The notes beneath the pieces are model-generated. The model was not told where the DNA came from. It saw only the letters and a list, made by a program, of their open reading frames with translations, and did no database searches. The translations under genes were made by a program, and so were the position numbers. Below, piece by piece: positions 1 to 63,944 of a stretch of 63,944 nt of DNA (positions within the stretch are counted from its first letter, which is position 1; every line of letters begins with the position of its first letter). The DNA comes from a virus, in IMG/VR virus record IMGVR_UViG_3300028800_000099, positions 1-63,944 of that record. One strand, written 5' to 3'.

Positions 1-110
1 GGCTCGGGATGACGCCGCAGCAAGCCGCCGACTTCGCCTCGTCCGTCCTGAAGCGCGCCCGCGAGGTCGCACGGAAGAGCGGCGAGACGGTCGGATTTGT
101 CATCAGCTAG
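1..110 (+). CDS. 3' end of duplicated small phage protein (continues from 63589)
   Basis: This partial reading frame begins at base 3 in the third codon position set of the duplicated 112-residue protein and ends at TAG 108-110. It carries the last 35 residues, which match the C-terminus of the copies at 61983 and 63589. When the circle is closed it is the same piece of DNA as the end of the 63589 copy, not a third copy. Function unknown. The tail after the stop carries the junction sequence GAAGAACTAGGAGC that supplies the ribosome binding site of the radical SAM gene. Confidence 0.8.
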   Translation, partial: LGMTPQQAADFASSVLKRAREVARKSGETVGFVIS

Positions 111-127
111 CCAGAAGAACTAGGAGC
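1..127. repeat. Terminal direct repeat (assembly overlap)
   Basis: The first 127 bases are identical to the last 127 bases (63818-63944). A length of exactly 127 is the largest k-mer commonly used by de Bruijn assemblers, so this most simply marks a circular contig rather than a physical terminal repeat. The same 127 bases also form the end of the internal repeat copy at 61969-62338. After joining, the sequence continues from 63944 into base 128. Confidence 0.9.
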
Positions 128-134
128 GAAAACG

Positions 135-935
135 ATGGCGCATAGTCCAGATGGCGTCTCGGTCGCGGGGTGTTCGATCATCTACGCGCCTCGTGGCCAG
201 GCCGGCGAGTACGCGCCGCTGGCAACAAATCCCTACCGTGGCTGCGGCCACAAGTGCGCCTACTGCTACGTCCCGAAGGTGCTTCGCATGGATCGCGGCG
301 AGTTCGATGCCGGGGCCGTAGTGCGACCGGCCTTTGAGGCTGGGCTGTTGAAGGATGCCGCGAAATATCAATCGCTAGGGATCACTGAGCAGGTGATGCT
401 GAGCTTCACGACCGACCCGTATCCGCCGGCTCACCACGAGCTGACACGCTGGACGCTGGAACAACTGCAAGCCCACGGCTTGGCGATCTGCACGCTCACG
501 AAGGGCGGCGCGCGGGCGTTGAGGGACATCGACCTGTTCCGACCAGCCCGTGACGCCTTCGCCTCGACGCTGACCAGCTTGGACCAGCGGTTTTCCCGGA
601 AGTGGGAGCGCGGTGCCGCAGACCCGGAAGACCGGGTGGCGACACTTCGCCGCTTTCACGAGGCCGGGATATTCACATGGGTCAGCTTAGAGCCGACGAT
701 TGACGTCGAGGCGTCGCTGTCCATCGTGGATGCCACGCACGGCTTCGTCGATCTCTACAAGGTCGGCCGCGTCAACTATCTCGGCCTGACCAAGACGACC
801 GATTGGGAGGATTACACCCATCGAATGGTCGACAAGCTACAAGGCCTGGCGGTCGCCCACTACATCAAGCACGACCTTCAGCGCTACCTGCCGGCGGGGT
901 ATCACAACCCGCTGCGCGTCCCGCAACACCATTGA
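135..935 (+). CDS. Radical SAM protein, SPL/DNA-repair-photolyase-like family (COG1533 type)
   Basis: The 266-residue protein has a canonical radical SAM cluster motif, CGHKCAYCY, giving Cys37, Cys41 and Cys44 (CxxxCxxC) to hold a 4Fe-4S cluster. Downstream segments SFTTDPY, CTLTKGG with LRDIDLF, and the STLTSLD/EAGI/WVSLEPT region match the barrel of the family that contains spore photoproduct lyase relatives. The family members cleave SAM to a 5'-deoxyadenosyl radical; the substrate here is unknown. The start ATG follows a strong AGGAG and the upstream stop lies in the same junction cassette. It is the last gene of the plus-strand accessory operon that runs in from 60845. Its 3' end overlaps a convergent minus-strand frame (837-1124). 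A role in nucleic acid repair or modification is inference. Confidence 0.85.
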   Translation: MAHSPDGVSVAGCSIIYAPRGQAGEYAPLATNPYRGCGHKCAYCYVPKVLRMDRGEFDAGAVVRPAFEAGLLKDAAKYQSLGITEQVMLSFTTDPYPPAHHELTRWTLEQLQAHGLAICTLTKGGARALRDIDLFRPARDAFASTLTSLDQRFSRKWERGAADPEDRVATLRRFHEAGIFTWVSLEPTIDVEASLSIVDATHGFVDLYKVGRVNYLGLTKTTDWEDYTHRMVDKLQGLAVAHYIKHDLQRYLPAGYHNPLRVPQHH

Positions 936-1124
936 AGAACTAGGAGCCTCAATGCGCGCTTCCCAAAGGTCCCCGTCACACTCGGCGCGGGCGTGAACCA
1001 ATCGCCATTCGGGGAAGCGCCCGCACGGTGCGACGGGTTGGAATTGCGTTCCCCCGATTTGAGGCAGAGCGGCCCAACGATGGACGCATTGGATGCAGAG
1101 CTTGACCTTCGTCAGTTCACCCAC
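837..1124 (-). CDS. Small cysteine-containing protein, last gene of leftward operon
   Basis: This 95-residue frame starts at GTG and overlaps the end of the preceding gene by 8 bases, behind a GAGGTGA ribosome site. Its N-terminal half has CIQC, a later PCGRF and AEC, so four cysteines spaced as in small phage zinc-binding proteins. The C-terminal third runs antisense through the end of the radical SAM gene and looks like read-through rather than conserved sequence. No function can be assigned. Moderate confidence because of the convergent overlap. Confidence 0.5.
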   Translation of the reverse strand: MGELTKVKLCIQCVHRWAALPQIGGTQFQPVAPCGRFPEWRLVHARAECDGDLWEARIEAPSSSMVLRDAQRVVIPRRQVALKVVLDVVGDRQAL

Positions 1125-1299
1125 GGCTCACCTCGGGGGTTGGGGACTTGAACAGAACGCCCATGTGAAAGGCCGCGTCGTTCAGGACCGCTCGCGCATG
1201 AGGATCGTTCATCATCTTCGCCTCAGCGTGCAGCCACTCGACGCAGGCCTTGATCCCGTTGCGACGGCCGTCTTCGTATTGTGGTGATCGGTTGCCCAT
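1117..1299 (-). CDS. Small hypothetical protein (60 aa)
   Basis: The protein begins MGNRSPQYEDGRRNGIKACV and is predicted to be mostly helical, with a C-terminal segment rich in Ala, Asn and His. The start ATG overlaps the upstream stop as ATGA and follows a purine-rich GGGGGAAG. This coupling to its neighbours supports it as a real member of the leftward operon. Not recognised. Confidence 0.7.
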   Translation of the reverse strand: MGNRSPQYEDGRRNGIKACVEWLHAEAKMMNDPHARAVLNDAAFHMGVLFKSPTPEVSRG

Positions 1300-1700
1300 C
1301 ACTTCCCCCTTGTAGCTGGCTGGTCGATTAGGGCGCGGAGAAGGGCGGCGAGGATGGCGAGGGGCACGCGCTTGCCGACAAGGGCGACGGTATAGCTGTG
1401 CATCTGCTCCAGTAGCTGTATTCCAGCGTAGGAGCACCCAGCGCCGCCTCCGTGGTGCGGGTTGAAGAGGTTGTGCCACGCGGCCGCTGGCAAGCACCGC
1501 TCCACCAGCGCTAGGGCGGAATCGATAGAGGCGGAAGGGTAGACCACATTGATGCGGTCACCATTTTCTCGCGTCCACCATGCTCCCGTGTTAAGGCTTG
1601 GAACATCGACAGCGAGACAGATCAGACGATCCAACTCCCGATCCGCCCCCGTCGCGGCCTCCACCTTTACCAGCAGTTCCCTCAGTGCGTCGGGGTTCAT
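1299..1700 (-). CDS. Hypothetical protein (133 aa)
   Basis: Starts MNPDALRELLVKVEAATGAD at an ATG that overlaps the upstream stop as ATGA. It has an N-terminal helix with alternating acidic residues, followed by a central region (WWTRENGDRINV) and a hydrophobic C-terminal helix (LAILAALLRALI). This pattern is seen in small phage proteins of unknown function. I do not assign a role. Confidence 0.75.
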   Translation of the reverse strand: MNPDALRELLVKVEAATGADRELDRLICLAVDVPSLNTGAWWTRENGDRINVVYPSASIDSALALVERCLPAAAWHNLFNPHHGGGAGCSYAGIQLLEQMHSYTVALVGKRVPLAILAALLRALIDQPATRGK

Positions 1701-2422
1701 GGCTTCACCCCATCTGATGGAGGGGCGGGAAGGGGCATCCACATGGTGGGCTCTTCGTGATACTTCTTGGACGCGAAGGTCCGGCCCATATCGTCAACAC
1801 CGTACCATTGGGCGTCGTCATCGCGCCCCTGCCACGCAGCCAGCGCGCGACGGTTCGTGTCGGGCGAGAATACCCAGATGAATGTCCCACCCCTCGGCGC
1901 GCTCTCAATCGGCCTCCACCCCGCCCCCACGCTTACAGGGGGTTGGAGGGACGGTAGGGCGAGGATGGCGTCGGCCTGCTCTCGCGACATTTCAAGCGTG
2001 TAGCCGTCGATCTTTTGCTCAAACAGGCGGCGTGTGATGATGCGCTCTAGCGCGTATCCGATCTCCTCCCGCGCTTCCTTACGGGCTGGGGGGTGGGCTT
2101 TCAGAGCTTCATGCCGCGCGAAGCCTTCCCATGCGCGCTTACAGGTGGGACAGTCCCCGCCGTTGTCTGTCAGCCGTCCACACGTCGGACACGGACCCTT
2201 CTCCCCCTCCCTTCCTGCATCCACCCGTTTGGCGACGGCTAGGAGGGCGGGAAGGGCGTTTAGCATCCGGTCAAGGCGCGCCTTACAAAGCGGGCATCCA
2301 CAAACTTTGCTGTAGCTGTGCAAGTCATCTTGTAACTCCGCAATCTGCCGAGGCGTCGGTTCATTGGGCATGGTGGGGTCCTTGGATCTGCCGCGGATGC
2401 GGTCGTCGTGGGCGCTGGTCAT
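1697..2422 (-). CDS. DUF551-containing zinc-motif protein
   Basis: This 241-residue protein ends in a DUF551-type domain (WRPIESAPRGGTFIWV through TMWMPLPAPP), which is common in phage accessory operons and has no established biochemistry. The N-terminal half has three cysteine pairs (CGCPLC about residue 42, CPTC about 78, CPTC about 91), probably one or two zinc sites. The ATG overlaps the previous stop as ATGA. An internal ATG at the MPNEPTP residue, with AAGGA upstream, is an alternative start. Confidence 0.75.
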   Translation of the reverse strand: MTSAHDDRIRGRSKDPTMPNEPTPRQIAELQDDLHSYSKVCGCPLCKARLDRMLNALPALLAVAKRVDAGREGEKGPCPTCGRLTDNGGDCPTCKRAWEGFARHEALKAHPPARKEAREEIGYALERIITRRLFEQKIDGYTLEMSREQADAILALPSLQPPVSVGAGWRPIESAPRGGTFIWVFSPDTNRRALAAWQGRDDDAQWYGVDDMGRTFASKKYHEEPTMWMPLPAPPSDGVKP

Positions 2423-2586
2423 TGGAAAGCCCTCAGTATCTCGGCTGCGCGATCTGGTGTGTCGTCCATCTCGTACGCTCGCAGCGCTTCGCGGTGCAGG
2501 TGTTCGGGGATTTCCCCGCCCCAGAGCTTTTCAAGCTTGGCCCACCACTTGTAGAGCACGGGGTTATCGATGCCGGGGGCGTTCAT
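2419..2586 (-). CDS. Small hypothetical protein (55 aa)
   Basis: Starts MNAPGIDNPVLYKWWAKLEK and is a helical, tryptophan-containing small protein. Its ATG overlaps the TGA of a 26-residue membrane peptide gene and its own stop overlaps the next start, both as ATGA. Position and coupling are the main evidence. Not recognised. Confidence 0.7.
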   Translation of the reverse strand: MNAPGIDNPVLYKWWAKLEKLWGGEIPEHLHREALRAYEMDDTPDRAAEILRAFQ

Positions 2587-2663
2587 CCGTGCCGCACTCC
2601 GTACAGCGAAGCCACGCCGATCAGAATTGCGGCGCTGACGGCGAAGATCACGGCCCACTTCAT
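2583..2663 (-). CDS. 26-residue membrane peptide
   Basis: A very short gene encoding MKWAVIFAVSAAILIGVASL and a short polar tail (YGVRHG), which is a single hydrophobic helix with a basic end. Both ends are coupled to neighbours by ATGA overlaps, which argues that it is translated. It could act on the host membrane or on a membrane protein, but that is inference. Confidence 0.6.
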   Translation of the reverse strand: MKWAVIFAVSAAILIGVASLYGVRHG

Positions 2664-2947
2664 GACCTGATCCGATCCATGGCGTCGGCTTGAAGGTTCA
2701 GAGCCGTGGCGACTTGGCGTGCGGTCTCGGCGACGATGGATCTGCCAGGCGTACGGCTGGCCATGTCGGCGATCTCGACGGCTTGCACGGCGAGCCTGCG
2801 CAGGTCGGTGGTGAATCCCGTCGTGGCTTCTTCGGCGAAGCGCTGGAAAGCGTCATGCGCCGCCATCGCCTGTTGCGCGGCGCTGGGCGCCGGTTCGTCG
2901 ACCGGTGGTTCGGCCTCGATCTCGACGGCTTTGAGGTTGGCTCTCAT
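2660..2947 (-). CDS. Hypothetical protein (95 aa)
   Basis: Begins MRANLKAVEIEAEPPVDEPA and is Ala-rich and mostly helical after an acidic, proline-containing N-terminus. The ATG overlaps the upstream stop as ATGA. No family recognised. Confidence 0.7.
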   Translation of the reverse strand: MRANLKAVEIEAEPPVDEPAPSAAQQAMAAHDAFQRFAEEATTGFTTDLRRLAVQAVEIADMASRTPGRSIVAETARQVATALNLQADAMDRIRS

Positions 2948-3132
2948 TGGATGATCTCCGAAGCGATGATGATGGCCGTACACAGCAGGGCGACGCCGCC
3001 GATGCAGGCGAGGAAGTCGGGAATCTGGTGCAGGAGCCGGATTGCCCGGATGGGCTCGCCCTTCTCCGGAATGTAATCCTGGTAGGCGTCCTGCCAGATT
3101 CGGCGGGGGAGGATGCGAGGACGAGCGGTCAT
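2944..3132 (-). CDS. Small membrane protein (62 aa)
   Basis: A basic N-terminal half is followed by a strongly hydrophobic segment (FLACIGGVALLCTAIIIASE) near the C-terminus, so a single-pass membrane protein is likely. Start and stop overlap neighbours as ATGA. Function unknown. Confidence 0.7.
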   Translation of the reverse strand: MTARPRILPRRIWQDAYQDYIPEKGEPIRAIRLLHQIPDFLACIGGVALLCTAIIIASEIIQ

Positions 3133-3335
3133 GTCGCGGCCCTCGCGCGTTTGCGTCGATTCCGCAGTTCGATCTTCGCTGCGGTTCGTGCCTGCGCCTT
3201 GAGGTCCAGCCGGACTTGGCGACGGATTACCTGGCGGCTGAATGCGCCTATCGGAGGGCAGTTCGCGTACAGCTTGACGCGAGCTTTCGCGGCTTTCGCT
3301 TCGCGTTGGATCGCACGTTGAGCGCCGCCGCTCAC
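3129..3335 (-). CDS. Small Arg/Ala-rich basic protein (68 aa)
   Basis: MSGGAQRAIQREAKAAKARV begins a very basic helical protein with a single Cys. It may bind nucleic acid, but no named domain is visible. It is coupled to both neighbours by ATGA overlaps. Confidence 0.7.
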   Translation of the reverse strand: MSGGAQRAIQREAKAAKARVKLYANCPPIGAFSRQVIRRQVRLDLKAQARTAAKIELRNRRKRARAAT

Positions 3336-3556
3336 GGCTTCACCCGCCGGCGCCAGCCCTTGGTCGCGTGGTAGCCGTATTCATAGGTGCGGCCGTTGTC
3401 GCCGTCGATGTCCTTCTCGGCGATCAGGCGTCGGTTGAAGGTGCCCTTCCGCAGAGCGCGGCGGACCGTCGTGGTTTCGCCCGTCTCTTCGTTCTCGATC
3501 GTCGTCGGTCGGGCGTTGGCCCAGACCTCCGACGCGATGTCTGTTGGTATTTGCAT
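3332..3556 (-). CDS. Hypothetical protein (74 aa)
   Basis: Starts MQIPTDIASEVWANARPTTI two bases downstream of the preceding TAG. The body alternates charged strands (ETGETTTVRRALRKGTFNRR) and ends in a basic tail with an aromatic YEYGYHATKGWRRR. The pattern is compatible with a small beta-rich phage protein. Not recognised. Confidence 0.7.
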   Translation of the reverse strand: MQIPTDIASEVWANARPTTIENEETGETTTVRRALRKGTFNRRLIAEKDIDGDNGRTYEYGYHATKGWRRRVKP

Positions 3557-3557
3557 G

Positions 3558-3965
3558 CTATATGGCCTCTCCGTTCTCGATCCGATAAACCGTTCGCTTC
3601 CCCGCTCCGTCGCCTTCATCAGCAGACGTGACCGGGAGTCCGTTCCGCTTCTTCAGCGCTCCCCATAGGAAGCCGCGCACGGTATCACGACCCCAGCCGG
3701 TGATGAGCATCAGCTCGCCCATCGTCGCGCCGGCCGGATGTCTGAGCACGGCCACGACTAGGTCCCGCTTCTCGCCGCGACGCATCTTCGCTGGGGCCGG
3801 TGCGGTGGTTTCCGGTAGGGATGTAGCCGGAAGCGCCTCCGCGCCCGTCCACGCCCATCCTGAGCCGTTGGCGACCAGGACGAAGTCAACACCCTCGGTC
3901 GCATCGTCGCCTAAGACTGCGAGAGCCGAGCGCTTGGCGTCGGATTTGGTGGAACGAGCGATCAT
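3558..3965 (-). CDS. DUF3489-family helix-turn-helix protein
   Basis: The C-terminal 75 residues match the DUF3489 pattern: KRDLVVAVLRHPAGATMGEL, then LITGWGRDTVRGFLWGALKK and GLPV with a final YRI. This family carries a predicted DNA-binding helix-turn-helix and is common in alphaproteobacteria and their phages. The N-terminal 60 residues are Ala/Thr/Pro-rich and may be a linker. I chose ATG 3965, which overlaps the upstream stop as TGATG; a GTG one codon earlier is possible. A regulatory role is inference. Confidence 0.8.
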   Translation of the reverse strand: MIARSTKSDAKRSALAVLGDDATEGVDFVLVANGSGWAWTGAEALPATSLPETTAPAPAKMRRGEKRDLVVAVLRHPAGATMGELMLITGWGRDTVRGFLWGALKKRNGLPVTSADEGDGAGKRTVYRIENGEAI

Positions 3966-4591
3966 CACCGATACCGACTGTTGCGAATGATGTCCCGACC
4001 CCAGACCATTTGCCGCTCAGGAGCCGCCATGCTTCGAGCGTAGTGGCGGCAAATCCGCGCCATGTCCGGCAGATCGTCGGCGCTGATGTCGGCCCAGATG
4101 TCGTGCCAGGCCCAATCAAAGACGCTATCCGGCTTCCAGGTGTAGGCGTCGCCCTGGATGATCCGCAGGCGTTCGTTCGAATAGCTGGGCGCCACCAACT
4201 TGATCACGTCCGGCTCAAGTTCGACCACCGTGATTGACGCAACAGCCTCCTTGAGCAGCAACGCTTTAACCACCATGCCGAGACCGAGTCCGGAGATCAG
4301 AACGTGGCCCTCCGAGCGATGGATAAAATAGCTCGCATCCCGGTACTCGGCCGGCGTGTCGGACATGAACAGGCCCGTTCCCTTCTGGCTCAAGCGCGTG
4401 TAGGTGCCCGGAGGCAATCCACGGCCCTCGAATGCCAAGCGAAGCGCGCGCAGATCATGCTTCGGAACTTCGAACTTGGACACGGACCAATCGCCGCTTT
4501 CGCCCTCGGGAACGTCAACCTTGCGCTCTGCGTGCTGGCGAGAGAGCCAGGACATATAATCATCATGTCGCTCTAGGCTTTGAACGCTCAT
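3965..4591 (-). CDS. Class I methyltransferase-fold protein, spermidine-synthase-like
   Basis: The 208-residue protein has a Rossmann-type SAM/dcSAM-binding signature: GLGLG at 101-105 after a beta strand (HVLIS), acidic VVELE (Glu125) at the end of strand 2, IIQGDA (Asp148), and a WHDIW segment around 162-166. The order resembles spermidine synthase and related methyltransferase folds. The first 90 residues show no catalytic domain that I recognise. It lies in an operon of tiny genes, so a role in modifying a host or phage component is inference. Confidence 0.7.
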   Translation of the reverse strand: MSVQSLERHDDYMSWLSRQHAERKVDVPEGESGDWSVSKFEVPKHDLRALRLAFEGRGLPPGTYTRLSQKGTGLFMSDTPAEYRDASYFIHRSEGHVLISGLGLGMVVKALLLKEAVASITVVELEPDVIKLVAPSYSNERLRIIQGDAYTWKPDSVFDWAWHDIWADISADDLPDMARICRHYARSMAAPERQMVWGRDIIRNSRYR

Positions 4592-4893
4592 GGCTCGCGC
4601 CCCTCAGCCTTGGCCGGGACAGCTTCACGCCGCTTGCGCTCTTCCATCACGCGGCCGATCACCAGAAGCGCGGGCCGCGAGGTGGCGCGCTCGTCAAACG
4701 CCGCGACCCGGATTGCCCTGTAGTACAGCGACGACAAACCCGAATCGGTGAGGGCGCCCAAATTCTCCGGCGCATCCCGCACTGCTTCTCGGGCGATTTG
4801 ATCTCGCGTCGCATCAAGGTCATGCGTCCACGGGCGACCGGCGACAAGGTGCTGGCCCGCATAAACGATCTCGGCCGCATCGGTTAGCGTCAT
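4588..4893 (-). CDS. Hypothetical protein (101 aa)
   Basis: I chose the ATG at MTLTDAAEIVYAGQHLVAGR because AGGAG sits 8 bases upstream; a longer frame begins at 4920. The protein is helical (AREAVRDAPENLGAL, IRVAAFDERATSRP) and its stop overlaps the methyltransferase start as ATGA. Not recognised. Confidence 0.65.
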   Translation of the reverse strand: MTLTDAAEIVYAGQHLVAGRPWTHDLDATRDQIAREAVRDAPENLGALTDSGLSSLYYRAIRVAAFDERATSRPALLVIGRVMEERKRREAVPAKAEGREP

Positions 4894-4960
4894 CGCGGAA
4901 TCTCCTGTCTGGTCTGGCATCCAATGGCCCCCAGGTTCCTACGCTGGGGGCGGTTGGAGG

Positions 4961-5134
4961 TCAGGAAGGAAGAAGAGCGAGGATGTAAATCGTGCGCCCA
5001 TCACCTTCACGTTCGCCGATGTCCCGCGCGAGATCGGCGCTCGTGAATTCGGCTGCATGGTGGAAATTGCCCTTCCACGTCTTTTCGTCGTCGGAAAGCC
5101 ACTGTTCCCCGTCGAAAATGTAATAGGCGTTCAT
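4961..5134 (-). CDS. Small hypothetical protein (57 aa)
   Basis: A short gene behind GGAGATCGAAATC encodes MNAYYIFDGEQWLSDDEKTW and ends in a hydrophobic YILALLPS. It is acidic and probably a compact beta protein. About 65 bases separate its stop from the next start. It was found by direct translation. Confidence 0.6.
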   Translation of the reverse strand: MNAYYIFDGEQWLSDDEKTWKGNFHHAAEFTSADLARDIGEREGDGRTIYILALLPS

Positions 5135-5203
5135 GATTTCGATCTCCAGTTCCGAACGCTGGCGGCGTCCGTGAGTGCGATTATGGACGGGGCGATTACG
5201 AAG

Positions 5204-5416
5204 TCAAGGAAGATAATCGCTTTCGTGGGCTCGCTCGGCGGCAATTTTCGCGCGGGCTTCGTGATATTCAGCCTCTTCGATTTTGTCGGCATAGCCCGTG
5301 CCGAACGGAGTCCGGTCCTCTGCGGCGAAAGCGGCCGTTTCCCGACACGTAGCGGCGCAGCGAAGGTGCATCGCGGCCACGTCCTGATCGGCTTTGATTT
5401 GCTGGTCACGGGTCAT
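5204..5416 (-). CDS. Small helical protein (70 aa)
   Basis: Starts MTRDQQIKADQDVAAMHLRC with TAGGAGC placed 7 bases upstream. The sequence is highly charged and helical, with two cysteines close together (HLRCAATC). Not recognised. Confidence 0.65.
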   Translation of the reverse strand: MTRDQQIKADQDVAAMHLRCAATCRETAAFAAEDRTPFGTGYADKIEEAEYHEARAKIAAERAHESDYLP

Positions 5417-5417
5417 T

Positions 5418-5594
5418 TCAAACGCTCCTAGCGCTGTGCTGATAATCTGCGAGCGCGTGCCGATGCACGGCGCCCAGTTCATGATAGACGTGCGCCCACT
5501 CGGCCTTTTCCCGGCGCGTACGGGCCACGCTGCGAGCACGTAAGGCCTCGCTCATTGCCCCTCGGATGGCTTTCAGGTGGTCGAGGTGGTCCAC
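5418..5594 (-). CDS. Small basic protein (58 aa)
   Basis: I place the start at GTG 5594 because GGAGGG lies 7 bases upstream; an in-frame ATG is at 5555. The product is Arg/Ala/His-rich (SEALRARSVARTRREKAEWA) and helical. Its TGA is one base from the next ATG. Not recognised. Confidence 0.55.
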   Translation of the reverse strand: MDHLDHLKAIRGAMSEALRARSVARTRREKAEWAHVYHELGAVHRHALADYQHSARSV

Positions 5595-5595
5595 C

Positions 5596-5877
5596 TCAGA
5601 CCCTCCCCGCTAAGGCGTCGATGATCACTTGCCAATCATCGCCATCGGCAATGGATTCGCCCGTCGAGCCGCCGTCCCACACGCCCAGCGTAAAGCGCGG
5701 GCATTCGGGAAACTCACGGCGATCGGGGTCGGCGAAATCCACGAAGATGATCAGGCCCGCGCGATCGTTCAGAAAGCTGGGGCAGGTGTCGTTGTGCCAC
5801 GACACGTCGTCGAATCCGTCAGGAATCGCAGGCATGTCGGCAGGGTCAAAGTCGGGGAACTCTTCGCGGTAGGACAT
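5596..5877 (-). CDS. Acidic small protein (93 aa), first gene of leftward operon
   Basis: Begins MSYREEFPDFDPADMPAIPD behind AAGGGAGA. It is strikingly acidic (many Asp/Glu, pI clearly low) with aromatic residues, a composition seen in some DNA-mimic or inhibitor proteins, but no specific family is evident. As the promoter-proximal gene of the 837-5877 operon it should be among the first expressed. Confidence 0.65.
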   Translation of the reverse strand: MSYREEFPDFDPADMPAIPDGFDDVSWHNDTCPSFLNDRAGLIIFVDFADPDRREFPECPRFTLGVWDGGSTGESIADGDDWQVIIDALAGRV

Positions 5878-6019
5878 CTGCAAATCTCCCTTAGGCTCTG
5901 GCGGAGCCACAACCGAGATAGTAATCACCCCATTGTGGAATGCAAGCGCCGATTACGATGTTGACAAAATAATCGTCCGGTCCATTCTCACGCTCGCCAG
6001 CTAAACAGGAGATGGCCAC
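5878..6019. promoter_or_regulatory. Divergent control region between 5877 and 6020
   Basis: This 142-base gap separates the leftward operon from a rightward gene and is AT-richer than its surroundings. TTGACA at about 5961 followed 17 bases later by a CATTCT-type hexamer is a plausible sigma70 promoter reading right. No equally clear leftward promoter was picked out. Confidence 0.4.
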
Positions 6020-6223
6020 ATGATCGCTCCCACCGTCCAAATCGCCAACCGCACCCATCGCTGCGACAAATGCCGCAAACCCATCAAGCCAGGCACGTAT
6101 TACACCCGAACCGCGCACAAGGCCCGTACACCAGCCGGCGCCTATCGCTTCGTGCATCGGAAGTGGCACTTCGGCGGGTGTCCGAGCATCTGGGGATGGA
6201 TCAAGCGGGCGTTCGGGTTCTAG
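6020..6223 (+). CDS. Small zinc-binding-type protein (67 aa)
   Basis: The protein begins MIAPTVQIANRTHRCDKCRK and has CDKC near residues 15-18, a tyrosine/threonine core (GTYYTRTAHKA) and C-terminal His/Cys (FVHRKWHFGGC), a likely zinc site. AGGAG stands 8 bases before ATG. It converges with the next gene; both stop codons share the palindrome TTCTAGAA. Confidence 0.75.
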   Translation: MIAPTVQIANRTHRCDKCRKPIKPGTYYTRTAHKARTPAGAYRFVHRKWHFGGCPSIWGWIKRAFGF

Positions 6224-6603
6224 AACTGGCGCCAATCAATCGAATCAAGGCTTTCGGACGCCTCAGTTTCAATTCTGCGGAACTGTTCAGCCTGTAGGCG
6301 CTCAAGCTTTTCCGTGATTTCGGCGTGCTTTTCGGCGCTCATCGTCTCGCCAGCGCTTTCAAGCCATGCTGCGAGCTTGCCGATCGCATTTTCGAGGTGC
6401 GGACCCGTCATCATGTTAATCGGGATCGTGCGACCTTCGCTCGTCTGCCATGTCGCCGATGAGGCGTCCTGTTTCCCCATGAGGCGTTTCTTCCACCCTT
6501 TCGGCGGAGGCCAAGGCACGCCCCAAGCGGCCAGTGTGGCTTTCTTCCAGCCTCCGCGAGGGCTTTTGGCGGCCTCAATCTCGTCTCTGGTCAGCGTCGG
6601 CAT
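6220..6603 (-). CDS. Conserved phage hypothetical protein (127 aa)
   Basis: Starts MPTLTRDEIEAAKSPRGGWK and contains the phrase KATLAAWGVPWPPPKGWKKR, which I recognise from other phage proteins of unknown function. The C-terminal 60 residues form a charged coiled-coil-like helix (EITEKLERLQAEQFRRIETE). A longer in-frame start exists about 40 bases upstream. The gene stands alone between two plus-strand segments. Confidence 0.7.
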   Translation of the reverse strand: MPTLTRDEIEAAKSPRGGWKKATLAAWGVPWPPPKGWKKRLMGKQDASSATWQTSEGRTIPINMMTGPHLENAIGKLAAWLESAGETMSAEKHAEITEKLERLQAEQFRRIETEASESLDSIDWRQF

Positions 6604-6664
6604 GAGGTATGATTCCCAAGGCAACTTGATCTGGTGTAGGCACATTTCACCCTTTGGAGGCAAA

Positions 6665-6832
6665 ATGTGCTGTCGATTCCCTGAGGTTTCGCCCCGGAGC
6701 CACGACACACCCTATCGGCTGGCTCGCATTCTACGAGCGGGCTGGTTACGCTTCCACCACTTGATCAGCCGTTCCTACGCAACGGTATTCCGAGCGCAAC
6801 CGATAGGGCGATCGCGCCAGAACTGCGGGTGA
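6665..6832 (+). CDS. Possible small Arg/Cys-rich protein (55 aa)
   Basis: A 55-codon frame starts with a near-perfect ribosome site (TTTGGAGGCAAAATG) and encodes MCCRFPEVSPRSHDTPYRLA with a basic body. Nothing else supports it. The nine-base inverted repeat 6710-6718 / 6800-6808 lies inside it. It may be chance. Confidence 0.35.
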   Translation: MCCRFPEVSPRSHDTPYRLARILRAGWLRFHHLISRSYATVFRAQPIGRSRQNCG

Positions 6833-7118
6833 GTTCGTCCCCGCATCATTCAATTTGGACGTCGCCGGCTCACACTCCGTGGCGTTGGCTTGCGGCCACA
6901 TTCCACTCTTGAACGCCTAAAGGCGATATGTCCGGGGTTGTGCGAGCAATTGCTTGCGCGTACATTACGCACGCATTGCAAACAGAGGTGCTCGTACCAC
7001 CTCGCCGAGAGGTCCCCTTCGTCCAAGTCGGGGGCCTTTCTGGTTTCTAACCTCCGCCGCTTGCCCCCATTCGTCAAGCCCGTTGCCAAAACACGGGCTC
7101 ACGCACTATCCTGAAGCC
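6833..7118. other. Non-coding leader upstream of terS with inverted GCGTA motif
   Basis: No convincing gene is seen here. The stretch contains nested inverted repeats around 6946-6980, including GCGTA-CAT-TACGC at 6958-6970. The same half-site recurs just downstream of terS (7692-7744). It should carry the promoter for the terS operon, but no confident -35/-10 pair was identified. Confidence 0.45.
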
Positions 7119-7697
7119 ATGGCAGACGGCGCAAATCTCGGTCTCACACCAAACATAGAGACAGCGCAGCCTTCCCTCGGGGGGCGCCCTTCCATCTTCT
7201 CCGAAGAGATCGCTGACACTATCTGCCTCGCCCTCGCTGAAGGCATGAGCCTGCGAACAATCTGCTCGCTTGACGGAATGCCAAGCCGCACAACGGTCTT
7301 TCAATGGCTGCGCGACATGCCGGCTTTCCGCACCAAATACACTCAGGCGCGGGATGATCAGGCCGAAACGATGGTCGACGAGTGCGCGGACATCGTTGAC
7401 GACGGGACCAATGATTTCATGGAGCGGCGCAATAGCCGCGGCGAGCTGGAGATAGCTTACAACGGGGATTCCGTGCAGCGCTCGCGGCTTCGGGTGGAAC
7501 ATCGCAGATGGTATGCGGAGCGGCTTTTGCCCAAGAAATACGGGACGAAACAGAATGTTGACGTCACCGGCTCCGTGACCCTTGAACACTGGGTCCTGGA
7601 AAGCCTGGCTGCGCCTAAGAACGTGACGCCGGCTATCGAGGGTGAGGCGCGGGTTGCGGGCTCGTCGGGCGATCCCGAGGGCGAGCCGGAAGCGTAA
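7119..7697 (+). CDS. terS: Terminase small subunit (Sf6 gp1-like)
   Basis: The 192-residue protein contains the helix-turn-helix region characteristic of Sf6-type small terminases: GRPSIFSEEIADTICLAL, then GMSLRTICSLDGMPSRTTVF and QWLRDMPAFRTKYTQARDDQ, followed by RLRVEHRRWYAERLLPKKYG. It binds the packaging start site and delivers DNA to the large subunit (11461). I used the ATG at MADGANLG; longer frames upstream are not protein-like. GCGTA repeats flank the gene. Unusually, about 3.8 kb of small genes separate terS from terL. Confidence 0.88.
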   Translation: MADGANLGLTPNIETAQPSLGGRPSIFSEEIADTICLALAEGMSLRTICSLDGMPSRTTVFQWLRDMPAFRTKYTQARDDQAETMVDECADIVDDGTNDFMERRNSRGELEIAYNGDSVQRSRLRVEHRRWYAERLLPKKYGTKQNVDVTGSVTLEHWVLESLAAPKNVTPAIEGEARVAGSSGDPEGEPEA

Positions 7698-7744
7698 TAC
7701 GGCGCGTAAACATCGCTGTTACGCGTAACTGTTCCGTGTTACGC
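7692..7744. repeat. Clustered GCGTAA/TTACGC elements after terS
   Basis: Within about 50 bases there are GCGTAA (7692), GCGTAA (7704), the perfect 12-base palindrome GTTACGCGTAAC (7718-7729) and GTTACGC (7738-7744). The last two sites start 20 bases apart, two helical turns. The cluster overlaps the terS stop. It could be a terminase binding (pac) site or an operator. Confidence 0.55.
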
Positions 7745-7752
7745 TGTAAGAC

Positions 7753-8094
7753 ATGGTCAAGCCGCCTCTCTGTAACATCTGCGATCCGCCGCGGGCTCAC
7801 TGGCACAGCGAGGGGCATGCGTTCGCGGACACGCCATCGGCGCCCCGTAGTCGGATCGTTGAGGGGATGCAGGACGCGGCGGCCGGAAAGGTCAGCCGCT
7901 CGACAGCCGTGCGGGTGAAACCATCGGCAGATCCGCGCGACGAGATCATTACGCGCCAGGCGGCGAAGATTGAAAAGCTGCAGGCACGCGTTGCCGAGCT
8001 GGAAGCTGGCGCCGGCGCGTCGAAACCTGTCACGGCCGACCGCGCCGCCTACATGCGCGAGTACCGCAAGACGCATCCACGGGGGAAGAAGTGA
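7753..8094 (+). CDS. Hypothetical protein with CxxC and coiled coil (113 aa)
   Basis: Begins MVKPPLCNICDPPRAHWHSE, with CNIC and two histidines that may bind zinc. Residues about 64-87 (EIITRQAAKIEKLQARVAEL) form a coiled coil, and the end is basic (REYRKTHPRGKK). It is the first of several small genes between terS and terL. Not recognised. Confidence 0.65.
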   Translation: MVKPPLCNICDPPRAHWHSEGHAFADTPSAPRSRIVEGMQDAAAGKVSRSTAVRVKPSADPRDEIITRQAAKIEKLQARVAELEAGAGASKPVTADRAAYMREYRKTHPRGKK

Positions 8095-8312
8095 TGGGCC
8101 GTCGCCGATCGTCGCTGCGCATCATCAAGGACGCCTATAAGCGTCTTCCGGCGCCTCCGCCGTCTGCTGAACTCGCGGAAGCCTGTCGACGTTCTCCGCT
8201 GGCCTTCGTCAATTGGGCGTTCGCCAGCGAGACGCCGCGATTCGAACTGACGGATTGGCAACTGAAGCAGCTCGAATATCTGTCGAGCAAGACGCATCCG
8301 AGGAAGAAATGA
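8094..8312 (+). CDS. Small basic protein (72 aa)
   Basis: The ATG overlaps the previous stop as TGATG. The N-terminus is very basic (MGRRRSSLRIIKDAYKRLPA) and the rest is helical with aromatic residues (FVNWAFASETPRFELTDWQL). Not recognised. Confidence 0.65.
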   Translation: MGRRRSSLRIIKDAYKRLPAPPPSAELAEACRRSPLAFVNWAFASETPRFELTDWQLKQLEYLSSKTHPRKK

Positions 8313-8602
8313 GCGAACGCCAGCCTGACACGTTCTACGCGGACCCTTATCGCTGGATTGACCCCTTCGAGGAGATCGAGCGTGCGCGGGAGGACGGGAA
8401 ATTCATCGGAGAGATGCAGGGACGCGTTGACGGCATTCTGTCCTTTGGCGCCGAGCTGAAGCGCTGCAACGTGGTTCCTACGCAAATCCATCCCGGCGTG
8501 AATGGTCCGAGCACCTATCGGCCTCGCCGCCGTTCCTGGCTCGCCAACCTCTGGGCCGGCATAACCTCGGGCGGCTTCTATCCGCCGTCGAAGTATGGGT
8601 GA
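8309..8602 (+). CDS. Hypothetical protein (97 aa)
   Basis: Starts MSERQPDTFYADPYRWIDPF with an ATGA overlap. A central helix (FEEIERAREDGKFIGEMQGR) precedes a basic, tryptophan-containing C-terminus. No family recognised; operon position is the main support. Confidence 0.65.
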   Translation: MSERQPDTFYADPYRWIDPFEEIERAREDGKFIGEMQGRVDGILSFGAELKRCNVVPTQIHPGVNGPSTYRPRRRSWLANLWAGITSGGFYPPSKYG

Positions 8603-8606
8603 GCGC

Positions 8607-8849
8607 ATGACCAAGCCCACGCTCCGGATCGATTCGCGCGGGTGGTGGTGGCTGGTTGCCGGCTGGATGCCTCACGGTCCTTTCATGTCGGCCGTCGCGG
8701 CTTACCGAGACTTGGTCGAGGTTGCGCGCCTGTCTAAACTCTCTCTATCGGGCGCACGCATCTATCTGAGCGCGCCGGCAACGATCGAGTTCGCCGAGCC
8801 GTGCGACCCGACAAGCTTTGAGCCACGCCATCCGATCAACACTCACTGA
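8607..8849 (+). CDS. Hypothetical protein (80 aa)
   Basis: I used ATG 8607 (MTKPTLRIDSRGWWWLVAGW); an in-frame ATG at 8595 overlaps the preceding gene. The product is a mixed alpha/beta small protein with a tryptophan cluster near the N-terminus. Not recognised. Confidence 0.6.
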   Translation: MTKPTLRIDSRGWWWLVAGWMPHGPFMSAVAAYRDLVEVARLSKLSLSGARIYLSAPATIEFAEPCDPTSFEPRHPINTH

Positions 8850-8868
8850 CTTCAACGGAGGAACTACC

Positions 8869-8937
8869 ATGCACGTCATCTGGCACTTCCCGATTCACGA
8901 GCTGATCACGCGGCTTTTCGTGTTCTGGCCGAGATGA
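8869..8937 (+). CDS. 22-residue peptide
   Basis: A tiny frame with a good ribosome site (GGAGG 6 bases upstream) encodes MHVIWHFPIHELITRLFVFW and PR. Its TGA overlaps the next ATG as ATGA. It may be a coupling peptide for the downstream gene or a membrane-active microprotein. Found by direct translation. Confidence 0.5.
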   Translation: MHVIWHFPIHELITRLFVFWPR

Positions 8938-9155
8938 GCGTTGAGCGCCTGCCGTCTGCGCAGCTCGCCGCGAACCGTCGCGCGATCGAGTTCCTAGAGG
9001 ACCACGTGGCCCAGGCTCGGCACATGCTCATGCACTTGCGCGAGGATGCGTGTGCGATCGAGGGCGACATAGAAGCGATGGAGACGGCGCTATCGACGCT
9101 GCGGGCGGAATGGCCGCCACTGAACGTGGTGCAGATGAAGGAGTCGAACACATGA
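8934..9155 (+). CDS. Small coiled-coil protein (73 aa)
   Basis: MSVERLPSAQLAANRRAIEF begins a continuous amphipathic helix with regular hydrophobic spacing through about residue 58. ATGA overlaps at both ends. Probably a dimerising helical protein; function unknown. Confidence 0.65.
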   Translation: MSVERLPSAQLAANRRAIEFLEDHVAQARHMLMHLREDACAIEGDIEAMETALSTLRAEWPPLNVVQMKESNT

Positions 9156-9913
9156 AGTCGTTCCAGGAATGGCTGACCGAACGATATAGGCACAGCGGAG
9201 TCGGCCCGGAACCACCCAATCAGACCACGCTCATCCTTGAACTCAGCGACTACCTCGCGGAGGCTGGCGTTGGGCCGTCGCCGCCTGATCCGGAGCCTGA
9301 GGTTCGCTATATGGAGATCCCGGCCGAACTGATCGACCGGCGCTGGTTCCCGATGTCGAGCGCTCCCAAGGATGGGACGGTGATCGATGCCGTGGGACGA
9401 TACACCTACGCGACGGCCGGGTTTCCGCAGTATGTGCAATGGATTGATGGCGCATGGCGTCGGCCGTCCAATCGCGGTTTTGGCGAACCGCTGGTGTGCT
9501 GGGCATGGCGCCCGCGTACGGCGTGGCCATCGGAGAACTGGGCCGAGAAGGAGACCGAAACCGTGTGGGGACCTGTCAGCAATCAACTGTGGCCGTCTGC
9601 ACCCCCTCCCAAGACCCCAGAGCCAGAGGTGACGGAGGAGTGGGTATGGATCACCGACGAGATGGTCCGCGCAGCTAAGGACAGATGGGCGGACCTGATC
9701 TACCGAAACGTCAACTCTAACGCTGTGATCATCAGGGAACTCTACAAGACCATGCGCGCCCTAGAGCCCAAGCGGCCAGTGGAGATCACGCGGGAAATGG
9801 AGAAGCGCGCACTTTATGCGTGGCAGAAGGCCGGCGGGGGCCCGTGTTTGCCGGCTTGGGAACACAATCGCCTACGCGCCGCCCTCCAAGCCGCGCTGGA
9901 AGGGGAGGGTTAG
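9152..9913 (+). CDS. Hypothetical protein with DUF551-like segment (253 aa)
   Basis: The central part reads WFPMSSAPKDGTVIDAVGRY through VCWAWRPRTAWP, which resembles the DUF551-type layout (W-x-P-x-x-S-A-P-x-D-G ... W-x-P) seen again at 1697. The N-terminus is acidic and helical, and the C-terminus is helical and charged (EITREMEKRALYAWQKAGGG). ATGA couples it to the preceding gene. Role unknown. Confidence 0.65.
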   Translation: MKSFQEWLTERYRHSGVGPEPPNQTTLILELSDYLAEAGVGPSPPDPEPEVRYMEIPAELIDRRWFPMSSAPKDGTVIDAVGRYTYATAGFPQYVQWIDGAWRRPSNRGFGEPLVCWAWRPRTAWPSENWAEKETETVWGPVSNQLWPSAPPPKTPEPEVTEEWVWITDEMVRAAKDRWADLIYRNVNSNAVIIRELYKTMRALEPKRPVEITREMEKRALYAWQKAGGGPCLPAWEHNRLRAALQAALEGEG

Positions 9914-10168
9914 ATGAAGTCCGTAAGGTGGTGCCCGCAGCCTTGGGCTCCGATGGAACTTCCCGAACGCCTGAGTGGTATTCTGCGCGCCAACTGGGGC
10001 GATGGCACCCATGTTTTAGCCGAGAAGAACACCGAATATCTTTACGGCTTGAAAGACGCGGGAGTGGAGGGCGCAGAAGAATTGATCAATGGCATAGAAC
10101 AGCGGGGGCCAATTCTCATAATGATTGATGAGCCATCTGCCCTCACCCATGAGGAGGAGACACGATAG
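9914..10168 (+). CDS. Small hypothetical protein (84 aa)
   Basis: The ATG follows the preceding TAG directly (TAGATG). The protein contains MIDEPSALTHEEE near its C-terminus and is acidic. Its AGGAG-rich tail supplies the ribosome site for the next gene. Not recognised. Confidence 0.65.
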   Translation: MKSVRWCPQPWAPMELPERLSGILRANWGDGTHVLAEKNTEYLYGLKDAGVEGAEELINGIEQRGPILIMIDEPSALTHEEETR

Positions 10169-10171
10169 GCC

Positions 10172-11311
10172 ATGAGCGAGCCGACTGCAGACGAGCGTGC
10201 CAAGTGGGACGAGGAGGACGCCTTCCACGATAGTTACGAGTCCGCCGAGGCCGAGTTGATCAAGACGCTTGAGCGCGTGCGGCGGCACAAGAAGTCGCAG
10301 GAGGACGCGCGGGCCGACTTCATCGAGCAGCTTGAAATCTGCGATCTGTTCATCGCGGAGGATGCGGCGGCCGAGGCTGCGCTTGTGGCGACGCTGGCGG
10401 CTAAGCCGTTCGAGTGGCCGCGGGAGCCGTACACTGCGCCTGCGGAGGTGGTGGAGACTTCGGACGAAGCTGAAGCCGTTGAAGTCGCGGTCGCCTATGA
10501 GCCGGTCGTTGAGCCCGACATGGGAATTCCCATAACGGACGCCGCCTCCGAGGAATCGGCTGAGGTTAAGGCATTGCGGGCTGAGATCGAGGTTGCCGCC
10601 GCTGCCGTTGAACCTATGGCGGTCGAGCCTGAGCCGGAAACCGCGGCCGCCCCTCAGGTCGAAGAACACGTGGTCGGATCGATCGAGCCGGGCGTGTGCG
10701 TGGTCAACTTCGGGAAGGCGCCGGACGACTGGCCGAACAAGGATGAGGCGCCGGCGTCTGCGTCGGTGATCGCTGAGGCTGCACAGTTGATCGAGGAGGC
10801 ATTGCCGGAACTGTGGGCGAAGGCGGAGCTTGGCGAACTCGGCGCGGTTCAGGTGATCGCTCACACCGGGCTTACGGCGCATCGGGTCTATCGGGCGCTG
10901 CATGAACTCTCGGAGCGTGGAGCCATCCAGTACGTGCAACGGCTGGACCGCAATCAACTGGTGATCCTGCCGCTGGGCGCAGAGTTACCGACGCCGGAGG
11001 TGACGGACAACCAGGACGAATGCCTTCGGGTGATGAAGACGTTCGCGGATGCGGATGGGCGTGTGGAGATTAGTTTCCAGAAGATTGCTTCGGCGTCGTG
11101 CAAGGACCTTGCGGCCGGTTCAGTGTCGATGATTCTCGACGCTCTGAAGCGCAAGGGGATCATCAGCGTGATCCATCCGGGCTCGAACCAGAAGCCGGGG
11201 ACGTATCAGATCGTGCGTGCGCCTGAGGGTCCGGCGCCGAAGCGCAAGCCGCCGCGCGATGTCACGGCGCTCTTGATGGGCGATCCTGCGCCAGATAGGC
11301 CGAGGGCGTGA
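10172..11311 (+). CDS. Acidic protein with C-terminal winged-helix domains (379 aa)
   Basis: The first 240 residues are dominated by Glu, Ala and Val, with charged helices. The last 140 residues look like two winged-helix folds: ELGAVQVIAHTGLTAHRVYR with ALHELSERGAIQYV, and QKIASASCKDLAAGSVSMIL with DALKRKGIISVI. Such domains bind DNA. Lying just before terL, it could regulate late genes or assist packaging; both are inference. Confidence 0.65.
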   Translation: MSEPTADERAKWDEEDAFHDSYESAEAELIKTLERVRRHKKSQEDARADFIEQLEICDLFIAEDAAAEAALVATLAAKPFEWPREPYTAPAEVVETSDEAEAVEVAVAYEPVVEPDMGIPITDAASEESAEVKALRAEIEVAAAAVEPMAVEPEPETAAAPQVEEHVVGSIEPGVCVVNFGKAPDDWPNKDEAPASASVIAEAAQLIEEALPELWAKAELGELGAVQVIAHTGLTAHRVYRALHELSERGAIQYVQRLDRNQLVILPLGAELPTPEVTDNQDECLRVMKTFADADGRVEISFQKIASASCKDLAAGSVSMILDALKRKGIISVIHPGSNQKPGTYQIVRAPEGPAPKRKPPRDVTALLMGDPAPDRPRA

Positions 11312-11454
11312 GGCATCTGCGTCCCCACAATCACCCCTGGCGCCGATCGACGCTCGCACCGTGGGAACTGGCCTTCTGCGCCCTCATGGCGTTTGACGTG
11401 CTGATGTGGTCTGCTCTGTGGAGCGTCGTGTTCGGTCGGCTCGGGATGGAATGA
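11308..11454 (+). CDS. Small membrane protein (48 aa)
   Basis: Starts at GTG overlapping the previous TGA (GTGA). A basic N-terminus is followed by a hydrophobic helix (WELAFCALMAFDVLMWSALW). It ends seven bases before terL. Function unknown; found by direct translation. Confidence 0.6.
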   Translation: MRHLRPHNHPWRRSTLAPWELAFCALMAFDVLMWSALWSVVFGRLGME

Positions 11455-11460
11455 TCGCGC

Positions 11461-12885
11461 ATGGGTCCTGAAGCCACCCAGATAGCCCGGTGGCGCGAGA
11501 AGCCGCACGTGATGGTGCGGGAGTTGTTCAGGGTCACGCCCGACGCGTGGCAAGACGACGTGCTCGCCATGTTCCCCACGTCGCCTCGGATCGCGATGAA
11601 GGCGGCGAAGGGTCCGGGCAAGACGTCGACCCTGTCGTGGCTGGCGTGGAACTTCCTGCTGACCCGTCCGCATCCGAACATCGCCGCGACCTCGAACACG
11701 GGGGACAACCTCCGCGATGGGCTGTGGAAGGAGATGTCCAAGTGGCATCAGAAGTCCGAACTGCTGCAGAAGCTGTTCGAGTGGCAGACGGAGCGGATCT
11801 ATTACAAGGGGGCGCCGGCCACGTGGTGGATGTCGGCGCGGTCGTGGCCGAAGTCGGCGGACAGCACACAGCTTGGGAACACGCTGGCGGGGCTGCACAG
11901 CGATTACATCATGTTCCTGATCGACGAGTCGGGCTCGGTTCCGACGCCGATCACGGTCACGGCTGAGGCCGCGCTTTCGTCCTGCGTCGAGGGTCATATC
12001 GTTCAGGCGGGGAACACGAACTCCCTTGAGGGCGCGCTGTACGACGCCTGCGTGCTGCACAAGCATCTGTGGTCGGTGGTGCAGATCACGGGCGACCCCG
12101 ACGACCCGAAGCGCTCTCCGCGCATATCGATGGAGTGGGCGCGGGAGATGATCAAGACGTACGGGCGAGACAACCCGTTCGTGAAGCTCATGGTCCTGGG
12201 CGAGTGGCCGACCGCGTCGATCAACGCGCTTCTCGGGCCTGAGGATGTCGAAGCAGCGTTCCTGCGCATGTATCAGGAGCGGGACATCGACTGGGCGCCG
12301 CGCATCCTTGGGGTCGACGTGGCCGATGAAGGCGACGACGCGAGCGTGATCTTCCCGCGGCAAGGGCTCGTCGCGTTCAAGCCGTGCGTCATGCGGAACG
12401 TGTCGGGCGCGGTCGGCGCTGGTCAAATCTCCCGCGTCTGGGACGATTGGCATGTGGACGCGTGCTTCATCGACAATACGGGCGGCTGGGCCGGGACCTG
12501 GCGGCAATCGCTGGCGGCGATGAACCGGAGCGCGATCCCTATCGGCTTTGCTGAGGGCGCATCGGACAAGCAATACGCCAACCGGCGGGCCGAGATGTAC
12601 TTCAAGATGTCCGAGTGGGTGAAGGACGGCGGCGCGCTTCCGCCTGACAGCCGCGAACTCGTCGGCGAGCTGACCCAGACCACCTACACCTACAAGGGCG
12701 ACCAATTGATCCTTGAGCCGAAGAAGCTTATCAAGGCCAAACTCGGCCGCTCTCCGGACCATGCGGATGCGCTGGCTTTGACCTTCGCGGAGCCCGTGGC
12801 GAGCAGGACGATGACGCAAGCGCTACCGCAGCCTCGGCAGAGTTCGGACTACGATCCGTTCAAGGCCTTCATGGACCAGCGCTGA
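11461..12885 (+). CDS. terL: Terminase large subunit
   Basis: The 474-residue protein has an ATPase and a nuclease domain in the usual order. Walker A-like KGPGKTS lies at 50-56, Walker B MFLIDES at 151-157 (Asp155, Glu156), the RNaseH-type nuclease begins at GVDVADEGDDASV (Asp286, Asp289) and ends with DHADALALTF. It drives DNA translocation into the prohead through the portal (14305) and cuts the concatemer. Length is typical. Start ATG follows the small membrane gene. Confidence 0.95.
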   Translation: MGPEATQIARWREKPHVMVRELFRVTPDAWQDDVLAMFPTSPRIAMKAAKGPGKTSTLSWLAWNFLLTRPHPNIAATSNTGDNLRDGLWKEMSKWHQKSELLQKLFEWQTERIYYKGAPATWWMSARSWPKSADSTQLGNTLAGLHSDYIMFLIDESGSVPTPITVTAEAALSSCVEGHIVQAGNTNSLEGALYDACVLHKHLWSVVQITGDPDDPKRSPRISMEWAREMIKTYGRDNPFVKLMVLGEWPTASINALLGPEDVEAAFLRMYQERDIDWAPRILGVDVADEGDDASVIFPRQGLVAFKPCVMRNVSGAVGAGQISRVWDDWHVDACFIDNTGGWAGTWRQSLAAMNRSAIPIGFAEGASDKQYANRRAEMYFKMSEWVKDGGALPPDSRELVGELTQTTYTYKGDQLILEPKKLIKAKLGRSPDHADALALTFAEPVASRTMTQALPQPRQSSDYDPFKAFMDQR

Positions 12886-12886
12886 C

Positions 12887-13225
12887 ATGGTGAACCGTCG
12901 AGGTCTTTTCGGGTGGGTCGCTGCGGCGCTGGCGATGCCGGTAGCGTTCGCCGCGAAGGCTCGGCCGTTACTGTCTCGGGCGGAGGAAGAAGCCGTCCAC
13001 CTGGAGGGTATGTCGCAGAAGGTGGTGTCGGACCTATTCTACAGCGATGGTCCGCAGCCTCCATGGCCCGCTCCCTACGGCTCGCGCTACGTCGGTTCCT
13101 ACATGGGCATGCCGATCTATGAAGCCGATAGCCTGCCGCCATCAACCCACGTGATCCGCTATCGGCTGGCTGATGGTCCGTCGTCTTACAGCGGTTTTGC
13201 ATCGAACTTCGGCAGGACAGACTGA
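12887..13225 (+). CDS. Hypothetical protein with Tat-like signal sequence (112 aa)
   Basis: The N-terminus MVNRRGLFGWVAAALAMPVA has a twin-arginine followed by a hydrophobic stretch and a small-residue end (FAAKA), resembling a Tat signal. The mature part contains VGSYMGMPIYEADSL and VIRYRLAD. The start is one base after the terL stop. Export of a product encoded amid head genes is unexpected. Not recognised. Confidence 0.6.
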   Translation: MVNRRGLFGWVAAALAMPVAFAAKARPLLSRAEEEAVHLEGMSQKVVSDLFYSDGPQPPWPAPYGSRYVGSYMGMPIYEADSLPPSTHVIRYRLADGPSSYSGFASNFGRTD

Positions 13226-13226
13226 C

Positions 13227-13661
13227 ATGGACATCCGGGTAATCGACCGCAGCCGGCACGTGACGCAGGTTCCTCCGGAGCCGTTCGAGAAGGGCGATGA
13301 TCCGTTCGTGACGCTGGACGGCCTCCTGAAGGGCCAGGCGGTCCACACGGGGCAGATCGAGATCGAGTGCGATCACGCCTTCATGGACGCGCTGAAGGCA
13401 GAGGCGAAGAAGTCGCCCTACTTCGTGGAAAAACCCGCCGACGATCCCATGCCGGATGTTCCCACTTACAAGGGCGTCCGCATCTTCGTGGTCGGCGAGC
13501 CCGCCAAGCCGGAACCTGCGCCCGTTCCTGATCCCGTTCAGCACTACCACACGGCCGACGAGGTCGTTCCGGCCAGCAATGTGGCCGAAGGATGGGACGG
13601 CAGCACGAAGGTGAAGGGCACAGACCACGCCCTGCCGCCGCTCCCGAAGGCCAAGCCGTGA
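13227..13661 (+). CDS. Hypothetical protein (144 aa)
   Basis: Begins MDIRVIDRSRHVTQVPPEPF and appears beta-rich at first, then has a proline/alanine linker (GEPAKPEPAPVPDPVQ). A structural or assembly role is possible from its location between terL and portal. No family recognised. Confidence 0.65.
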   Translation: MDIRVIDRSRHVTQVPPEPFEKGDDPFVTLDGLLKGQAVHTGQIEIECDHAFMDALKAEAKKSPYFVEKPADDPMPDVPTYKGVRIFVVGEPAKPEPAPVPDPVQHYHTADEVVPASNVAEGWDGSTKVKGTDHALPPLPKAKP

Positions 13662-13870
13662 GCTTCCTGTTTCCGCACCCCTCGGCGCCAACGCCGCCCC
13701 CTCCGCCTCCCGCTCCAGCGAACCCGGCTCAATCCTCGATCATGGAACAGGGCGCAGCGCAGCGGAAACAACTCGCCTCGGCTGAAGGCCAGGGGACTGA
13801 GGGGACGGACGTGACAGGTGGCCAGGGGGCTGCGGCGCCAGCCACAACGAAGAATCTTCTCGGGGGATGA
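13658..13870 (+). CDS. Pro-rich small head-module protein (70 aa)
   Basis: Starts at GTG overlapping the previous stop as GTGA. The product begins SFLFPHPSAPTPPPPPPAPA, then has a short charged helix (IMEQGAAQRKQLASAEGQGT) and ends TTKNLLGG. A proline-tract protein of this size next to the portal gene is typical of podovirus-like genomes, but its function is unknown. Confidence 0.65.
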   Translation: MSFLFPHPSAPTPPPPPPAPANPAQSSIMEQGAAQRKQLASAEGQGTEGTDVTGGQGAAAPATTKNLLGG

Positions 13871-13871
13871 C

Positions 13872-14117
13872 GTGAACTGGCTCATCGCTGGAGGCATGAT
13901 CAACAGCGCCCTGTTCCTGATGGGCGTGTTCGCGGCGAGTCTGGTGGAGGGGAACCACGTGGTGACGGTGCTGGCGCTGGTGAGCTGTGGGCTCGCCGTG
14001 CTGCACTACACTGCTAGCCTCGTTGAAGCGCATGTGTTGGCGATCTCGCTGCATTATGTGTCGAACCTGTTGGCGGTTGTGGGCGCGCTCGTTCTCGTGG
14101 TCGGGTATTTCATCTGA
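13872..14117 (+). CDS. Membrane protein (81 aa)
   Basis: Starts at GTG two bases after the preceding stop. The sequence is almost entirely hydrophobic with about three membrane segments (WLIAGGMINSALFLMGVFAA, VVTVLALVSCGLAVLHYTAS, LLAVVGALVLVVGYF). Function unknown; it is unusual between head genes. Confidence 0.65.
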   Translation: MNWLIAGGMINSALFLMGVFAASLVEGNHVVTVLALVSCGLAVLHYTASLVEAHVLAISLHYVSNLLAVVGALVLVVGYFI

Positions 14118-14305
14118 TGGCGTGGGAATCTCCGGACGAGATTGCATTGAAGGCTTGGGCTGGCGAGATCGCCAAGAGACGTGCGCTTCTTAACGACGAA
14201 GAGCGAGGGGCCTTCGACCTAGTCGCCAACGCCTACCCCCAGGATGAGTCCAATTTGCGCCTTTCGCTGTATCAACTGGCGGCAATCCTAGGGGATAAGA
14301 CCTGA
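14117..14305 (+). CDS. Small helical protein (62 aa)
   Basis: MAWESPDEIALKAWAGEIAK begins an acidic helical protein. The ATG overlaps the previous stop (TGATG), and its own TGA overlaps the portal ATG in the same way. Not recognised. Confidence 0.7.
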   Translation: MAWESPDEIALKAWAGEIAKRRALLNDEERGAFDLVANAYPQDESNLRLSLYQLAAILGDKT

Positions 14306-16143
14306 TGGCGCGCTCTCCCGCCGCCCAAGCCCAGCGCCGATACGAGACGGCCGCGCCTGACGATCCCTACTATCAATCCGCGTCCCCCACGCTGCTGGCG
14401 GGAATGCCCGCTGATCCTGAGGAGACGAAGCCCAATTCCCAGATCACGAAGGAATGGGCCACGCTGTTCAACCACTGTGAGAACCGGCTGCAGGCGCTCT
14501 ACACGTGGCGGGTTCCTTGGTGGACGACGTCAGGGCAGATCGCCCGGTATCTGCGGCCGAACCGCTGGTACGCCTTCATCGTCGGCAACATGTACAACCA
14601 GGGCCTTCGCCAAGACTTCGCCATCGTTGACCGGACGGGCACCTTGGCGGGCGAGGTCTGCGCCGCCGGCCTGATGGCTGGGCTGACGGACCCGGACCGC
14701 CGCTGGCTGACGCTCGGCCCCGCGATCCCTGACTTCGAACTCGATCAGGCTGGCCAGCAATGGTACGAGGATGTCACGGAGCGCTACAACTACGTGCTGA
14801 CGCACTCGAACTTCTACGACGCCCAGGCGCAGCACTACGACGATCTGGTGTTCTTCGGGACGGCTCCGGTCATCGATTACGAGAGCGCTGACACGATCAT
14901 CAACGTGCGGACCCCATGCTCGGGCGAGTACATGCTCGGGACCGGCTTCGATTTCTCCGACGAGGTCCTGTACGAGGAGTTCCGCTTGACGGTCAGTCAG
15001 GTGGTCGAGGGCTACGGGATTGAGAACTGCCCTGAGAACATCCTGCGCATGTGGCGCCAGAAGGGCGGCGCACTGCAATCCGAAGTCGTGATCGGTCACG
15101 CGATCGAGCCAAACTTCGCGATCGACGGTGAGGGCGGATCGGTCGGCAAGATTCCCGGCGGCTTCACGTGGCGCGAGGTGTTCTGGGTCCGTGGGCAGAA
15201 GAATGCCAAGCCACTCTCGCTCGCCGGCTTCCATGAGCAGCCGTTCGCGGTCTCCCGCTGGAACGTGCAGGGGAACGAAGCCTACGGCCGCGGCGTCGGC
15301 GAGAACATGCTGGGCGACGTGATCCAGCTCCAACTCGAAACGCGCCAGAAGGCCGAATCGATCGAGAAGGTGAACCGTCCCCCGATGGGCGCCGACGTCT
15401 CGCTGATGAACCTGCCGTCGTCGACCAATCCTGGGAAAATCACATACTTCAACACGGGCGCGAACGGAGAGAAGAAGTTCTTCCCGCTCTACGAGGTGAA
15501 GCCGGACATCCCGGCGATCACGGCGGACATCAAGCTCATTCAGGAGCGGATCGAGAAGACCGCCTACGTCGATGTCATGCAGCCGATGGCGGATCTGCGC
15601 GACCAGACACATGGCCAGGTCACGGCGACGGAAATCGACGCGATCAAGCAAGAGCGCCTGCTTCCCCTGGGTCCGGTGTTCGGCCGCGTCTACGGAGCGC
15701 TGCGCCTTCGGGTGAAGCGTCACCTCGCGATTATGGCTCGGCGCGGTCTGTTGCCGCCGAAGCCCGCGTCGCTCCAGGGCGTCCCGACGAAGATCGACTT
15801 CATCAGCATGCTCACGGCGGCACAGCGGGCGACGAGCACGGCGGCGATTGCCCGGAGCGCTCAGTTCCTCGGCTCGCTGTCCGGTGCGTGGCCTGAGGCT
15901 CGGTTGCTGCTGGATGTCGAGAAGGCTGGACGGCAGTTCAACGACGGCGTCGGCGCTCCTCCGGGAATCATGGTGTCGGCGCAGCAGTTCAAGAAGGCGC
16001 TCGCGGCCGAGCGGCAACAGCAGCAGGCTCAGCAGGCTCTCGCTCAGACTGCGGCCGGCGCGACCGCTGCGGCCGGACTCGCGAAGACCTCGCTCGCGCC
16101 GGGGAACGCCCTGAGCGCGCTGGTCGGTGGACAACCCGGATGA
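14305..16143 (+). CDS. Portal protein (head-to-tail connecting protein)
   Basis: The 612-residue protein has the hallmark phrases of the head-to-tail connector family: HCENRLQALYTWRVPWWTTS near the N-terminus, GLMAGLTDPDRRWLTL, the IEKVNRPPMGADV region and a helical C-terminus ending in a Gln/Ala-rich tail (AERQQQQAQQALAQTAAGAT). It forms the dodecameric ring at one capsid vertex through which TerL pumps DNA. The length is typical for podovirus portals. Confidence 0.93.
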   Translation: MARSPAAQAQRRYETAAPDDPYYQSASPTLLAGMPADPEETKPNSQITKEWATLFNHCENRLQALYTWRVPWWTTSGQIARYLRPNRWYAFIVGNMYNQGLRQDFAIVDRTGTLAGEVCAAGLMAGLTDPDRRWLTLGPAIPDFELDQAGQQWYEDVTERYNYVLTHSNFYDAQAQHYDDLVFFGTAPVIDYESADTIINVRTPCSGEYMLGTGFDFSDEVLYEEFRLTVSQVVEGYGIENCPENILRMWRQKGGALQSEVVIGHAIEPNFAIDGEGGSVGKIPGGFTWREVFWVRGQKNAKPLSLAGFHEQPFAVSRWNVQGNEAYGRGVGENMLGDVIQLQLETRQKAESIEKVNRPPMGADVSLMNLPSSTNPGKITYFNTGANGEKKFFPLYEVKPDIPAITADIKLIQERIEKTAYVDVMQPMADLRDQTHGQVTATEIDAIKQERLLPLGPVFGRVYGALRLRVKRHLAIMARRGLLPPKPASLQGVPTKIDFISMLTAAQRATSTAAIARSAQFLGSLSGAWPEARLLLDVEKAGRQFNDGVGAPPGIMVSAQQFKKALAAERQQQQAQQALAQTAAGATAAAGLAKTSLAPGNALSALVGGQPG

Positions 16144-16159
16144 ACACAGGAGGAAACCC

Positions 16160-16483
16160 GTGCGACGCAAACGTAAGCGTCCGCCCATGTCGAGTGACGG
16201 CAAAGGGGCGCGCTGCCGGTACTGCGAACGGATTCTAGAGGCCACGACATCCAAGAGCCTGACGCGGGCGACGCGGGACCATTACTGGCCGCAGTGTCGC
16301 GGGGGCATCGTGAAGGTGTGGGCATGTTTCCAATGCAACAACCTCAAAGGCTGTCTCACGCCGTTCGAATGGGCTAATTACATGGCGACGCACCCGGACT
16401 GGTGGCGTCGTAATCGCAAGGAGACAACGCCAGATGGACTTTCCGACAAACCCAACGATCGTGGAACACACGCCGGCGCCTGA
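16160..16483 (+). CDS. HNH-like zinc protein (107 aa)
   Basis: I chose the GTG start because AGGAGGAAACCC precedes it; an ATG lies upstream inside the portal stop region. After a basic N-terminus (RRKRKRPP) the protein has CRYC, TRATRDHYWPQCRGG and CFQCNNLKG, an HNH-type betabetaalpha-metal layout with two cysteine pairs. HNH proteins beside terminase/portal genes take part in packaging in some phages; that role here is inference. Its end overlaps the next gene by 50 bases. Confidence 0.75.
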   Translation: MRRKRKRPPMSSDGKGARCRYCERILEATTSKSLTRATRDHYWPQCRGGIVKVWACFQCNNLKGCLTPFEWANYMATHPDWWRRNRKETTPDGLSDKPNDRGTHAGA

Positions 16484-16709
16484 GGTCTTCATCGACGGCT
16501 ATCAGAGTTCGGTGATCTGCAATGGCGTCGTGAAGTTCACATGCTTCTCGCTGGCCCATGATGCGCTGACCGGGAAGATGGAGCGCCGCGTCGTGCTGCG
16601 GATTTCGTCGCCGCTGCAAGCCGTGCTCGGTATCTATGAGGCGATGGGGAGCCTCTTGGATGAGGTTCAGCGCGCTTCGGCCCCGGCGGAAGGCGAGGCC
16701 ACGCAATGA
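16434..16709 (+). CDS. Hypothetical protein (91 aa)
   Basis: Starts MDFPTNPTIVEHTPAPEVFI behind AAGGAG. It has a beta-rich middle (SVICNGVVKFTCFSLAHDAL) and an amphipathic C-terminal helix. The reading frame overlaps the HNH gene by 50 bases and the next by four. Not recognised; probably a head-module accessory. Confidence 0.65.
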   Translation: MDFPTNPTIVEHTPAPEVFIDGYQSSVICNGVVKFTCFSLAHDALTGKMERRVVLRISSPLQAVLGIYEAMGSLLDEVQRASAPAEGEATQ

Positions 16710-17152
16710 GCGATCTGACCGAACTCGAAATCCTGTCCAAGTTCAACCAGTCCATCCGAGAGGCGCGAGACGCCTGCGCATGGCTGGCGAAGAATGCGGA
16801 CCCGGAATGGCTGGCGCCGCGGGGGGTGCATTATCGTCGGCTGAAGACGGCGCTGTCAGAACTTGAGGGCTGCGCACGTCAGATGAGCCAGTTTCGCTCG
16901 GACACGCGCTGGCTTCCGCTCGGCATCCTCTACGGAGCCAAGGCCGCGCGTCTGGCGCAGAAGTATTTCGTCCAACTGAACTGGAAGGGCTTCGGCGAAC
17001 TGACGAAGCTGTTCGACATGAGCGAGCGGCGCGCGGACGAACTCGCGAACGCCAAGACGGGGCGCTTGGGGGTGATCCTGCCGACGCGGACGGACTTTCT
17101 CATGCTGCCGGACCACCGCGTTCCGATGCCGAATCGGGGGACACGCCATTGA
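16706..17152 (+). CDS. Hypothetical protein (148 aa)
   Basis: MSDLTELEILSKFNQSIREA starts a helical N-terminus, followed by LPLGILYGAKAARLAQKYFV and a basic C-terminus. ATGA couples it to the previous gene. Position suggests a conserved BPP-1-like head-module accessory, but I cannot name it. Confidence 0.65.
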   Translation: MSDLTELEILSKFNQSIREARDACAWLAKNADPEWLAPRGVHYRRLKTALSELEGCARQMSQFRSDTRWLPLGILYGAKAARLAQKYFVQLNWKGFGELTKLFDMSERRADELANAKTGRLGVILPTRTDFLMLPDHRVPMPNRGTRH

Positions 17153-17361
17153 AGATGATCCCCGTCCAGTCGTCGAACATCGGCTCGATCGGCTACGATC
17201 CCGAGTCCAAGCTTATGCACGTCGAGTTCAAGGACGGCGCCACGTACAAGCTTCACGGCGTCGAGGCTGAGGAATATCGGCAGTTCATGGCGGCTCCGTC
17301 GAAGGGTGGCCACTACCACACGCACTTCAAGAATCGTCACAGCGGGAAGGTTGGCGGGTGA
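17149..17361 (+). CDS. KTSC domain protein (70 aa)
   Basis: The sequence matches the KTSC domain over nearly its whole length: PVQSSNIGSIGYDPESKLMH, VEFKDGATYKLHGVEAEEYR, then SKGGHYHTHFKNRH. The domain occurs alone in phages and after lysyl-tRNA synthetase-type proteins; it is thought to bind nucleic acid. The TTG start overlaps the previous stop as TTGA; an ATG two codons later is the alternative. Confidence 0.85.
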   Translation: MKMIPVQSSNIGSIGYDPESKLMHVEFKDGATYKLHGVEAEEYRQFMAAPSKGGHYHTHFKNRHSGKVGG

Positions 17362-17729
17362 CCGACGAGCCCCTTCCCCTTCGAGTTCCTGAGCCTGAAG
17401 AGATCCTACTCGGCGTCGTACATCAGACGCCTGAGCAGGTCGCCAACGAGGAAAAGGTTCAGGCCGAGAACCGCGAGATCAGACGCCTGTTCCTCGTCAA
17501 GCTTCTGCAGGACGAACCTTTCCGGCAATGGCTCAGGGCGAAACTGGAGGCGTGGAACACGTTCGGCAATCCGTTCGGCGCGTCCCCGACTGGCTTCCCC
17601 GATCCGATGGCGACTCAATTCGCGCTCGGCATGAAAGCCGCCGGCTGGAACCTGTGGGAGGAGTTCGATGAAGCTTCGCCCGAACTGGCTTCGCTCATGC
17701 GGCGAGAGGCGTTGAAGCCGCTGGGGTGA
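17358..17729 (+). CDS. Bbp19-like phage protein (123 aa)
   Basis: GTG overlaps the preceding TGA. The C-terminal part (FLVKLLQDEPFRQWLRAKLE ... MATQFALGMKAAGWNLWEEF) follows the pattern of the Bbp19-like domain named after Bordetella phage BPP-1, found between portal and capsid genes. Its role is unproven, probably head assembly. The family match is from memory of the pattern. Confidence 0.6.
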   Translation: MTDEPLPLRVPEPEEILLGVVHQTPEQVANEEKVQAENREIRRLFLVKLLQDEPFRQWLRAKLEAWNTFGNPFGASPTGFPDPMATQFALGMKAAGWNLWEEFDEASPELASLMRREALKPLG

Positions 17730-17766
17730 TGGGGTAGAACGAGATGCGCCGCGTCAGCGACGTTGC

Positions 17767-17821
17767 GGAGGGGAGAAGTCGGTTCCTCGGCCTCGACAAC
17801 TAGGGTTCGGCCCTCCCCTCC
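17767..17821 (+). ncRNA. Candidate compact structured RNA element (three-way junction)
   Basis: GGAGGGG (17767-17773) pairs with CCCCTCC (17815-17821) as seven GC-rich pairs. Inside lie GTCG...CGAC and AGGG-TTCGG-CCCT hairpins. It looks superficially tRNA-like but is too short (55 bases) and lacks an anticodon arm. It sits in the 125-base gap before 17855. Confidence 0.35.
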
Positions 17822-17854
17822 GATCCACCAGAAGCAGCAGCAGAGAAGCACCCC

Positions 17855-18142
17855 ATGTTCACCCTCAAACTCTATCGCGTCCCCAATGGCCAATTGGTCA
17901 CGCGCGTCCAAGCCGTCCACCATGTCCAGACGATGGAAATCGGTAAGTCAGGCCGCATCATCGAAGTGTGGGCTTTCCACGGTCCTGAGCCATCCACCTA
18001 CGACGCCTATTTCATCGGCGAGAAGGAAGACGGCATGGACGCCCTCAACGACGACAACCACTTCCACTGGGCTCTCCTTGAGAACTCAGATGGCAACACG
18101 ACCGAGCACTTTCGTCCTGCCGGCTACGGTCGCCCAAGATAG
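17855..18142 (+). CDS. Hypothetical protein (95 aa)
   Basis: MFTLKLYRVPNGQLVTRVQA starts a mixed beta/alpha protein with many aromatic and His residues toward the end (NHFHWALLEN). It is flanked on both sides by non-coding DNA with strong RNA-hairpin potential. Not recognised. Confidence 0.65.
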   Translation: MFTLKLYRVPNGQLVTRVQAVHHVQTMEIGKSGRIIEVWAFHGPEPSTYDAYFIGEKEDGMDALNDDNHFHWALLENSDGNTTEHFRPAGYGRPR

Positions 18143-18310
18143 TTCAAGTTTCGCCGCAAGGCGTCCGATGGTGGTGGGGTTCAATTCCCCCTCGCTGGCC
18201 GAGATCAGGTGAGAAGTAGGGTTCGAATCCCCGCGCCGGAGCAATCCGGAGGCGATCTTGCCGGGAGTGGTGTTCCGGGGCCTGACAGTCGGGAAAGACC
18301 GACACCCTAT
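18143..18310 (+). ncRNA. Candidate structured RNA with T-loops and GNRA tetraloops
   Basis: Six perfect hairpins follow one another between two genes: CGCC-GCAA-GGCG (18152-18163), GGGG-TTCAATT-CCCC (18176-18190), CTCG-CTGGC-CGAG (18191-18203), GGG-TTCGAAT-CCC (18219-18231), CCGGA-GCAA-TCCGG (18236-18249) and GTCGG-GAAAGA-CCGAC (18288-18303). Two loops are exact seven-base tRNA T-loop sequences and two are GNRA. No complete tRNA cloverleaf could be drawn: acceptor strands do not match and no seven-base anticodon loop fits. No U-tract follows. Confidence 0.55.
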
Positions 18311-18352
18311 CCTTTAAGCGGAACCATTCAGAGCGCTGGCCGTTCCGCCTAC

Positions 18353-18523
18353 ATGCTCGGCACCATCCTCATCATCGTCCTGATCTTGGCTCTGTTAGGC
18401 TCGTTCCCAACGTGGCCACATTCGGCCGGATGGGGTTATGGGCCGAGCGGCCTAGTCGGATTGATTCTCGTGATTGTCGTGCTGTGGCTGCTGTTCGGCA
18501 GCGGACACCGCATCGTCCTGTAG
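18353..18523 (+). CDS. DUF3309-family small membrane protein (56 aa)
   Basis: The product starts MLGTILIIVLILALLGSFPT, continues WPHSAGWGYGPSG and ends in a second membrane helix (LVGLILVIVVLWLLFG). This is the full DUF3309 pattern, two membrane segments joined by a conserved WPHS..WGYGPSG loop. DUF3309 proteins are frequent in bacterial genomes, have no known role and are unusual in phages. A host origin is plausible. Confidence 0.85.
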   Translation: MLGTILIIVLILALLGSFPTWPHSAGWGYGPSGLVGLILVIVVLWLLFGSGHRIVL

Positions 18524-18530
18524 ACGCGAC

Positions 18531-18869
18531 TCAAGTTCCCCGAATCGTCCCATCGCTGGCCAGGGCTTCGTCGATCACGCGGCGCGATACTTCGACGAGC
18601 GGAATGCCGAATCTCACGGATAGCCGCTCAAGGATGGCGCGGTGAGGATCGTCGAGGGTGAGGTGTTTCATCGCCTTCTGCGACGGCCGGCGCGGTCGTA
18701 ACTGCGCAATTTCCGCATGCCGATCAAGGACCGACCAGAACGCTCTGGACAGCGGTATGTCGTCCCGCTCGGCAATATATTCCAGATAATCGACCTGCTG
18801 TGTTCGCAGGCAAAGGGTGAGCCGAGGGGTCTTCTTGTGCTCCTCAGGCGGCAGACGTTTACGCCCCAC
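18531..18869 (-). CDS. Putative DNA-binding regulator, ribbon-helix-helix-like (112 aa)
   Basis: This is the only minus-strand gene inside the late region. The GTG start (GRKRLPPEEHKKTPRLTLCL) has GGAGA upstream; an ATG at 18926 gives a longer form. The N-terminal half has a basic strand then RLTLCLRTQQVDYLEYIAER, like ribbon-helix-helix repressors; the C-terminal half (ERLSVRFGIPLVEVSRRVID) looks like a second helical DNA-binding unit. It could control scaffold/capsid transcription. Family unproven. Confidence 0.6.
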   Translation of the reverse strand: MGRKRLPPEEHKKTPRLTLCLRTQQVDYLEYIAERDDIPLSRAFWSVLDRHAEIAQLRPRRPSQKAMKHLTLDDPHRAILERLSVRFGIPLVEVSRRVIDEALASDGTIRGT

Positions 18870-18952
18870 TGCGATTATCTCCGGCTGCGAATAAGTTGCG
18901 TAGATGTACCACACCGCCGCTCGCATACCAGATGTTGTGTTAGAGCCGCTTC

Positions 18953-19720
18953 ATGGCTGGAGAAGACCTTTCCTCGGCGGCGGCTGCGCCCGCATCACCT
19001 GAGCCCGCTGCCCCTGTGGCGGAAACGGCTCCGGCGCCCGTTGAAGCCGCTGCTCCTGCTGAAACCCTCCTTGAAGGTGCTCCTGAGGCGGCTGCGGTCG
19101 CTGAACCGGCCGCCGAACCTGCGGCCGAGCCGGAAGCTCCCGCCGAGCCCGAAGCGGCTCCCATCGCCGAACCCGCTGCCGAACCCGCTCCGGAAGCCGC
19201 GGCGCCCGAGGCCGAGAAGCCCCCGGCTGAAGCCGCCGCCCCCGTCTACGAAGACTTCACCCTGCCCGAAGGCTTCCAAGCCGCGCCGGAACAGATCGCC
19301 GAGTTCACTGGTCTCCTGACTGAAGCCAAGCTGGACCAGGAAACCGGCCAGAAGTTCATGGACCTCCACGCCAAGTCGCTCCAAGCGGCCGTGGAGCAAA
19401 TGTCCCAACGCCAAGTGGACACCTTCGAACAGACGCGCTCCGGCTGGCGCACCGATGCGGACACGCGCTTCGGCAACCGCCGCGACACCATCATCAACGA
19501 CGCGAAGTTCGCGATCACCCAACTCGTCCCCGATGCGAAGGCGCAGAAGGAACTGTGGGGCGTCCTGGGTTTCACCGGGGCCGGCGATCATCCGGCGCTC
19601 ATCTCGGCCTTCGCCGCTGCGGCCCCCCGTCTGCGCGAACGTCCCGCCCCTCCGGGTGGCCTGCCCAATACCGGCGCGAAGCTGAATCCCGCCGAACGCC
19701 GCTACGGCCCCAAGCAATAA
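18953..19720 (+). CDS. Putative capsid scaffolding protein
   Basis: The 255-residue protein has an extremely Ala/Glu/Pro-rich N-terminal 100 residues, then a charged helical region (EFTGLLTEAKLDQETGQKFM, DLHAKSLQAAVEQMSQRQVD) and a short C-terminal conserved end (LNPAERRYGPKQ). Composition, size and place directly before the major capsid gene fit an internal scaffold. It would guide prohead assembly and leave before DNA packaging. No protease motif is seen. Confidence 0.75.
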   Translation: MAGEDLSSAAAAPASPEPAAPVAETAPAPVEAAAPAETLLEGAPEAAAVAEPAAEPAAEPEAPAEPEAAPIAEPAAEPAPEAAAPEAEKPPAEAAAPVYEDFTLPEGFQAAPEQIAEFTGLLTEAKLDQETGQKFMDLHAKSLQAAVEQMSQRQVDTFEQTRSGWRTDADTRFGNRRDTIINDAKFAITQLVPDAKAQKELWGVLGFTGAGDHPALISAFAAAAPRLRERPAPPGGLPNTGAKLNPAERRYGPKQ

Positions 19721-19736
19721 CGTGAGGATCTGACCC

Positions 19737-20783
19737 ATGGCGACCGGCGCCCCCTTCACTCTCATGGACTTGGCTCGCAGAACCGACCCGAACGGCGATG
19801 CTGCCGACGTCGCGGAACTGCTCAGCCAGGCCAACGAGATCTATGACGACCTCGTCTGGAAAGAGGGCAACACCAACACCGGCCACGTCTTCACGGTTCG
19901 GACCTCGATCCCCGCTGGCTGGTGGCGCTACATCAACCAGGGCGTCCCGATGTCCAAGTCGACGACCGCCCAGGGCCGCATCAACTGCGGCATGCTGGAA
20001 GACAACTTCACCGTCGACCGCAAGCTGATGGAGATGGCGGAAGACCAGAACAAGTTCCGCTACGAAGAAGACAACGCCCACCTCGAAGGCATGTCCCAAA
20101 CCGTCGCCGGACAGTTCATCTACGGCAACGTCGCCAACAACCCGGCGTCCTTCACCGGCTTCGAAGCCTTCTACAACACCGTCAACACCTCCACCGCCGA
20201 CAACGCCTCGAACGTGTTCGACGGCGGCGGCACGGGCGGCAACAACACCTCCCTGATCATGATCGGCTGGTCGCCGCGCTCGATCTACGGCGTGTTCCCC
20301 AAGGGCTCGAAGGCGGGTCTGACGCTCGAACCCCTGGACTACACCCAGGTCGCCTACGACTCGGTCGGCAACCCGTATCGCGCGGCCATGACCTGGTTCA
20401 AGCAGGAAGCCGGCTTCTGCATCGAGGACTGGCGCTGGGGCGTTCGCCTCGCCAACCTCGACGTCACCTCGGCCGGTCTCGGCGGCACCAACCCCTTCGA
20501 CATCTTCGCCACCCTGTCCAAGATGGTCCTGCGGCTGCCCAAGGCCGGACGCACGATCTCCGGCATCACCGAAACCGACGCCAAGTCCGAGATGGGCATG
20601 GTCGTCCGGCCGGCGATCTACGCCAACCGCACCCTGCGCGGCTTCATGGACATCCAGGCGATCCGCGACAAGAACGTCCTGCTGAGCCCGAAAGACTACG
20701 CCGGACAGCCGATCGAGAATTACCGCGGCGTGCCCGTGCGGATTCTGGACCAGCTCAAGAACACCGAAACCCGCGTCGTCTAA
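19737..20783 (+). CDS. Major capsid protein (BPP-1 Bbp17-like)
   Basis: This 348-residue protein follows the scaffold gene and starts MATGAPFTLMDLARRTDPNG. Features typical of the group include the long N-terminal region, the EDNAHLEGMSQTVAGQFIYG segment, DWRWGVRLANLD and the C-terminal PVRILDQLKNTETRVV. Strong, uniform GC-rich codon choice suggests high expression. A HK97-type fold is expected from the family, not visible directly. It is followed by a cement-like gene. Confidence 0.88.
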   Translation: MATGAPFTLMDLARRTDPNGDAADVAELLSQANEIYDDLVWKEGNTNTGHVFTVRTSIPAGWWRYINQGVPMSKSTTAQGRINCGMLEDNFTVDRKLMEMAEDQNKFRYEEDNAHLEGMSQTVAGQFIYGNVANNPASFTGFEAFYNTVNTSTADNASNVFDGGGTGGNNTSLIMIGWSPRSIYGVFPKGSKAGLTLEPLDYTQVAYDSVGNPYRAAMTWFKQEAGFCIEDWRWGVRLANLDVTSAGLGGTNPFDIFATLSKMVLRLPKAGRTISGITETDAKSEMGMVVRPAIYANRTLRGFMDIQAIRDKNVLLSPKDYAGQPIENYRGVPVRILDQLKNTETRVV

Positions 20784-20812
20784 GTCGCTGACGGAAACGA
20801 GGAATCACTTCC

Positions 20813-21331
20813 ATGATCTTGGACATCACCCTCACCCTGAGCGCCAACCAGGCGATCACCGCCACGGCGACCTCGACCGGCGTGTACGACACCGCTGGTC
20901 TGGGCGTCGGGCAGCCGGTCGGCAACATCTTCGGGATTGCTGACGACTCCAGCTTCGGCAACGACATCGGCGGGGGCGGCCCCGAGACCTCGGGTCCGCA
21001 ACTCGTGGCCTTCGTGGGCACAGCATTCGCTGCTGGTGGCGCCGGCACCCTCACCGTTCAGCTTCAGGCGGCGACGGACACGACCAATACCGGCACGCCG
21101 GGAACGTGGAATACGATCCTCTCGACGGATGCCTATGCGCTCTCCGCGCTGACCGCGAACGCGAAGATCGCGGACTTCACGGTTCCTCGCCGCTATCCGG
21201 GCAAGGACTTCCCGCGCTTCTACCGGCTGAACTACGTGGTGGCGACGGGTCCGATGACGGCGGGCACGATCTCGTATGCCGGCCTGCTGACCGGCATCGA
21301 CAACACGGCCCTGTATCCGGCGAACTACTGA
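20813..21331 (+). CDS. Capsid cement/decoration protein (Bbp16-like)
   Basis: The 172-residue product begins MILDITLTLSANQAITATAT and is dominated by beta-strand and small residues, with the late segment YPGKDFPRFYRLNYVVATGP. That phrase and the gene position directly after the major capsid gene match the cement protein Bbp16 of phage BPP-1, a jelly-roll that stabilises the shell. Ascribed from family knowledge. Confidence 0.78.
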   Translation: MILDITLTLSANQAITATATSTGVYDTAGLGVGQPVGNIFGIADDSSFGNDIGGGGPETSGPQLVAFVGTAFAAGGAGTLTVQLQAATDTTNTGTPGTWNTILSTDAYALSALTANAKIADFTVPRRYPGKDFPRFYRLNYVVATGPMTAGTISYAGLLTGIDNTALYPANY

Positions 21332-21338
21332 GGCGCGA

Positions 21339-22277
21339 ATGACCGTTTCTGACATCGACGTCACCGCGATCTGCCAGCGCTTCAATCGGGGCGAAGGCGA
21401 GACCGTGCCAGCGCTGGCCGCTGCGTACGGTCTCACCGCCGCTCAGGTCCGCTACTACCTGAAGAAGGAGGGACAACTGTCCGCTCCCTCGACGATCGAA
21501 GCGGCCAAGGCTCCGTTCGAGACCGACGAAGAACTGGGCATCGGTGTCGATGACGATGCGCCCGATCCGAATGCCACGCTCGCCGCGCTGATGGCCAACC
21601 CGGCGCTCGCTGCGCTGATCGATCAGGCCGTGGCCGCTCGCGTCGCGCAACTCGGCGTCTCTCAGTCGGCGATGCCTCAGGGGTCGGAGGCCTTTGCCGC
21701 TTTCACCCAAACGCTGAAGCACCTGATCGACACCCAGGCGATGCAGCAACCGGGCTACATCAAGCCGCTGCCGGCGGATGAGATCGACCGCCGCGCTGCG
21801 GGCAAGGTCGAGATGTTCGCCCTGCTGCGGGACTACGAACGCCGTGGCGAAGCTCCGCTCTGGGAAATCGGCGAAGGCGGCTTCTTCGAATGCACGAACG
21901 CGATGGAGTTCCCTGAGGGGGCCGAGATCCGCACGTTCCTGCCGCCTCCGGAAGACTTCATCCCGAAGAACGAGCCGGCTGAGCGCGTCCATGCGGCGAT
22001 GATGCAATGGCTCGGTGGCCCGACGCCGGACATCGGCGAACAGGTCGAGGCCGCGCACAAGGCTGCGCACGCTCCGCTGATCTCCAGCGCGCCTATCGCG
22101 GCGGGCAACACCGGCCCCGTGCAGATCGTGACGATGCCTGGCGCGTCCAAAGCGCCGCCGAGGCCGAAGCGCCGCGGCATGGGTACGATCGTCACCGAAC
22201 CGCGTGAGATTGGTCCGGGTGCCCCTGGCTCCGCGCCGGGTCCGCGTGGGCCTTCGTTCGACAACGCGTCCGTGTAG
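21339..22277 (+). CDS. Head-module protein with N-terminal HTH-like segment (312 aa)
   Basis: The first 45 residues read like a small helix-turn-helix (LAAAYGLTAAQVRYYLKKEG). A coiled/Ala-rich middle and a globular part (WEIGEGGFFECTNAMEFPEG) follow, then a Pro/Gly-rich tail. It lies between cement and a likely decoration protein. Not recognised; a structural protein is likely. Confidence 0.6.
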   Translation: MTVSDIDVTAICQRFNRGEGETVPALAAAYGLTAAQVRYYLKKEGQLSAPSTIEAAKAPFETDEELGIGVDDDAPDPNATLAALMANPALAALIDQAVAARVAQLGVSQSAMPQGSEAFAAFTQTLKHLIDTQAMQQPGYIKPLPADEIDRRAAGKVEMFALLRDYERRGEAPLWEIGEGGFFECTNAMEFPEGAEIRTFLPPPEDFIPKNEPAERVHAAMMQWLGGPTPDIGEQVEAAHKAAHAPLISSAPIAAGNTGPVQIVTMPGASKAPPRPKRRGMGTIVTEPREIGPGAPGSAPGPRGPSFDNASV

Positions 22278-22289
22278 GGAGAATAGACG

Positions 22290-23363
22290 ATGGCCGCGAG
22301 CATCTATCCGGCGGGCATTCTCCCGGTCGCATCGCCCCTGACGGGGACTGAAGAAGTCGTCATCGATAATGGCGGCGCGGTCTTCGCTTCGGCCACGACC
22401 CAGCAGATCGCCAACCTCGCTGCGGGTGGGCTTTCTCCGAGTGTCGCTAATCCGAAGATCACGGCGCTGGCGACCAATGGCGCGGGGACGGTTCTGGCTG
22501 CGGCGATCAATGGCGGCGTCGTCAATCGGACGACCGTCGCCGCTGCTTTTGCCGACACGACGGACACAGCCGCCGCGATCATCGCGGGCAATCCGGCCCT
22601 CACGGCGATCGGCACGTCGTTCACCTACATCTACGCCAACAACTCGACGGGCGTGGGCACCCTTGGTGGTGGTCTGGGCGTCACGGTTTCTGGCATCACC
22701 ACGATCCCGCCGGGCGTCGCGGCTGAGTACCTTGTCACCTATACGGCTGCCGCGACCATCACCATGGTCGGCGTTGCCACGACCGAGATCAGCCCGAACA
22801 CCCTCATCATCGGCGGGGCGACCAGCGGACAGGTGACTGTCAACGCGCCGACTGTCGCGGGCGCTGCGGTCCTGACGCTGCCGCCGAATGCCGCTGGCAC
22901 GCTGGCGAGCACGTCGGGCACGAACCTCAACATCACCGACGTCTATCGCTGCACGACGGCTCAGACGGCGAACGCGAACGTCGTGCCCGCGCAGATCACG
23001 GGCCTGTCGGGTGCTGTGGCAGTTGGGACCTATCGCTTCCGAGCCTATCTGCCGAGCACGGTGGCGAGCGGCACCGGAGGCATCGCCTATCAGTCCCTTC
23101 TGACCACCGCCGTCTTGGGCGTGATGGAATGCTCTGGCTTCGGCTATACGGCGGCTGCCGTCGCTGTGCAGCACACCACGACCGCGACCTCTGCCGCGGC
23201 GCTGTTCACTCAAGCTGCTGTGGTGATCGCCACTGTTCTTGAGGGCACGTTCACCGTGACCACGGCAGGGACCTTCGGCCTGACCATGTGTCAGAACACG
23301 TCCAACGCCTCCAACTCGGTCACGCTGGTTGGGGCGTACCTGGAACTCACTCGGATCGCCTAG
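22290..23363 (+). CDS. Putative virion decoration/structural protein (357 aa)
   Basis: Rich in Ala, Thr, Gly and Val with repeated beta-strand patterns (TITMVGVATTEISPNTLIIG). It begins MAASIYPAGILPVASPLTGT. Absence of charged residues and the head-gene location suggest an exposed capsid decoration or fibre-like protein. No catalytic motif. Not recognised. Confidence 0.55.
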   Translation: MAASIYPAGILPVASPLTGTEEVVIDNGGAVFASATTQQIANLAAGGLSPSVANPKITALATNGAGTVLAAAINGGVVNRTTVAAAFADTTDTAAAIIAGNPALTAIGTSFTYIYANNSTGVGTLGGGLGVTVSGITTIPPGVAAEYLVTYTAAATITMVGVATTEISPNTLIIGGATSGQVTVNAPTVAGAAVLTLPPNAAGTLASTSGTNLNITDVYRCTTAQTANANVVPAQITGLSGAVAVGTYRFRAYLPSTVASGTGGIAYQSLLTTAVLGVMECSGFGYTAAAVAVQHTTTATSAAALFTQAAVVIATVLEGTFTVTTAGTFGLTMCQNTSNASNSVTLVGAYLELTRIA

Positions 23364-23374
23364 AGGGCCACGCC

Positions 23375-23686
23375 ATGACCACCGTTTCCAACACTGCCGT
23401 TGGCCAATTCGCCGCCCTTCCCCTCGCGCTCGGCGGCCAGGGCTATCCGACCGCCTCGTTCCTGACTCTGTCGTCGGGGACCTTCACCGCGAACCAGACC
23501 TCGTCGGTCACGGTCGCGGATGCAGGCGTCACGGCGAACTCGGCGCTCATCTTCACGCTGGGGACTGTCGGTGGCACCGTGGGCAACTCCGGTCCTGTGG
23601 TGAAGACGATCACGCCGGGGACGGGCTTCACCGTCACCGCGCTCGCGAGCGACACCAGCATCTACAACTATCTGCGGATCGGCTAA
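23375..23686 (+). CDS. Small structural protein (103 aa)
   Basis: MTTVSNTAVGQFAALPLALG starts a Thr/Val/Gly-rich beta protein with almost no charged residues, much like its upstream neighbour. A capsid-surface role is likely. Not recognised. Confidence 0.55.
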   Translation: MTTVSNTAVGQFAALPLALGGQGYPTASFLTLSSGTFTANQTSSVTVADAGVTANSALIFTLGTVGGTVGNSGPVVKTITPGTGFTVTALASDTSIYNYLRIG

Positions 23687-23689
23687 GAC

Positions 23690-23857
23690 GTGCCGCCGCG
23701 CTCGGAGGCTCAGAGACGCCTCATGTGGGCGGCTGCGGCGAAGCCGGGCGGCGTGGATGGAGTGTCCCAATCTGTCGGCAAGGACTTCGCGAAGGCAGAT
23801 CCCGGCGGTAAGCTCCCCGAGCGCAAGTCGGATCGACGCTACGGCAAGAAGGCGTGA
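23690..23857 (+). CDS. Conserved small phage protein (55 aa)
   Basis: Starts at GTG after TAAGAC. The sequence PPRSEAQRRLMWAAAAKPGG ... SVGKDFAKADPGGKLPERK matches a short basic protein found in many podovirus- and siphovirus-type genomes near structural genes. Function unknown. Found by direct translation. Confidence 0.7.
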   Translation: MPPRSEAQRRLMWAAAAKPGGVDGVSQSVGKDFAKADPGGKLPERKSDRRYGKKA

Positions 23858-23858
23858 G

Positions 23859-24134
23859 ATGGCCAAGGGATTCAGAAAGCCGCTGACGGCCGAGCAGCGC
23901 CAGGCGATGCCCAAGTCCGATTTCGCGCTTCCTGGCCGTGGTGCGGGGCCTAAGGGCGCTGGCGCGGGGTCATATCCAATCCCAAACGCCTCGCACGCCA
24001 GATCGGCCCTGTCTCTCGTGTCGCGCTACGGATCGTCAGCCGAGAAGGCGAAGGTTCGTGCTAAGGTCCATTCGAAGTTTCCGACAATCGGTTCCGACCG
24101 AGCCAACAGCCGTTATCGCGATAGGAGTGCCTGA
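23859..24134 (+). CDS. Conserved small phage protein (91 aa)
   Basis: The product contains KSDFALPGRG ... SYPIPNASHARSALSLVSRY and KAKVRAKVHSKFP. This arrangement (KsdFAlPG, YPIpdasHArnAL, VrakVhkKyP) is a recurrent small phage/prophage protein, also seen as a domain of larger head-module proteins. Unknown role. Its ATG is one base after the previous stop. Confidence 0.75.
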   Translation: MAKGFRKPLTAEQRQAMPKSDFALPGRGAGPKGAGAGSYPIPNASHARSALSLVSRYGSSAEKAKVRAKVHSKFPTIGSDRANSRYRDRSA

Positions 24135-24484
24135 TGGCCGACGCCAAAGAGAAGTCCCGCTCCGAACGTCGCTACGGCGGCAAGGAAGAGGCCAAGGAAC
24201 CGGCTGCTGAAGAGCGCCACGAAACCCCGGCCGAAGAGAAGGCCGAGCCCAAGGCGGCCGATGCTCATGCGACTGAGCGCGCCGACATGCGCAAGCGCCA
24301 TGAGAAGGAACACCGCGACCTTCACGGCCAGCACAAGGACGCCATGCGGGCGATGCACGGGCGACAGGAGTCCGAGATGACGGCGATGAACGCTCGGCAC
24401 GACGCGGCTCCGATGAGCGGAGACGCTGACGGTCTCGCGCCTGCCGCTGGCGCCGCCACTGGCCCCGCTCCCGCTGGAGAATAG
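24134..24484 (+). CDS. Highly charged coiled-coil protein (116 aa)
   Basis: Dominated by Glu, Lys, Ala, His and Arg (RKRHEKEHRDLHGQHKDAMR), it forms a single long helix with a Gly/Ala/Pro tail. TGATG overlap couples it to the gene before. Could be a small internal or scaffold-like protein. Not recognised. Confidence 0.6.
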   Translation: MADAKEKSRSERRYGGKEEAKEPAAEERHETPAEEKAEPKAADAHATERADMRKRHEKEHRDLHGQHKDAMRAMHGRQESEMTAMNARHDAAPMSGDADGLAPAAGAATGPAPAGE

Positions 24485-24487
24485 CCC

Positions 24488-24982
24488 GTGGCCATGCGTA
24501 ACCTCGTCTCGATGGCCCATGACGACAGTCAACTCTATGACCTGTCCAAGGGGATGCCGCGCGACTGGGAACCGCCGGAATTTCCTAGCGGCCTGAGCTT
24601 ATGCCTGACAAAGGAAGACCTGGCTGAGGCCGGCGGCGAAGGGGGCGAGCCCGGCCACACGATGAACTTCAGTGCGATGGGCGAAGTCACCTCGATCTAC
24701 AAGAGCATCGACGAGTGCCGTATCGAACTGCAGATCGGCGAGTTCGCTGGCGAGGACGGCAAGTTCTTCGACCTCTCCAGTCCGGCCTATATGTGCCTGT
24801 GCGGTCCTGAGCTTGAGAAGATGGATCTTGACGACGACTGCGAGCGCGGAGACACCATCCACCTGATTGGCACGGCTCGACTGGACAGCACGTCGAGCAC
24901 CGAATACGGGGGCGACATGGTGACGCTCCAAATCACCCACCTGACCTTCGAGGACGAGTCGTCCGAGTCGCGGGAGGGCTGA
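24488..24982 (+). CDS. Acidic head-module protein (164 aa)
   Basis: GTG start (an ATG lies two codons later). The protein is beta-rich and acidic (NFSAMGEVTSIYKSIDECRI, DTIHLIGTARLD), with seven cysteines or methionine-cysteine positions in the middle. Similar proteins accompany capsid genes in phages and may be minor capsid stabilisers. That role is inference. Confidence 0.6.
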   Translation: MAMRNLVSMAHDDSQLYDLSKGMPRDWEPPEFPSGLSLCLTKEDLAEAGGEGGEPGHTMNFSAMGEVTSIYKSIDECRIELQIGEFAGEDGKFFDLSSPAYMCLCGPELEKMDLDDDCERGDTIHLIGTARLDSTSSTEYGGDMVTLQITHLTFEDESSESREG

Positions 24983-24984
24983 CC

Positions 24985-25155
24985 GTGGGCGCCCCACGCG
25001 ATCTTCCGTCCCGACCGCCGCAATTCGGGGGCACGCTCCCGTCTCGGGGACAACCCCCGCAAGCCCGTGATATGACCCCGCCTCAGACGACCAAGACGGT
25101 CGCCCATGCCGCGCTGATCGCCAGTTGGACCGACGCGCCGAAAGAGGAAGGCTGA
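24985..25155 (+). CDS. Small hypothetical protein (56 aa)
   Basis: GTG preceded by GGAGGG. The Pro/Arg/Gln-rich N-terminus (GAPRDLPSRPPQFGGTLPSR) leads to a short helix. It fills the gap before the first adaptor gene. Found by direct translation; unknown role. Confidence 0.5.
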   Translation: MGAPRDLPSRPPQFGGTLPSRGQPPQARDMTPPQTTKTVAHAALIASWTDAPKEEG

Positions 25156-25166
25156 GGTGATCTCCG

Positions 25167-25781
25167 ATGCCAATCGGCTTAAGTTCTGCAGGCGTTGTCA
25201 ACTCTAGCCTTGAGCAGATCGCCTCCCAAACCAGGATCACGTCTCTCAGCGACGGTTCTCCAGCCGCTCTCGCGGCTTCGGTCGTCTATGTCCCCACGGT
25301 CCAACTCATGCTGCGGGAACTGGACCCTGATTTCGCTCGGCTGACCGCCCCCCTGGCGCTTTCTGGAGCCGTGACGCCCATTGTCCCGTGGGCATTCGAA
25401 TACCTGTATCCCGACGATATGGTCCGACTGCGCCAAGTGCGGCCTCCCGGCTCGGGGACGGGCTCCCTGGCTGATCCAAACGACCCTGTCCCCATTCGCG
25501 CCAACGTGGCTTTCGACACCATCGGAAGCACCGTGACGAAGGTCATCCTGACCAATCAGATCAACGCTTTGGCGGTCTACACGTCGTCGCAGATCACCGA
25601 GGTACAGTGGGATTCGGTCTTCGCCGACGCTGTGATCCGGCGTCTCGCCAATCCGCTCGCTATGGCGCTATCCGGCCGCCCCGACTTCGCTGAGAAAATC
25701 CTGATGCAGTCGGCTATGATGGCGCAGACGGCGGAGGCGGTTGACGACAGTGGCTTCCGCCGCGGCCCTGGTGGGACCTGA
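25167..25781 (+). CDS. Head-tail adaptor-like protein 1 (204 aa)
   Basis: The layout LEQIASQTRITSLSDGSPAA, then YVPTVQLMLRELDPDFARLT and FEYLYPDDMVRLRQV, followed by YTSSQITEVQWDSVFADAVI, parallels the tail tubular protein A (T7 gp11-like) pattern repeated in the next two genes. Such proteins form the ring between portal and nozzle. This copy is the most divergent of the three. TGATG couples it to the next gene. Confidence 0.65.
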   Translation: MPIGLSSAGVVNSSLEQIASQTRITSLSDGSPAALAASVVYVPTVQLMLRELDPDFARLTAPLALSGAVTPIVPWAFEYLYPDDMVRLRQVRPPGSGTGSLADPNDPVPIRANVAFDTIGSTVTKVILTNQINALAVYTSSQITEVQWDSVFADAVIRRLANPLAMALSGRPDFAEKILMQSAMMAQTAEAVDDSGFRRGPGGT

Positions 25782-26416
25782 TGGCGAACAGCATTGAGGA
25801 CATCTGGAATCAGGCGTTCCGCGCCGGTGGCCTGCCGATCAGGGTCAATGAAGCGTTCGAAGGCAGCGACGGCGCACGCGTGGCGCTGGAGCTGTATCAA
25901 CAGGCGAGAGACGAACTTCTGGACCTCAAGGACTGGTCGTTCAACCGTCAGACCGCGCCGCTGACGCTGCTGAAAGGACCGCCTCCCGCTGGCGGCTACA
26001 ACATCCTTCAGCCGTGGAGCAGTCTCTACCCCGCGCCCGGGTGGCTGTATGAATATGCCTATCCAGCGTCGGCCGTGGATCTTCGCGCCATCCTGCCGCC
26101 TCCCGGCCCCATGCCGGACCTTGACCCCATTCCGCAGCTCTGGCGCGTCGACAACGACCCGACGCCGAACATCGTAGGCGGCGTCGCCGTCGGCCCGGAA
26201 GCCAAGGTGATCTACTGCAACGTGACGAACGCCTTGGCGACCTATCGTAGCCGCGTGACAAATCCGCTGATCTTCGATCCTGGCTTCACGGCGGCGCTCG
26301 TTGCACTGCTCGGCAAGCGTTTTGCCGTAGCGTTCGGCGCCGGAGTCGACGTCCAGCGCGAGGACACCGCCGAGGCGATTCAGATCGCAAACGCTCAGAG
26401 TGATGTGAGGGGATAG
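25781..26416 (+). CDS. Head-tail adaptor / tail tubular A-like protein 2 (211 aa)
   Basis: Shows the adaptor pattern IEDIWNQAFRAGGLPIRVNE, LYQQARDELLDLKDWSFNRQ, then WLYEYAYPASAVDLRAIL and a C-terminal ALVALLGKRFAVAF helix. These match the gp11/gp4-type adaptor fold that seals packaged DNA. It lies directly between two paralogues. Confidence 0.75.
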   Translation: MANSIEDIWNQAFRAGGLPIRVNEAFEGSDGARVALELYQQARDELLDLKDWSFNRQTAPLTLLKGPPPAGGYNILQPWSSLYPAPGWLYEYAYPASAVDLRAILPPPGPMPDLDPIPQLWRVDNDPTPNIVGGVAVGPEAKVIYCNVTNALATYRSRVTNPLIFDPGFTAALVALLGKRFAVAFGAGVDVQREDTAEAIQIANAQSDVRG

Positions 26417-26419
26417 GGC

Positions 26420-27340
26420 ATGGGCGCACCGCAAATCTCCTATCTCCAATGTCCCTCAACTATAGTGAACGAGGCTATCGATTCTCTGGGACAGCCGGGG
26501 AAGATCATCGGCGACATCACGGATGGCACTACCGTCGCCGAGACGGCGCGGCGGAATTATGGGCAGGCACTTCGGCAGCTTCTTGCGACTGCGCATTGGG
26601 GGTTCGCTCGGAAGCGGGCTAAACTCACCCTCCTGGGCGATGCGACGGGTAATCCCATTCCTGCCGGCGTCAGTCCCTTTGTGGAATGCCCTTGGGCGTA
26701 TGCGTACGGGTGGCCTATCGACGCCGTTCAGGGCCGCTGGTTGCCTTGGACCCCCATCAACGCACAGCCCGAAACACCCAGCGGCGTCCCCCTGACCACT
26801 GGCGTTTCAGCGCTCACCCAATATCCCATGCAGCCAGGTCGTTTCCTCGTCTCATCCAGCGACCAATATCCCATCGTGACCGGCGTCGAACCGTGGGAGC
26901 AATTGCCCGATCTCCAGCGAACCGAAGGGCTTGGCTACACATCACGGAAGGTGATCCTCACCGACTGCTGCCAGGCCGAGTTCGTCTACACGAAATTCGA
27001 GCCGACCATAGAGGTTTGGGACGCCCTTTTCAGACAGGCTCTTGTGACCATGATGGCCATGATCCTAGCGCCGGTAGCAATTGACGATCCGAAGATCAGT
27101 TTGGCCGAACGCGTTCGGCTCAGTCCAACCCTCCGAAATGCAATCGCGGATGCTCGGGTGGCCTCAAATAACGAGGCAGGCTATCCAATGACGACGGACT
27201 TCGAGGCTTCGTTCATCCGCGCTCGCAACTGGGGCGGCTACTGGGCTCCGGGCAGCCTTGGCCTCGGCATCGGGGGTGGTGGTCTGGGGACATTCTGGGG
27301 CGGATTCGACAGCATGTCATGGTGCGGGAGCGTGTACTAA
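26420..27340 (+). CDS. Head-tail adaptor / tail tubular A-like protein 3 (306 aa)
   Basis: The N-terminal half repeats the adaptor pattern: VNEAIDSLGQPGKIIGDITD, RRNYGQALRQLLATAHWGFA, then VECPWAYAYGWPIDAV. The C-terminus adds a longer glycine-rich extension (GLGIGGGGLGTFWGGFD). It ends directly before the nozzle gene, so it is probably the ring that contacts it. Confidence 0.8.
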   Translation: MGAPQISYLQCPSTIVNEAIDSLGQPGKIIGDITDGTTVAETARRNYGQALRQLLATAHWGFARKRAKLTLLGDATGNPIPAGVSPFVECPWAYAYGWPIDAVQGRWLPWTPINAQPETPSGVPLTTGVSALTQYPMQPGRFLVSSSDQYPIVTGVEPWEQLPDLQRTEGLGYTSRKVILTDCCQAEFVYTKFEPTIEVWDALFRQALVTMMAMILAPVAIDDPKISLAERVRLSPTLRNAIADARVASNNEAGYPMTTDFEASFIRARNWGGYWAPGSLGLGIGGGGLGTFWGGFDSMSWCGSVY

Positions 27341-30300
27341 GTGGCTGTCGCTGGATTCCAAGGCGCGTTCAACGCTGGCGAGATCAGCCCGGAACTCTAC
27401 GGCGCCGTCAGCCTCGCAAAATTCGGCTCGGCTGTGACCACGGGAAGAAATTGCGTGGTCGGCTACAAAGGAGGGCTATTCTCTCGCGGTGGTCTCGCGC
27501 TGGTCGGCCGATCCCTGCAGAGCACCATCGCGACGAGTCCTCCTCGTCTGATCCCATTCCAATTTTCGATCACCCAGGGCTACGTCCTGGAGTTCGGCGA
27601 CCAGTACATCCGGTTCATTTTCCAGGGCGGCTACGTGGTCGAAAACCCGGTCGCATGCTCGGGCGTCACCAAGGCCAATCCGGCGGTCGCGAGTGTGACG
27701 GGAACGCCGTACGCCAATGCGGACTGGGTCTTCGCCTCGACGTTCCAGGGCATGACTCAGTTGAACGGCAACACCTACATCGTTGCATCAGCGGCGTCTG
27801 GCCATTTCGCGCTGCACGATCTCAACGGCGGCCCCGTCGATTCGACAAGCTTCGGGACCTATACGGGAGGAGGACAGTTCTCGCGCATCTACACGATCTC
27901 GTCCCCCTATGCCGCGGTCGACCTGCCCTATCTGAAATTCTCGCAGTCGGCTGATGTGATGTCGCTGACGTGCTCCAATCCGGAGACGGGAACTGAATAT
28001 CCGCCTTACGATTTGACGCGCTTGTCGGCGATCGACTGGGTGCTGACGCAGACCGATTTCGACCCAGTGATCAGTCCGCCGACCACCCTATCCGCTTCAG
28101 CAAATGCTCAGGCTCCCACGACAGGGGTGAACGCGACCTTCGCCTATCAGGTCACGGCGGTTGACGCGCTGGGGAACGAAAGCCTGCCATCTGTAATCGC
28201 AACCTGCCATGGCGCCGACCTCCAAGTCGAAGCCGGGACCAATACGGTCACTTGGCCGTTCGTCACGGGGGCGAAATATTACAACATCTATCGAGCACCC
28301 CCGTCGGTCGATACCGGGGCCACGCCTGGGACGCCCAATCCCGTTCCCGGCGGTAGTATCTTCGGCTTCGTTGGCTCTGCGTACGGGACACAGTTCGTGG
28401 ACAACGAACCGGTCTCGAACCTGGCGCAGACGCCGCCGACCCATCAGAATCCGTTCTCAAGGGGACAAATCCTCGCCGTCAGTGTCACGGGCGGCGGTTC
28501 GGGCCTTAGCACTGTCACCTACGTGATCACCACGACCAACGGGGTTAATTTCTCCGGCCTGCCGGTAGTGATCGGGGGAAGCTTGGGGGGATTCCTCGTC
28601 GAGAATCCCGGTAGCCTCTTTGCTCCAGGGGATTCGATCGCCCTCAATGGCGCCGGCTTCGCTTCGGGAAGCATTGAGTTCGGCTCGACCAATCCGAGTC
28701 CGAACGACACCATCACGCTGCACAGCACCGTCTGGACTTTCGTTACTGCGATCACGGGTCCGAACCAAACCCTGATCCAGGGCGCCCTGAGCGCGACTAT
28801 CCAGCTCCTAGTTTCTAATCTTTCGGCCAGCGCCAATCCGACCCTCGTCGTGGCGAGCTATTCTCCTGATCAGAACGCTTCCAATTTGATCATCACGTAC
28901 AAGACTGCGGGCACGGCCGGGAACTCCTATGGGCTCGCCGCGTCAAGGGCCACAGTGAGTGGATCGACCCTAACGGGCGGCTCTGGGTCGGGGTCATCTG
29001 GCGTGCAGGCCACGGGTGATCTGGTTTTCACCGTCAACCCCACCGCCAGCCAAACGATTATTCTGGATGGTGTGACGTGGACCTTTGTGACGTCGGGGGC
29101 GTCTGGCAACCAGACCAACCTAGGGATTACCCTGGCGGCAACCCTTACCCAGCTTCAGCTTGATCTGACGGCTTCGGGGAACGCCAACATCCAACTGGCC
29201 AACTATGCGGCCTCTCCGACCCAGTTGGACATCGCCTACAAGGTGGTCGGAACCATCGGCAATTCCTACACTCTGTCGGCAGGGACCACGACGGCGACGG
29301 CTAGCGCAGCCACGCTTACGGGGGGCGCAAATGCCTCAACGACCCCTACAGCGACCCTGAGCATTGGGCCAACGACCGGGACCTATCCTGGGGTCAACGC
29401 CTACTTCCAGCAACGCCACTTCTTCGCGTGCTCGTTCAACAATCCGGACACCTTCTGGGCGAGCCAGACGGGTCTTTATCGCAACTTCGACACTCGGATT
29501 CCCACGGTAGCGACGGATGCGATCACGGCGTCTCCCTGGACCGAAGAGGTCAACGGCATCCAATGGCTGATCCCCATGCCTGGTGGTCTGATCGCCATGA
29601 CGGGCAACCGGGCTTGGCAGATCATCGGCCAGGGGAGCTACCAGTTGAACGTCCAGCCGGTGACGCCCTCGACGACGTCGGCGCAGCCTCAGGCGTTCAA
29701 TGGATGCTCAGCGACGATCCCCCCCATCGTGATCGATTACGACGTGCTCTACGTCGAGGCGATCGGCAACACGACCGTTCGCGATCTCTCGTGGAACTTC
29801 TGGGTCAACATCTACACCGGAGCGGATCTCACGATCCTGTCCAGCCATCTGTTCCTCTATCGCCAGATTGTCCAATGGACGTGGGCGCGGACGCCGTACA
29901 AGGTGCTCTGGACGGCCTGCAACGACGGCACGATGCTGTCGATGACCTATCTGAAAGAGCAGGAGGTCTACGGCTGGGCGCGGCATGATACGCAGGGCTT
30001 CATCGCCAGCGTCGTTTCGATCACGGAACCGCCGGTCAATGCGGTCTATGTCGTGGCGCAGCGTTTTCCGCCTTATGCGCCCGCTCCTTATGGCATCTAC
30101 ACCGTCGAGCGGATGGACAATCGAATTTGGCAGGGTGTTGAGGATACCTACGCTGTCGACAGCGGGGTCTCCAATCTGATGGTGGCGCCCAACACGGCGC
30201 TCTTCGCCGACACCCTAACGGGCACTGTGCATTTTGGGACGGCCAGCGCGGGGACGACCTTTACTGCGGCCTCAGTTGGCCAGATCATCCGCATGGGGGG

Positions 30301-31090
30301 CGGCATTGCGGTCGTGACAGTCTACACTGCCCCTACCCAAGTGACGGGCACTTGGATTCTTTCTCCCACCGCCAGCGTCAGCGGACAGCCCTATGCGATA
30401 GCTGGCGCATGGACAATTTCAGCGCCCGTGACCAGTCTGAATGCTCCACATCTTGCGGAGATGACGGTCATTGGACTTGCTGATGGCGTTCCGATCCCAC
30501 TTCCTGGCGGTCCCGCAATCGTTGTTGGCCCCACGGGAACCGTCACGTTGCCCTTCCCCGCCAGCGACGTGAAGATCGGACTGCCGTTCCTGCCTCAGGT
30601 CCAGACGGTCTACCTCAATGGCAACGGGGTGACTCAGGGCGCGCGCAAGGTCATCCCTGCGGTAACGGTGCGCTTGGCGGCGAGCGGCCAGTTCCAAGTC
30701 GGGACGAATCAGCCGGACGGCGCAGCACAGAACCCGCCGCAGCTTGGTCCGGCGTGGACGAATATGGCGCCGGGTCTTCCATTAGACGCAACGGGAGGGC
30801 AAACGCCGCCACCGACCTATTCGTCTCCTAGTGGCCAAGCGGTCACGCAACTGTGGACGGGTGATCTACGCGTGGTTGGCGAAGGGGCCGCTTGGAGCAG
30901 TAAAGGTCAGGTCGCCATTCAGCAGACACTTCCGTTGCCGCTTGAGGTGGTGTCGGTTGAGCCAGAAATTCTAGATGGCGATGTTGCAGAACGGGGATAT
31001 TCTCCAGGTCAGCAAAATCAGTCTGGACAATCGGGCAATGGATTTGGAGAGCCAAGAAGGGGGCCCGGAATGCACATGCTCCGCATCTGA
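27341..31090 (+). CDS. Tail nozzle protein (tail tubular protein B-like), 1249 aa
   Basis: The N-terminal signature GFQGAFNAGEISPELYGAVS, RNCVVGYKGGLFSRGGLALV and LIPFQFSITQGYVLEFGDQY matches the gp12/TTPB-type nozzle family. GTG start follows the adaptor stop directly. Residues about 440-680 hold two tandem about 110-residue repeats built around TVWTFV / VTWTFV and AGNSYGL / IGNSYTL. The core resumes at PGVNAYFQQRHFFACSFNNP. The repeats suggest an inserted, exposed module. The C-terminus is overlapped by an HNH gene. Confidence 0.9.
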   Translation: MAVAGFQGAFNAGEISPELYGAVSLAKFGSAVTTGRNCVVGYKGGLFSRGGLALVGRSLQSTIATSPPRLIPFQFSITQGYVLEFGDQYIRFIFQGGYVVENPVACSGVTKANPAVASVTGTPYANADWVFASTFQGMTQLNGNTYIVASAASGHFALHDLNGGPVDSTSFGTYTGGGQFSRIYTISSPYAAVDLPYLKFSQSADVMSLTCSNPETGTEYPPYDLTRLSAIDWVLTQTDFDPVISPPTTLSASANAQAPTTGVNATFAYQVTAVDALGNESLPSVIATCHGADLQVEAGTNTVTWPFVTGAKYYNIYRAPPSVDTGATPGTPNPVPGGSIFGFVGSAYGTQFVDNEPVSNLAQTPPTHQNPFSRGQILAVSVTGGGSGLSTVTYVITTTNGVNFSGLPVVIGGSLGGFLVENPGSLFAPGDSIALNGAGFASGSIEFGSTNPSPNDTITLHSTVWTFVTAITGPNQTLIQGALSATIQLLVSNLSASANPTLVVASYSPDQNASNLIITYKTAGTAGNSYGLAASRATVSGSTLTGGSGSGSSGVQATGDLVFTVNPTASQTIILDGVTWTFVTSGASGNQTNLGITLAATLTQLQLDLTASGNANIQLANYAASPTQLDIAYKVVGTIGNSYTLSAGTTTATASAATLTGGANASTTPTATLSIGPTTGTYPGVNAYFQQRHFFACSFNNPDTFWASQTGLYRNFDTRIPTVATDAITASPWTEEVNGIQWLIPMPGGLIAMTGNRAWQIIGQGSYQLNVQPVTPSTTSAQPQAFNGCSATIPPIVIDYDVLYVEAIGNTTVRDLSWNFWVNIYTGADLTILSSHLFLYRQIVQWTWARTPYKVLWTACNDGTMLSMTYLKEQEVYGWARHDTQGFIASVVSITEPPVNAVYVVAQRFPPYAPAPYGIYTVERMDNRIWQGVEDTYAVDSGVSNLMVAPNTALFADTLTGTVHFGTASAGTTFTAASVGQIIRMGGGIAVVTVYTAPTQVTGTWILSPTASVSGQPYAIAGAWTISAPVTSLNAPHLAEMTVIGLADGVPIPLPGGPAIVVGPTGTVTLPFPASDVKIGLPFLPQVQTVYLNGNGVTQGARKVIPAVTVRLAASGQFQVGTNQPDGAAQNPPQLGPAWTNMAPGLPLDATGGQTPPPTYSSPSGQAVTQLWTGDLRVVGEGAAWSSKGQVAIQQTLPLPLEVVSVEPEILDGDVAERGYSPGQQNQSGQSGNGFGEPRRGPGMHMLRI

Positions 31091-31808
31091 GAGGAACCGA
31101 GAATACCAGAAGCGGTATTATGACAAACTTCGCCAAGACCCCGATCGATGGGCTGCTTATCTAGAAAAGAAGCGGCTCGCATATCCTCTAGCCGCACCAG
31201 TTAAGCGCCAGAGATGTGTAGATTGGAAAAAGAAAAATATAGATAAGGTTAGGGCTGCAAAGCGCAGATTTCACGCTGCTCACCGAGAAGAGGCAAACCG
31301 TCGTCGCATGGAACACTACGCAGCGCATCGAGAAGAGGAGGCCATCAAGGCGAAGGCGCGACGTTCCGATCCGGTTATAGGAGAAATGCTACGTGATCGG
31401 CGCCGAAAAAATCTCTTAGCGCAAATAGCGCGAGATCCGGAGGGGTATCGTCAGAAGAGACAGGAATACACTCAAAAAAACAGGGCCGCATATCACTTAG
31501 CTGGCGTTAAAAAGAGGGCGCAGGAAAAAAATCTGCAATTTGATCTTGATTTAGATTGGTTCAAGGAGCGTCTCGAAAATGGCGTTTGTGAAATCACTGG
31601 CATCGAATTCGTATCTGCAAACAAGAGAGTTCCTTATTCAGCTTCCGTAGATCGAATCGATCCTAAGGGGCCGTACACCAAGGCCAATTGTCGGATGATA
31701 ATTTGGTGGCTGAATATGGCGTTTGGAAACTTGGGTGAGGAACATGCCATGTCGGTATTTCGTGCGGTCTTCGCAAAGCGCGGTGAAGTGGTACAACCCC
31801 CATCATGA
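31038..31808 (+). CDS. HNH homing-endonuclease-like protein (256 aa)
   Basis: The C-terminal part has CEITGIEFVS, SASVDRIDPKGPYTKANCRM and IIWWLNMAFGNLGEEHA, a typical phage HNH endonuclease domain. The rest is a very basic, charged helical region (YQKRYYDKLRQDPDRWAAYL). Base composition from about 31090 to 31800 is markedly AT-richer than its neighbours, with A-runs. ATG 31038 lies within the nozzle gene; the exact start is uncertain (30975 also possible). Its stop overlaps the next ATG. It looks like a recently inserted mobile gene. Confidence 0.8.
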   Translation: MDLESQEGGPECTCSASERNREYQKRYYDKLRQDPDRWAAYLEKKRLAYPLAAPVKRQRCVDWKKKNIDKVRAAKRRFHAAHREEANRRRMEHYAAHREEEAIKAKARRSDPVIGEMLRDRRRKNLLAQIARDPEGYRQKRQEYTQKNRAAYHLAGVKKRAQEKNLQFDLDLDWFKERLENGVCEITGIEFVSANKRVPYSASVDRIDPKGPYTKANCRMIIWWLNMAFGNLGEEHAMSVFRAVFAKRGEVVQPPS

Positions 31809-32332
31809 CCAGCGCCTACGAAGTCGTTCCCGCCTCGATCCGTCATGTCAGGCCCATGAGCGCTCAGCTTCGCGCTGCGGCTTGCATCACGCTCCAAGGT
31901 TTCAGCATGGAGCCGCGGCGCGCTCTGCATCGGGCCTTCATCGCCTCGTCCTATTGTCGGACAGCGCTTCAGGACGGCAAGCCCATCGCCATGTGGGGCG
32001 TCAAGGGCACGCTACTGGGGGACACGGCTTTCGTCTGGCTGGTGCTCTCTGAGGGAGTGACGAGGATGCCGGTGTCCGTCGTGAAGGAAGCCCGCGCCGA
32101 ACTCGCCAAGGTCATGGAGACGAATGATGAAGTCGCCATCACGGTTCTACCCGACGACGAAGCCGCCGTGCGGTTTGCGGTCTACCTTGGCTTCCATGAC
32201 AGGGAAAACGACGACGGACGCATGTCACGCAAGGAACTCTGTCAGGCCATCCTCGCCAACCCTGCGTATCGCATCCCTGTGGGCGACCATTACGTAGTGG
32301 CTTTGGGTTATCACCCGGAAACGAGGCACTAG
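31805..32332 (+). CDS. Internal virion protein A-like / GNAT-like (T7 gp13 type, DUF2833)
   Basis: The 175-residue protein has a GNAT-like arrangement (GKPIAMWGVKGTLLGDTAFV, WLVLSEGV, FAVYLGFHDRENDDG) matching the acetyltransferase-like family that includes T7 gp13. It sits, as in T7, just upstream of internal core proteins. Enzyme activity is doubtful in this virion group. Start overlaps the HNH stop as ATGA. Confidence 0.75.
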   Translation: MTSAYEVVPASIRHVRPMSAQLRAAACITLQGFSMEPRRALHRAFIASSYCRTALQDGKPIAMWGVKGTLLGDTAFVWLVLSEGVTRMPVSVVKEARAELAKVMETNDEVAITVLPDDEAAVRFAVYLGFHDRENDDGRMSRKELCQAILANPAYRIPVGDHYVVALGYHPETRH

Positions 32333-32950
32333 ATGTGCCCTGGAACACTTGCTCTTATCGCGGCGGGGACGATGGCGGTTAGCGCCATCGGCGGCGGCAT
32401 CGCCTCGGCGAGCAGCGCAAGCTATCAGGGCGCCGTCGCCCGGAACAATGCGACCATTGCTAGGCAAAACGCTGGCTATTCAGCCGCCGCAGGATCGTCG
32501 CAGATCACCCAGCAAGGGCTGAAGGCGCGATCGCAGGAAGGCAGTCTTCGTGCTGGAATAGCTGCATCAGGCGTGGACGTGAACTCGGGATCGGCCGCTG
32601 ATGTCCAGACGAGCCAACGAGAGTTGAACGCGCTGGACAGCGCTACGGTGGCGAACCGGGCGGCTGAACAGGTCTATGGCTACGGAACTCAGGCGACGAG
32701 CTACGATGCGCAGTCCAAGCTCGATCAGGCTCAGGTTCCGTGGGATATCGCTGGCGGCGTCTTGAAGGCGGCTGGAGGTCTTGCGGGCTCGGCGTCATCT
32801 CTTCCCGGCGGGGGCGGGGGCGGAGGTGGTGGCGGTGGAAGTGGGTTAGCCAACGAAGGCGGATATTCACTCCTGAGCGGTCCCCCGAGCGTTCCGGACG
32901 CCTACCAGTGGATGACTTCGCCTGACGGCGGCATCGACACGGGGGCCTGA
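32333..32950 (+). CDS. Internal virion protein B-like (T7 gp14 type)
   Basis: A 205-residue protein with a hydrophobic, Gly/Ala-rich N-terminus (LIAAGTMAVSAIGGGIASAS), a helical Asn/Gln/Ala-rich middle (NAGYSAAAGSSQITQQGLKA) and a poly-Gly run near residue 160. This is the usual build of the ejection protein that forms the outer-membrane pore in podoviruses. Assigned by composition and order. Confidence 0.7.
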   Translation: MCPGTLALIAAGTMAVSAIGGGIASASSASYQGAVARNNATIARQNAGYSAAAGSSQITQQGLKARSQEGSLRAGIAASGVDVNSGSAADVQTSQRELNALDSATVANRAAEQVYGYGTQATSYDAQSKLDQAQVPWDIAGGVLKAAGGLAGSASSLPGGGGGGGGGGGSGLANEGGYSLLSGPPSVPDAYQWMTSPDGGIDTGA

Positions 32951-32953
32951 TAG

Positions 32954-35296
32954 ATGGCTCGCGAGGACTATACAGGAGTGCCTGAGGTCCAGGCGCAACT
33001 AGAGGCCCCGAACGACTATCAGCGCGTTGACGCCACGCCTGCCTCATTCGGAGGGCAGGCGGCCGAAGGTCTAGGCGATCTCGGCCAAGGCGTCATGAAG
33101 GCGTCGGAGTTCTATGGCCAAGTCGCGGCCGACAACGGGACGAACAACACCCTGCAGCAGGTCACGTCGATCCTGCATGGCGATCCGAACAAGACGGTCA
33201 TGGGGCCGGATGGTCAGCCTCAACCGGACACGGGCTACTTCGGAAAGCGTGGGGCGGATGCGATGGCCGCGCGCGCCGAGACGCAGCAGGCGATCGACGA
33301 GGCTATCCAAGAGAACCGGGAGAGCCTGTCCACGCCTCAGGCGCGCTTGCAGTACGACAACGAAACGCGCCGCTATCGTGCCCAGTGGCTTACCCAGATG
33401 GGCACGCACGCGGACGATCAGCAGCGCGTCTGGGCTCAGGACACGAACACCACGGCGGCGACACTAGCGCTGAACCAGGCGGCCCGTAGCCCGACCGATC
33501 CGACAGCGGTAGGCGACGCCCTGCAACGCACCCGCAACGCATATGTGAAGAACGCCCAACTGCGCGGTGAGGATACCTCAGGAGCCGTCCTGAAGGCCGA
33601 CCAGGACGTCGCCATGGCGCGCATCCGTTCGCTCGTGGTGAACGATCCTCAGAGCGCGGAGAAGGTGCTGGACGAGAGCAAGGGCATCCTGGGCTCGCGC
33701 GCCGACTACGACCAGATCAGCCACGGCGTGAAGACGGCGGTGATCAACGCTACGCTGGCGCCGGCAATCGATGACGGCGTGAAAGAGGCATTGACGACGG
33801 CGCGATCACTCGTGGGAAATCCAGCGGCTCCGGGTGCGGCGGGGACTACGCCATCTCATGCTTTCAACATCGGGAATGTGAAACAGGGAGCGTCGTATGC
33901 CGCGCCTGCCTCTCCCGTAGACGGCGTTGTACTCGCAGCGAACAATCTTCGTGGAGGCTATCGGGGCCTGACGCTGGAGCAGATCGCGGAGAAGTGGGCG
34001 CCGAAGGCCGATGGGAACGATCCTGCGACATGGGCAGCGAACGTGTCTCGCGCCTCGGGCATCCAAGTCGGCCAAGTTCCCAATCTGGACGATCCCGCAA
34101 CCCTTTCCACGCTGATCAAGGGAATCGGCGTCGCAGAGAAGAAGCCGGCCGATCTGGGAGCCTTTACGCCGCAAACAATCCAGCAGGGCGTTACGGCTTC
34201 CCTCGCTGGCAAACACGCGAACTTGCAAGGTAGCGCAGCGCCTATCGGAAGTCCGGGTTCGCCATATCCTAGCGTCGCCGATGCTCTGAACGCTCACATG
34301 GATCAGATCGTCGACAAGGCGCAGACCGACGCCGAACGGCTATTCCCGAACTATCCTGATGCCCAAGAGCGCTACGTCTCAGGCATTGAGCGCGGCGTGA
34401 ACCGCACGATCAGCCAGCAGCGCCAGCAGTACGAAGTCGATACCCACGTTGTGCAGTCGGTCATGGCTGGACCGAAGCCGCCGATCTCCGAAGACGAACT
34501 CCTCGCGACGAGCCCTCAAGTCGCTCAAGCCTGGAACTCCATGCAGATCAACAACCCCTACGCGGCGTTGAGCGTGGAGCGGATGTTCGACGCCAATGCG
34601 AAGGGGAAGGCGCTCACCTACGGAACCGGGTTCAAGGACTATCTGGACCGGGTTCTCGCGCCGTCGACAAACGCAGACCGAATCACGAACTCGTCGCAGT
34701 TGTGGCCCTATGTCGGTACGGGATCGGACGCTCCGCTGACCAACACTGGCGTGAACCAACTGTCATCCCTTTTGGGCGAGCGCGGGACACCGACCGGAGA
34801 GGCTTTCGCATCGCAGGCGAAGACGTTCATCGACAACATGCACGCCGAACTGACGTTCTCGAACGCCACCTTGGGCCGCGAAGACCCGAAGGGCGAAGCG
34901 CGGTTTTCGCAATTCATGGCGCAGGCGCTTCCAATCCTGATGACGGCCAATAAGAACGGCACGCTGTCGAAAGTGATGGACCCGAATAGCCCAGATTATC
35001 TCGGCAAGGTCGCGCTCAGCTTCGCGCGCACTCCGGCCCAGATCATGAAAGACCGGCTGATCACTGAGGACACGCCAGAAGGGAGCAGGCTCGCCCTAAT
35101 GGGAACGCCGGATCAGGGCCGAGAACTTCTGAGGGATGCGGTGGCGAACCATCGCCTGACTCCGCAACAAGCGGCTCAGATCGCCGAAGACCAAGGCTAT
35201 ACCCGTAAGGCGCCCAAGCCGGGGACCGCACCTCCTGCGGTCGCTGCACTACCTGCGCCGACCCTTCATGGCATCGCTGCGCCCGGAGAAGGTTGA
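32954..35296 (+). CDS. Internal virion/ejection protein (780 aa)
   Basis: A long, charged, mostly helical protein in the gp15 position. Residues about 290-380 hold a conserved insert found in many podophage virion proteins (FNIGNVK ... VDGVVLAANNLRGGYRGLTL, then EQIAEKWAPKADGNDPATWA), sometimes linked to peptidoglycan handling; no clear catalytic glutamate can be singled out. Ends in a Pro/Ala tail. Likely ejected with DNA. Confidence 0.75.
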   Translation: MAREDYTGVPEVQAQLEAPNDYQRVDATPASFGGQAAEGLGDLGQGVMKASEFYGQVAADNGTNNTLQQVTSILHGDPNKTVMGPDGQPQPDTGYFGKRGADAMAARAETQQAIDEAIQENRESLSTPQARLQYDNETRRYRAQWLTQMGTHADDQQRVWAQDTNTTAATLALNQAARSPTDPTAVGDALQRTRNAYVKNAQLRGEDTSGAVLKADQDVAMARIRSLVVNDPQSAEKVLDESKGILGSRADYDQISHGVKTAVINATLAPAIDDGVKEALTTARSLVGNPAAPGAAGTTPSHAFNIGNVKQGASYAAPASPVDGVVLAANNLRGGYRGLTLEQIAEKWAPKADGNDPATWAANVSRASGIQVGQVPNLDDPATLSTLIKGIGVAEKKPADLGAFTPQTIQQGVTASLAGKHANLQGSAAPIGSPGSPYPSVADALNAHMDQIVDKAQTDAERLFPNYPDAQERYVSGIERGVNRTISQQRQQYEVDTHVVQSVMAGPKPPISEDELLATSPQVAQAWNSMQINNPYAALSVERMFDANAKGKALTYGTGFKDYLDRVLAPSTNADRITNSSQLWPYVGTGSDAPLTNTGVNQLSSLLGERGTPTGEAFASQAKTFIDNMHAELTFSNATLGREDPKGEARFSQFMAQALPILMTANKNGTLSKVMDPNSPDYLGKVALSFARTPAQIMKDRLITEDTPEGSRLALMGTPDQGRELLRDAVANHRLTPQQAAQIAEDQGYTRKAPKPGTAPPAVAALPAPTLHGIAAPGEG

Positions 35297-37242
35297 TGGG
35301 TGCGCCTGATCCTGCTGCGCTTCCCACGACGGATGAATTCCTTGCGTCCCTTTCAAGCGCTCCCGCTGCTCCAAAGCCACCTCCGACACCGCAGCAATTC
35401 TTTGCAACCTCGTCACCTCAATCGGGAGCCGCAGCCGATGTCATCTGGTCATCTTCCCAAGATGCTGGAGCCCGGCTCCTAAATTCCGTCGGGGCCGGCA
35501 TTCAAGACAACTGGGGCGCAAGACCCCTTGGGCTTGATCCGGAGAGCGAGGCGGCGTTCCGCAAGGCTGGACTGCTTAACGACTACCAGAAGGGGCACGC
35601 GGAGTTTTTCAAGAGCATCAGCGAAGCCGTGATTCGACAGGCGGCGACTTATGCAGACGCGATCGCCCGCGCCCCTGGCGCCGTGCTCGGTGGGATACAG
35701 GGCGGTCTATCTGCCGCTTCAGAAAGGGCCAAGGAACTTGGGAGTCCGGTAGAGGCTGGAGTCGCTGGCTACGGAGCTGAAACTGCAGAAGCGGTTGCTA
35801 GCGGTGCGTTGGGCGAAGTCCCTGCCTTACACGAGGCGGCCCGCGTTCCTGAGGTGGCTGCTGCCGAACGCGCCACCGAGGCCGCCCGAGCCCGTAGCGC
35901 TGGCGTTGTCGGCGAGGGGGAGGCTGGCTTCTACGGAGCAGAGCCGCTGACGCCCGAGAATGTCGCTGCACGGGCAGATGCGGCCAAGGATGCAGGCATC
36001 ACGCCTCCACCTCCGTTACCGCCGCCACCGGACATCCATGCGCTCGCACGGCGTATCGATCCGGAGACGTTTGATCAGTACGACGCGCTGGCTCTGGAGC
36101 GTGACCAGCATCGGCAGACGGTCGCTGCGTTGGGCGCTGAACGTGAGGCGTCGCCGGAAGCCCTCCAAGCGCAGTCGGACATTGATACGATCCTCGGAAA
36201 GGTCCACGGCGTCGAAGATCGACTGACCAACGCCGCTCGCGCCCGGCTGGCTGAAGCGCAGGATCGCCTCGACACAGCGCTCAATGCCGAGACGCCCGAG
36301 ATGGCCGCGGCGCGCAACGCGCTGATGGAAGCCGACTTCAAGATGCGCGATCTCGCGCCTGAGGTCTCAGCCGCCTATCGCTCGGCTCAGGAGATCGCGC
36401 CGAACGTTCCCGAAGTGGCCGAGCCCGTGAAGCCAGCGGGCGAAGAGGCCGGTGCTGAAGAGCCCGCGAAAGAGGGTGAACCCGAAGGCACTCCACCGAT
36501 TGCGACCGGTGCTGAAGTCGAGGCTGAAGGCGCTCCGCAGCCCATTCCCGCCGTCGCCGCTGGAGAAGCCGGCGCGGAAGCTGAGGTCGCCCCAGGTTCC
36601 GTCACGGGGGCTGAAAAGCTCGGTGCGGGCACTCAGGTAGCCGAAGGCGCAGAGAAGGCTCCCACGGCTTCTATAGGAAACCCACGGGCCGTTCAGGGAA
36701 CGGGCGAGCGTGTGACACGCGGTCTATCTCGGGAAGTCGAAGCCAGCGCGATCGAGCATGACCTCGCTACGACGCTGGGCGATCTTCCGGAGTTCAACCG
36801 ACTGAACATGAAGGATCAGGCCGCAAAGGTCGTAGCCTTCATGGACCGCGATTACGAAGCGGCGAAGTCCGTCGCCATGGGGACGAGGACGCCCCCGGCA
36901 GACATCCATCCGGCCAGCGTCCTTGTCGGTGTCGAGAAGCGCGCCACGGCCGAGGGCGACGTAGCCACGATCACACGATTGGCCAACTCGCCCTTTGCCA
37001 CACGCGTCACCACAGCGGCGCAGACCATCCGCATCCTCGGTGAGCGCGACAAGGCTTCGCCACTTGGAGCGATCAAGGAAGTCATGGCCGCTCGGGAGGC
37101 CGGGTTCTCCAAGGGCGGCGCCGACGTCGCTGCGGCGAAGGCGACAGAGGTTGCGGCCATCCGAAATGAAATGCGAAAGGCGGCGTCGAAGCCGGACGCA
37201 TGGCAGTCATTCCTGAAGTCCATTACCTGTGAGGACGAATAG
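35296..37242 (+). CDS. Internal virion/ejection protein (648 aa)
   Basis: ATG overlaps the previous stop (TGATG). A Pro/Ala-rich start leads to a helical region (GHAEFFKSISEAVIRQAATY), a long Glu/Ala-rich stretch (residues about 360-460) and a C-terminal helical domain rich in basic residues. The composition and order suggest another ejected core protein. No enzyme motif recognised. Confidence 0.65.
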   Translation: MGAPDPAALPTTDEFLASLSSAPAAPKPPPTPQQFFATSSPQSGAAADVIWSSSQDAGARLLNSVGAGIQDNWGARPLGLDPESEAAFRKAGLLNDYQKGHAEFFKSISEAVIRQAATYADAIARAPGAVLGGIQGGLSAASERAKELGSPVEAGVAGYGAETAEAVASGALGEVPALHEAARVPEVAAAERATEAARARSAGVVGEGEAGFYGAEPLTPENVAARADAAKDAGITPPPPLPPPPDIHALARRIDPETFDQYDALALERDQHRQTVAALGAEREASPEALQAQSDIDTILGKVHGVEDRLTNAARARLAEAQDRLDTALNAETPEMAAARNALMEADFKMRDLAPEVSAAYRSAQEIAPNVPEVAEPVKPAGEEAGAEEPAKEGEPEGTPPIATGAEVEAEGAPQPIPAVAAGEAGAEAEVAPGSVTGAEKLGAGTQVAEGAEKAPTASIGNPRAVQGTGERVTRGLSREVEASAIEHDLATTLGDLPEFNRLNMKDQAAKVVAFMDRDYEAAKSVAMGTRTPPADIHPASVLVGVEKRATAEGDVATITRLANSPFATRVTTAAQTIRILGERDKASPLGAIKEVMAAREAGFSKGGADVAAAKATEVAAIRNEMRKAASKPDAWQSFLKSITCEDE

Positions 37243-39471
37243 ATGGCGTGGTGCCTTCTCCCGAAATTCGCTGACGAGTTTCTAGCGGCCATCAAGGACG
37301 GGCGTCTGTCGCCGGAGCGCTTGATGGCCATGAGTTCGGCTGAGCGCCGAGCGGCCTTCTCCGAAATCGTTGGCCCTGAAAGTGCCCATGAAATCAACGC
37401 CAGCTTCGAGTCCAAGCTCCTGCTTCAGGATCAAAAAGCAGGTTTGGTGCGGTGGGCGTCGAAGGTCGGCGGCCTGACCGAACCGGCACGGCGGGACATC
37501 CTGAACACGATCGGTAAACTCGACCGCGTATTAAATCCCGACGACGAGCATGCCTTTCTCGAAGACCTTGCAGCCAAGAAGCTTGGCGTCACTGTCACGG
37601 CCGAGGAAGCCAAAAACATATTTCGGCTGACTCAGGAAGCGGAGGCTCTAAGGACCGCGCCCTCTGACCGCTTCAGTGGTGTCACCGACGAGTTCTTGAC
37701 CGCGACGGAGAATCTGAAGGCTTACATCTCGTCGCTGAAGCCCGTCTCTGCGGCGCGCTCCATAGGCATGAATGCGGCGGTGATCGCCCGAAACAATCTG
37801 CTTATGAATCCGGCTACGCCGATCAAGACGACGATTGGACAACTCGAAAACTCAGCGATCGAAGCGGTCGTGCGCCGCGTCGCGTCAGGCTCTCTGACTG
37901 GTCTCAATCACGATCTATCCGTGGCGGCCAAGAACGAGGCTTGGGAGACGTACCGCAAGACGGGTCTGAACGTCGCCGGCATGGAAACCCTGAACGATAC
38001 GGGCCGACTCGGTGAGGGTCGCCGCTTTGATATCCAGGGCGGATCGGCCAGCAACAATGCGATCCTTCGCGCCCTTGAGACCGGCGTGCGAAACGTCGCC
38101 GCACTGTCCAACAAGGTCATCATCGATTGGGCGCACGTCGCGCCCTTCACCAAGTTCTATCAGAACGCTTTTTACGACATGGCGAACATCGTCTCATCCA
38201 ACGTCGCCAAAACGGAAGGAGCAGTAGGGGAGGCGGCGCGGGCTCGGGCCGAAGAGCTTTTCCGAGACGCGACGAAGGTGGTTCCGGAGACCCAAGAGGG
38301 CGCCATGGTGCGCCATATGGCCCAGCAACAAGGCGCGCGGGTGACGTCAACCAATTCGACCGTCACGGCTCGGTTGGCCATGGGCGTGAAGGACGCGCTG
38401 AACAAAGCCGTGTGGGGCCTCGGTGACGCCCTCATGCCGATCGCCAAGATTCCCGCGAACATCATTTGGAACGGCATCGAGAACGCTGGCGTCGGCATTC
38501 CGCTCGGCGTGCGTGACATCTTCCTTGGGCGCGAAAAGATGCAATCCGCCGACCTGGCTGCTCGATACGAGGGCGCGGCGCAGCTCGGCAAAGGCATCCA
38601 GACCATCGCCCGAACCTTCGGCACGGTAGCGGTGGCCGCCTACTTCGCTAGCCAGCTTTCCGCAGGAGACTTCCGGAAGGATCGCTTTGGCCAGAGCTAC
38701 GTGAGGATCGGGCACATCTGGATCAACATGGAATACGTCAGCGCCGTTTCGCCAGCCTTGGCAGGCATGATGACGGCCAAGATGGACGCGACGCCGGATC
38801 AATCAACTGGTCAGTGGGTGGGCGATTATATCGGGGGCGCTGCTGGCGCTCTCAAGCATGCGCCTGGCATCAGCGAGTTGAGCGATCTAGCCGACAGCGT
38901 GAGTCGCGCCGGAAAGGCGACCGGCTTCAAACAGTACGCGGAGAACTTCTTCACCTCTCGCGCCATTCCAGCTTTTCTCGCCAATATGATGAAGGGACGC
39001 GTGATCGATCGGCTGTTCTTCGGTGCGCACGGCGTTGAAACCGAAGAACAAGTGAAGGAAGACAAATACACCACGGCCATGCACAAGTCGGTGAACGGCA
39101 TGTCGGTGTGGGGAACTCCCCAGTCTCACAACGACCTGAACGATCCGATCAATAAAGCCCTTGAACAGGATGACTATGCGCCGTCCTTCCCTGAGCAGAA
39201 AATCCGAGGAATCAAACTCACCAACGACCAGTACGCTCAGTACGTCCAAACAGCGGGACGCCTAGCTCACATGCGGCTTGAGGAGGTTATCGGGATGCCC
39301 GGTTGGGACGCCGTTCCTCGCAGCGCTCGGGTTTCCACCATAAAATCGGTTATCCGCTCCACTCGGGAAGCGGCAGCGAACGAGATCATGCTCCAGTCGC
39401 AGGGCTCGTCACACGACATCCTGAAACAGGCCACCGACGCCAAAATGGCCGCCATGGGCGCACCGCAATAA
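37243..39471 (+). CDS. Large virion/ejection protein (742 aa)
   Basis: MAWCLLPKFADEFLAAIKDG begins a predominantly alpha-helical protein. It contains several hydrophobic segments in the middle (IIWNGIENAGVGIPLGVRDI, GTVAVAAYFASQLSAG) and ends with a helical tail. It resembles the terminal, gp16-position internal protein of podoviruses, though no transglycosylase motif is visible. May include a polyvalent-protein-associated region. Assignment by order. Confidence 0.65.
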   Translation: MAWCLLPKFADEFLAAIKDGRLSPERLMAMSSAERRAAFSEIVGPESAHEINASFESKLLLQDQKAGLVRWASKVGGLTEPARRDILNTIGKLDRVLNPDDEHAFLEDLAAKKLGVTVTAEEAKNIFRLTQEAEALRTAPSDRFSGVTDEFLTATENLKAYISSLKPVSAARSIGMNAAVIARNNLLMNPATPIKTTIGQLENSAIEAVVRRVASGSLTGLNHDLSVAAKNEAWETYRKTGLNVAGMETLNDTGRLGEGRRFDIQGGSASNNAILRALETGVRNVAALSNKVIIDWAHVAPFTKFYQNAFYDMANIVSSNVAKTEGAVGEAARARAEELFRDATKVVPETQEGAMVRHMAQQQGARVTSTNSTVTARLAMGVKDALNKAVWGLGDALMPIAKIPANIIWNGIENAGVGIPLGVRDIFLGREKMQSADLAARYEGAAQLGKGIQTIARTFGTVAVAAYFASQLSAGDFRKDRFGQSYVRIGHIWINMEYVSAVSPALAGMMTAKMDATPDQSTGQWVGDYIGGAAGALKHAPGISELSDLADSVSRAGKATGFKQYAENFFTSRAIPAFLANMMKGRVIDRLFFGAHGVETEEQVKEDKYTTAMHKSVNGMSVWGTPQSHNDLNDPINKALEQDDYAPSFPEQKIRGIKLTNDQYAQYVQTAGRLAHMRLEEVIGMPGWDAVPRSARVSTIKSVIRSTREAAANEIMLQSQGSSHDILKQATDAKMAAMGAPQ

Positions 39472-39557
39472 CTTGCGTTGAAATGGCGCACTGAGGGTGG
39501 GCGCCTACCACGTGTGGTATCGCAGCCGCAGGCGCTTCCTCGCGGGACATCGAAAGC

Positions 39558-41786
39558 ATGCGTGCAATTCGGACCAGGCTTGGCCTGTTCATGGTCGCCG
39601 TCCTTGCGGCTCTTTCGTTCAGTGTGGTGGCATGCGCTCAGGGCGCGGTGCAACAAAGCGGGGCGGTAACGCCCTTCCATGCCGTGTCGTGGTTCGGTAA
39701 CGGCGTTGTCGGTGATGGGGGCGGTTTCAGTTCACCGACGCTCAGCGGCGTCTCGATGTTCAACGGCGCCAACTGCCCTTGGGCCGTAAGCAGCCAGACT
39801 GGGCCGGGAGCGTCAACTGCGCCCTACGGTCAATTCTCGGTCTGCCAGACCCTCACGACGACGACCCTGAACGTCCAGGGCGTAAACGGTGCGGCGACAC
39901 CGACCTTCCAAGTCAATATCGGCGGGACGATCTATCCCTTCCCTGGCCCTGGAACCGGCAATGTCATTGGTCCGGCGACCTCGGTGGTCAACGACTTCGC
40001 GTGCTTCAACAACACTCACGGCACGCTCCTGTCGGACTGTGGGACCGGCGCCAGCTATCTCCAAGCGGCGAACAATCTGTCCGATGTCGCCAGCGCTTCG
40101 GTTTCGCGATCGAATCTGTTCATCGGCGGAAGCACCACCCTCGGCTCGGGCTCGACGGTCAATCTGGCTAGCGCCTCAACGACCAAGGTCACGATCAGCG
40201 GCACGACCACGATCAACTCGTTCGGTACGGCTGCGGCCGGTGTCACCAAGGATCTCACTTTCACCAGTGCGCTCGTCCTGACCTATAACGGCACGAGCAT
40301 GATCCTGCCGAACAATGGCGTGAGCCTCGGCATCCAAGCTGGCGATCAACTACGGGCCACATCTCTCGGAAGCGGGAATTGGGTCGTCACCAACTATTCT
40401 CCCGCCCAGGTCTGGAGCTTCACCCAGAACCCGGCGAACAACACGCCCTACCTGCCGTACAATTTCACGATGGGGGCTGGGGCTGGGACGTCCTATCCCG
40501 ATTTCGGCTTCATGGGCGCCTATAGCGCACCTCACCTCCAGACGCCCTCCCTGATTCTCGGCGGCATCACCACGGGAACCAATATCTGGGCGTGGGGTGA
40601 CAACGGAAGTCGAAGCGCTCCGACCGGATGGGGATCAACTCCGTTGACGCAACTCCAAATCCTGATTTGGGGCTTGGACAACACCAACCAGCGGACCCCT
40701 AGCCAAGCGGTTGCGCCAGGGCAGAGCGCCTTTCAGGGCAGGCAAGCCGAAGTCCACCTCAATATGTACGGTAGCCAAACCCAGACCTCCCGACCTGGCG
40801 CGATTGAATTGCTGACTGGACGATCGACTTGGCAAGTGCCGACCGCGACCGCGTGGCTTGACCAGAACGGCGGCATGGTGTTCCAGGGTCAAGCGATCAA
40901 CAGCGCGGTCACTCATGGAACGCTAACCTATCCGTGGCAGACGTCCTACGACTACGCGCCGATCCCGAACCTCAACTGGTACACCTATTTAACTGACGCC
41001 AACGTAACGCTGATCGCGAGCGACGAAGCCGACGCCGCCCTCCTGTCGATGTACCGATGGGACAAGATTGCCAACGGGACGGGCCACCAGGGATTTCGCT
41101 GGAACTACAACTTCGCGGGAGACTTGCTGCGCCTGCAGGCCATTCCTTCCGGCAACCACGTGATCGACTTCGACTTGAATGGGAATGTGTTTCCGGCCAA
41201 TCAGTTGTTGATGGGCGTTACTGCGCCTGGGATCGGGTCAGACACGTCGCCACTTCAAATCGCTCGGGCCACTTCCGACTTTGCCTTCAGCCGGACTACC
41301 AATGGGACTGTCGGCACGTTCTACCAGACGGCGACAGCGGTTGGCTCCATCAGCGTCACGGGCACCACTACGACCTATGCCACCTCGTCCGATCGACGCC
41401 TGAAGACCCATCTGCGCAAACTGAGTTCCAAGGCCTTCTTCGACAGGGTGAACGTCTACCTGTTCGACTGGGTCCGCGGTGGATCTGGCATGGGCGTCGT
41501 GGCTCAGGAACTCTACGACCTGCTCAAGGCTCAAGGCTATCCCACAGACGCCGTGACCATCGGCAGTGCGCCAGAGGTCAAGCCGACTGACAAGGGCTTC
41601 GTGCCCTGGCAAGTCGACTATTCGAAGCTCGTGCCGCTGATCATGGCTGAGACGCTTTCGCTGCGGGAACGGGTGAGGACGCTGGAGAATGGCCACGCGC
41701 GGGCTCGACGGACGTTGAGCGCCAGATCACCCAAGGCGTCTCCGTCTCCCCCTTCCAACTCCATCGCACTGAGGCATCAGCAATGA
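39558..41786 (+). CDS. Tail fibre protein with C-terminal S74 chaperone domain (742 aa)
   Basis: The N-terminus MRAIRTRLGLFMVAVLAALS looks like a signal peptide with a lipobox-like VVAC, followed by the widespread AVQQSGAVTPFHAVSWFGNG segment of phage tail proteins. The middle is beta-rich. The last 130 residues form an intramolecular chaperone: SSDRRLKTHLRKL near residue 610 (the Ser-Asp pair cleaves itself), FDWVRGGSGMGVVAQELYDL and VDYSKLVPLIMAETLSLRER coiled coil. It trimerises the fibre and is then removed. Likely host receptor binding. Confidence 0.85.
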   Translation: MRAIRTRLGLFMVAVLAALSFSVVACAQGAVQQSGAVTPFHAVSWFGNGVVGDGGGFSSPTLSGVSMFNGANCPWAVSSQTGPGASTAPYGQFSVCQTLTTTTLNVQGVNGAATPTFQVNIGGTIYPFPGPGTGNVIGPATSVVNDFACFNNTHGTLLSDCGTGASYLQAANNLSDVASASVSRSNLFIGGSTTLGSGSTVNLASASTTKVTISGTTTINSFGTAAAGVTKDLTFTSALVLTYNGTSMILPNNGVSLGIQAGDQLRATSLGSGNWVVTNYSPAQVWSFTQNPANNTPYLPYNFTMGAGAGTSYPDFGFMGAYSAPHLQTPSLILGGITTGTNIWAWGDNGSRSAPTGWGSTPLTQLQILIWGLDNTNQRTPSQAVAPGQSAFQGRQAEVHLNMYGSQTQTSRPGAIELLTGRSTWQVPTATAWLDQNGGMVFQGQAINSAVTHGTLTYPWQTSYDYAPIPNLNWYTYLTDANVTLIASDEADAALLSMYRWDKIANGTGHQGFRWNYNFAGDLLRLQAIPSGNHVIDFDLNGNVFPANQLLMGVTAPGIGSDTSPLQIARATSDFAFSRTTNGTVGTFYQTATAVGSISVTGTTTTYATSSDRRLKTHLRKLSSKAFFDRVNVYLFDWVRGGSGMGVVAQELYDLLKAQGYPTDAVTIGSAPEVKPTDKGFVPWQVDYSKLVPLIMAETLSLRERVRTLENGHARARRTLSARSPKASPSPPSNSIALRHQQ

Positions 41787-42334
41787 CAATCGGTCCCTTC
41801 TGGTCGCCCGGTGCGGGCCTCCTGCTTCAAACCGTAGCGACGGTTCCGCTGGATGCAAACGGCAATCCGACCGGCAACAACGTCCCGGTCGCGCCGACGA
41901 TCACCGTGCAGAATGCGTCCTATGCTGTCGGCAACGACATGGGCGGCCTGATCACGGTGGCAAACCTCGGAAGCGCCGGAGGGTCTGGTTTCATCACGGC
42001 TCTCGCCGTCCGATCCAAAGGCGCCTCCGCCAACCAGATCTACGCCTACGGCTTCAGCAAGCTTCCTACTTCCACGATCACGGATAAGGCTGCGTTCGTG
42101 CTGAATGCGGCTGACCTTCCCTATCTTATCGGTGGGGCGCCATTTCTTTTGATTCTCGGCAATGCGCCTGGAGCTTGGGACACAGCGACGTATGCTCAGT
42201 TGCAGAACCAGACGGTCCAGTTCACCAATCAGGACACAACCCCGAGCAAGAACACCTATTGGGCGCTCGTGACCGCCAACACGGTGACGCCAGCCAGCAC
42301 GTCTGACCTCAACCTGTATATCGACACCCTATGA
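41783..42334 (+). CDS. Tail-associated hypothetical protein (183 aa)
   Basis: A beta-rich protein starting MTIGPFWSPGAGLLLQTVAT, with an ATGA overlap on both sides. It lies between the fibre and a further receptor-binding candidate, so it may be an attachment or receptor-contact piece. Not recognised. Confidence 0.6.
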   Translation: MTIGPFWSPGAGLLLQTVATVPLDANGNPTGNNVPVAPTITVQNASYAVGNDMGGLITVANLGSAGGSGFITALAVRSKGASANQIYAYGFSKLPTSTITDKAAFVLNAADLPYLIGGAPFLLILGNAPGAWDTATYAQLQNQTVQFTNQDTTPSKNTYWALVTANTVTPASTSDLNLYIDTL

Positions 42335-43194
42335 ACCGTCGACAGCAGCTTCTTCTGCTGGGAAAGGGCTCAGGCAGCCCTCCTATTCCGACGCCGCATG
42401 CAAATGGCTGGGCCGCTGCCGTCATCGCCAACGGGAGCACCTACTCGGCGAACACCTTAGCAGCCCTCCAGGCGCTTGAGGTCGACCTCACCCTGGCGGG
42501 GCTGCTCCCGAAGCTCATCTACCTCAACCCCCGCTGCGGCAACGACATCACCGCCGCGCGCATCCCGTTGATCTCGCCCAACGGCTACCAACTCGACACG
42601 CAGATTACCTCGACGGGGGGCCTTTCTTACTCAGAGGCCACTGGGTTGGGCAACGTCTCAACGGGCGGCGGGATCATGAGCTACGGGGTCGATCCGACCA
42701 CGACGGCGATCTCGGCCACGGGGGCAACGCTCGGGTTCTACAACCTCGTCAACTCATCGGTCTCGACGCGCGGGGCCGTCGGCCAGTTTGGGACCGTGGC
42801 ATCGCCAAACGTCAATGCGGCCAAGTTCTGTCTATACCCCAACAACGGCAGCCTGCTCATCTTCGACAACTGGGCCGGGGCCGGGACCGGCCGCACTCAG
42901 GCCAGCGCCACATCCACTCTCACAAAGGGGACCATAATGGGTTCCCGCTGGGACACCCTGTCGGCCGGCGTATTCCTGAACGGCGTCCTCAAGGGCGGCG
43001 GTAATGGAACCCAAGGTGCTGTCAATGGTGCGCTGTCCACCGATCCTATGGCATTCTACACCGGCTTCGCGGTCTCCGGTATGGAGTGGGTCGGGACGAA
43101 CATGACCATAGAAGACGCGCCCAACATGGGCTGGGCCGCCAACACCTTCAACGTCTCCCTCGGTCGTGGTGTGACTGCGGAGGGCCTCCAATGA
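42331..43194 (+). CDS. Tail-associated receptor-binding candidate (287 aa)
   Basis: MNRRQQLLLLGKGSGSPPIP starts a short basic anchor followed by a beta-sandwich-like body (NNGSLLIFDNWAGAGTGRTQ, TIMGSRWDTLSAGVFLNG) resembling a lectin-type concanavalin-like module often found in phage tail proteins. No catalytic motif. Coupled to the SGNH gene by ATGA. Confidence 0.55.
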   Translation: MNRRQQLLLLGKGSGSPPIPTPHANGWAAAVIANGSTYSANTLAALQALEVDLTLAGLLPKLIYLNPRCGNDITAARIPLISPNGYQLDTQITSTGGLSYSEATGLGNVSTGGGIMSYGVDPTTTAISATGATLGFYNLVNSSVSTRGAVGQFGTVASPNVNAAKFCLYPNNGSLLIFDNWAGAGTGRTQASATSTLTKGTIMGSRWDTLSAGVFLNGVLKGGGNGTQGAVNGALSTDPMAFYTGFAVSGMEWVGTNMTIEDAPNMGWAANTFNVSLGRGVTAEGLQ

Positions 43195-44225
43195 GGGTGG
43201 CCCAGACCAACCTCCTGCTACCGAGTATGCTGTTCTGTAACGGCGTCGTGCCGACGCTCGTGACGCCCGGCAATGGCGAGCCGTACTGGAATGTCGGGAA
43301 CGGTGCATATTGGGAGTTCGTCGGAGGCGCACGACGGGTCGACCTTGACGTCTACGTCACCGGTTACCCCCAGGCCATATGCGTGCGATCATTCATAAAT
43401 GGCATCGTGGTGATCCCCGATCGCTGGTTCATGATCCCGCCGGTCACGAACGCACCGTACACGACGAACCGGCTTCTGCTGCCCGCCGGGCCATCGAACA
43501 CGGTGCGGCAAATCATAGTTCCGGCTCAGGCTGCATTCTCGGCGGGGGCTGCACCGCAGGGCACCTACCCGATCCGCGCCCGCTGGGACGCGCCGATGAG
43601 GCAGAACAGCCCGACGACCCCGGCCAACAGGCTGCTCGTCGTCGGCGACAGCATCGATTCCGGCGGCGTGGGGGTCAGCCCAGCGACGTTCGGCTGGGCA
43701 GGGCTATTGGCGCGTGGGTCCGCCAACGGTGGCTACAACGGGTCCGTGACCCTGTGGTCGTGGGGGACGCGACGTTTGAATGACGTTGCCAGCACACTCC
43801 CGCTCGCCACTGCGTTTGTCACCGCGGTCCTCGCCCTCAATCCTACCAAGGTCGCCATGGACCTCCAGTCCAACGATCAGGCGGTGCTCCCGAACATCCC
43901 GGTGGCGACACACCAGACTCAATGCGGCTGGGTCATGGATCAGTTCAACGCCCAGGCCCCGACGCTACCAGTCCGCTGGCGCGGCATGATCCTGAGGCAG
44001 AATCCGGAGGTCGCGAACTCCCTGGGTGCGTTCCCGGCCGACTTCCGCACCGCGATGTCCGCCGCCCTCGCGGCACGCCCGACGTACACCACCCAGACCT
44101 ACACGGACGGCTCGACCTTCTGTCCCATGCCGTCCGGCTACGGTCCTGACCTCGTCCACCCATCCACCTTCGGCAACGCGCCTCCGTATATGGAGACGAA
44201 CATGCTAGCGCTGGCCAACAGTTAA
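43191..44225 (+). CDS. SGNH/GDSL-type esterase, tail-associated (344 aa)
   Basis: After a beta-rich N-terminal 145 residues the protein has LLVVGDSIDSGG (block I, Ser154) and near the end GPDLVHPSTFG (Asp320, His323, block V). This gives the Ser-Asp-His triad of SGNH hydrolases. In phage tails such enzymes remove acetyl groups from surface polysaccharide. The gene is the last of the fibre cluster. Substrate is unknown. Confidence 0.82.
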   Translation: MRVAQTNLLLPSMLFCNGVVPTLVTPGNGEPYWNVGNGAYWEFVGGARRVDLDVYVTGYPQAICVRSFINGIVVIPDRWFMIPPVTNAPYTTNRLLLPAGPSNTVRQIIVPAQAAFSAGAAPQGTYPIRARWDAPMRQNSPTTPANRLLVVGDSIDSGGVGVSPATFGWAGLLARGSANGGYNGSVTLWSWGTRRLNDVASTLPLATAFVTAVLALNPTKVAMDLQSNDQAVLPNIPVATHQTQCGWVMDQFNAQAPTLPVRWRGMILRQNPEVANSLGAFPADFRTAMSAALAARPTYTTQTYTDGSTFCPMPSGYGPDLVHPSTFGNAPPYMETNMLALANS

Positions 44226-44244
44226 CCCATCAAAGGAGCCAACC

Positions 44245-44361
44245 ATGTCCCCACGCGTTCAAGAAACAGACACCCCGCCGATCAAGCCGACTCCCAAGCC
44301 TCGGCCGGGACCGAAGCCCTACGACGGCGAGCCGCCGCCGCCTCCGCCGCACCACAACTGA
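44245..44361 (+). CDS. Small Pro-rich peptide (38 aa)
   Basis: AAAGGAGCC precedes ATG. The product is mostly proline, lysine and arginine (MSPRVQETDTPPIKPTPKPR) with a PPPPPPHH end. It stands between tail and lysis genes. Unknown role; found by direct translation. Confidence 0.5.
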   Translation: MSPRVQETDTPPIKPTPKPRPGPKPYDGEPPPPPPHHN

Positions 44362-44363
44362 CC

Positions 44364-44894
44364 ATGGAAACCCTTGCTCCCTATGTGATCGGAACGCTGG
44401 CGACATTCATCGCGCTGGCTTACGTCCGCATGTCTCGGAGCAAGGGCTTCTCCCACGGGACGGCCTACGGGCTCTCGGCGGCCCTGCTGTTCCTCTGGGT
44501 CTTCTCCATGGTGGTCTGGCTGATTTTCCACCGCCAGGAAGATTACCCCTGGGTCTACCTGCCCATGATCCCGGTCCACATCATGCTCGCGTGGTCAGCG
44601 TTCAAGGATGTCGGAAAGGTGCGGCTCCCCTGGCTCTGGATGTTCTTCACCATCACCGGACTCGTGCTCGTGGTCGATGCCTGGTTCTGGTGGACGTGGT
44701 TCCCCATGCGGGATCAGCCGTACAACTTGGTGTCGTTCAACCTGTTCAAACTCTATGGTAACGTGCGTAGCGGCGCACTTCTCGCGGAGCTGATAATCGT
44801 TGCGTGGCCAGGGGGTGGAGATGTCGTTCGCACTATCTCTGCTCGGCATAGTCTCAGCCACGGCTGGAGTGATTTTCGTAGCCGGCCTATTTAA
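44364..44894 (+). CDS. Multi-pass membrane protein (176 aa)
   Basis: At least four membrane helices can be seen (YVIGTLATFIALAYV, LSAALLFLWVFSMVVWLIFH, VYLPMIPVHIMLAW, WLWMFFTITGLVLVVDAWFW). It is the first of a string of small membrane genes before the endolysin, so a lysis-related or superinfection role is possible. Family unknown. Confidence 0.65.
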   Translation: METLAPYVIGTLATFIALAYVRMSRSKGFSHGTAYGLSAALLFLWVFSMVVWLIFHRQEDYPWVYLPMIPVHIMLAWSAFKDVGKVRLPWLWMFFTITGLVLVVDAWFWWTWFPMRDQPYNLVSFNLFKLYGNVRSGALLAELIIVAWPGGGDVVRTISARHSLSHGWSDFRSRPI

Positions 44895-44982
44895 CCACCG
44901 GTGGAATGAAAGTGCCGAACGCCGACTACGACACCGGGCATCGGGACGCAGAGGTCGAGGCCCTTCAAAGAGAACTGACTAG
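44821..44982 (+). CDS. Small membrane protein nested at the end of 44364 gene (53 aa)
   Basis: ATG behind GGGGGTGGAG. One hydrophobic helix (MSFALSLLGIVSATAGVIFV) is followed by an Arg-rich tail. It overlaps the genes on both sides out of frame, a layout common in phage lysis cassettes (holin or spanin-type overlaps). Role inferred only from context. Confidence 0.55.
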   Translation: MSFALSLLGIVSATAGVIFVAGLFNHRWNESAERRLRHRASGRRGRGPSKRTD

Positions 44983-45118
44983 CTTCAAGGCGTGGGCTGG
45001 CCCGAAGATCGAAATGGTGACATGGTCGCTTGGGGCTGCGGTAGGGGTGGGGGCGATCTTGGGGGCCTTGGCGACAGCGGCGACGCTCTACATTCAGATC
45101 CACCACGGCGCCCCGTGA
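44906..45118 (+). CDS. Small single-pass membrane protein (70 aa)
   Basis: An N-terminal charged coiled region (EVEALQRELTSFKAWAGPKI) precedes a C-terminal membrane helix (LGAAVGVGAILGALATAATL). Overlaps the preceding gene. The soluble-helix plus membrane-anchor design resembles some small phage membrane anti-holin/holin-like proteins. Confidence 0.6.
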   Translation: MKVPNADYDTGHRDAEVEALQRELTSFKAWAGPKIEMVTWSLGAAVGVGAILGALATAATLYIQIHHGAP

Positions 45119-45119
45119 G

Positions 45120-45419
45120 ATGGACCGGATTGACTGGACAACCATCGGACCCATTCTGGCTGGCCTCGCAGCCATCCTAGCCCTTGGCTTGCCGATCGCC
45201 CAATTCATGCGGACGGGACGGCTTGCGCGGGCTGCGGAAGAGGCGTCGAAGAAGGCTGCTCTATCGGTTGTCCAGATAGACGTTCTCAGCGGGCGCGTTG
45301 ATGGAACGCTCGCGGAACTGAAAGCGCTCATCGCCGAGAATAGTCTCCTGAAGGGCCGCGAAGAGGGAAGGGCCGAAGAGCGCGCCAATCCGATGTCGCC
45401 AGTTGAACCAAAGTCATGA
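45120..45419 (+). CDS. N-anchored coiled-coil membrane protein (99 aa)
   Basis: One N-terminal membrane helix (IGPILAGLAAILALGLPIAQ) and a long charged helix (RAAEEASKKAALSVVQIDVL ... AENSLLKGREEGRAEERA). This is the shape of an inner-membrane spanin, and the later lipoprotein gene (46483) would provide a partner; that pairing is inference. Confidence 0.55.
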   Translation: MDRIDWTTIGPILAGLAAILALGLPIAQFMRTGRLARAAEEASKKAALSVVQIDVLSGRVDGTLAELKALIAENSLLKGREEGRAEERANPMSPVEPKS

Positions 45420-45586
45420 ACGATAAGGACCAAGATACCCAGCACCGCCAGTCCGCCGGCCGGATCAACGAGCGCATCGAGGCTGGCGAATATGAGCACG
45501 CAGCTCTGGACCAGCGGCTCACCGAGGCTGAAAGAGACATCGCTGCGTTGAAGGAAGCCGTCCGCAAGCTCACGACCGGCACATAG
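45416..45586 (+). CDS. Small coiled-coil protein (56 aa)
   Basis: ATGA overlap with the previous gene. The product is a single charged helix (NERIEAGEYEHAALDQRLTE, AERDIAALKEAVRKL) with no membrane segment. Found by direct translation. Function unknown. Confidence 0.6.
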   Translation: MNDKDQDTQHRQSAGRINERIEAGEYEHAALDQRLTEAERDIAALKEAVRKLTTGT

Positions 45587-45636
45587 ACGCGCGCGACGGG
45601 CGGTGCTAAGGCGAGCATCTGATTAGGGAATCGCCA

Positions 45637-46002
45637 GTGACCGATCTACAGCCGCTCGATCCGATCACGATCACCATACCGACTGAGGCTCCAAGCCAGT
45701 CGATCATCAGCCGCCTCATCCCTGACCGTCGTGACTGGTTCCTGGTCGGCTCGTTCGCCATCGTGGGCTTCCTTCTGCTGATGGTGCAGGGCAATCCAAA
45801 GCTCTTGGCGGTCGCGAGCTTCATGCAGTTGGCGACGGCGCTCGTCGGGCTGCTCATCCTGATCGGGAACAATCTGTTCGGCGGCACGAAGAGCGGCACC
45901 GAAACTGCGGCGGCGACCAATGCGGCCATCGTCAAGCAAGCCGTAGCCATCGCGCCCGCTGACAGCACGACAGTCACTCAGCCCAAGACGGTGGCGGGGT
46001 AA
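45637..46002 (+). CDS. Putative holin (121 aa)
   Basis: GTG start. Two membrane helices (WFLVGSFAIVGFLLLMVQG and LLAVASFMQLATALVGLLIL) with a polar C-terminal tail, ending one base into the endolysin start. Size, topology and position directly before the cell-wall hydrolase fit a holin that would release it. Not assignable to a named holin family. Confidence 0.6.
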   Translation: MTDLQPLDPITITIPTEAPSQSIISRLIPDRRDWFLVGSFAIVGFLLLMVQGNPKLLAVASFMQLATALVGLLILIGNNLFGGTKSGTETAAATNAAIVKQAVAIAPADSTTVTQPKTVAG

Positions 46003-46472
46003 TGGACGACCTCACCCTACTAGCTCTGGCCGTGTGGGACGAAGCCCGCGGCGAGAGCGACGATGGGAAGGCTGCGGTCGCTCGCGTGATCCTGAACCGC
46101 AAGCGCCTCCGCTACAGTTCCGACGGAACGATAGTTGGAACAGTGCTGCACAAGGACCAGTTCAGCGGCTTCTGGTTCGACTTCGTCAACGGCCACTACA
46201 CCCGTGTTTGCCATACGCTGGAAGAGGCGGAAGCTCGCGCCGGCACTCTGCTGGCCGGGGCCATCCAATCGCCCGTCTGGAGCGATTGTCGGAACGTGGC
46301 GACGGATGTCACGAACGATAGCTACGTCGCGACGGACGGCTATACCGAGATGACCGACGCGGCGGTGCTCTACCTCAACCCCGCGATCATCAATCCCGCT
46401 CACATGCCAGCATGGGCGAACGAGCAAAACCGTGTCTGCACGATCGGGCACCACACGTTCTACCACGCCTAA
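46002..46472 (+). CDS. Endolysin, SleB-type cell wall hydrolase (156 aa)
   Basis: The protein matches the Hydrolase_2/SleB family: LALAVWDEARGESDDGKAAV (catalytic Glu14) and AVARVILNRKR, then VLHKDQFSGFWFDF and a C-terminal IGHHTFYH. These enzymes cleave peptidoglycan as lytic transglycosylases. Located after a holin candidate; no signal peptide, so it needs the holin. ATG overlaps the previous stop. Confidence 0.9.
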   Translation: MDDLTLLALAVWDEARGESDDGKAAVARVILNRKRLRYSSDGTIVGTVLHKDQFSGFWFDFVNGHYTRVCHTLEEAEARAGTLLAGAIQSPVWSDCRNVATDVTNDSYVATDGYTEMTDAAVLYLNPAIINPAHMPAWANEQNRVCTIGHHTFYHA

Positions 46473-46482
46473 AGGAGACGAC

Positions 46483-46878
46483 ATGAAGCGCCTGCTCTTG
46501 ATCACCGCCGGATGCCTCGCGCTCGGGACGCTCGGCGGCTGCGCGGAACTCTCGACCGCACTCAATGCGTTCTCGCCTGGCTCGACTTCCACTTCGTCGG
46601 TGGTAACGACGGTCACGCTCGACGCAACCCACGGCCTCTATGCGGCAGAGACGGTAGCGGACGTCGCGACCGCGGCGGCACAGAAGGCGGCTGACGTCGG
46701 GCTCCTGCACGGCGCCAGCGCCCAGAAAGCCCTCGATCTCGTTCAGAAGGTCCATGGCTACATCGCCGCTGCCCATGCTGGCGTGACGCTGGGCAACTCA
46801 GCGGCCATCGCCTCAAACGCGCAGGCGGCCATCAACTCGGCGGCGGACCTCGCCGCGATCACTCCGCCCACGCAATAG
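46483..46878 (+). CDS. Lipoprotein (131 aa), possible outer-membrane spanin
   Basis: A type II signal peptide with lipobox is evident: MKRLLLITAGCLALGTLGGC, cleavage before Cys20. The mature part is Ala/Thr-rich and helical (AQKALDLVQKVHGYIAAAHA). Strong AAAGGAGA ribosome site. It follows the endolysin, so a lysis role such as o-spanin is possible, but the length and helix content are unlike classic ones. Confidence 0.65.
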   Translation: MKRLLLITAGCLALGTLGGCAELSTALNAFSPGSTSTSSVVTTVTLDATHGLYAAETVADVATAAAQKAADVGLLHGASAQKALDLVQKVHGYIAAAHAGVTLGNSAAIASNAQAAINSAADLAAITPPTQ

Positions 46879-46887
46879 GAGGCTCCA

Positions 46888-47100
46888 TTGCCCGTCATCA
46901 TCACTGAAATCCTCGCCGCCGCTCAGGCCGGTCTGGCCATCTACCAGAAGGCCACGGCGGCGTTCTCGGCCGTCAAGACGAACCTGTCCACGACCGACAT
47001 TGCGACCGCTCAGGCGCAACTGGACGCGCTGCACAAGCAGTATGAGGCGGACTACGCTTCGGCCGTCACGTCGCTTCAGGCCGCAGCCGCGAAATCGTGA
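46888..47100 (+). CDS. Small helical protein (70 aa)
   Basis: TTG start with TAGGAGG six bases upstream. PVIITEILAAAQAGLAIYQK begins a helical Ala-rich protein with a coiled-coil-like C-terminus (ATAQAQLDALHKQYEADYAS). Resembles small lysis-region proteins but cannot be named. Confidence 0.6.
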   Translation: MPVIITEILAAAQAGLAIYQKATAAFSAVKTNLSTTDIATAQAQLDALHKQYEADYASAVTSLQAAAAKS

Positions 47101-47729
47101 TCGACTATTCTGCCATCTCGTGCGTTCTCCTACTCGGCATTCTCGCCGCTCAGGTTATATCCATGACCCGTCGCCCCCGCGAATCCGCCAGCGTTGACCG
47201 CCTGACGGCCGCATTCGTCAAAGCCTACAACGAAGGATTCCGAAAAATGACCGCCATTCTCTCTGACGTGCTCGCCGCCACCACGGCTCTGCAAACTTCC
47301 GTCGATGAAAACACCGCCGCCACCAAGGCCGCCATCGCGGCTGGGATCGGCTCGGCTGCTTCCCCTCCCGTCGATCTTCAGCCGGCCGTGGATGCCGTCA
47401 ACACCGCCAAGGCGGCCGTGGACGCCAGCACCGCCGCCCTGACTGCGGCCACTGGCTCTCCGGCTGGTGTGCCTGGCGCCATCTCCGTCTCGCCGACCTC
47501 GATCTCGGGTTCGGTGGGCACGCCGTTCAGCACTCAGCTCAGCGCTTCCGGCGGCAATGGCTCCTACACCTTCGCCACGTCCGACTCCTTCGTGAACACG
47601 GGCGCCAGCCTGAACAGCGATGGCACGGTCAATGCGGCTTCGGTTGCGGGGACGGACACCGTCAATGTCGTGGCCACGGATTCGACCGGCGCCACCGGGA
47701 CGACTGCCGTCACCGTCTCGGCTGCGTAA
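47097..47729 (+). CDS. Membrane-anchored protein with Ig-like domain (210 aa)
   Basis: GTG overlaps the previous stop (GTGA). A membrane helix (ISCVLLLGILAAQVI) and helical stretch (TAILSDVLAATTALQTSVDE) are followed by a C-terminal Ig-like domain (ISVSPTSISGSVGTPFSTQL, SASGGNGSYTFATSDSF). ATG 47247 is a possible second start giving only the soluble part. Such Ig domains on phages can bind carbohydrate. Last gene before the terminator. Confidence 0.65.
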   Translation: MIDYSAISCVLLLGILAAQVISMTRRPRESASVDRLTAAFVKAYNEGFRKMTAILSDVLAATTALQTSVDENTAATKAAIAAGIGSAASPPVDLQPAVDAVNTAKAAVDASTAALTAATGSPAGVPGAISVSPTSISGSVGTPFSTQLSASGGNGSYTFATSDSFVNTGASLNSDGTVNAASVAGTDTVNVVATDSTGATGTTAVTVSAA

Positions 47730-47758
47730 TCCACTCAGTTCTAGGTGTGAAGCTTAGC

Positions 47759-47790
47759 GCCCTCAGGTCCCACGGCCTGAGGGCGTTTTG
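47759..47790 (+). terminator. Intrinsic terminator of the late region
   Basis: GCCCTCAGG (47759-47767) pairs perfectly with CCTGAGGGC (47776-47784), followed by GTTTTG. It lies between the last plus-strand late gene and the convergent minus-strand regulator gene and is oriented to stop rightward transcription. Confidence 0.85.
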
Positions 47791-48213
47791 CTATCTGGCG
47801 CGGCCGTCTCCGACCTTCCGGCCGAGGCCACCGGCCTTCGCGGCGAGAGATCGCGCGGCGCTGTGGTCCGGCGCGATCATCGGGTAGTCCGCCGGAAGTT
47901 TCCACCGACGCCGATATTCCTCAGGCGACAGGCCAAAGTGCGATCTCAGATAGCGCTTCAGCATCTTCAGCTTGGCCCCGTCTTCGAGGCAGATGAGGAA
48001 GTCGGGCTGAATCGAGCGGGCGATCGGCACCGCCGGCTTGGATGGCTTGGGCAGTCCCTCTGGGCACTCGGGCTCAGGAATGCCGTCCCGCGCCGATTGG
48101 AGCGCGCGAGCAACGTCCGTGATGATAGCGGGAACCTTTGCCACGTCGGTGTAACTACGGCGCAGATACGCCGATGCAATTTGCGTCGTGGCGCGGGCGA
48201 TTTCGGTGTCCAT
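47791..48213 (-). CDS. mucR: MucR/Ros-family transcriptional regulator
   Basis: The 140-residue protein aligns by eye with MucR: AVPIARSIQPDFLICLEDGA, KLKMLKRYLRSHFGLSPEEY, RRRWKLPADYPMIAPDHSAA. MucR proteins bind AT-rich DNA and shape alphaproteobacterial transcription. The expected zinc finger C-x2-D-x9-H-x3-H is C75-x2-D78-x9-Y88-x3-H92, so one canonical His ligand is replaced. I chose the ATG at MDTEIARATT, with AAGGA upstream. A phage copy may mimic or counter the host regulator. Confidence 0.88.
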   Translation of the reverse strand: MDTEIARATTQIASAYLRRSYTDVAKVPAIITDVARALQSARDGIPEPECPEGLPKPSKPAVPIARSIQPDFLICLEDGAKLKMLKRYLRSHFGLSPEEYRRRWKLPADYPMIAPDHSAARSLAAKAGGLGRKVGDGRAR

Positions 48214-48214
48214 G

Positions 48215-48568
48215 TCAATTTCCTTTCGGGTTAGTCGCGATTTGATTCCGACGCTTGTAATCGCGGACGGCGCAGTACGCGCTCGTGTGGTCGCCATACC
48301 CCAAGAGTTCCGCGATCTTGGGGTATGACCAGCGGGACTCGTCAAGGCGACGCGGGTGCATCTGAAGATGGAGTTCCCAAGCGGCATGCTGACGCGCGTG
48401 GGCGATCCGACGCACCCGACTCTTGCCCCGGATTTCATCGACGGTGCAGGCGTGCTCTAGGCAGATGTCTTCGATGATCTCGTTCGCCGTTCTCGGAAGC
48501 GGCGGCGCGTTGATCGTCCCGCGCCATAGGCTGAGGACTTGGCGGGGCTCGGCGTGGGGATTACCCAT
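48215..48568 (-). CDS. DnaA C-terminal (domain IV) DNA-binding protein (117 aa)
   Basis: The protein contains IIEDICLEHACTVDEIRGKS, RRIAHARQHAAWELHLQMHP and IAELLGYGDHTSAYCAVRDY, the pattern of the DnaA C-terminal helix-turn-helix that recognises DnaA boxes; the ATPase domain is absent. It could bind phage or host origins. Its start overlaps the RecT stop by 8 bases and it precedes mucR by two bases. Confidence 0.8.
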   Translation of the reverse strand: MGNPHAEPRQVLSLWRGTINAPPLPRTANEIIEDICLEHACTVDEIRGKSRVRRIAHARQHAAWELHLQMHPRRLDESRWSYPKIAELLGYGDHTSAYCAVRDYKRRNQIATNPKGN

Positions 48569-50096
48569 TGAGCGCCGCCTTGGCCTCGTCAGCTTGCCGC
48601 TGGACCGATTCCTGCTGCACCTCAGAGAGGGCCTTCCACGCGGGACTTTTCATCAGCACGAGCTTGAGCGTGCCGTCGACCTCGTCGGCGTCCTTGGCTG
48701 TCGTGAGCCAACAGAGGAACAGCGTGGGATCGGCGCCCGGATCGACGGAGCCTCGGCCGGCGTCCATCAGCGCCTTCGCGGCTAGCCATGCCATTCGGTA
48801 CGCGCCGTGGACTTGGCCCTTGGTAGCATCGACCCACGCCGGGGATTTCCGCAGTGCGGCGAGGGATGCTTTGATCTCGGCCCACGATCCGAGTTCGCCG
48901 ACGTTTTCATCGAACAGGACGAACGGGTCGGTGATGTCCTCGAACTCGGCCTCATCATCAAGGGCCGGCGAGTCGTCGGAGGAAGCTGGGGATTTCGATG
49001 TCGTCGGCTCCCCCTCGGCGCTTTCGTCCGCCACCTCCGTCCGATCCTCAGGATTGTCCCTGATGGATGCGGGCTCTAGTTGGCTACCCTGGTCCACCCT
49101 TTCCACCGGAGCGGCCTGTCCGACGATTGGTGCGTGCTCAGCATAGACCGGAATGCTCGCCCTCGGCCCGAGCATGCTGAACGGTCGGCCGTCCTTGTAG
49201 CTCTGGCGCTTGTCCTTCGTGTTGAACGTCTCGCCGTCCAGGAAGTAGACCTCGTTCGGACGCGCGTGGCCGGCGGTGACGCCTTCGGTGTCGGCGGCTT
49301 GGGTTTGCTCGTCTTCGACGGTCGTCGCTTCCTGCTCGGCGAGAAGGTCGGCTCCGGTCTTCAGCCCAAGGTCTTCGACGGCGATTTCCTCGACCTCGGC
49401 GTCCACGATCTCGGCTGGCGCGTCCTGTTCGCCGTTGAGCGTCTTCGTCACTCCGTCCTGAGAGAAGCCTTCGGGCGCGTGGCGCTGTTCTTGGAGGCGA
49501 GTGGCGAGCCCGGAAACTGGCGGGGGCACAACCTCCACGGTATCTTCGATCTCCTCGCGGACCTGAACGCCCCGAAGCATGTCGGCGCAGAGGTCGCGCA
49601 GACACCATGCCCGAGCGCGCATCTTGAGCATGCGTTCGGGATAGGTCTTCCACGGACCATCCTTGGTCCACAGACCGGCCTTCTTCGCGTCATTGACGGA
49701 GAAGCGCTGCTCGCCGGTCTTGCCTGTGTCCGGCCGCGTGGCGCTGCAGATGCAGACGCGCTCGTCGCCTTCGCCCTCCATGCGCTCGTTGACGTCGACA
49801 CCTTGACGGAGAACGAGCGCGAGCAGCCCGTCTCCCCAAAGTGTGGGACGCCCGTTGATCACGGCCACCGACTGAAGCGCCTGCATCGGCGCCATGTCGA
49901 GTTCGGCGCCGTACATGATCGCGACGAGCACCTGTTCCGGGGAGTTCATGCCCTTAGGTGCCATGCCCGACGCAGCGATGGCGCGGGACAACCGATAGGC
50001 TTGGTCGAAGTCCTGCGGGATGAGCGCGCCGACGTTGCCTCCCGCCTTCACCAGGGCACGGCTCGTCGTAGACGGCGTCTCGGTCTCGTCGCTCAA
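48561..50096 (-). CDS. recT: RecT-like single-strand annealing protein (511 aa)
   Basis: The N-terminal 220 residues follow the RecT family: QDFDQAYRLSRAIAASGMAP, QVLVAIMYGAELDMAPMQAL, QSVAVINGRPTLWGDGLLAL and KDGPWKTYPERMLKMRARAW. RecT anneals single strands made by its exonuclease partner (50093). The C-terminal 290 residues are acidic and unusually long, ending in a helical region. TTG start overlaps the previous stop as TTGA behind AGGAG. Confidence 0.85.
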   Translation of the reverse strand: MSDETETPSTTSRALVKAGGNVGALIPQDFDQAYRLSRAIAASGMAPKGMNSPEQVLVAIMYGAELDMAPMQALQSVAVINGRPTLWGDGLLALVLRQGVDVNERMEGEGDERVCICSATRPDTGKTGEQRFSVNDAKKAGLWTKDGPWKTYPERMLKMRARAWCLRDLCADMLRGVQVREEIEDTVEVVPPPVSGLATRLQEQRHAPEGFSQDGVTKTLNGEQDAPAEIVDAEVEEIAVEDLGLKTGADLLAEQEATTVEDEQTQAADTEGVTAGHARPNEVYFLDGETFNTKDKRQSYKDGRPFSMLGPRASIPVYAEHAPIVGQAAPVERVDQGSQLEPASIRDNPEDRTEVADESAEGEPTTSKSPASSDDSPALDDEAEFEDITDPFVLFDENVGELGSWAEIKASLAALRKSPAWVDATKGQVHGAYRMAWLAAKALMDAGRGSVDPGADPTLFLCWLTTAKDADEVDGTLKLVLMKSPAWKALSEVQQESVQRQADEAKAALNG

Positions 50097-51013
50097 GTGG
50101 AAAGCTCCTGCTGCATGATGAGAATGCGCCGCTCGATCTTGGCGCGCTGATAGGGTTTCATTTCGGCGTAGCCGGCATCGCCGGATCGGCCGCCTGGTCC
50201 GGGCCACTGGCTGCTGTCGAGACAGCGTTTGAACATATCCAGGGCGACCCTCGCGGTCAGTTCGCCAAGCGCGAGATCGGCTGGCTTGAGCAACTTCACC
50301 CTAGAACAGAATGGATCTGCCTTCTCCACAAACACGAGGGCAAAGTCATTGACGGGTTGGCCGACCACGGTGCGAACTGCGGTTCCCGTGAGGGCGCCTT
50401 GAAGGTAGAGCCCGTCGCGGCCGATCGCGTTGTCAATCCCCTCGTCGGAAATGTCGGCTGCAGTCTTGAGGTCGGCTAGATCGATCGCGTCCGTAGGAAT
50501 CGCGTCCGGTCGCACCTTGATCCACACCTTCGTCTCCGGGTCCTGGTAGACGATGGTGTGCTCGATCAAGCCGTTCAGGATGCCGGCGCGGACGAGCGGG
50601 TCTTCGTTGAGACCGGCCGCCATGCCCCTGATCTGGTCAAGGTGCTTCGGCTCCAACACGTCGAACCCGGCTTGCTGTTGCTGCGCCTTCCACGCCTTCG
50701 CGTCCTTCGTGCGCCAACTATCCCACACTTCCGGCCGGATCACGAAGTGCTTGGCGAAGTCAGCCTCGCCTAGCAGGGCATGGTGAGCTGCGCGGCCGAG
50801 CAACAGCGCTTCCGACTCCTCCTGTTCCTCGCGCTCCGGGTTCAGGTAACTCTCACGGAAGTAGTGGCGCGGGCTCTTGTCGAAGAGCTTCCATAGGCCG
50901 CTGCGGCTGATGCTCGGGCCGACCGTCAGTTGGCCATGGTAGGCCGACATCGGCACATTTTGGTAAATCCCCGGCTTGGAGATCGGCTTCCCGTCCCACT
51001 TGATGACGTCCAT
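50093..51013 (-). CDS. RecE/exonuclease VIII-like PD-(D/E)XK nuclease (306 aa)
   Basis: Recognisable parts are GIYQNVPMSAYHG, SISRSGLWKLFDKSPRHYF, LGRAAHHALLGE and KVRPDAIPTD with IDLADLKTAADISD (the D...DxK active site). This matches the phage exonuclease VIII-type nucleases that resect DNA ends for RecT, which is encoded just downstream. The start overlaps the previous stop (ATGA). Confidence 0.82.
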   Translation of the reverse strand: MDVIKWDGKPISKPGIYQNVPMSAYHGQLTVGPSISRSGLWKLFDKSPRHYFRESYLNPEREEQEESEALLLGRAAHHALLGEADFAKHFVIRPEVWDSWRTKDAKAWKAQQQQAGFDVLEPKHLDQIRGMAAGLNEDPLVRAGILNGLIEHTIVYQDPETKVWIKVRPDAIPTDAIDLADLKTAADISDEGIDNAIGRDGLYLQGALTGTAVRTVVGQPVNDFALVFVEKADPFCSRVKLLKPADLALGELTARVALDMFKRCLDSSQWPGPGGRSGDAGYAEMKPYQRAKIERRILIMQQELST

Positions 51014-51216
51014 CAGGCGAGTCCCTTCTCTTCTGCGTAGGACCTCGGAAGGCTGATCTCGGCATCGCCGGGGATTGTCGGATCGCCATTGATCTCGACG
51101 ACCGACTTGGGAAGCCAGACCTTCTCGCCGGCCGTGTCGTCGCTTGAGACGAGGATAGCGCCCTCGGTCTGGTGGTGGATGTAGACCTCAAGGTCGATGA
51201 TCGGGGAGCGGCCCAT
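51013..51216 (-). CDS. Small hypothetical protein (67 aa)
   Basis: MGRSPIIDLEVYIHHQTEGA begins a beta-rich acidic protein with two clear strands (GAILVSSDD, KVWLPKSVVEIN). It is coupled by ATGA to both neighbours in the recombination operon. Not recognised. Confidence 0.7.
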   Translation of the reverse strand: MGRSPIIDLEVYIHHQTEGAILVSSDDTAGEKVWLPKSVVEINGDPTIPGDAEISLPRSYAEEKGLA

Positions 51217-51446
51217 CAGATGGCCTCTTCGCTGTTATCCACCGTCGCCGCGACCTTCGCCTTCTTCGGCCCGCGTCGTCCGTCTGGCCGAGTCTGGTCG
51301 GCCCACCACTTCTCCGCTGCGGCTCGGACGATCTCCTCCGTCAGGCCGTGGAAGTAGACCGGGTGTACTCCGTCGGCCGTCACAATCTGCGCCAGCCACG
51401 CCATCTTCGGAGGGGCGTTTGTTGAGTTATAAGTCAACACCTGCAT
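51216..51446 (-). CDS. Small hypothetical protein (76 aa)
   Basis: I chose the ATG at MQVLTYNSTNAPPKMAWLAQ, which overlaps the upstream stop as ATGA. The middle has VHPVYFHGLTEEIVRAAAEK and the end is basic (RRGPKKAKVAA). Not recognised. Confidence 0.65.
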   Translation of the reverse strand: MQVLTYNSTNAPPKMAWLAQIVTADGVHPVYFHGLTEEIVRAAAEKWWADQTRPDGRRGPKKAKVAATVDNSEEAI

Positions 51447-51667
51447 CAGTGGGCTCCGGCCAAATGGGTCGCGATATTTGCGGCGCCGTGAAGGGCGCTC
51501 GCGTAGACGAACCACCAGCACGTTCGGATGGCATAGCGACCGTGGACCTCCAGTGACGCGGGCCAGAACCATTCGACCCGAACGGTGCGCCACAGTGCGA
51601 CGAAGGCGACGAAAACGGCGCCAAGTTCGGCGAGATCGCCAGCAAGCACCAACAGAGCGTGGATCAC
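51446..51667 (-). CDS. Small membrane protein (73 aa)
   Basis: GTG overlaps the previous TGA (GTGA). Two hydrophobic segments (LVLAGDLAELGAVFVAFVAL and WWFVYASALHGAANIA) suggest a two-pass membrane protein. Located between a zinc-ribbon gene and the recombination genes. Unknown role. Confidence 0.6.
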   Translation of the reverse strand: MIHALLVLAGDLAELGAVFVAFVALWRTVRVEWFWPASLEVHGRYAIRTCWWFVYASALHGAANIATHLAGAH

Positions 51668-51798
51668 GTCGGCGCTCCCGGTGGTTGAAGCCGGGCCAGT
51701 CGTTGGTTGAAGGCCGAGACGCCGCAGTGCGGACATCTGCGCGGGCCGACCTTGGGCTTCTTCAGCGGGTGCTTTCCACACTTTGCGCAACTCGACAT
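51664..51798 (-). CDS. 44-residue zinc-ribbon protein
   Basis: AGGAG stands 6 bases before ATG. The peptide MSSCAKCGKHPLKKPKVGPR continues RCPHCGV, giving two CxxC knuckles about 18 residues apart and a basic linker, a classic zinc ribbon. Found by direct translation. It is the first gene after the 360-base non-coding leader. Confidence 0.7.
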   Translation of the reverse strand: MSSCAKCGKHPLKKPKVGPRRCPHCGVSAFNQRLARLQPPGAPT

Positions 51799-51818
51799 TT
51801 CGTTCTCCTGCGGCTTCC

Positions 51819-52045
51819 GAGGGAGGGCCTTCGACCTAGTGCCCTACGGCCCTCCCTCTTTCACCGCCCTTTGGGGGCTGAGAATGCATCCCAGGCTAAT
51901 CTAGCGGTGCATACCGCTAGAACCGACCCCTCCTGTAGGGCTAAGGTCACCAGGGCAGGTATCGGTAATTGCTAGATATTTCTGGAAGCTCGTCAGGTCC
52001 AATGGGTGGGCGGCGACCCTTCGTCCAATCCCTTGGGTCGCCGCC
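51819..52045. other. Non-coding region with three large inverted repeats
   Basis: The gap 51799-52159 holds no convincing gene. It contains an 11-bp stem 51819-51829/51848-51858 (GAGGGAGGGCC), a 9-bp stem with GCAT loop at 51900-51921 (TCTAGCGGT), and an 11-bp stem 52009-52019/52035-52045 (GGCGGCGACCC). Read leftward it would be a structured leader of the zinc-ribbon/RecE/RecT genes; an origin or operator is also possible. Confidence 0.5.
51973..52002 (-). promoter_or_regulatory. Candidate leftward promoter for the recombination genes
   Basis: On the minus strand TTGGAC (51997-52002) and TATCTA (51973-51978) are 18 bases apart, close to the sigma70 consensus. It sits in the only non-coding stretch of this operon, between inverted repeats, about 175 bases before the first gene. 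Confidence 0.4.
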
Positions 52046-52159
52046 GCGCCATTAGCTTCGCGCGTAGCGCTAAGCTGCGTCCGCATGGACGCTGGGGGCA
52101 GTCTCTCCCCTGGGAAGATTGGACACGGGGTCAGGACTGCCTCTGACGAGAACATGAGG

Positions 52160-52762
52160 TTAGCTCGAAGCCTTCGGCGCTTCAATGGCCACGGCGTCGC
52201 CAGCGGACAGGGCCTTCAGCCGCGCCGCAGCATCCGGGTCCATGTCGGCGAGAAGCTTTTCGGCCAGTTCTTCGCGGCGCTTGCGCACTTCCGCGGACTT
52301 GATGGCCTGGATCGCGGCCGCCTCCAACTTAAGGAGGCGATCGTAATCACTGCGGTCAGTCTTGCAGATGATCAACTTTGCTTCCTTGTTGGAGTCGAAG
52401 TCGACCTCCACGTCCACCTCGACAACCTTGACCACCGTCATCAGGTGGCGCGTGGCTGTGGGCACGACGACCAGATCGTCCACGGCGATGGACTGATCGA
52501 ACGTCTTGAACAGTTCGCGCGGCGCGGTCGGCGGCTTGCCGACTTCGTCCGCCTCGTAGGTCACGAGCACGGCTCGCACGTCCCGGTTCACCAGGAAGAT
52601 TGCGGTGGTGTAGTTCATAGCGTTGGTCTCCTTTGGTGGCTCTCGAAAGGGATCACAGACCGGACACGATTCTTGCTCGGGAGGGTCTGCGTAATGGTAG
52701 ACGACTATCCATCCCGTCCCGCCGCAGCGGATGCAGGAGTCCAGTAACGGTCGCTCTGACAT
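52160..52762 (-). CDS. Hypothetical protein, zinc-motif N-terminus with internal second start (200 aa)
   Basis: The long form begins MSERPLLDSCIRCGGTGWIV and has CIRCGGTG and CPVC, a DnaJ-like zinc knuckle. The same frame continues without stop into MNYTTAIFLVNRDVRAVLVT (ATG 52618), which has its own strong AAAGGAG. The second part is beta-rich, then a coiled helix (YDRLLKLEAAAIQAIKSAEV). Both forms may be made. Not recognised beyond the zinc motif. Confidence 0.6.
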   Translation of the reverse strand: MSERPLLDSCIRCGGTGWIVVYHYADPPEQESCPVCDPFREPPKETNAMNYTTAIFLVNRDVRAVLVTYEADEVGKPPTAPRELFKTFDQSIAVDDLVVVPTATRHLMTVVKVVEVDVEVDFDSNKEAKLIICKTDRSDYDRLLKLEAAAIQAIKSAEVRKRREELAEKLLADMDPDAAARLKALSAGDAVAIEAPKASS

Positions 52763-53055
52763 GGCGCATCGGTCTCCTTGAGGATGAACCGAACGTCGAT
52801 CACGTCGCCATCGCTCAGTTCGTCGAAATGGTCGGTGATGTACTGGTGGGCGTTGCTCATGGTCCGGGTGTCCCAATGATAGGGATCGGCCGAACTATTC
52901 CGCTCGCCGTCGAGATAGCCCACGATCACGGCGTCTCCGCTGTGAAAGCCGCAGCGCTGAAGCCCATATTCCTGGCCGGCGCTCGGTTCCGTGCTCAGCG
53001 CGAACACCTCAATGTGGGTGCCTCGGTCGCGAACCTCGAAAATCTTCACTCGCAT
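52705..53055 (-). CDS. Hypothetical protein (116 aa), first gene of leftward operon
   Basis: MRVKIFEVRDRGTHIEVFAL starts a protein with a conserved-looking ITDHFDELSDGDVIDVRFI. It overlaps the next gene's long form by 58 bases in another frame. It is the first gene behind the 53150-53177 promoter. Not recognised. Confidence 0.65.
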   Translation of the reverse strand: MRVKIFEVRDRGTHIEVFALSTEPSAGQEYGLQRCGFHSGDAVIVGYLDGERNSSADPYHWDTRTMSNAHQYITDHFDELSDGDVIDVRFILKETDAPCQSDRYWTPASAAAGRDG

Positions 53056-53149
53056 CTCGATCTCCTGAAGCTCTGGCGGAGCTTACTTGAATTGGTGGGG
53101 CTCGACAGTGGGGGCGTTGGGGGGAACGGGACCGTCGAGCCTTGAAGCG

Positions 53150-53177
53150 AACGTAATCGAAGCGCGAGCCGTGTCAA
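53150..53177 (-). promoter_or_regulatory. Candidate leftward promoter
   Basis: On the minus strand TTGACA (53172-53177) and TACGTT (53150-53155) are 16 bases apart. It points at the 52705-53055 gene about 95 bases away and lies in the divergent gap 53056-53229. Confidence 0.5.
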
Positions 53178-53182
53178 ACATT

Positions 53183-53210
53183 ATTTCGACGCTTGCAATT
53201 ATTTTCGACG
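53183..53210. repeat. Direct repeat ATTTCGACG / ATTTTCGACG
   Basis: Two nearly identical 9-10 base elements start 18 bases apart in the AT-richest part of the divergent control region. They may be an operator acting on both operons. Confidence 0.4.
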
Positions 53211-53229
53211 ATGCCTAGCTTCCGGCTTC

Positions 53230-53433
53230 ATGGCGATAGACGAACTCACACCACCGCCCGAGAAGTTGGCCACGCGGCTGCTGGCCATTCCGGTGCAACA
53301 GAACCGGGTGATCGACGATCATTCGGTGACGGCTGTCAGGTCCACCATCAGCCGGCTGAAGAAGCAACATGCTGGCGTTGACTTTCTTACGCGAGCGGCG
53401 GGCAAAGCCGTGAGAGTGTGGCGCGTCAGTTAA
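53230..53433 (+). CDS. Small putative DNA-binding protein (67 aa)
   Basis: MAIDELTPPPEKLATRLLAI is followed by VTAVRSTISRLKKQHAGVDF and a basic strand (AAGKAVRVWRVS), a layout like a tiny winged helix. No ribosome site precedes the ATG, so it may be leaderless or start elsewhere. As the first rightward gene it is a candidate switch regulator. Confidence 0.55.
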   Translation: MAIDELTPPPEKLATRLLAIPVQQNRVIDDHSVTAVRSTISRLKKQHAGVDFLTRAAGKAVRVWRVS

Positions 53434-53475
53434 CCCGCACCCATAACAGTTATCAACTGACCTCAGGAGAACACG

Positions 53476-54300
53476 ATGGCGAGACGACCCAAGACCACGG
53501 CTGGCAACGGCGGCGACGGGCGCACACTGAAGCCCGACGACAACCGGGCTGCGATCGAGGAAGCTGAGATCGTTCAGTTCCTCTCGTTCCTGTCGAAGAT
53601 CACGAAGCAGAAGGTCGAGATCGACAAGCGCCGGGCGTACCTGAAAGAGGCGACGACGGACCAGACGGAGCTGTTCCGGCTGGCCAATGCCGCCGGCTTC
53701 CCGCGCTGGCAGATCGAGGAACGGCTGGCCGAGATCGCCCGCGGCGCCGCGAAAGACCACGAATACGAGGTCAAGCGCATTCGCCAGCGTCGGGCGCTGA
53801 TGATGTCCGAGGGCGCGACTCAGTCCGACCTTCCGTTGGAAGTGCAGGACGAGAACCGCTGGCGGTCCGAGGGCTATCTGGCCTACCACCGGAACGAGGC
53901 GTGCGAGGCTCCGAAGGGCTGTCCGGAGCGGATGGTGCAACTGTTCCTGCGCGGCTGGCACGATGCGGAGACGGCGACGGTCATGGCGCTGGGCAAGACG
54001 GATGGCGATGCCGATTCGGAAGCGGACACCGACGCCGACGGCGCCGCAGACGCTCAACCGCATCCGTCCGCCGCCGCTGGCTACATGACCCATCCCCTGC
54101 TCGACGGCGGCTGGATTGGCGAGACGCCCGACAAGGTCGAACTGCCCGCGACCTATCTCAGCGAGGAAGCGGCGTGGGTCGGCTGCGACCAGCATCTGGC
54201 CGACAATCCGCCGGACGACTTCGAAGCGACTCCTGCCGAACTCGGTGCCCAAATCGCTCGCCAGGCCGTCGTCGGCGACCGGGAAGACGAAGCGGTCTGA
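53476..54300 (+). CDS. Hypothetical protein (274 aa)
   Basis: A strong AGGAG precedes ATG. After a basic N-terminus the protein has a helical region (IVQFLSFLSKITKQKVEIDK) and an RMF-like segment (SEGYLAYHRNEACEAPKGCP then FLRGWHDAE), often seen in phage small proteins. The C-terminus is acidic. It may bind DNA or RNA; not confirmed. Confidence 0.65.
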   Translation: MARRPKTTAGNGGDGRTLKPDDNRAAIEEAEIVQFLSFLSKITKQKVEIDKRRAYLKEATTDQTELFRLANAAGFPRWQIEERLAEIARGAAKDHEYEVKRIRQRRALMMSEGATQSDLPLEVQDENRWRSEGYLAYHRNEACEAPKGCPERMVQLFLRGWHDAETATVMALGKTDGDADSEADTDADGAADAQPHPSAAAGYMTHPLLDGGWIGETPDKVELPATYLSEEAAWVGCDQHLADNPPDDFEATPAELGAQIARQAVVGDREDEAV

Positions 54301-54845
54301 TGCTCATCGGCTTGGACATGGCTGGTGTCGTGGGGTGGGTCGCGGGCGATGGCTCAGACATCCCTGCGTTCGGCCATGTCCAACTCGCCCCTGCCGATGG
54401 CGAGACGCGGGCACAGGCGTTCTCCGAGTTCCGCCGCTTCCTCCGTCGGCTGCTGCGCCGCTACCAGCCGACGCACGTCATGGCCGAGAAGCCCATCCTG
54501 CCCAAGGCATTCATCAAGGACGGCAGGATCATCTACCCCACGAAGCTTGAGACGACGATGATGCTGCAGGGCTTGTCGGCGATCTCCGTGCTCGAATGCT
54601 ACGACGCTGGCATTCCGTACGAGTTTGTGGACGTCGGGTCGGTGAAGAAGGAACTCGCCGGCCGGGGCGATGCGAAGAAGGTGGACATGGTTCGGGTCGC
54701 CCGGCGCGCTGGCGTCCCGGTCGAAGTCCATGACGAGGCCGACGCCTTTGGTTGTTGGTTGGTCGGCGTCCGCAAGCACGCCAAGCAGCACTCCGAAGCG
54801 TGGGACCGGCGTATCTATTCGCATGGGCGCGGTGGGCTGCTGTGA
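54300..54845 (+). CDS. RuvC-like Holliday junction resolvase (181 aa)
   Basis: The RNaseH-fold catalytic acids are visible: LIGLDMAG (Asp6), HVMAEKP (Glu63), then SVKKELAGRGDAKKVDM and HDEADAFG (Asp145/Asp148). The KK..A.G.G.A.K spacing is typical of phage RuvC-like enzymes. It would resolve branched DNA before packaging. The ATG overlaps the previous TGA. Confidence 0.85.
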   Translation: MLIGLDMAGVVGWVAGDGSDIPAFGHVQLAPADGETRAQAFSEFRRFLRRLLRRYQPTHVMAEKPILPKAFIKDGRIIYPTKLETTMMLQGLSAISVLECYDAGIPYEFVDVGSVKKELAGRGDAKKVDMVRVARRAGVPVEVHDEADAFGCWLVGVRKHAKQHSEAWDRRIYSHGRGGLL

Positions 54846-55189
54846 GCGATCTGCCGCCGCCGCTCGTGCTCAGCATGAGGGACTTCTTCGAACATGAGCG
54901 GAGAGCTGCGAGCGCGGCCGACATCTACGCGTTAGCGAACTTTCGGTTGGCTGGGGCGATCGGCCGCCTGTGCGAGGCGTTGGCCTATTTCTCGACGGGC
55001 TTCCTGAAAGCCAAGGTCCTCGCCGTATCAGCCGCCGACCGTGTCAGCGCGCTTCGGACGCCGGACCAGATAGCGGACGAGATCGTTCGCCGTTGCAGCA
55101 CCCTCCAAGCCCGACGCAGAGCCGCGAACCAGCCGACAAGCTGGGCTGATCTCAGGCCGGTGATTCTGGCCGTGGTGGAGGGGAAGTGA
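54842..55189 (+). CDS. Hypothetical protein (115 aa)
   Basis: GTG overlaps the previous stop as GTGA. The protein is helical and Ala/Arg-rich (SMRDFFEHERRAASAADIYA ... QIADEIVRRCSTLQARRRAA). It lies between resolvase and methyltransferase, so a DNA role is possible. Not recognised. Confidence 0.65.
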   Translation: MSDLPPPLVLSMRDFFEHERRAASAADIYALANFRLAGAIGRLCEALAYFSTGFLKAKVLAVSAADRVSALRTPDQIADEIVRRCSTLQARRRAANQPTSWADLRPVILAVVEGK

Positions 55190-56118
55190 GTCGGCCGCTC
55201 GCTATCGATCTCTTCACGGGGATTCACGGTTGGGCCGAAGGCTGCATCGCCGAGGGCTTTCACGTCATCGGCTTCGACATCGAAGATATGTCGGCCACAC
55301 TCGGATTACCGAAGCCAGATCATTTCTCACTCGTACTTCAGGACGTGCTCACGCTGCATGGATCGCAGTTCAAAGATGCATCGCTGATTTGCGCATCACC
55401 CCCATGCCAAGCCTACAGTTACATGGCGATGCCTTGGTCGTTGGCGAAGGCGAAGGCGAAGGCTATTCGAGCCGATGAGACGGGGGCCGAACTTGAACGA
55501 CTGAACCGCCTCTTCGAAGCCTGTTTCCGTATCCAACGTGAGGCTTCGGAGGCAGCTGGTCGGCATATCCCGATGATCGTCGAGAATGTGAAAGGTGCCC
55601 AGCCGTGGGTAGGGCGTGCCCGCTGGGCGTTCGGATCCTATTTCCTGTGGGGTGACGTGCCGGCACTCATGCCTATCCAGCGATACCACCAGCGCCAGAA
55701 GGTGAAAGCCGGCGAACAATGGAACATCAACCGTTCCAACTTCACCGGCACGAGGGGATGGGATGAGGGCCTAAAGAACCCTGGTTTCAGATTTGACGGC
55801 TCTGGTCGATCTTTTCAGACTGCATCGGTTGAGGCCCATGTTGCGGAAGGCCGCAAGAATGGCGGCGGTTCGTGGTTCAATATCGGATCTCCCGGCCAAA
55901 AAGAAACCAACCAAAATCCAGTTCACGGCTTAGTCGCTGCCCGGGCTGATCGCCACCAAGAGGAAGGCATAAAGCAGGGTGGAACCTGGTTCCACGACGC
56001 GACTTCGGCCAGTCGCACCTCATCTTCCAAATCGCCAGCCCGCAAAGCCGCTAGCGCCAAGATCGCCAAAATCCCGCTGCCGCTAGCTCGGCATATTGCT
56101 GCGGTCTATCGGCCATGA
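55186..56118 (+). CDS. DNA (cytosine-5) methyltransferase-like protein (310 aa)
   Basis: Motif I AIDLFTGIHGWAEG (residues 6-19), motif IV ASPPCQAYSY with catalytic Cys74, and motif VI VENVKG (133-137) are present; a C-terminal segment (LPLARHIAAVYRP) matches the end of short phage C5 methylases. The recognition region is brief and degenerate. It transfers methyl from SAM to cytosine C5, probably to shield phage DNA. GTGA overlap upstream. Confidence 0.88.
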   Translation: MSRPLAIDLFTGIHGWAEGCIAEGFHVIGFDIEDMSATLGLPKPDHFSLVLQDVLTLHGSQFKDASLICASPPCQAYSYMAMPWSLAKAKAKAIRADETGAELERLNRLFEACFRIQREASEAAGRHIPMIVENVKGAQPWVGRARWAFGSYFLWGDVPALMPIQRYHQRQKVKAGEQWNINRSNFTGTRGWDEGLKNPGFRFDGSGRSFQTASVEAHVAEGRKNGGGSWFNIGSPGQKETNQNPVHGLVAARADRHQEEGIKQGGTWFHDATSASRTSSSKSPARKAASAKIAKIPLPLARHIAAVYRP

Positions 56119-56462
56119 CCGTCCGCCGAGCCATGACCCCCGCACGAATGGAGCGCATCTGGAGCGCGCGAGGCGGCCTGTGCGGCAACTGCGGCGAGCC
56201 GGTTCCCATGCGCGGGGCTGACGTCGTGTACGATCATCGTTTCGTTTTGTGGATCACGGGCGACGACAGCGACGACGCAATCTGGCCGCTCCATAAGGCG
56301 TGCGATCAGGTCAAGACGCCGAAGGACCTAAAGGTGATCGGCCACATTCGCCGGATCATCAAGAAATCGAACCCGGAGACCAGGCCGAAGCCCAAGATGC
56401 GCGGCGGACGCTCGTTCCCGAAGGTGAAGACCATGTGGCCGAAGAGGAAGTTCGGGCGATGA
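56115..56462 (+). CDS. HNH-type protein (115 aa)
   Basis: CGNCGEPV is followed by VVYDHRFVLWITGDDSDDAI and WPLHKACDQVKTPKDLKVIG, a compact HNH endonuclease pattern (the second half DH...H..CD..K). The C-terminus is basic. It lies between two methyltransferase genes with ATGA overlaps on both sides, so nuclease plus modification may work together. Confidence 0.8.
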   Translation: MTVRRAMTPARMERIWSARGGLCGNCGEPVPMRGADVVYDHRFVLWITGDDSDDAIWPLHKACDQVKTPKDLKVIGHIRRIIKKSNPETRPKPKMRGGRSFPKVKTMWPKRKFGR

Positions 56463-57193
56463 CGCCGTTTCCTGAGGGGAAATTCGGCACGATCCTTGCG
56501 GACCCGGCGTGGCGTTTCGAGACGTGGTCGGCGAGCGGACGTGACCGTTGCCCAGATGGGCCGGTGACGCGCAACCAGCAACGGCAGAACCGGCCCGAGC
56601 GCCACTACGCGACCATGACGCTGGACGAGATCAAGGCGCTCCCGATCGCTGATCTTGCGGCGCCCGACTGCGTCCTCTGCATGTGGGCGGTAGATCCGAT
56701 GATCCCTCAAGCGCTGGAGGTCGGCGCGGCATGGGGCTTCAAGTTCAAGACGCCGGCCTTCTATTGGATCAAGACGCGCCGGAAGGGGTCGACGCGCCAC
56801 CTCCTGCACAACGAGCCGGACCACAAGCTCTTCCCGATGGGTACGGGCTACTGGACGCGGGCCAACCCCGAACTGTGCCTGCTGTTCACGCGCGGCAAAC
56901 CGAAGCGTCGCTCTGCAGGCGTGAGGAAGCTGATCATCGCGCCGCGGCGTGAGCACAGCCAGAAGCCCGACGAGCAATATGTGCGCTTGGAGAAGTTGTG
57001 CGACGGGCCGCGGTTGGAGCTATTCAGCCGCCAAGCCAGAGCTGGCTGGACCAGTTGGGGCGACCAAGTTGGAAGCCGTGACGGCCCTCTCTTCGCCCCA
57101 TCGGCCCCCGCGTCCAACGCCAGCTCGACGCAGGGGCCTGGTGGGATCGCGCCGGAGATTGCGAGCGCGCCACGTTCGGACACGGTATCATGA
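56459..57193 (+). CDS. MT-A70-family N6-adenine DNA methyltransferase (244 aa)
   Basis: The catalytic DPAW (15-18) is in ILADPAWRF, followed by RHYATMTLDEIKALPIADLA, CVLCMWAVDPMIPQALEV, then FYWIKTRR and REHSQKPDEQYVRLEKL. This is the usual phage MT-A70 arrangement. It methylates adenine in a sequence not known here. ATG overlaps the HNH stop. Could protect DNA from host restriction or mimic host marks. Confidence 0.9.
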   Translation: MTPFPEGKFGTILADPAWRFETWSASGRDRCPDGPVTRNQQRQNRPERHYATMTLDEIKALPIADLAAPDCVLCMWAVDPMIPQALEVGAAWGFKFKTPAFYWIKTRRKGSTRHLLHNEPDHKLFPMGTGYWTRANPELCLLFTRGKPKRRSAGVRKLIIAPRREHSQKPDEQYVRLEKLCDGPRLELFSRQARAGWTSWGDQVGSRDGPLFAPSAPASNASSTQGPGGIAPEIASAPRSDTVS

Positions 57194-57247
57194 GCCCAGC
57201 GATCGACGCTAGCCTTGACGGATGAACGAACTGAGATGAGAGTGTCG

Positions 57248-57277
57248 GGCGGCGGTGGAGTTTGCGCTCCAGCCGCC
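57248..57277 (+). other. Strong hairpin before 57304
   Basis: GGCGGC-GG-TGGAG pairs with CTCCA-GCCGCC (two-base bulge, TTTGCG loop). No U-tract follows. It sits 20 bases before the AGGAG of the next gene and may be an RNA regulatory element or a partial terminator. Confidence 0.45.
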
Positions 57278-57303
57278 TGACGGACTGATGAGGAGTCCTA
57301 CCC

Positions 57304-57483
57304 GTGGCTGATAAGCTAATCCAGGATCGTGATCGTTTCAAGACGGTTGACGTCTTCGAACGCCCCTTCTGCGCATATCTAGGGGGTACGTGCGACGGAA
57401 GGCACTGCCCATCGTGCCAGGAAGACGACGATCAGGGCGATTACGGCGAGTTCGACGGGTACGAAGATGAGTACCCGAGGTGA
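57304..57483 (+). CDS. Small Cys-rich acidic protein (59 aa)
   Basis: GTG start with AGGAG upstream. The protein carries CAYLGGTCDGRHCPSC, a likely zinc knuckle, and a very acidic tail (EDDDQGDYGEFDGYEDEYPR). Its TGA overlaps the next GTG. Found by direct translation; no function assigned. Confidence 0.65.
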   Translation: MADKLIQDRDRFKTVDVFERPFCAYLGGTCDGRHCPSCQEDDDQGDYGEFDGYEDEYPR

Positions 57484-58352
57484 GCGAGAAGCCTTGGTTT
57501 AAGTTCTTTGGCGGCGACTGGCGCTCAGACAGCGCGCTCCGCATGTGCTCCCCCTCCTCTCGGCTGCTTTGGCTTGAAATCATTTGCCTGATGGCGGAGG
57601 CCGAACCATGCGGCCATCTGCTTATCAAGGGGCGAACACCGACCGATCACCAACTCGCTGTTCAGGTGGCGCTGGCCACTGACGAGGTAATCGATGGCCT
57701 CGCTGAATTGGAGGAAAACGGCGTCTTCAGCCGCACCTCCGCTGGAGTTATCTACTCGCGGAAGATGGTTCGAGACGCGCGGAAAAGCAAAGAACAGCGC
57801 GATCGGGCCAATATAAGGTGGGAAGCTGAAAAGGCACAACAATCTGAGATCGGCAATGCCACCGCACGTGCCGCCGGTAATGCCGGATCGATGCCCCAGA
57901 TACCAGAACCAGAGTTAGAACCAGAAGAAGAATCCTCAGGGGCTAACGCCCCTTCGGCGCGCGAGGAACGAAATTCGATCGACGATGGTCTGATTGAGTT
58001 ATTTCCGGTGCAGACGATTACGAAGCCACCGAAGAAACCCAAGTCCGCCGCTTGTCGATTACCGGAGGACTGGCAGCCCACTTCCGACGACTGCGGCTTC
58101 GCTATTGGCGAGGGCCTAGACCCACAGGAGATTCGACGTGTCACCGATGAATTCCACGACTACTGGCGAGCCCGAGTCAAAGACGCCACCAAGCTCGACT
58201 GGTCTGCAACTTGGAAAAACCAGGTCCGACGTGTCGTTAATCGACGACGAGAGCTTGAGGCGATGGCTGCTATCCGTGGGCGATCCGGCCAAGGTCGACC
58301 AAATGATTCGGACTGGGCTTCAATCGCAGCTCGGCGTCGAGGCTACACCTAG
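57480..58352 (+). CDS. Putative replication initiation protein (YdaU-like, 290 aa)
   Basis: The N-terminus WFKFFGGDWRSDSALRMCSP, SSRLLWLEIICLMAEAEPCG matches the YdaU/phage replisome organiser domain. A charged linker follows, then a C-terminal region (FHDYWRARVKDATKLDWSAT, WKNQVRRVVNRR) like phage O/DnaT-type proteins. It would open the origin and recruit the host helicase. GTG overlaps the preceding stop. Confidence 0.75.
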   Translation: MSEKPWFKFFGGDWRSDSALRMCSPSSRLLWLEIICLMAEAEPCGHLLIKGRTPTDHQLAVQVALATDEVIDGLAELEENGVFSRTSAGVIYSRKMVRDARKSKEQRDRANIRWEAEKAQQSEIGNATARAAGNAGSMPQIPEPELEPEEESSGANAPSAREERNSIDDGLIELFPVQTITKPPKKPKSAACRLPEDWQPTSDDCGFAIGEGLDPQEIRRVTDEFHDYWRARVKDATKLDWSATWKNQVRRVVNRRRELEAMAAIRGRSGQGRPNDSDWASIAARRRGYT

Positions 58353-58929
58353 GACGGAAAGCCGGTTCCCGAAGGATGGGGGCTTCTACGTCGTGACGGT
58401 CGGATGCGACCTGACCGTGGCGGACGAAGCGAACTTGCCGGCGGCCATCGCGAAGCTGGAAGCCGCCATGACCGCGCCGACAAAGCAGCAGGCCGAGGAC
58501 TGGTTGATCCTGCTGAAGGCGGCGACGGCTGGCGGTCGGAAGTCCGAGGCCGAATCAGCGATTGGCCTTGATCTGTTCTCTGGGGTGCTCAGCCGATACC
58601 CGGCAGACGTGGCGCGGAAAACCTGCGAAATTCTGGGTACTCAGGCGCGGGACAGCACCGCCTGGTTCCCGACGCTCCCGGAAATTGTGGCGCTCGCCGA
58701 CCGTCTGGTGTCCGGCCGCGCGGCGATGCTCGGCGCGCTCCGTAATCGCCAGCGGGTTCCGATTCCGGAGCCTCAGGCGTATGATCCGCCGAAGCCGAAG
58801 GTCCAGCCAATGTCGGTTGAGATCAAGCCCGAGCCCCGTCCCCGCGATCCTGCGGAGAAGGCTGCGATGGTCGCCAAGCTTCGCGAGATGGCCGAGAAGG
58901 AAGATGAGCGGAAGGCCGCTGATGCTTGA
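58231..58929 (+). CDS. Replication-region protein (232 aa), paralogue of next gene
   Basis: The GTG start (SLIDDESLRRWLLSVGDPAK) overlaps the preceding gene by 122 bases; ATG 58303 is an alternative. The core FSGVLSRYPADVARKTCEIL with TAWFPTLPEIVALADRL resembles a common phage replication-adjacent family. The C-terminus is proline-rich and charged. Exact function unknown. Confidence 0.6.
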   Translation: MSLIDDESLRRWLLSVGDPAKVDQMIRTGLQSQLGVEATPRTESRFPKDGGFYVVTVGCDLTVADEANLPAAIAKLEAAMTAPTKQQAEDWLILLKAATAGGRKSEAESAIGLDLFSGVLSRYPADVARKTCEILGTQARDSTAWFPTLPEIVALADRLVSGRAAMLGALRNRQRVPIPEPQAYDPPKPKVQPMSVEIKPEPRPRDPAEKAAMVAKLREMAEKEDERKAADA

Positions 58930-59593
58930 TCTGTGGACGCCGGCCGATCCTGCGCTCGCCAGATGCACGCCTGAGCTTCGTAGATTGCTCACGACGGGCG
59001 AGGACGCGCGGCTGGCTGTGTGGCGCATCCTGCACGCGCCAGTGCTCCTGGGCGAACTACGCGAGATGGCCGAGCCGATGATCAAGGACGCCTACGTGGC
59101 GTTTCCGACCGAGATCATGGCGATCATGACGGACGCTGCGCCGAAGTACGGGCTTGCCGACCTGGCGCCCGACCAACTGGCGTCGCTGTTCGCGGTGTAC
59201 GTTGAAGCCTTGGCCGACATGCCGACGCTCGCGATCCGTGCGGCGTTCGTGCGCTGGGGCAACTCCGAACTCTACCCCAAGAACCCCGGCCGCCACGCCT
59301 TCTTTCCCAAGCCGGCGGAGCTTCACAAACTGGCCGAGCCGACGCGAACGGAGCTGTTCAAGGCCGCATCCCGAGCCAAGCGAGCGCTGCAGGAATCGGA
59401 GGAGAAAGGGCCGCGGCCTGAGATGGCGCCGGAGGAACGGGCGCATGTGGCCGATCTCGTCCGTAACCTGGCACAGGAGCTTCGAGCAAAGCCCACACAC
59501 GGCGTTTCCGCGTCGTCCGCTACCCCACACGCCATGGCCGAGGAAATCCGGCGTACGGCGGCTATGGTGGATAACGAAGCGGAGGCGATCTGA
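58922..59593 (+). CDS. Replication-region protein (223 aa), paralogue of previous gene
   Basis: MLDLWTPADPALARCTPELR begins a protein with EALADMPTLAIRAAFVRWGN and HAFFPKPAELHKLAEPTRTE, the same plan as the gene before (helix, aromatic-FP-x-PAEL, helix). The C-terminus is helical. The ATG overlaps the previous stop by 8 bases. Likely a helicase loader or partner; inference only. Confidence 0.6.
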   Translation: MLDLWTPADPALARCTPELRRLLTTGEDARLAVWRILHAPVLLGELREMAEPMIKDAYVAFPTEIMAIMTDAAPKYGLADLAPDQLASLFAVYVEALADMPTLAIRAAFVRWGNSELYPKNPGRHAFFPKPAELHKLAEPTRTELFKAASRAKRALQESEEKGPRPEMAPEERAHVADLVRNLAQELRAKPTHGVSASSATPHAMAEEIRRTAAMVDNEAEAI

Positions 59594-59604
59594 GGACGCC
59601 GGGG

Positions 59605-59937
59605 CTAGTCCTTCTTCTCGGCGGCTCGGTCAAGCCGCTCGATCTCGGCGACGATCAGAGCGCCGGCCTTGACGAGTTCGCGCCGCCTTGTATCTGGCTT
59701 CCACCAGTCGTTAGTCCATGGCCAAATCCAGCGCGCTATGCCCACGCCGACCGATTCGGCAATGCGGCCCCCAACGGCGTAACAGGCCGCCGCGCGCGCC
59801 AGCTCACCAGCGTTGTGATCGTCATCATGCTCAGGCGTCCAGCCTTCGCTATCGATCTGGCGCCGACGTTCGGCATAGATGTCCTCGATCACACTCTGGC
59901 TCTTGGCGAATGCCTCCATGTCGCGGATTTCTCTCAT
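59605..59937 (-). CDS. Conserved phage protein (110 aa), end of minus cluster
   Basis: I start at MREIRDMEAFAKSQSVIEDI, preceded by AGAAGGACTAG. It contains YAERRRQIDSEGWTPEHDDD followed by HNAGELARAAACYAV, a widespread phage family of unknown function. The end AEKKD plus TAG belongs to the repeated junction of this cluster. Confidence 0.75.
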   Translation of the reverse strand: MREIRDMEAFAKSQSVIEDIYAERRRQIDSEGWTPEHDDDHNAGELARAAACYAVGGRIAESVGVGIARWIWPWTNDWWKPDTRRRELVKAGALIVAEIERLDRAAEKKD

Positions 59938-59944
59938 GGCGGAA

Positions 59945-60154
59945 CTAGTCCTTCTGTAAGGCGACGCCAGCGTAGTAGCGCCATTCTTCGTGCCACTTGT
60001 GAATGGGAATCCCCACCTCAGGTTCACCCTGCTCCGGGCTATCGATCGAACCTGCATCGATGGCTTCGACCATCTGCTCCACGAGGTTTCGCATGGACGA
60101 GTACGCCTCGCACGGGTCACCACCATCGGGCATCATGCAGCCGGGGAGGGGCAT
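59945..60154 (-). CDS. Small hypothetical protein (69 aa)
   Basis: MPLPGCMMPDGGDPCEAYSS starts an acidic protein with three early cysteines and an aromatic C-terminus (WHEEWRYYAGVALQKD). Its stop is in the QKD-TAG junction shared with neighbours. Not recognised. Confidence 0.65.
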   Translation of the reverse strand: MPLPGCMMPDGGDPCEAYSSMRNLVEQMVEAIDAGSIDSPEQGEPEVGIPIHKWHEEWRYYAGVALQKD

Positions 60155-60166
60155 CGGGGCGTTTTC

Positions 60167-60370
60167 CTACTTGATTGTGAGCAGCGTCTGGGCTGCGTGA
60201 TCAAATGCCGATTGGACGGTTCGGCCGCTGGGAACGAAGTCGCCATCCAGCACGCCACCAAGAGCGGTCTTGGCCTCCTCCAGTGCCGCGCGAAGCGTGC
60301 GGCGATCCGCCCGAAACTGATCGAGCGAGCGCTCAAGACCTTCATAGGAAGGCTTCGACAGGTTGCTCAC
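60167..60370 (-). CDS. Small helical protein (67 aa)
   Basis: I use GTG 60370 (SNLSKPSYEGLERSLDQFRA), placed right behind the AAGGACTAGCCCC junction. Helical and charged (RTLRAALEEAKTALGGVLDG). Not recognised. Confidence 0.6.
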   Translation of the reverse strand: MSNLSKPSYEGLERSLDQFRADRRTLRAALEEAKTALGGVLDGDFVPSGRTVQSAFDHAAQTLLTIK

Positions 60371-60374
60371 GGGG

Positions 60375-60581
60375 CTAGTCCTTCTGCTCGGCGATGGCCT
60401 GGCGGCCTGTGTCGGTAATCTCAGATTCGATGACCCCAAGGCCGTGGCTGCGCCGCAGATAGCCTTTGCGCACTAGGGCCGACCAGACGTCGATGCGGCC
60501 AAAGGCCATGGCAGTCAGACCCATGCCCACATACTTCGCCAGCATCGTTCGTTGAGGGGCCGTGAGCTTCGCGGGGGCCAT
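60375..60581 (-). CDS. Small winged-helix-like protein (68 aa)
   Basis: MAPAKLTAPQRTMLAKYVGM followed by GRIDVWSALVRKGYLRRSHG and VIESEITDTGRQAIAEQKD reads like a compact winged helix (LT..Q..L...G followed by a hairpin and T..G...). Starts behind the cluster's AAGGACTAGCCCC junction. Confidence 0.65.
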   Translation of the reverse strand: MAPAKLTAPQRTMLAKYVGMGLTAMAFGRIDVWSALVRKGYLRRSHGLGVIESEITDTGRQAIAEQKD

Positions 60582-60586
60582 CGGGG

Positions 60587-60754
60587 CTAGTCCTTCTTTT
60601 CAAGCGCAGTATGCCGGGCGATGAATATCGAGCCATGGTCCCGGTAGTTGGCGATCATCGGCGCACCCGTGAAGGACCAAAGCACCAGAAGCACCAGTGC
60701 ATCGATCAGGAGCAGGCCGGCAATCTTGATCAGGTCGTCGGACAGAGGTCTCAT
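60587..60754 (-). CDS. Small membrane protein (55 aa), first of minus cluster
   Basis: MRPLSDDLIKIAGLLLIDAL continues VLLVLWSFTG as one membrane helix and ends TALEKKD. AAGGACTAG lies just upstream. Found by direct translation. Possible membrane-active phage peptide. Confidence 0.65.
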   Translation of the reverse strand: MRPLSDDLIKIAGLLLIDALVLLVLWSFTGAPMIANYRDHGSIFIARHTALEKKD

Positions 60755-60793
60755 CCGGGCTAGTCCTTCTGATCAGACGGTTGATCTGACCCC

Positions 60794-60822
60794 TACATAA
60801 GCCCCCGCTTGCGCCCCGTCAA
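60794..60822 (-). promoter_or_regulatory. Promoter of the 59605-60754 cluster
   Basis: On the minus strand TTGACG (60817-60822) and TATGTA (60794-60799) are exactly 17 bases apart, a good sigma70-type pair. The palindrome TCTGATCAGA lies between it and the first start and may be an operator. The divergent gene at 60845 begins about 25 bases away. Confidence 0.6.
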
Positions 60823-60844
60823 TTATTATCGTATCCATATCCTT

Positions 60845-61420
60845 ATGACGGACAAACCCGACGACATCCGGTCTTACTGCAACCCCTGGCCGCCCCGCTT
60901 CAGCGAGGGCGCTCAGCGGGAGAAGCTGACCGGCGAGGTCTACGTCGAGAACAAGTCCGGCAAGATGATTGCCGCTCTGGTCGCATCCCTGCGGCCCGGC
61001 AGCGTTGTCGAGGTGGTGCATCTGGGTCTGCTCGCGCCGATCAAGGCGACGACGCAGCAGAAGCGCAAGGCGCTCGGCGAGCGGGTCAAGGCGATCCTCG
61101 ACAAGGGCGGCGTGATCCGCGAGGTGGCGACCGGCCGCGAGGCCAGATGCCAGGGCGACCTTCCTACCATGTTGATGGACGCGGCCGAGTTCATCTCCCG
61201 CTCGGGGCGCATGGACGCCAAGCGACCCAGGGCCGGCAAGCCGCCGATTGAGCTGACGCCCGAACATCGCGAGATCGCCTTGGGCCTCTGGCGCAGCCGC
61301 CTCTACAGCAGCAGCGAAGCACGCCGGGACGCCATCGCCGAGCGCATCGGCCGGCGGCTCGGGCACGGCTGGTGCTATCTTCACTTCGGGCCGCCGAGCG
61401 GTCCAGCAGATCAAACTTAG
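60845..61420 (+). CDS. Hypothetical protein (191 aa), recombinase-like layout
   Basis: Starts MTDKPDDIRSYCNPWPPRFS. The segment AALVASLRPGSVVEVVHLGL with ALGERVKAILDKGGVIREVA resembles the N-terminal fold of serine recombinases, but no catalytic Ser-containing motif is seen. The C-terminus (RDAIAERIGRRLGHGWCYLH) looks like a DNA-binding helix-turn-helix. First gene of the accessory operon. Assignment weak. Confidence 0.5.
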   Translation: MTDKPDDIRSYCNPWPPRFSEGAQREKLTGEVYVENKSGKMIAALVASLRPGSVVEVVHLGLLAPIKATTQQKRKALGERVKAILDKGGVIREVATGREARCQGDLPTMLMDAAEFISRSGRMDAKRPRAGKPPIELTPEHREIALGLWRSRLYSSSEARRDAIAERIGRRLGHGWCYLHFGPPSGPADQT

Positions 61421-61431
61421 GAGCCGGGCCA

Positions 61432-61797
61432 GTGCGGGTCCCTGACTATAAGAACAGCGAAGTCGGTCCCCAACGTCGTCGTGCGTCGAATGGTCGAGCC
61501 CTGCACTGTTGCTGCATCTGCGGTCTGCTGGATGTGTGGACGAGCAATTGGACGACTTATTGTAGCTTCAAAGATATGGACGATGGCGCAGCGATCCCGA
61601 AATTCTGCTCCGAAGAATGCCGCGCCAAGGGCGGCCCGATGGCTCGGAGCGTGACGAAGGAGATGAAGGATCTGGCCCGAGATGCTGAGTTCCGGCCGCC
61701 GACCATCGCCTACCGTGAAGCGACCGACGTTGAGAAGTACCGAGCCGCACAATCGGAGCAGCGGCGGCATCGTTCAAATTCACCGAGATCAGACTAG
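61432..61797 (+). CDS. Cys-rich zinc-type protein (121 aa)
   Basis: GTG preceded by a TAGGAG whose TAG is the upstream stop. HCCCICGLLD followed by a YCSFKDMDD segment and FCSEECRAKG form a multi-cysteine zinc site. The C-terminal half is charged and helical. Not recognised. Confidence 0.65.
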   Translation: MRVPDYKNSEVGPQRRRASNGRALHCCCICGLLDVWTSNWTTYCSFKDMDDGAAIPKFCSEECRAKGGPMARSVTKEMKDLARDAEFRPPTIAYREATDVEKYRAAQSEQRRHRSNSPRSD

Positions 61798-61806
61798 GAG
61801 CCGCCA

Positions 61807-61971
61807 ATGTTCACGGTAGCAAAGCCCAACGGCCAGACGCGCAGCTTCCCGACGATGCGGGAGGCGCAAAAACATGCTCTCCGCGTCATTCACTGCTGGC
61901 CGAATCGGGACGTTCTCATCCGCGATGCGGACGGCACCGTCTCTGACATCTACATGTACAAAAGGTCATAG
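61807..61971 (+). CDS. Small hypothetical protein (54 aa)
   Basis: MFTVAKPNGQTRSFPTMREA starts a compact alpha/beta protein (RDVLIRDADGTVSDIYMY). It is flanked by TAGGAG junctions on both sides; its own TAG opens the 370-bp repeat. Found by direct translation. Confidence 0.65.
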   Translation: MFTVAKPNGQTRSFPTMREAQKHALRVIHCWPNRDVLIRDADGTVSDIYMYKRS

Positions 61972-62338
61972 GAGCGAAAACCATGTCGAACCACGGACCA
62001 AATCCATTCGATGACGACGCTGGAGACGAGTTCAAGCGCACCGTCGAGCGCCGCGATCTCATGCGCAGCCTGTTGAACACGACGGGCTTTCGAGGCGCGG
62101 TCGGCGACTATCCAGAAGGCCAACTCACCAAGCAGGACGAAGGCTCGATCCAATTCGCCATCGGCGAGAAGGACGGCAAGGTCGTCATCGACTTCGGCAC
62201 GCCCGTCCACTGGCTCGGGATGACGCCGCAGCAAGCCGCCGACTTCGCCTCGTCCGTCCTGAAGCGCGCCCGCGAGGTCGCACGGAAGAGCGGCGAGACG
62301 GTCGGATTTGTCATCAGCTAGCCAGAAGAACTAGGAGC
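61969..62338 (+). repeat. 370-bp exact direct repeat, copy A
   Basis: Identical by eye to 63575-63944. It begins with TAGGAGCG and ends with CTAGGAGC, so it is bounded by the operon's junction motif and contains one complete 112-residue gene. The base before and the base after differ between copies. Confidence 0.9.
61983..62321 (+). CDS. Duplicated small phage protein, copy A (112 aa)
   Basis: MSNHGPNPFDDDAGDEFKRT begins an acidic N-terminus; the middle has IQFAIGEKDGKVVIDFGTPV, then a C-terminal WLGMTPQQAADFASSVLKRA helix. The strand-strand-helix plan, with a WxxMxPxQAxxxAxxLxxxA helix, is recurrent in small phage proteins. Identical to copy B, so the duplication is recent or under homogenisation. 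Confidence 0.8.
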   Translation: MSNHGPNPFDDDAGDEFKRTVERRDLMRSLLNTTGFRGAVGDYPEGQLTKQDEGSIQFAIGEKDGKVVIDFGTPVHWLGMTPQQAADFASSVLKRAREVARKSGETVGFVIS

Positions 62339-62343
62339 TGATC

Positions 62344-62589
62344 ATGAGCATATCCGGCTGGTTATACGTTGGCGATGATGGGATCGAGTGGTCCCAAAGT
62401 CACCCCGTCCGCAGCGGCGAAATGCCCGATGCAAGGCTGATCCGGCGCGCCACGAACGATGAACTACTGAAGGCCCTGAAGGATGCGTGGGAGGCGCTTC
62501 GCGAAGCGATTGATAGCGAGGCCAACTATGCGCGGCGGTGGCGTGAGGCCGAGGCGGCTCTTGCCGCCCTTCAGAACCAGAAATTATAG
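62344..62589 (+). CDS. Small hypothetical protein (81 aa)
   Basis: MSISGWLYVGDDGIEWSQSH starts a beta region followed by an Ala/Glu coiled helix (ELLKALKDAWEALREAIDSE). Ribosome site TAGGAGCTGATC comes from the junction after repeat copy A. Not recognised. Confidence 0.65.
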   Translation: MSISGWLYVGDDGIEWSQSHPVRSGEMPDARLIRRATNDELLKALKDAWEALREAIDSEANYARRWREAEAALAALQNQKL

Positions 62590-62601
62590 GAGCGACCGGC
62601 C

Positions 62602-62781
62602 GTGACCACGCTTGAGCCAGAGCCTCGTCGCTGCTGCCGAAATTGCGAATATTGGGACTGCGGCGGAAGGACTTTTCGGGAGGCGGCGGAAACTGGCGAC
62701 TGCCTCTGCACGATGGGCGACCGCTTCAATCCTGAAGCCGATCATATCTGTCTCGCATGGACGCCAGACAGCGCGGAGTAG
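62602..62781 (+). CDS. Small Cys-rich protein (59 aa)
   Basis: GTG behind TAGGAGCGACC. The peptide has CCRNCEYWDC and GDCLC with a final HICLAW, giving about seven cysteines and a His, probably one or two zinc sites. Found by direct translation. Not recognised. Confidence 0.65.
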   Translation: MTTLEPEPRRCCRNCEYWDCGGRTFREAAETGDCLCTMGDRFNPEADHICLAWTPDSAE

Positions 62782-62792
62782 GAGAGAAAACG

Positions 62793-63092
62793 ATGACCAA
62801 GACCGAATTTGACTGTGCAATCGAGAGTGCTGCGGCCGAAGAATATCGCCCCGGTGTCAGTGCCGGCGCAGCGGCCCGGCAACTCTGCCGAACCCTCGGC
62901 TGCATGGGCTACGCGCCCGAACTGAAGCGCATGATCGAGGATGTCCTCGCCGATGCCAATCGCGCGTCTCACGACCGGCACATGATCATTGAAGCGTTCC
63001 GAGCCGTCGATCCGGAAGCGGCTCGCGCAGCGGCGCACGCAAGCTTCGTGCGAACCAACGAACCTCCATCCTCAATGGTCGAGAAGAACTAG
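62793..63092 (+). CDS. Small helical protein (99 aa)
   Basis: MTKTEFDCAIESAAAEEYRP starts an Ala-rich all-helical protein with two Cys. It ends EKN and TAG inside GAGAAGAACTAGGAGC, the same junction seen after both the repeats and the radical SAM gene. Not recognised. Confidence 0.65.
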   Translation: MTKTEFDCAIESAAAEEYRPGVSAGAAARQLCRTLGCMGYAPELKRMIEDVLADANRASHDRHMIIEAFRAVDPEAARAAAHASFVRTNEPPSSMVEKN

Positions 63093-63100
63093 GAGCGACC

Positions 63101-63577
63101 GTGGCCAAGGATCATACAGGCTTCGCCGATTCGTGGTGGACTTACACCTTTGCCGAGAGCAGATTCGAAGAGGACTTGTGCGAGGTTCTGGGCGGAGACT
63201 TCGACCGCCTTGGCACGGATCACTACGACGCGAGCTTGGAAATCTACAAGGTCGATGACCACGTCAGGCTGTCCGAAGCGGCTCAGCGTCTAATCTACGA
63301 TGCCGGCTTCGGAAAGGTCTACGTCAACCACAAGGACGGCTGGCAGACCCATTATAGCTGGCCTGGGCGAGACCCATTTGCGCCGGTTAAGGGCTGGCGC
63401 CGGCGCTGGGTTGCCGACCCTGCCGCCAAGACCACGAACGTGATCGGAAAAGAACTTTCGGCGGAAAACGCCGGGTACTACGAAATAAGCGCGTGGCCTA
63501 CATCATGGGGCGAAAAGCGGCGGGACTGGCTCACCACGGGATACATGCGGATCGTTCCTGATCCGCTGGAAAATTAG
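63101..63577 (+). CDS. Hypothetical protein (158 aa)
   Basis: GTG start nine bases after the previous stop. An aromatic-rich protein (FADSWWTYTFAESRFEEDLC, GKVYVNHKDGWQTHYSWPGR, KGWRRRWV) with a mixed alpha/beta look. Its TAG starts repeat copy B. Not recognised. Confidence 0.65.
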   Translation: MAKDHTGFADSWWTYTFAESRFEEDLCEVLGGDFDRLGTDHYDASLEIYKVDDHVRLSEAAQRLIYDAGFGKVYVNHKDGWQTHYSWPGRDPFAPVKGWRRRWVADPAAKTTNVIGKELSAENAGYYEISAWPTSWGEKRRDWLTTGYMRIVPDPLEN

Positions 63578-63944
63578 GAGCGAAAACCATGTCGAACCAC
63601 GGACCAAATCCATTCGATGACGACGCTGGAGACGAGTTCAAGCGCACCGTCGAGCGCCGCGATCTCATGCGCAGCCTGTTGAACACGACGGGCTTTCGAG
63701 GCGCGGTCGGCGACTATCCAGAAGGCCAACTCACCAAGCAGGACGAAGGCTCGATCCAATTCGCCATCGGCGAGAAGGACGGCAAGGTCGTCATCGACTT
63801 CGGCACGCCCGTCCACTGGCTCGGGATGACGCCGCAGCAAGCCGCCGACTTCGCCTCGTCCGTCCTGAAGCGCGCCCGCGAGGTCGCACGGAAGAGCGGC
63901 GAGACGGTCGGATTTGTCATCAGCTAGCCAGAAGAACTAGGAGC
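63575..63944 (+). repeat. 370-bp exact direct repeat, copy B
   Basis: Same sequence as 61969-62338, reaching the end of the window. On the closed circle the following base (128) is G, whereas copy A is followed by T, so the repeat ends exactly at the junction motif CTAGGAGC. Confidence 0.9.
63589..63927 (+). CDS. Duplicated small phage protein, copy B (112 aa)
   Basis: Identical in all 112 residues to the copy at 61983. Its last 110 bases recur at the window start because the contig ends overlap. It precedes the radical SAM gene on the closed circle. The stop is followed by CAGAAGAACTAGGAGC. Function unknown. Confidence 0.8.
   Translation: MSNHGPNPFDDDAGDEFKRTVERRDLMRSLLNTTGFRGAVGDYPEGQLTKQDEGSIQFAIGEKDGKVVIDFGTPVHWLGMTPQQAADFASSVLKRAREVARKSGETVGFVIS

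Follow-up and report, generated by a model that had tools for sequence, protein, structure and literature searches.

The locus and its genomic context

The window, that is the whole stretch of DNA analyzed, is a virus record of 63,944 bases whose portal (14305-16143), protease (18953-19720) and major capsid (19737-20783) genes resemble those of BPP-1-type podoviruses. It also encodes a ROS/MUCR-type regulator, which suggests an alphaproteobacterial host for the phage. The RNA element described here lies on the coding strand, in the gap between a small plus-strand gene of 95 amino acids (17855-18142; weak PHROG 16842 match, no function assigned) and a plus-strand DUF3309 gene of 56 amino acids (18353-18523; PF11752, E 1.2e-20). 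An inverted repeat, GGAGGGGAGAAG..CTAGGGTTCGGCCCTCCCCTCC, occurs upstream of the 95-amino acid gene (17760-17825).

A similarity search with the gap DNA against phage records gave no match, and none of the records syntenic with the flanking genes carries the element. In L051, the closest phage, both the 95-amino acid gene and the DUF3309 gene are missing at the corresponding place, and 40 records of syntenic or capsid relatives gave no good match to the element, two of them showing weak matches of 17-27 bits. The slot that follows homologues of the 95-amino acid gene holds a tRNA-Gly in L021 and L022 and a permuted tmRNA in L026, so that tRNA-like cargo recurs at this position among relatives. 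The former is an odd tRNA-Gly(TCC), located at 3351-3424 in both records; the latter (L026:3289-3663, in a phage contig) is of the alphaproteobacterial type, scores 102 bits, lies directly 3' of the gene homologue and carries the tag ANDNQLVGQELRLSA according to ARAGORN.

A sequence-only reading of the gap had proposed six consecutive perfect hairpins, and all six were found between 18152 and 18303, the two with GNRA (GCAA) loops included: CGCC-GCAA-GGCG (18152-18163), GGGG-TTCAATT-CCCC (inside 18175-18191), CTCG-CTGGC-CGAG (18191-18203), GGG-TTCGAAT-CCC (inside 18217-18233), CCGGA-GCAA-TCCGG (18236-18249) and GTCGG-GAAAGA-CCGAC (18288-18303). As a conserved unit the series did not hold: its first and last members occur in subsets of the relatives only, a further hairpin, P4 (CCGGGA-GTGGTG-TTCCGG, 18261-18278), had been overlooked, and so had a possible pairing of GGCC at 18197-18200 with GGCC at 18279-18282, likely a pseudoknot. 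The folding energy of the gap is ordinary (z -0.52, with 58/200 shuffles folding as well), its count of short hairpins is mildly high (5 versus a mean of ~2.7), and the comparative structure without the pseudoknot amounts to -35.6 kcal/mol versus -65.5 kcal/mol for the minimum free energy fold. Three T-loop hairpins (stem of at least 3) occur on the plus strand of the 64-kb window, two of which are separated by 42 nt; none of 200 shuffled windows had such a pair at a distance of 80 nt or less. From the window alone, these two close T-arms are the only part of the gap unexplained by chance. As judged from sequence comparison, the decisive evidence for the element is its conservation across phages.

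Recruitment of relatives and architecture of the RNA

Relatives were sought in IMG/VR, in GTDB genome contigs and in annotated phage and plasmid records. Viral contigs were first scanned for any closely spaced pair of T-arms, which recovered more than 100 loci; among 125 T-arm pairs the first arm was that of an ordinary tRNA in about 80 and not in 44, and among these L169, L172, L192, L216 and L218 have the linker of the window, TCGYTGGCCGAG. The recruiting pattern, consisting only of the first T-loop and this linker, returned 59 viral and 12 genome stretches (64 distinct sequences including the window), to which a relaxed pattern, model searches and BLAST added L133, L168, L328, L331-L333 and the phages Touem01 and RpAliso. 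About 70 distinct relatives are thus at hand, in phages and prophages of Pseudomonadota and Bacteroidota. Pattern recruitment and capped searches bias the family toward near relatives of the pattern, and two matches, L289 (apparently within a 361-amino acid reading frame) and L329, were treated as false.

The comparison gives good support to a conserved phage RNA family of about 130-150 bases, predicted to span approximately 18169-18304 of the plus strand in the window. Its shared order is T-arm 1 (T1), a capped stem TCG-YTGGC-CGA (A1), a D-loop-like GG stretch (D1), T-arm 2 (T2), an optional hairpin P3, P4 and GGCC. In a core alignment of 51 sequences 97.0% of the cells are paired, versus 76.3% in shuffles and at most 57% with slid partners, and the covariation score is 0.506 versus 0.102. 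The check on related phages that had been proposed along with the hairpins came out positive, with compensatory changes in the T-arms, P4 and the pseudoknot helix P1.

In the stem of T1 (18175-18191, loop TTCAATT) three pairs change on both sides, one pair being GC in 22, CG in 16, AU in nine and UA in four of the 51 sequences. The T1 loop and its innermost two G-C pairs belong to the search pattern, as does TCGYTGGCCGAG of A1 to the first pattern, so that the invariance of the T1 loop and of A1 proves nothing. A1 itself (18191-18203, CTCG-CTGGC-CGAG) is a capped acceptor-like stem whose two core pairs hardly vary; with the relaxed pattern, a compensatory U-A to A-U change (ACG..CGT) was found in L328 and L331. 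The GGCC of its loop (18197-18200) would be the 5' strand of P1. D1 (ATCAGGTGAGAAG, 18204-18216) lies outside the first pattern, and its GG (18208-18209) is invariant in at least 90% of the 51 sequences.

T2 (18217-18233, loop TTCGAAT) also lies outside the recruiting pattern, and all five of its pairs covary, with 96.9% of the cells paired in the 51-sequence alignment; the stem of the window has one A-C mismatch. The T2 loop of L242 and L243 reads GGCAGTA/GGCAGGA, as in the alpha-tmRNA T-loop of L026, and this use of two alternative T-loop sequences at one position provides good evidence of selection on the T-loop fold itself. Directly 3' of T2, hairpin P3 (18236-18249, CCGGA-GCAA-TCCGG) is optional and often GNRA-capped, having different stems in most long members and being missing from a short class (L169, L230-L232, L252, L262, L272, L274). 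The D-arm-like P4, with its GGT loop, was not used for recruitment; all five of its pairs change on both sides and 100% of its cells are paired in 18 full-length members, which together with T2 gives covariation at all ten base pairs. GGCC borders directly on a hairpin of 5 bp or more in 82% of 55 members versus 15% in shuffles, and GGT occurs in 36 of 59 assigned P4 loops versus about 16 expected.

The terminal GGCC (18279-18282, plus strand) is the 3' strand of P1, a likely pseudoknot with the A1 loop. P1 is mostly invariant, with paired changes to GGCU/AGCC in L332 and to UGACC/GGUCA in L133 and RpAliso; a possible UGCU/AGCA in L168 is weak and comes from a wide search window.

Two flanking hairpins on the same strand are accessory. 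P0 (18152-18163), upstream of T1, belongs to a minority type, GNRA hairpins of at least 4 bp within 55 nt of T1 being present in 11 of 62 members versus 3% of control stretches, with stems that differ between several members (GCGC-GAAA-GCGC, GCCC-GCAA-GGGC). P5 (18288-18303) forms part of a motif, GGCCTGRCAGYCGGGAAAGACCGRCA, that ends L228, L256, L276, L278, L281, L285 and L328. It was rejected as a core part, since the motif is found also in phages without T-arms. The hairpin motif TGACAGCCGGGAAAGACCGGCA occurs without T-arms in intergenic gaps of many unrelated phages (L345, L346 and L347, ~1501-1523 in each; mEp390, P7641, Pokken and others; 66 records matched the query), and is possibly a mobile RNA module; mEp390 and P7641 also have a common upstream block, GGAAGAGTTACCACTTGGAGAC.

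Comparison with tRNA, tmRNA and other tRNA-like RNAs

That no standard tRNA can be folded from the gap was confirmed: ARAGORN reported neither tRNA nor tmRNA, the tRNA covariance model RF00005 gave no match even at E<=10, and Rfam 15 gave no credible match, including in a search with the isolated 201 bases. An anticodon arm and a CCA end were sought in 18150-18310; the loops are of 4-7 nt, none of them fits an anticodon arm, and there is no CCA. The element is similar to tRNA in its T-arms and in D1, which resembles the start of the tRNA-Ser D-arm, TGGCCGAG, but it has neither an anticodon arm nor an open acceptor, and its order is permuted.

Two origins had been offered from the sequence alone, a decayed tRNA pair and an undescribed phage structured RNA using T-loop motifs. 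The second agrees with the T-loops, the covariation, the spread and the lack of an Rfam 15 family. The first, or a recombination scar, would account for two T-arms and the tRNA-Ser-like TGGCCGAG, an origin from fused tRNAs being conceivable, and model R1 also matches adjacent ordinary tRNAs in bacterial genomes (27-39 bits). Decay, however, would not keep a two-T-arm layout by compensatory changes in about 70 phages, and the covarying helices, the fixed order and the lack of a tRNA model match rule this candidate out, leaving it with practically no probability. As little weight is given to an attP site carrying the 3' end of host tRNA genes. Sites of this kind often copy tRNA T-arms, but here a conserved non-tRNA linker separates the two arms, the T-stems vary by compensation rather than matching a host tRNA, and no integrase was recognized by Pfam among the 80 larger ORFs of the window (the PHROG list covering the first 25 of 54 families).

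Permuted two-piece tmRNA (RF01849, RF04321) likewise places a T-arm before the 5' strand of the acceptor, has a stemless D-loop with GG, and shares the GGCAGTA T-loop variant with T2 of L242. The element differs in having no CCA end and no tag reading frame, a capped stem and a second T-arm, and it agrees with none of the tmRNA models (RF00023, RF01849, RF04321) in a search that did detect the permuted tmRNAs of L026 and RpAliso. Viral tRNA-like structures of the TYMV type set a T-arm beside a pseudoknotted acceptor-like stem, as in the element, which in contrast comes from a DNA phage, lacks a 3' CCA and has two T-arms. Other T-arm arrangements were also encountered. In L111, L142 and L199 an apparent tmRNA 3' end (TCCACCA) has a further T-arm no more than 10 nt downstream, together with a conserved tail, ACCGTATGC..GGACACCC..ACTTGCG. 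A second double-T-arm class (L108, L113, L114, L136, L225) has GGTGAATATC repeats before the arms, and four of its members score 25-33 bits with model R1.

The tRNA-like domain of the bacterial Y RNA YrlA (RF02553; PDB 6CU1) has the order T-arm, capped acceptor-like stem and D-arm, with a TTCRANY T-loop, GG in the D-loop and no anticodon, all of which the element shares. Beside the Ro60 gene of L296 YrlA reads GCGGGTTCGAATCCCGC - CGGGCA-GCGA-TGCCCG - TAGCTCAGTCGGAAGAGC, and likewise in L292; the phage RNA has this module order twice, as T1 - TCG-YTGGC-CGA - GATCnGGTGA and then as T2 - P3 - P4, with GG in most P4 loops. As a structural analogy, judged at the level of sequence, the element is a permuted tRNA mimic. 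It differs from YrlA in having two tandem modules and a pseudoknot that joins its first cap to the 3' end.

A true Y RNA that binds host Ro60/Rsr and PNPase would explain the permuted order found next to Ro60 genes, and two carrier genomes do encode Ro60 elsewhere. This is nevertheless quite improbable, for RF02553 gave no match in the window at E<=10 and none over the cut-off in 17 records (the control YrlA next to Ro60 in L296 scoring 48.4 bits, itself below the cut-off of 69), no TROVE (Ro60/Rsr) protein was found in 47 phage records or in the window, and no RtcB in 42 phages. The long 5'-3' basal stem to which Ro60 binds was not seen in the window or in most members. A possible basal stem occurs only in L238, L240, L261 and L277 (AGGTGTGCC/GGCACACCT in L238 and L261), which have T1 and the linker without T2 and are perhaps intermediate toward Y RNA. 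In RpAliso, a stretch of 0.8 kb (L343:1995-2783) contains a permuted tmRNA (129.5 bits) and two YrlA-like RNAs beside the double T-arm RNA, all of them unannotated; the YrlA-like RNAs, which would also speak for a Y RNA, are sub-threshold (42.3 and 34.7 bits) and lie 0.5-0.7 kb downstream of the double T-arm RNA.

Distribution among phages and proposed role

Cultured carriers of the element are Pseudomonas phage Touem01 and Ruegeria phage RpAliso, and the named hosts of the genome matches are Paraburkholderia, Pararobbsia, Variovorax, Sphingopyxis, Rhodobacteraceae, a Hyphomicrobiales MAG and Chitinophaga. Each carrier has one copy (45/45 records). A sample of 398 genomes of one bacterial phylum contained a single strong match (64.6 bits), in the Sphingopyxis genome G050, an already known carrier; the other matches span 88-118 nt, score no more than 39.4 bits and, by this length and score, resemble pairs of adjacent tRNAs. 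With one true member in this sample the element appears phage-associated, and an origin in the host chromosome was rejected. No element was found in the plasmid records scanned. In 28 of 42 carriers there is no tRNA match, which argues against debris of a tRNA cluster.

Flanking-gene families, based on mechanical gene calls, are heterogeneous: terminase, HNH, ParB-like and methyltransferase genes recur, and no single partner gene shared among the neighbours of the carriers was found. The similar size, the loop-mediated pseudoknot and the frequent proximity of terminase genes recall the phi29 pRNA and would suit a structural role in the virion or packaging motor. Such a role is very improbable, however, since the closest relatives sharing these capsid and portal genes do not have the element, and its occurrence across unrelated phages is patchy. 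In Touem01 the gap that contains the element is unannotated, and a terminator follows GGCC directly. Under a strict test, terminators follow 5 of 61 members, versus 0-4 of about 57 in controls, and no obvious one follows the element in the window, so that a discrete transcript, which we infer, would not be a general rule.

T-arms with a stacked stem are the minimal form recognized by RNase P. The element could thus act in cis within the surrounding phage transcript, its tRNA-like fold either attracting RNases of tRNA processing (RNase P, RNase E) or protecting the mRNA, so that the late message is cut, stabilized or paced. Its position on the coding strand between genes of the window and the terminase, HNH and methyltransferase genes often found next to it in other carriers fit this reading. 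It is rather unlikely all the same, for the neighbours vary widely without a common downstream gene, a terminator directly follows the RNA in Touem01 and several others, and no cleavage site was identified, nor is the 3' end of the capped stem free.

Action in trans is favored because the element is single-copy, patchy and without a fixed neighbour, and because a terminator comes at once after the RNA in Touem01 and some others. The analysis provides the sequence, the secondary structure by covariation, the spread, the single copy and the phage association; with a probability of about one half, the element imitates the tRNA elbow twice and acts in trans by binding a host factor that handles tRNAs, both partner and function being presumptive. 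It would be a noncoding phage RNA made of two permuted tRNA-like modules in tandem, the first comprising T-arm 1, the short capped stem and the stemless D-loop with GG, and the second T-arm 2, the capped hairpin P3 and the D-arm-like hairpin P4 with GG. The molecule would be closed by the pseudoknot, in which the first cap pairs with the 3' GGCC. The two T-loops are each predicted to dock on a GG in the fashion of the tRNA elbow, and the RNA would therefore present two elbows, with no anticodon and no free acceptor end. During infection it would most probably occupy a host factor with affinity for tRNA elbows. It could then be a decoy or competitor of a tRNA-acting nuclease or defence protein; alternatively, it could serve as a tether, as PNPase is tethered by Y RNA. 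The likeliest targets would be host proteins that grip tRNA elbows, although any particular partner is a guess.

Phages are known to carry tRNAs and tmRNAs, and some phages of Actinobacteria carry Ro60 proteins. No RNA family with the layout of the element was found in Rfam 15 or in the open-access papers searched, which does not prove its absence from the literature. Phage tRNAs are reported to rescue infection from tRNA-cutting defences (PMC11555353), and the tRNA-like domain of YrlA has been proposed to inhibit an anticodon nuclease by competition (PMC7790460). We tentatively suggest that the element may represent an unnamed, widespread class of phage RNA, a double elbow mimic acting in trans, as decoy or adaptor, against a host defence protein that handles or cleaves tRNA, that is, counter-defence by a noncoding RNA. 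Touem01 and RpAliso are cultured, which makes the element testable. A single-copy tRNA mimic whose structure is conserved across about 70 unrelated phages, the majority showing no tRNA gene, points to a host target common to many bacteria.
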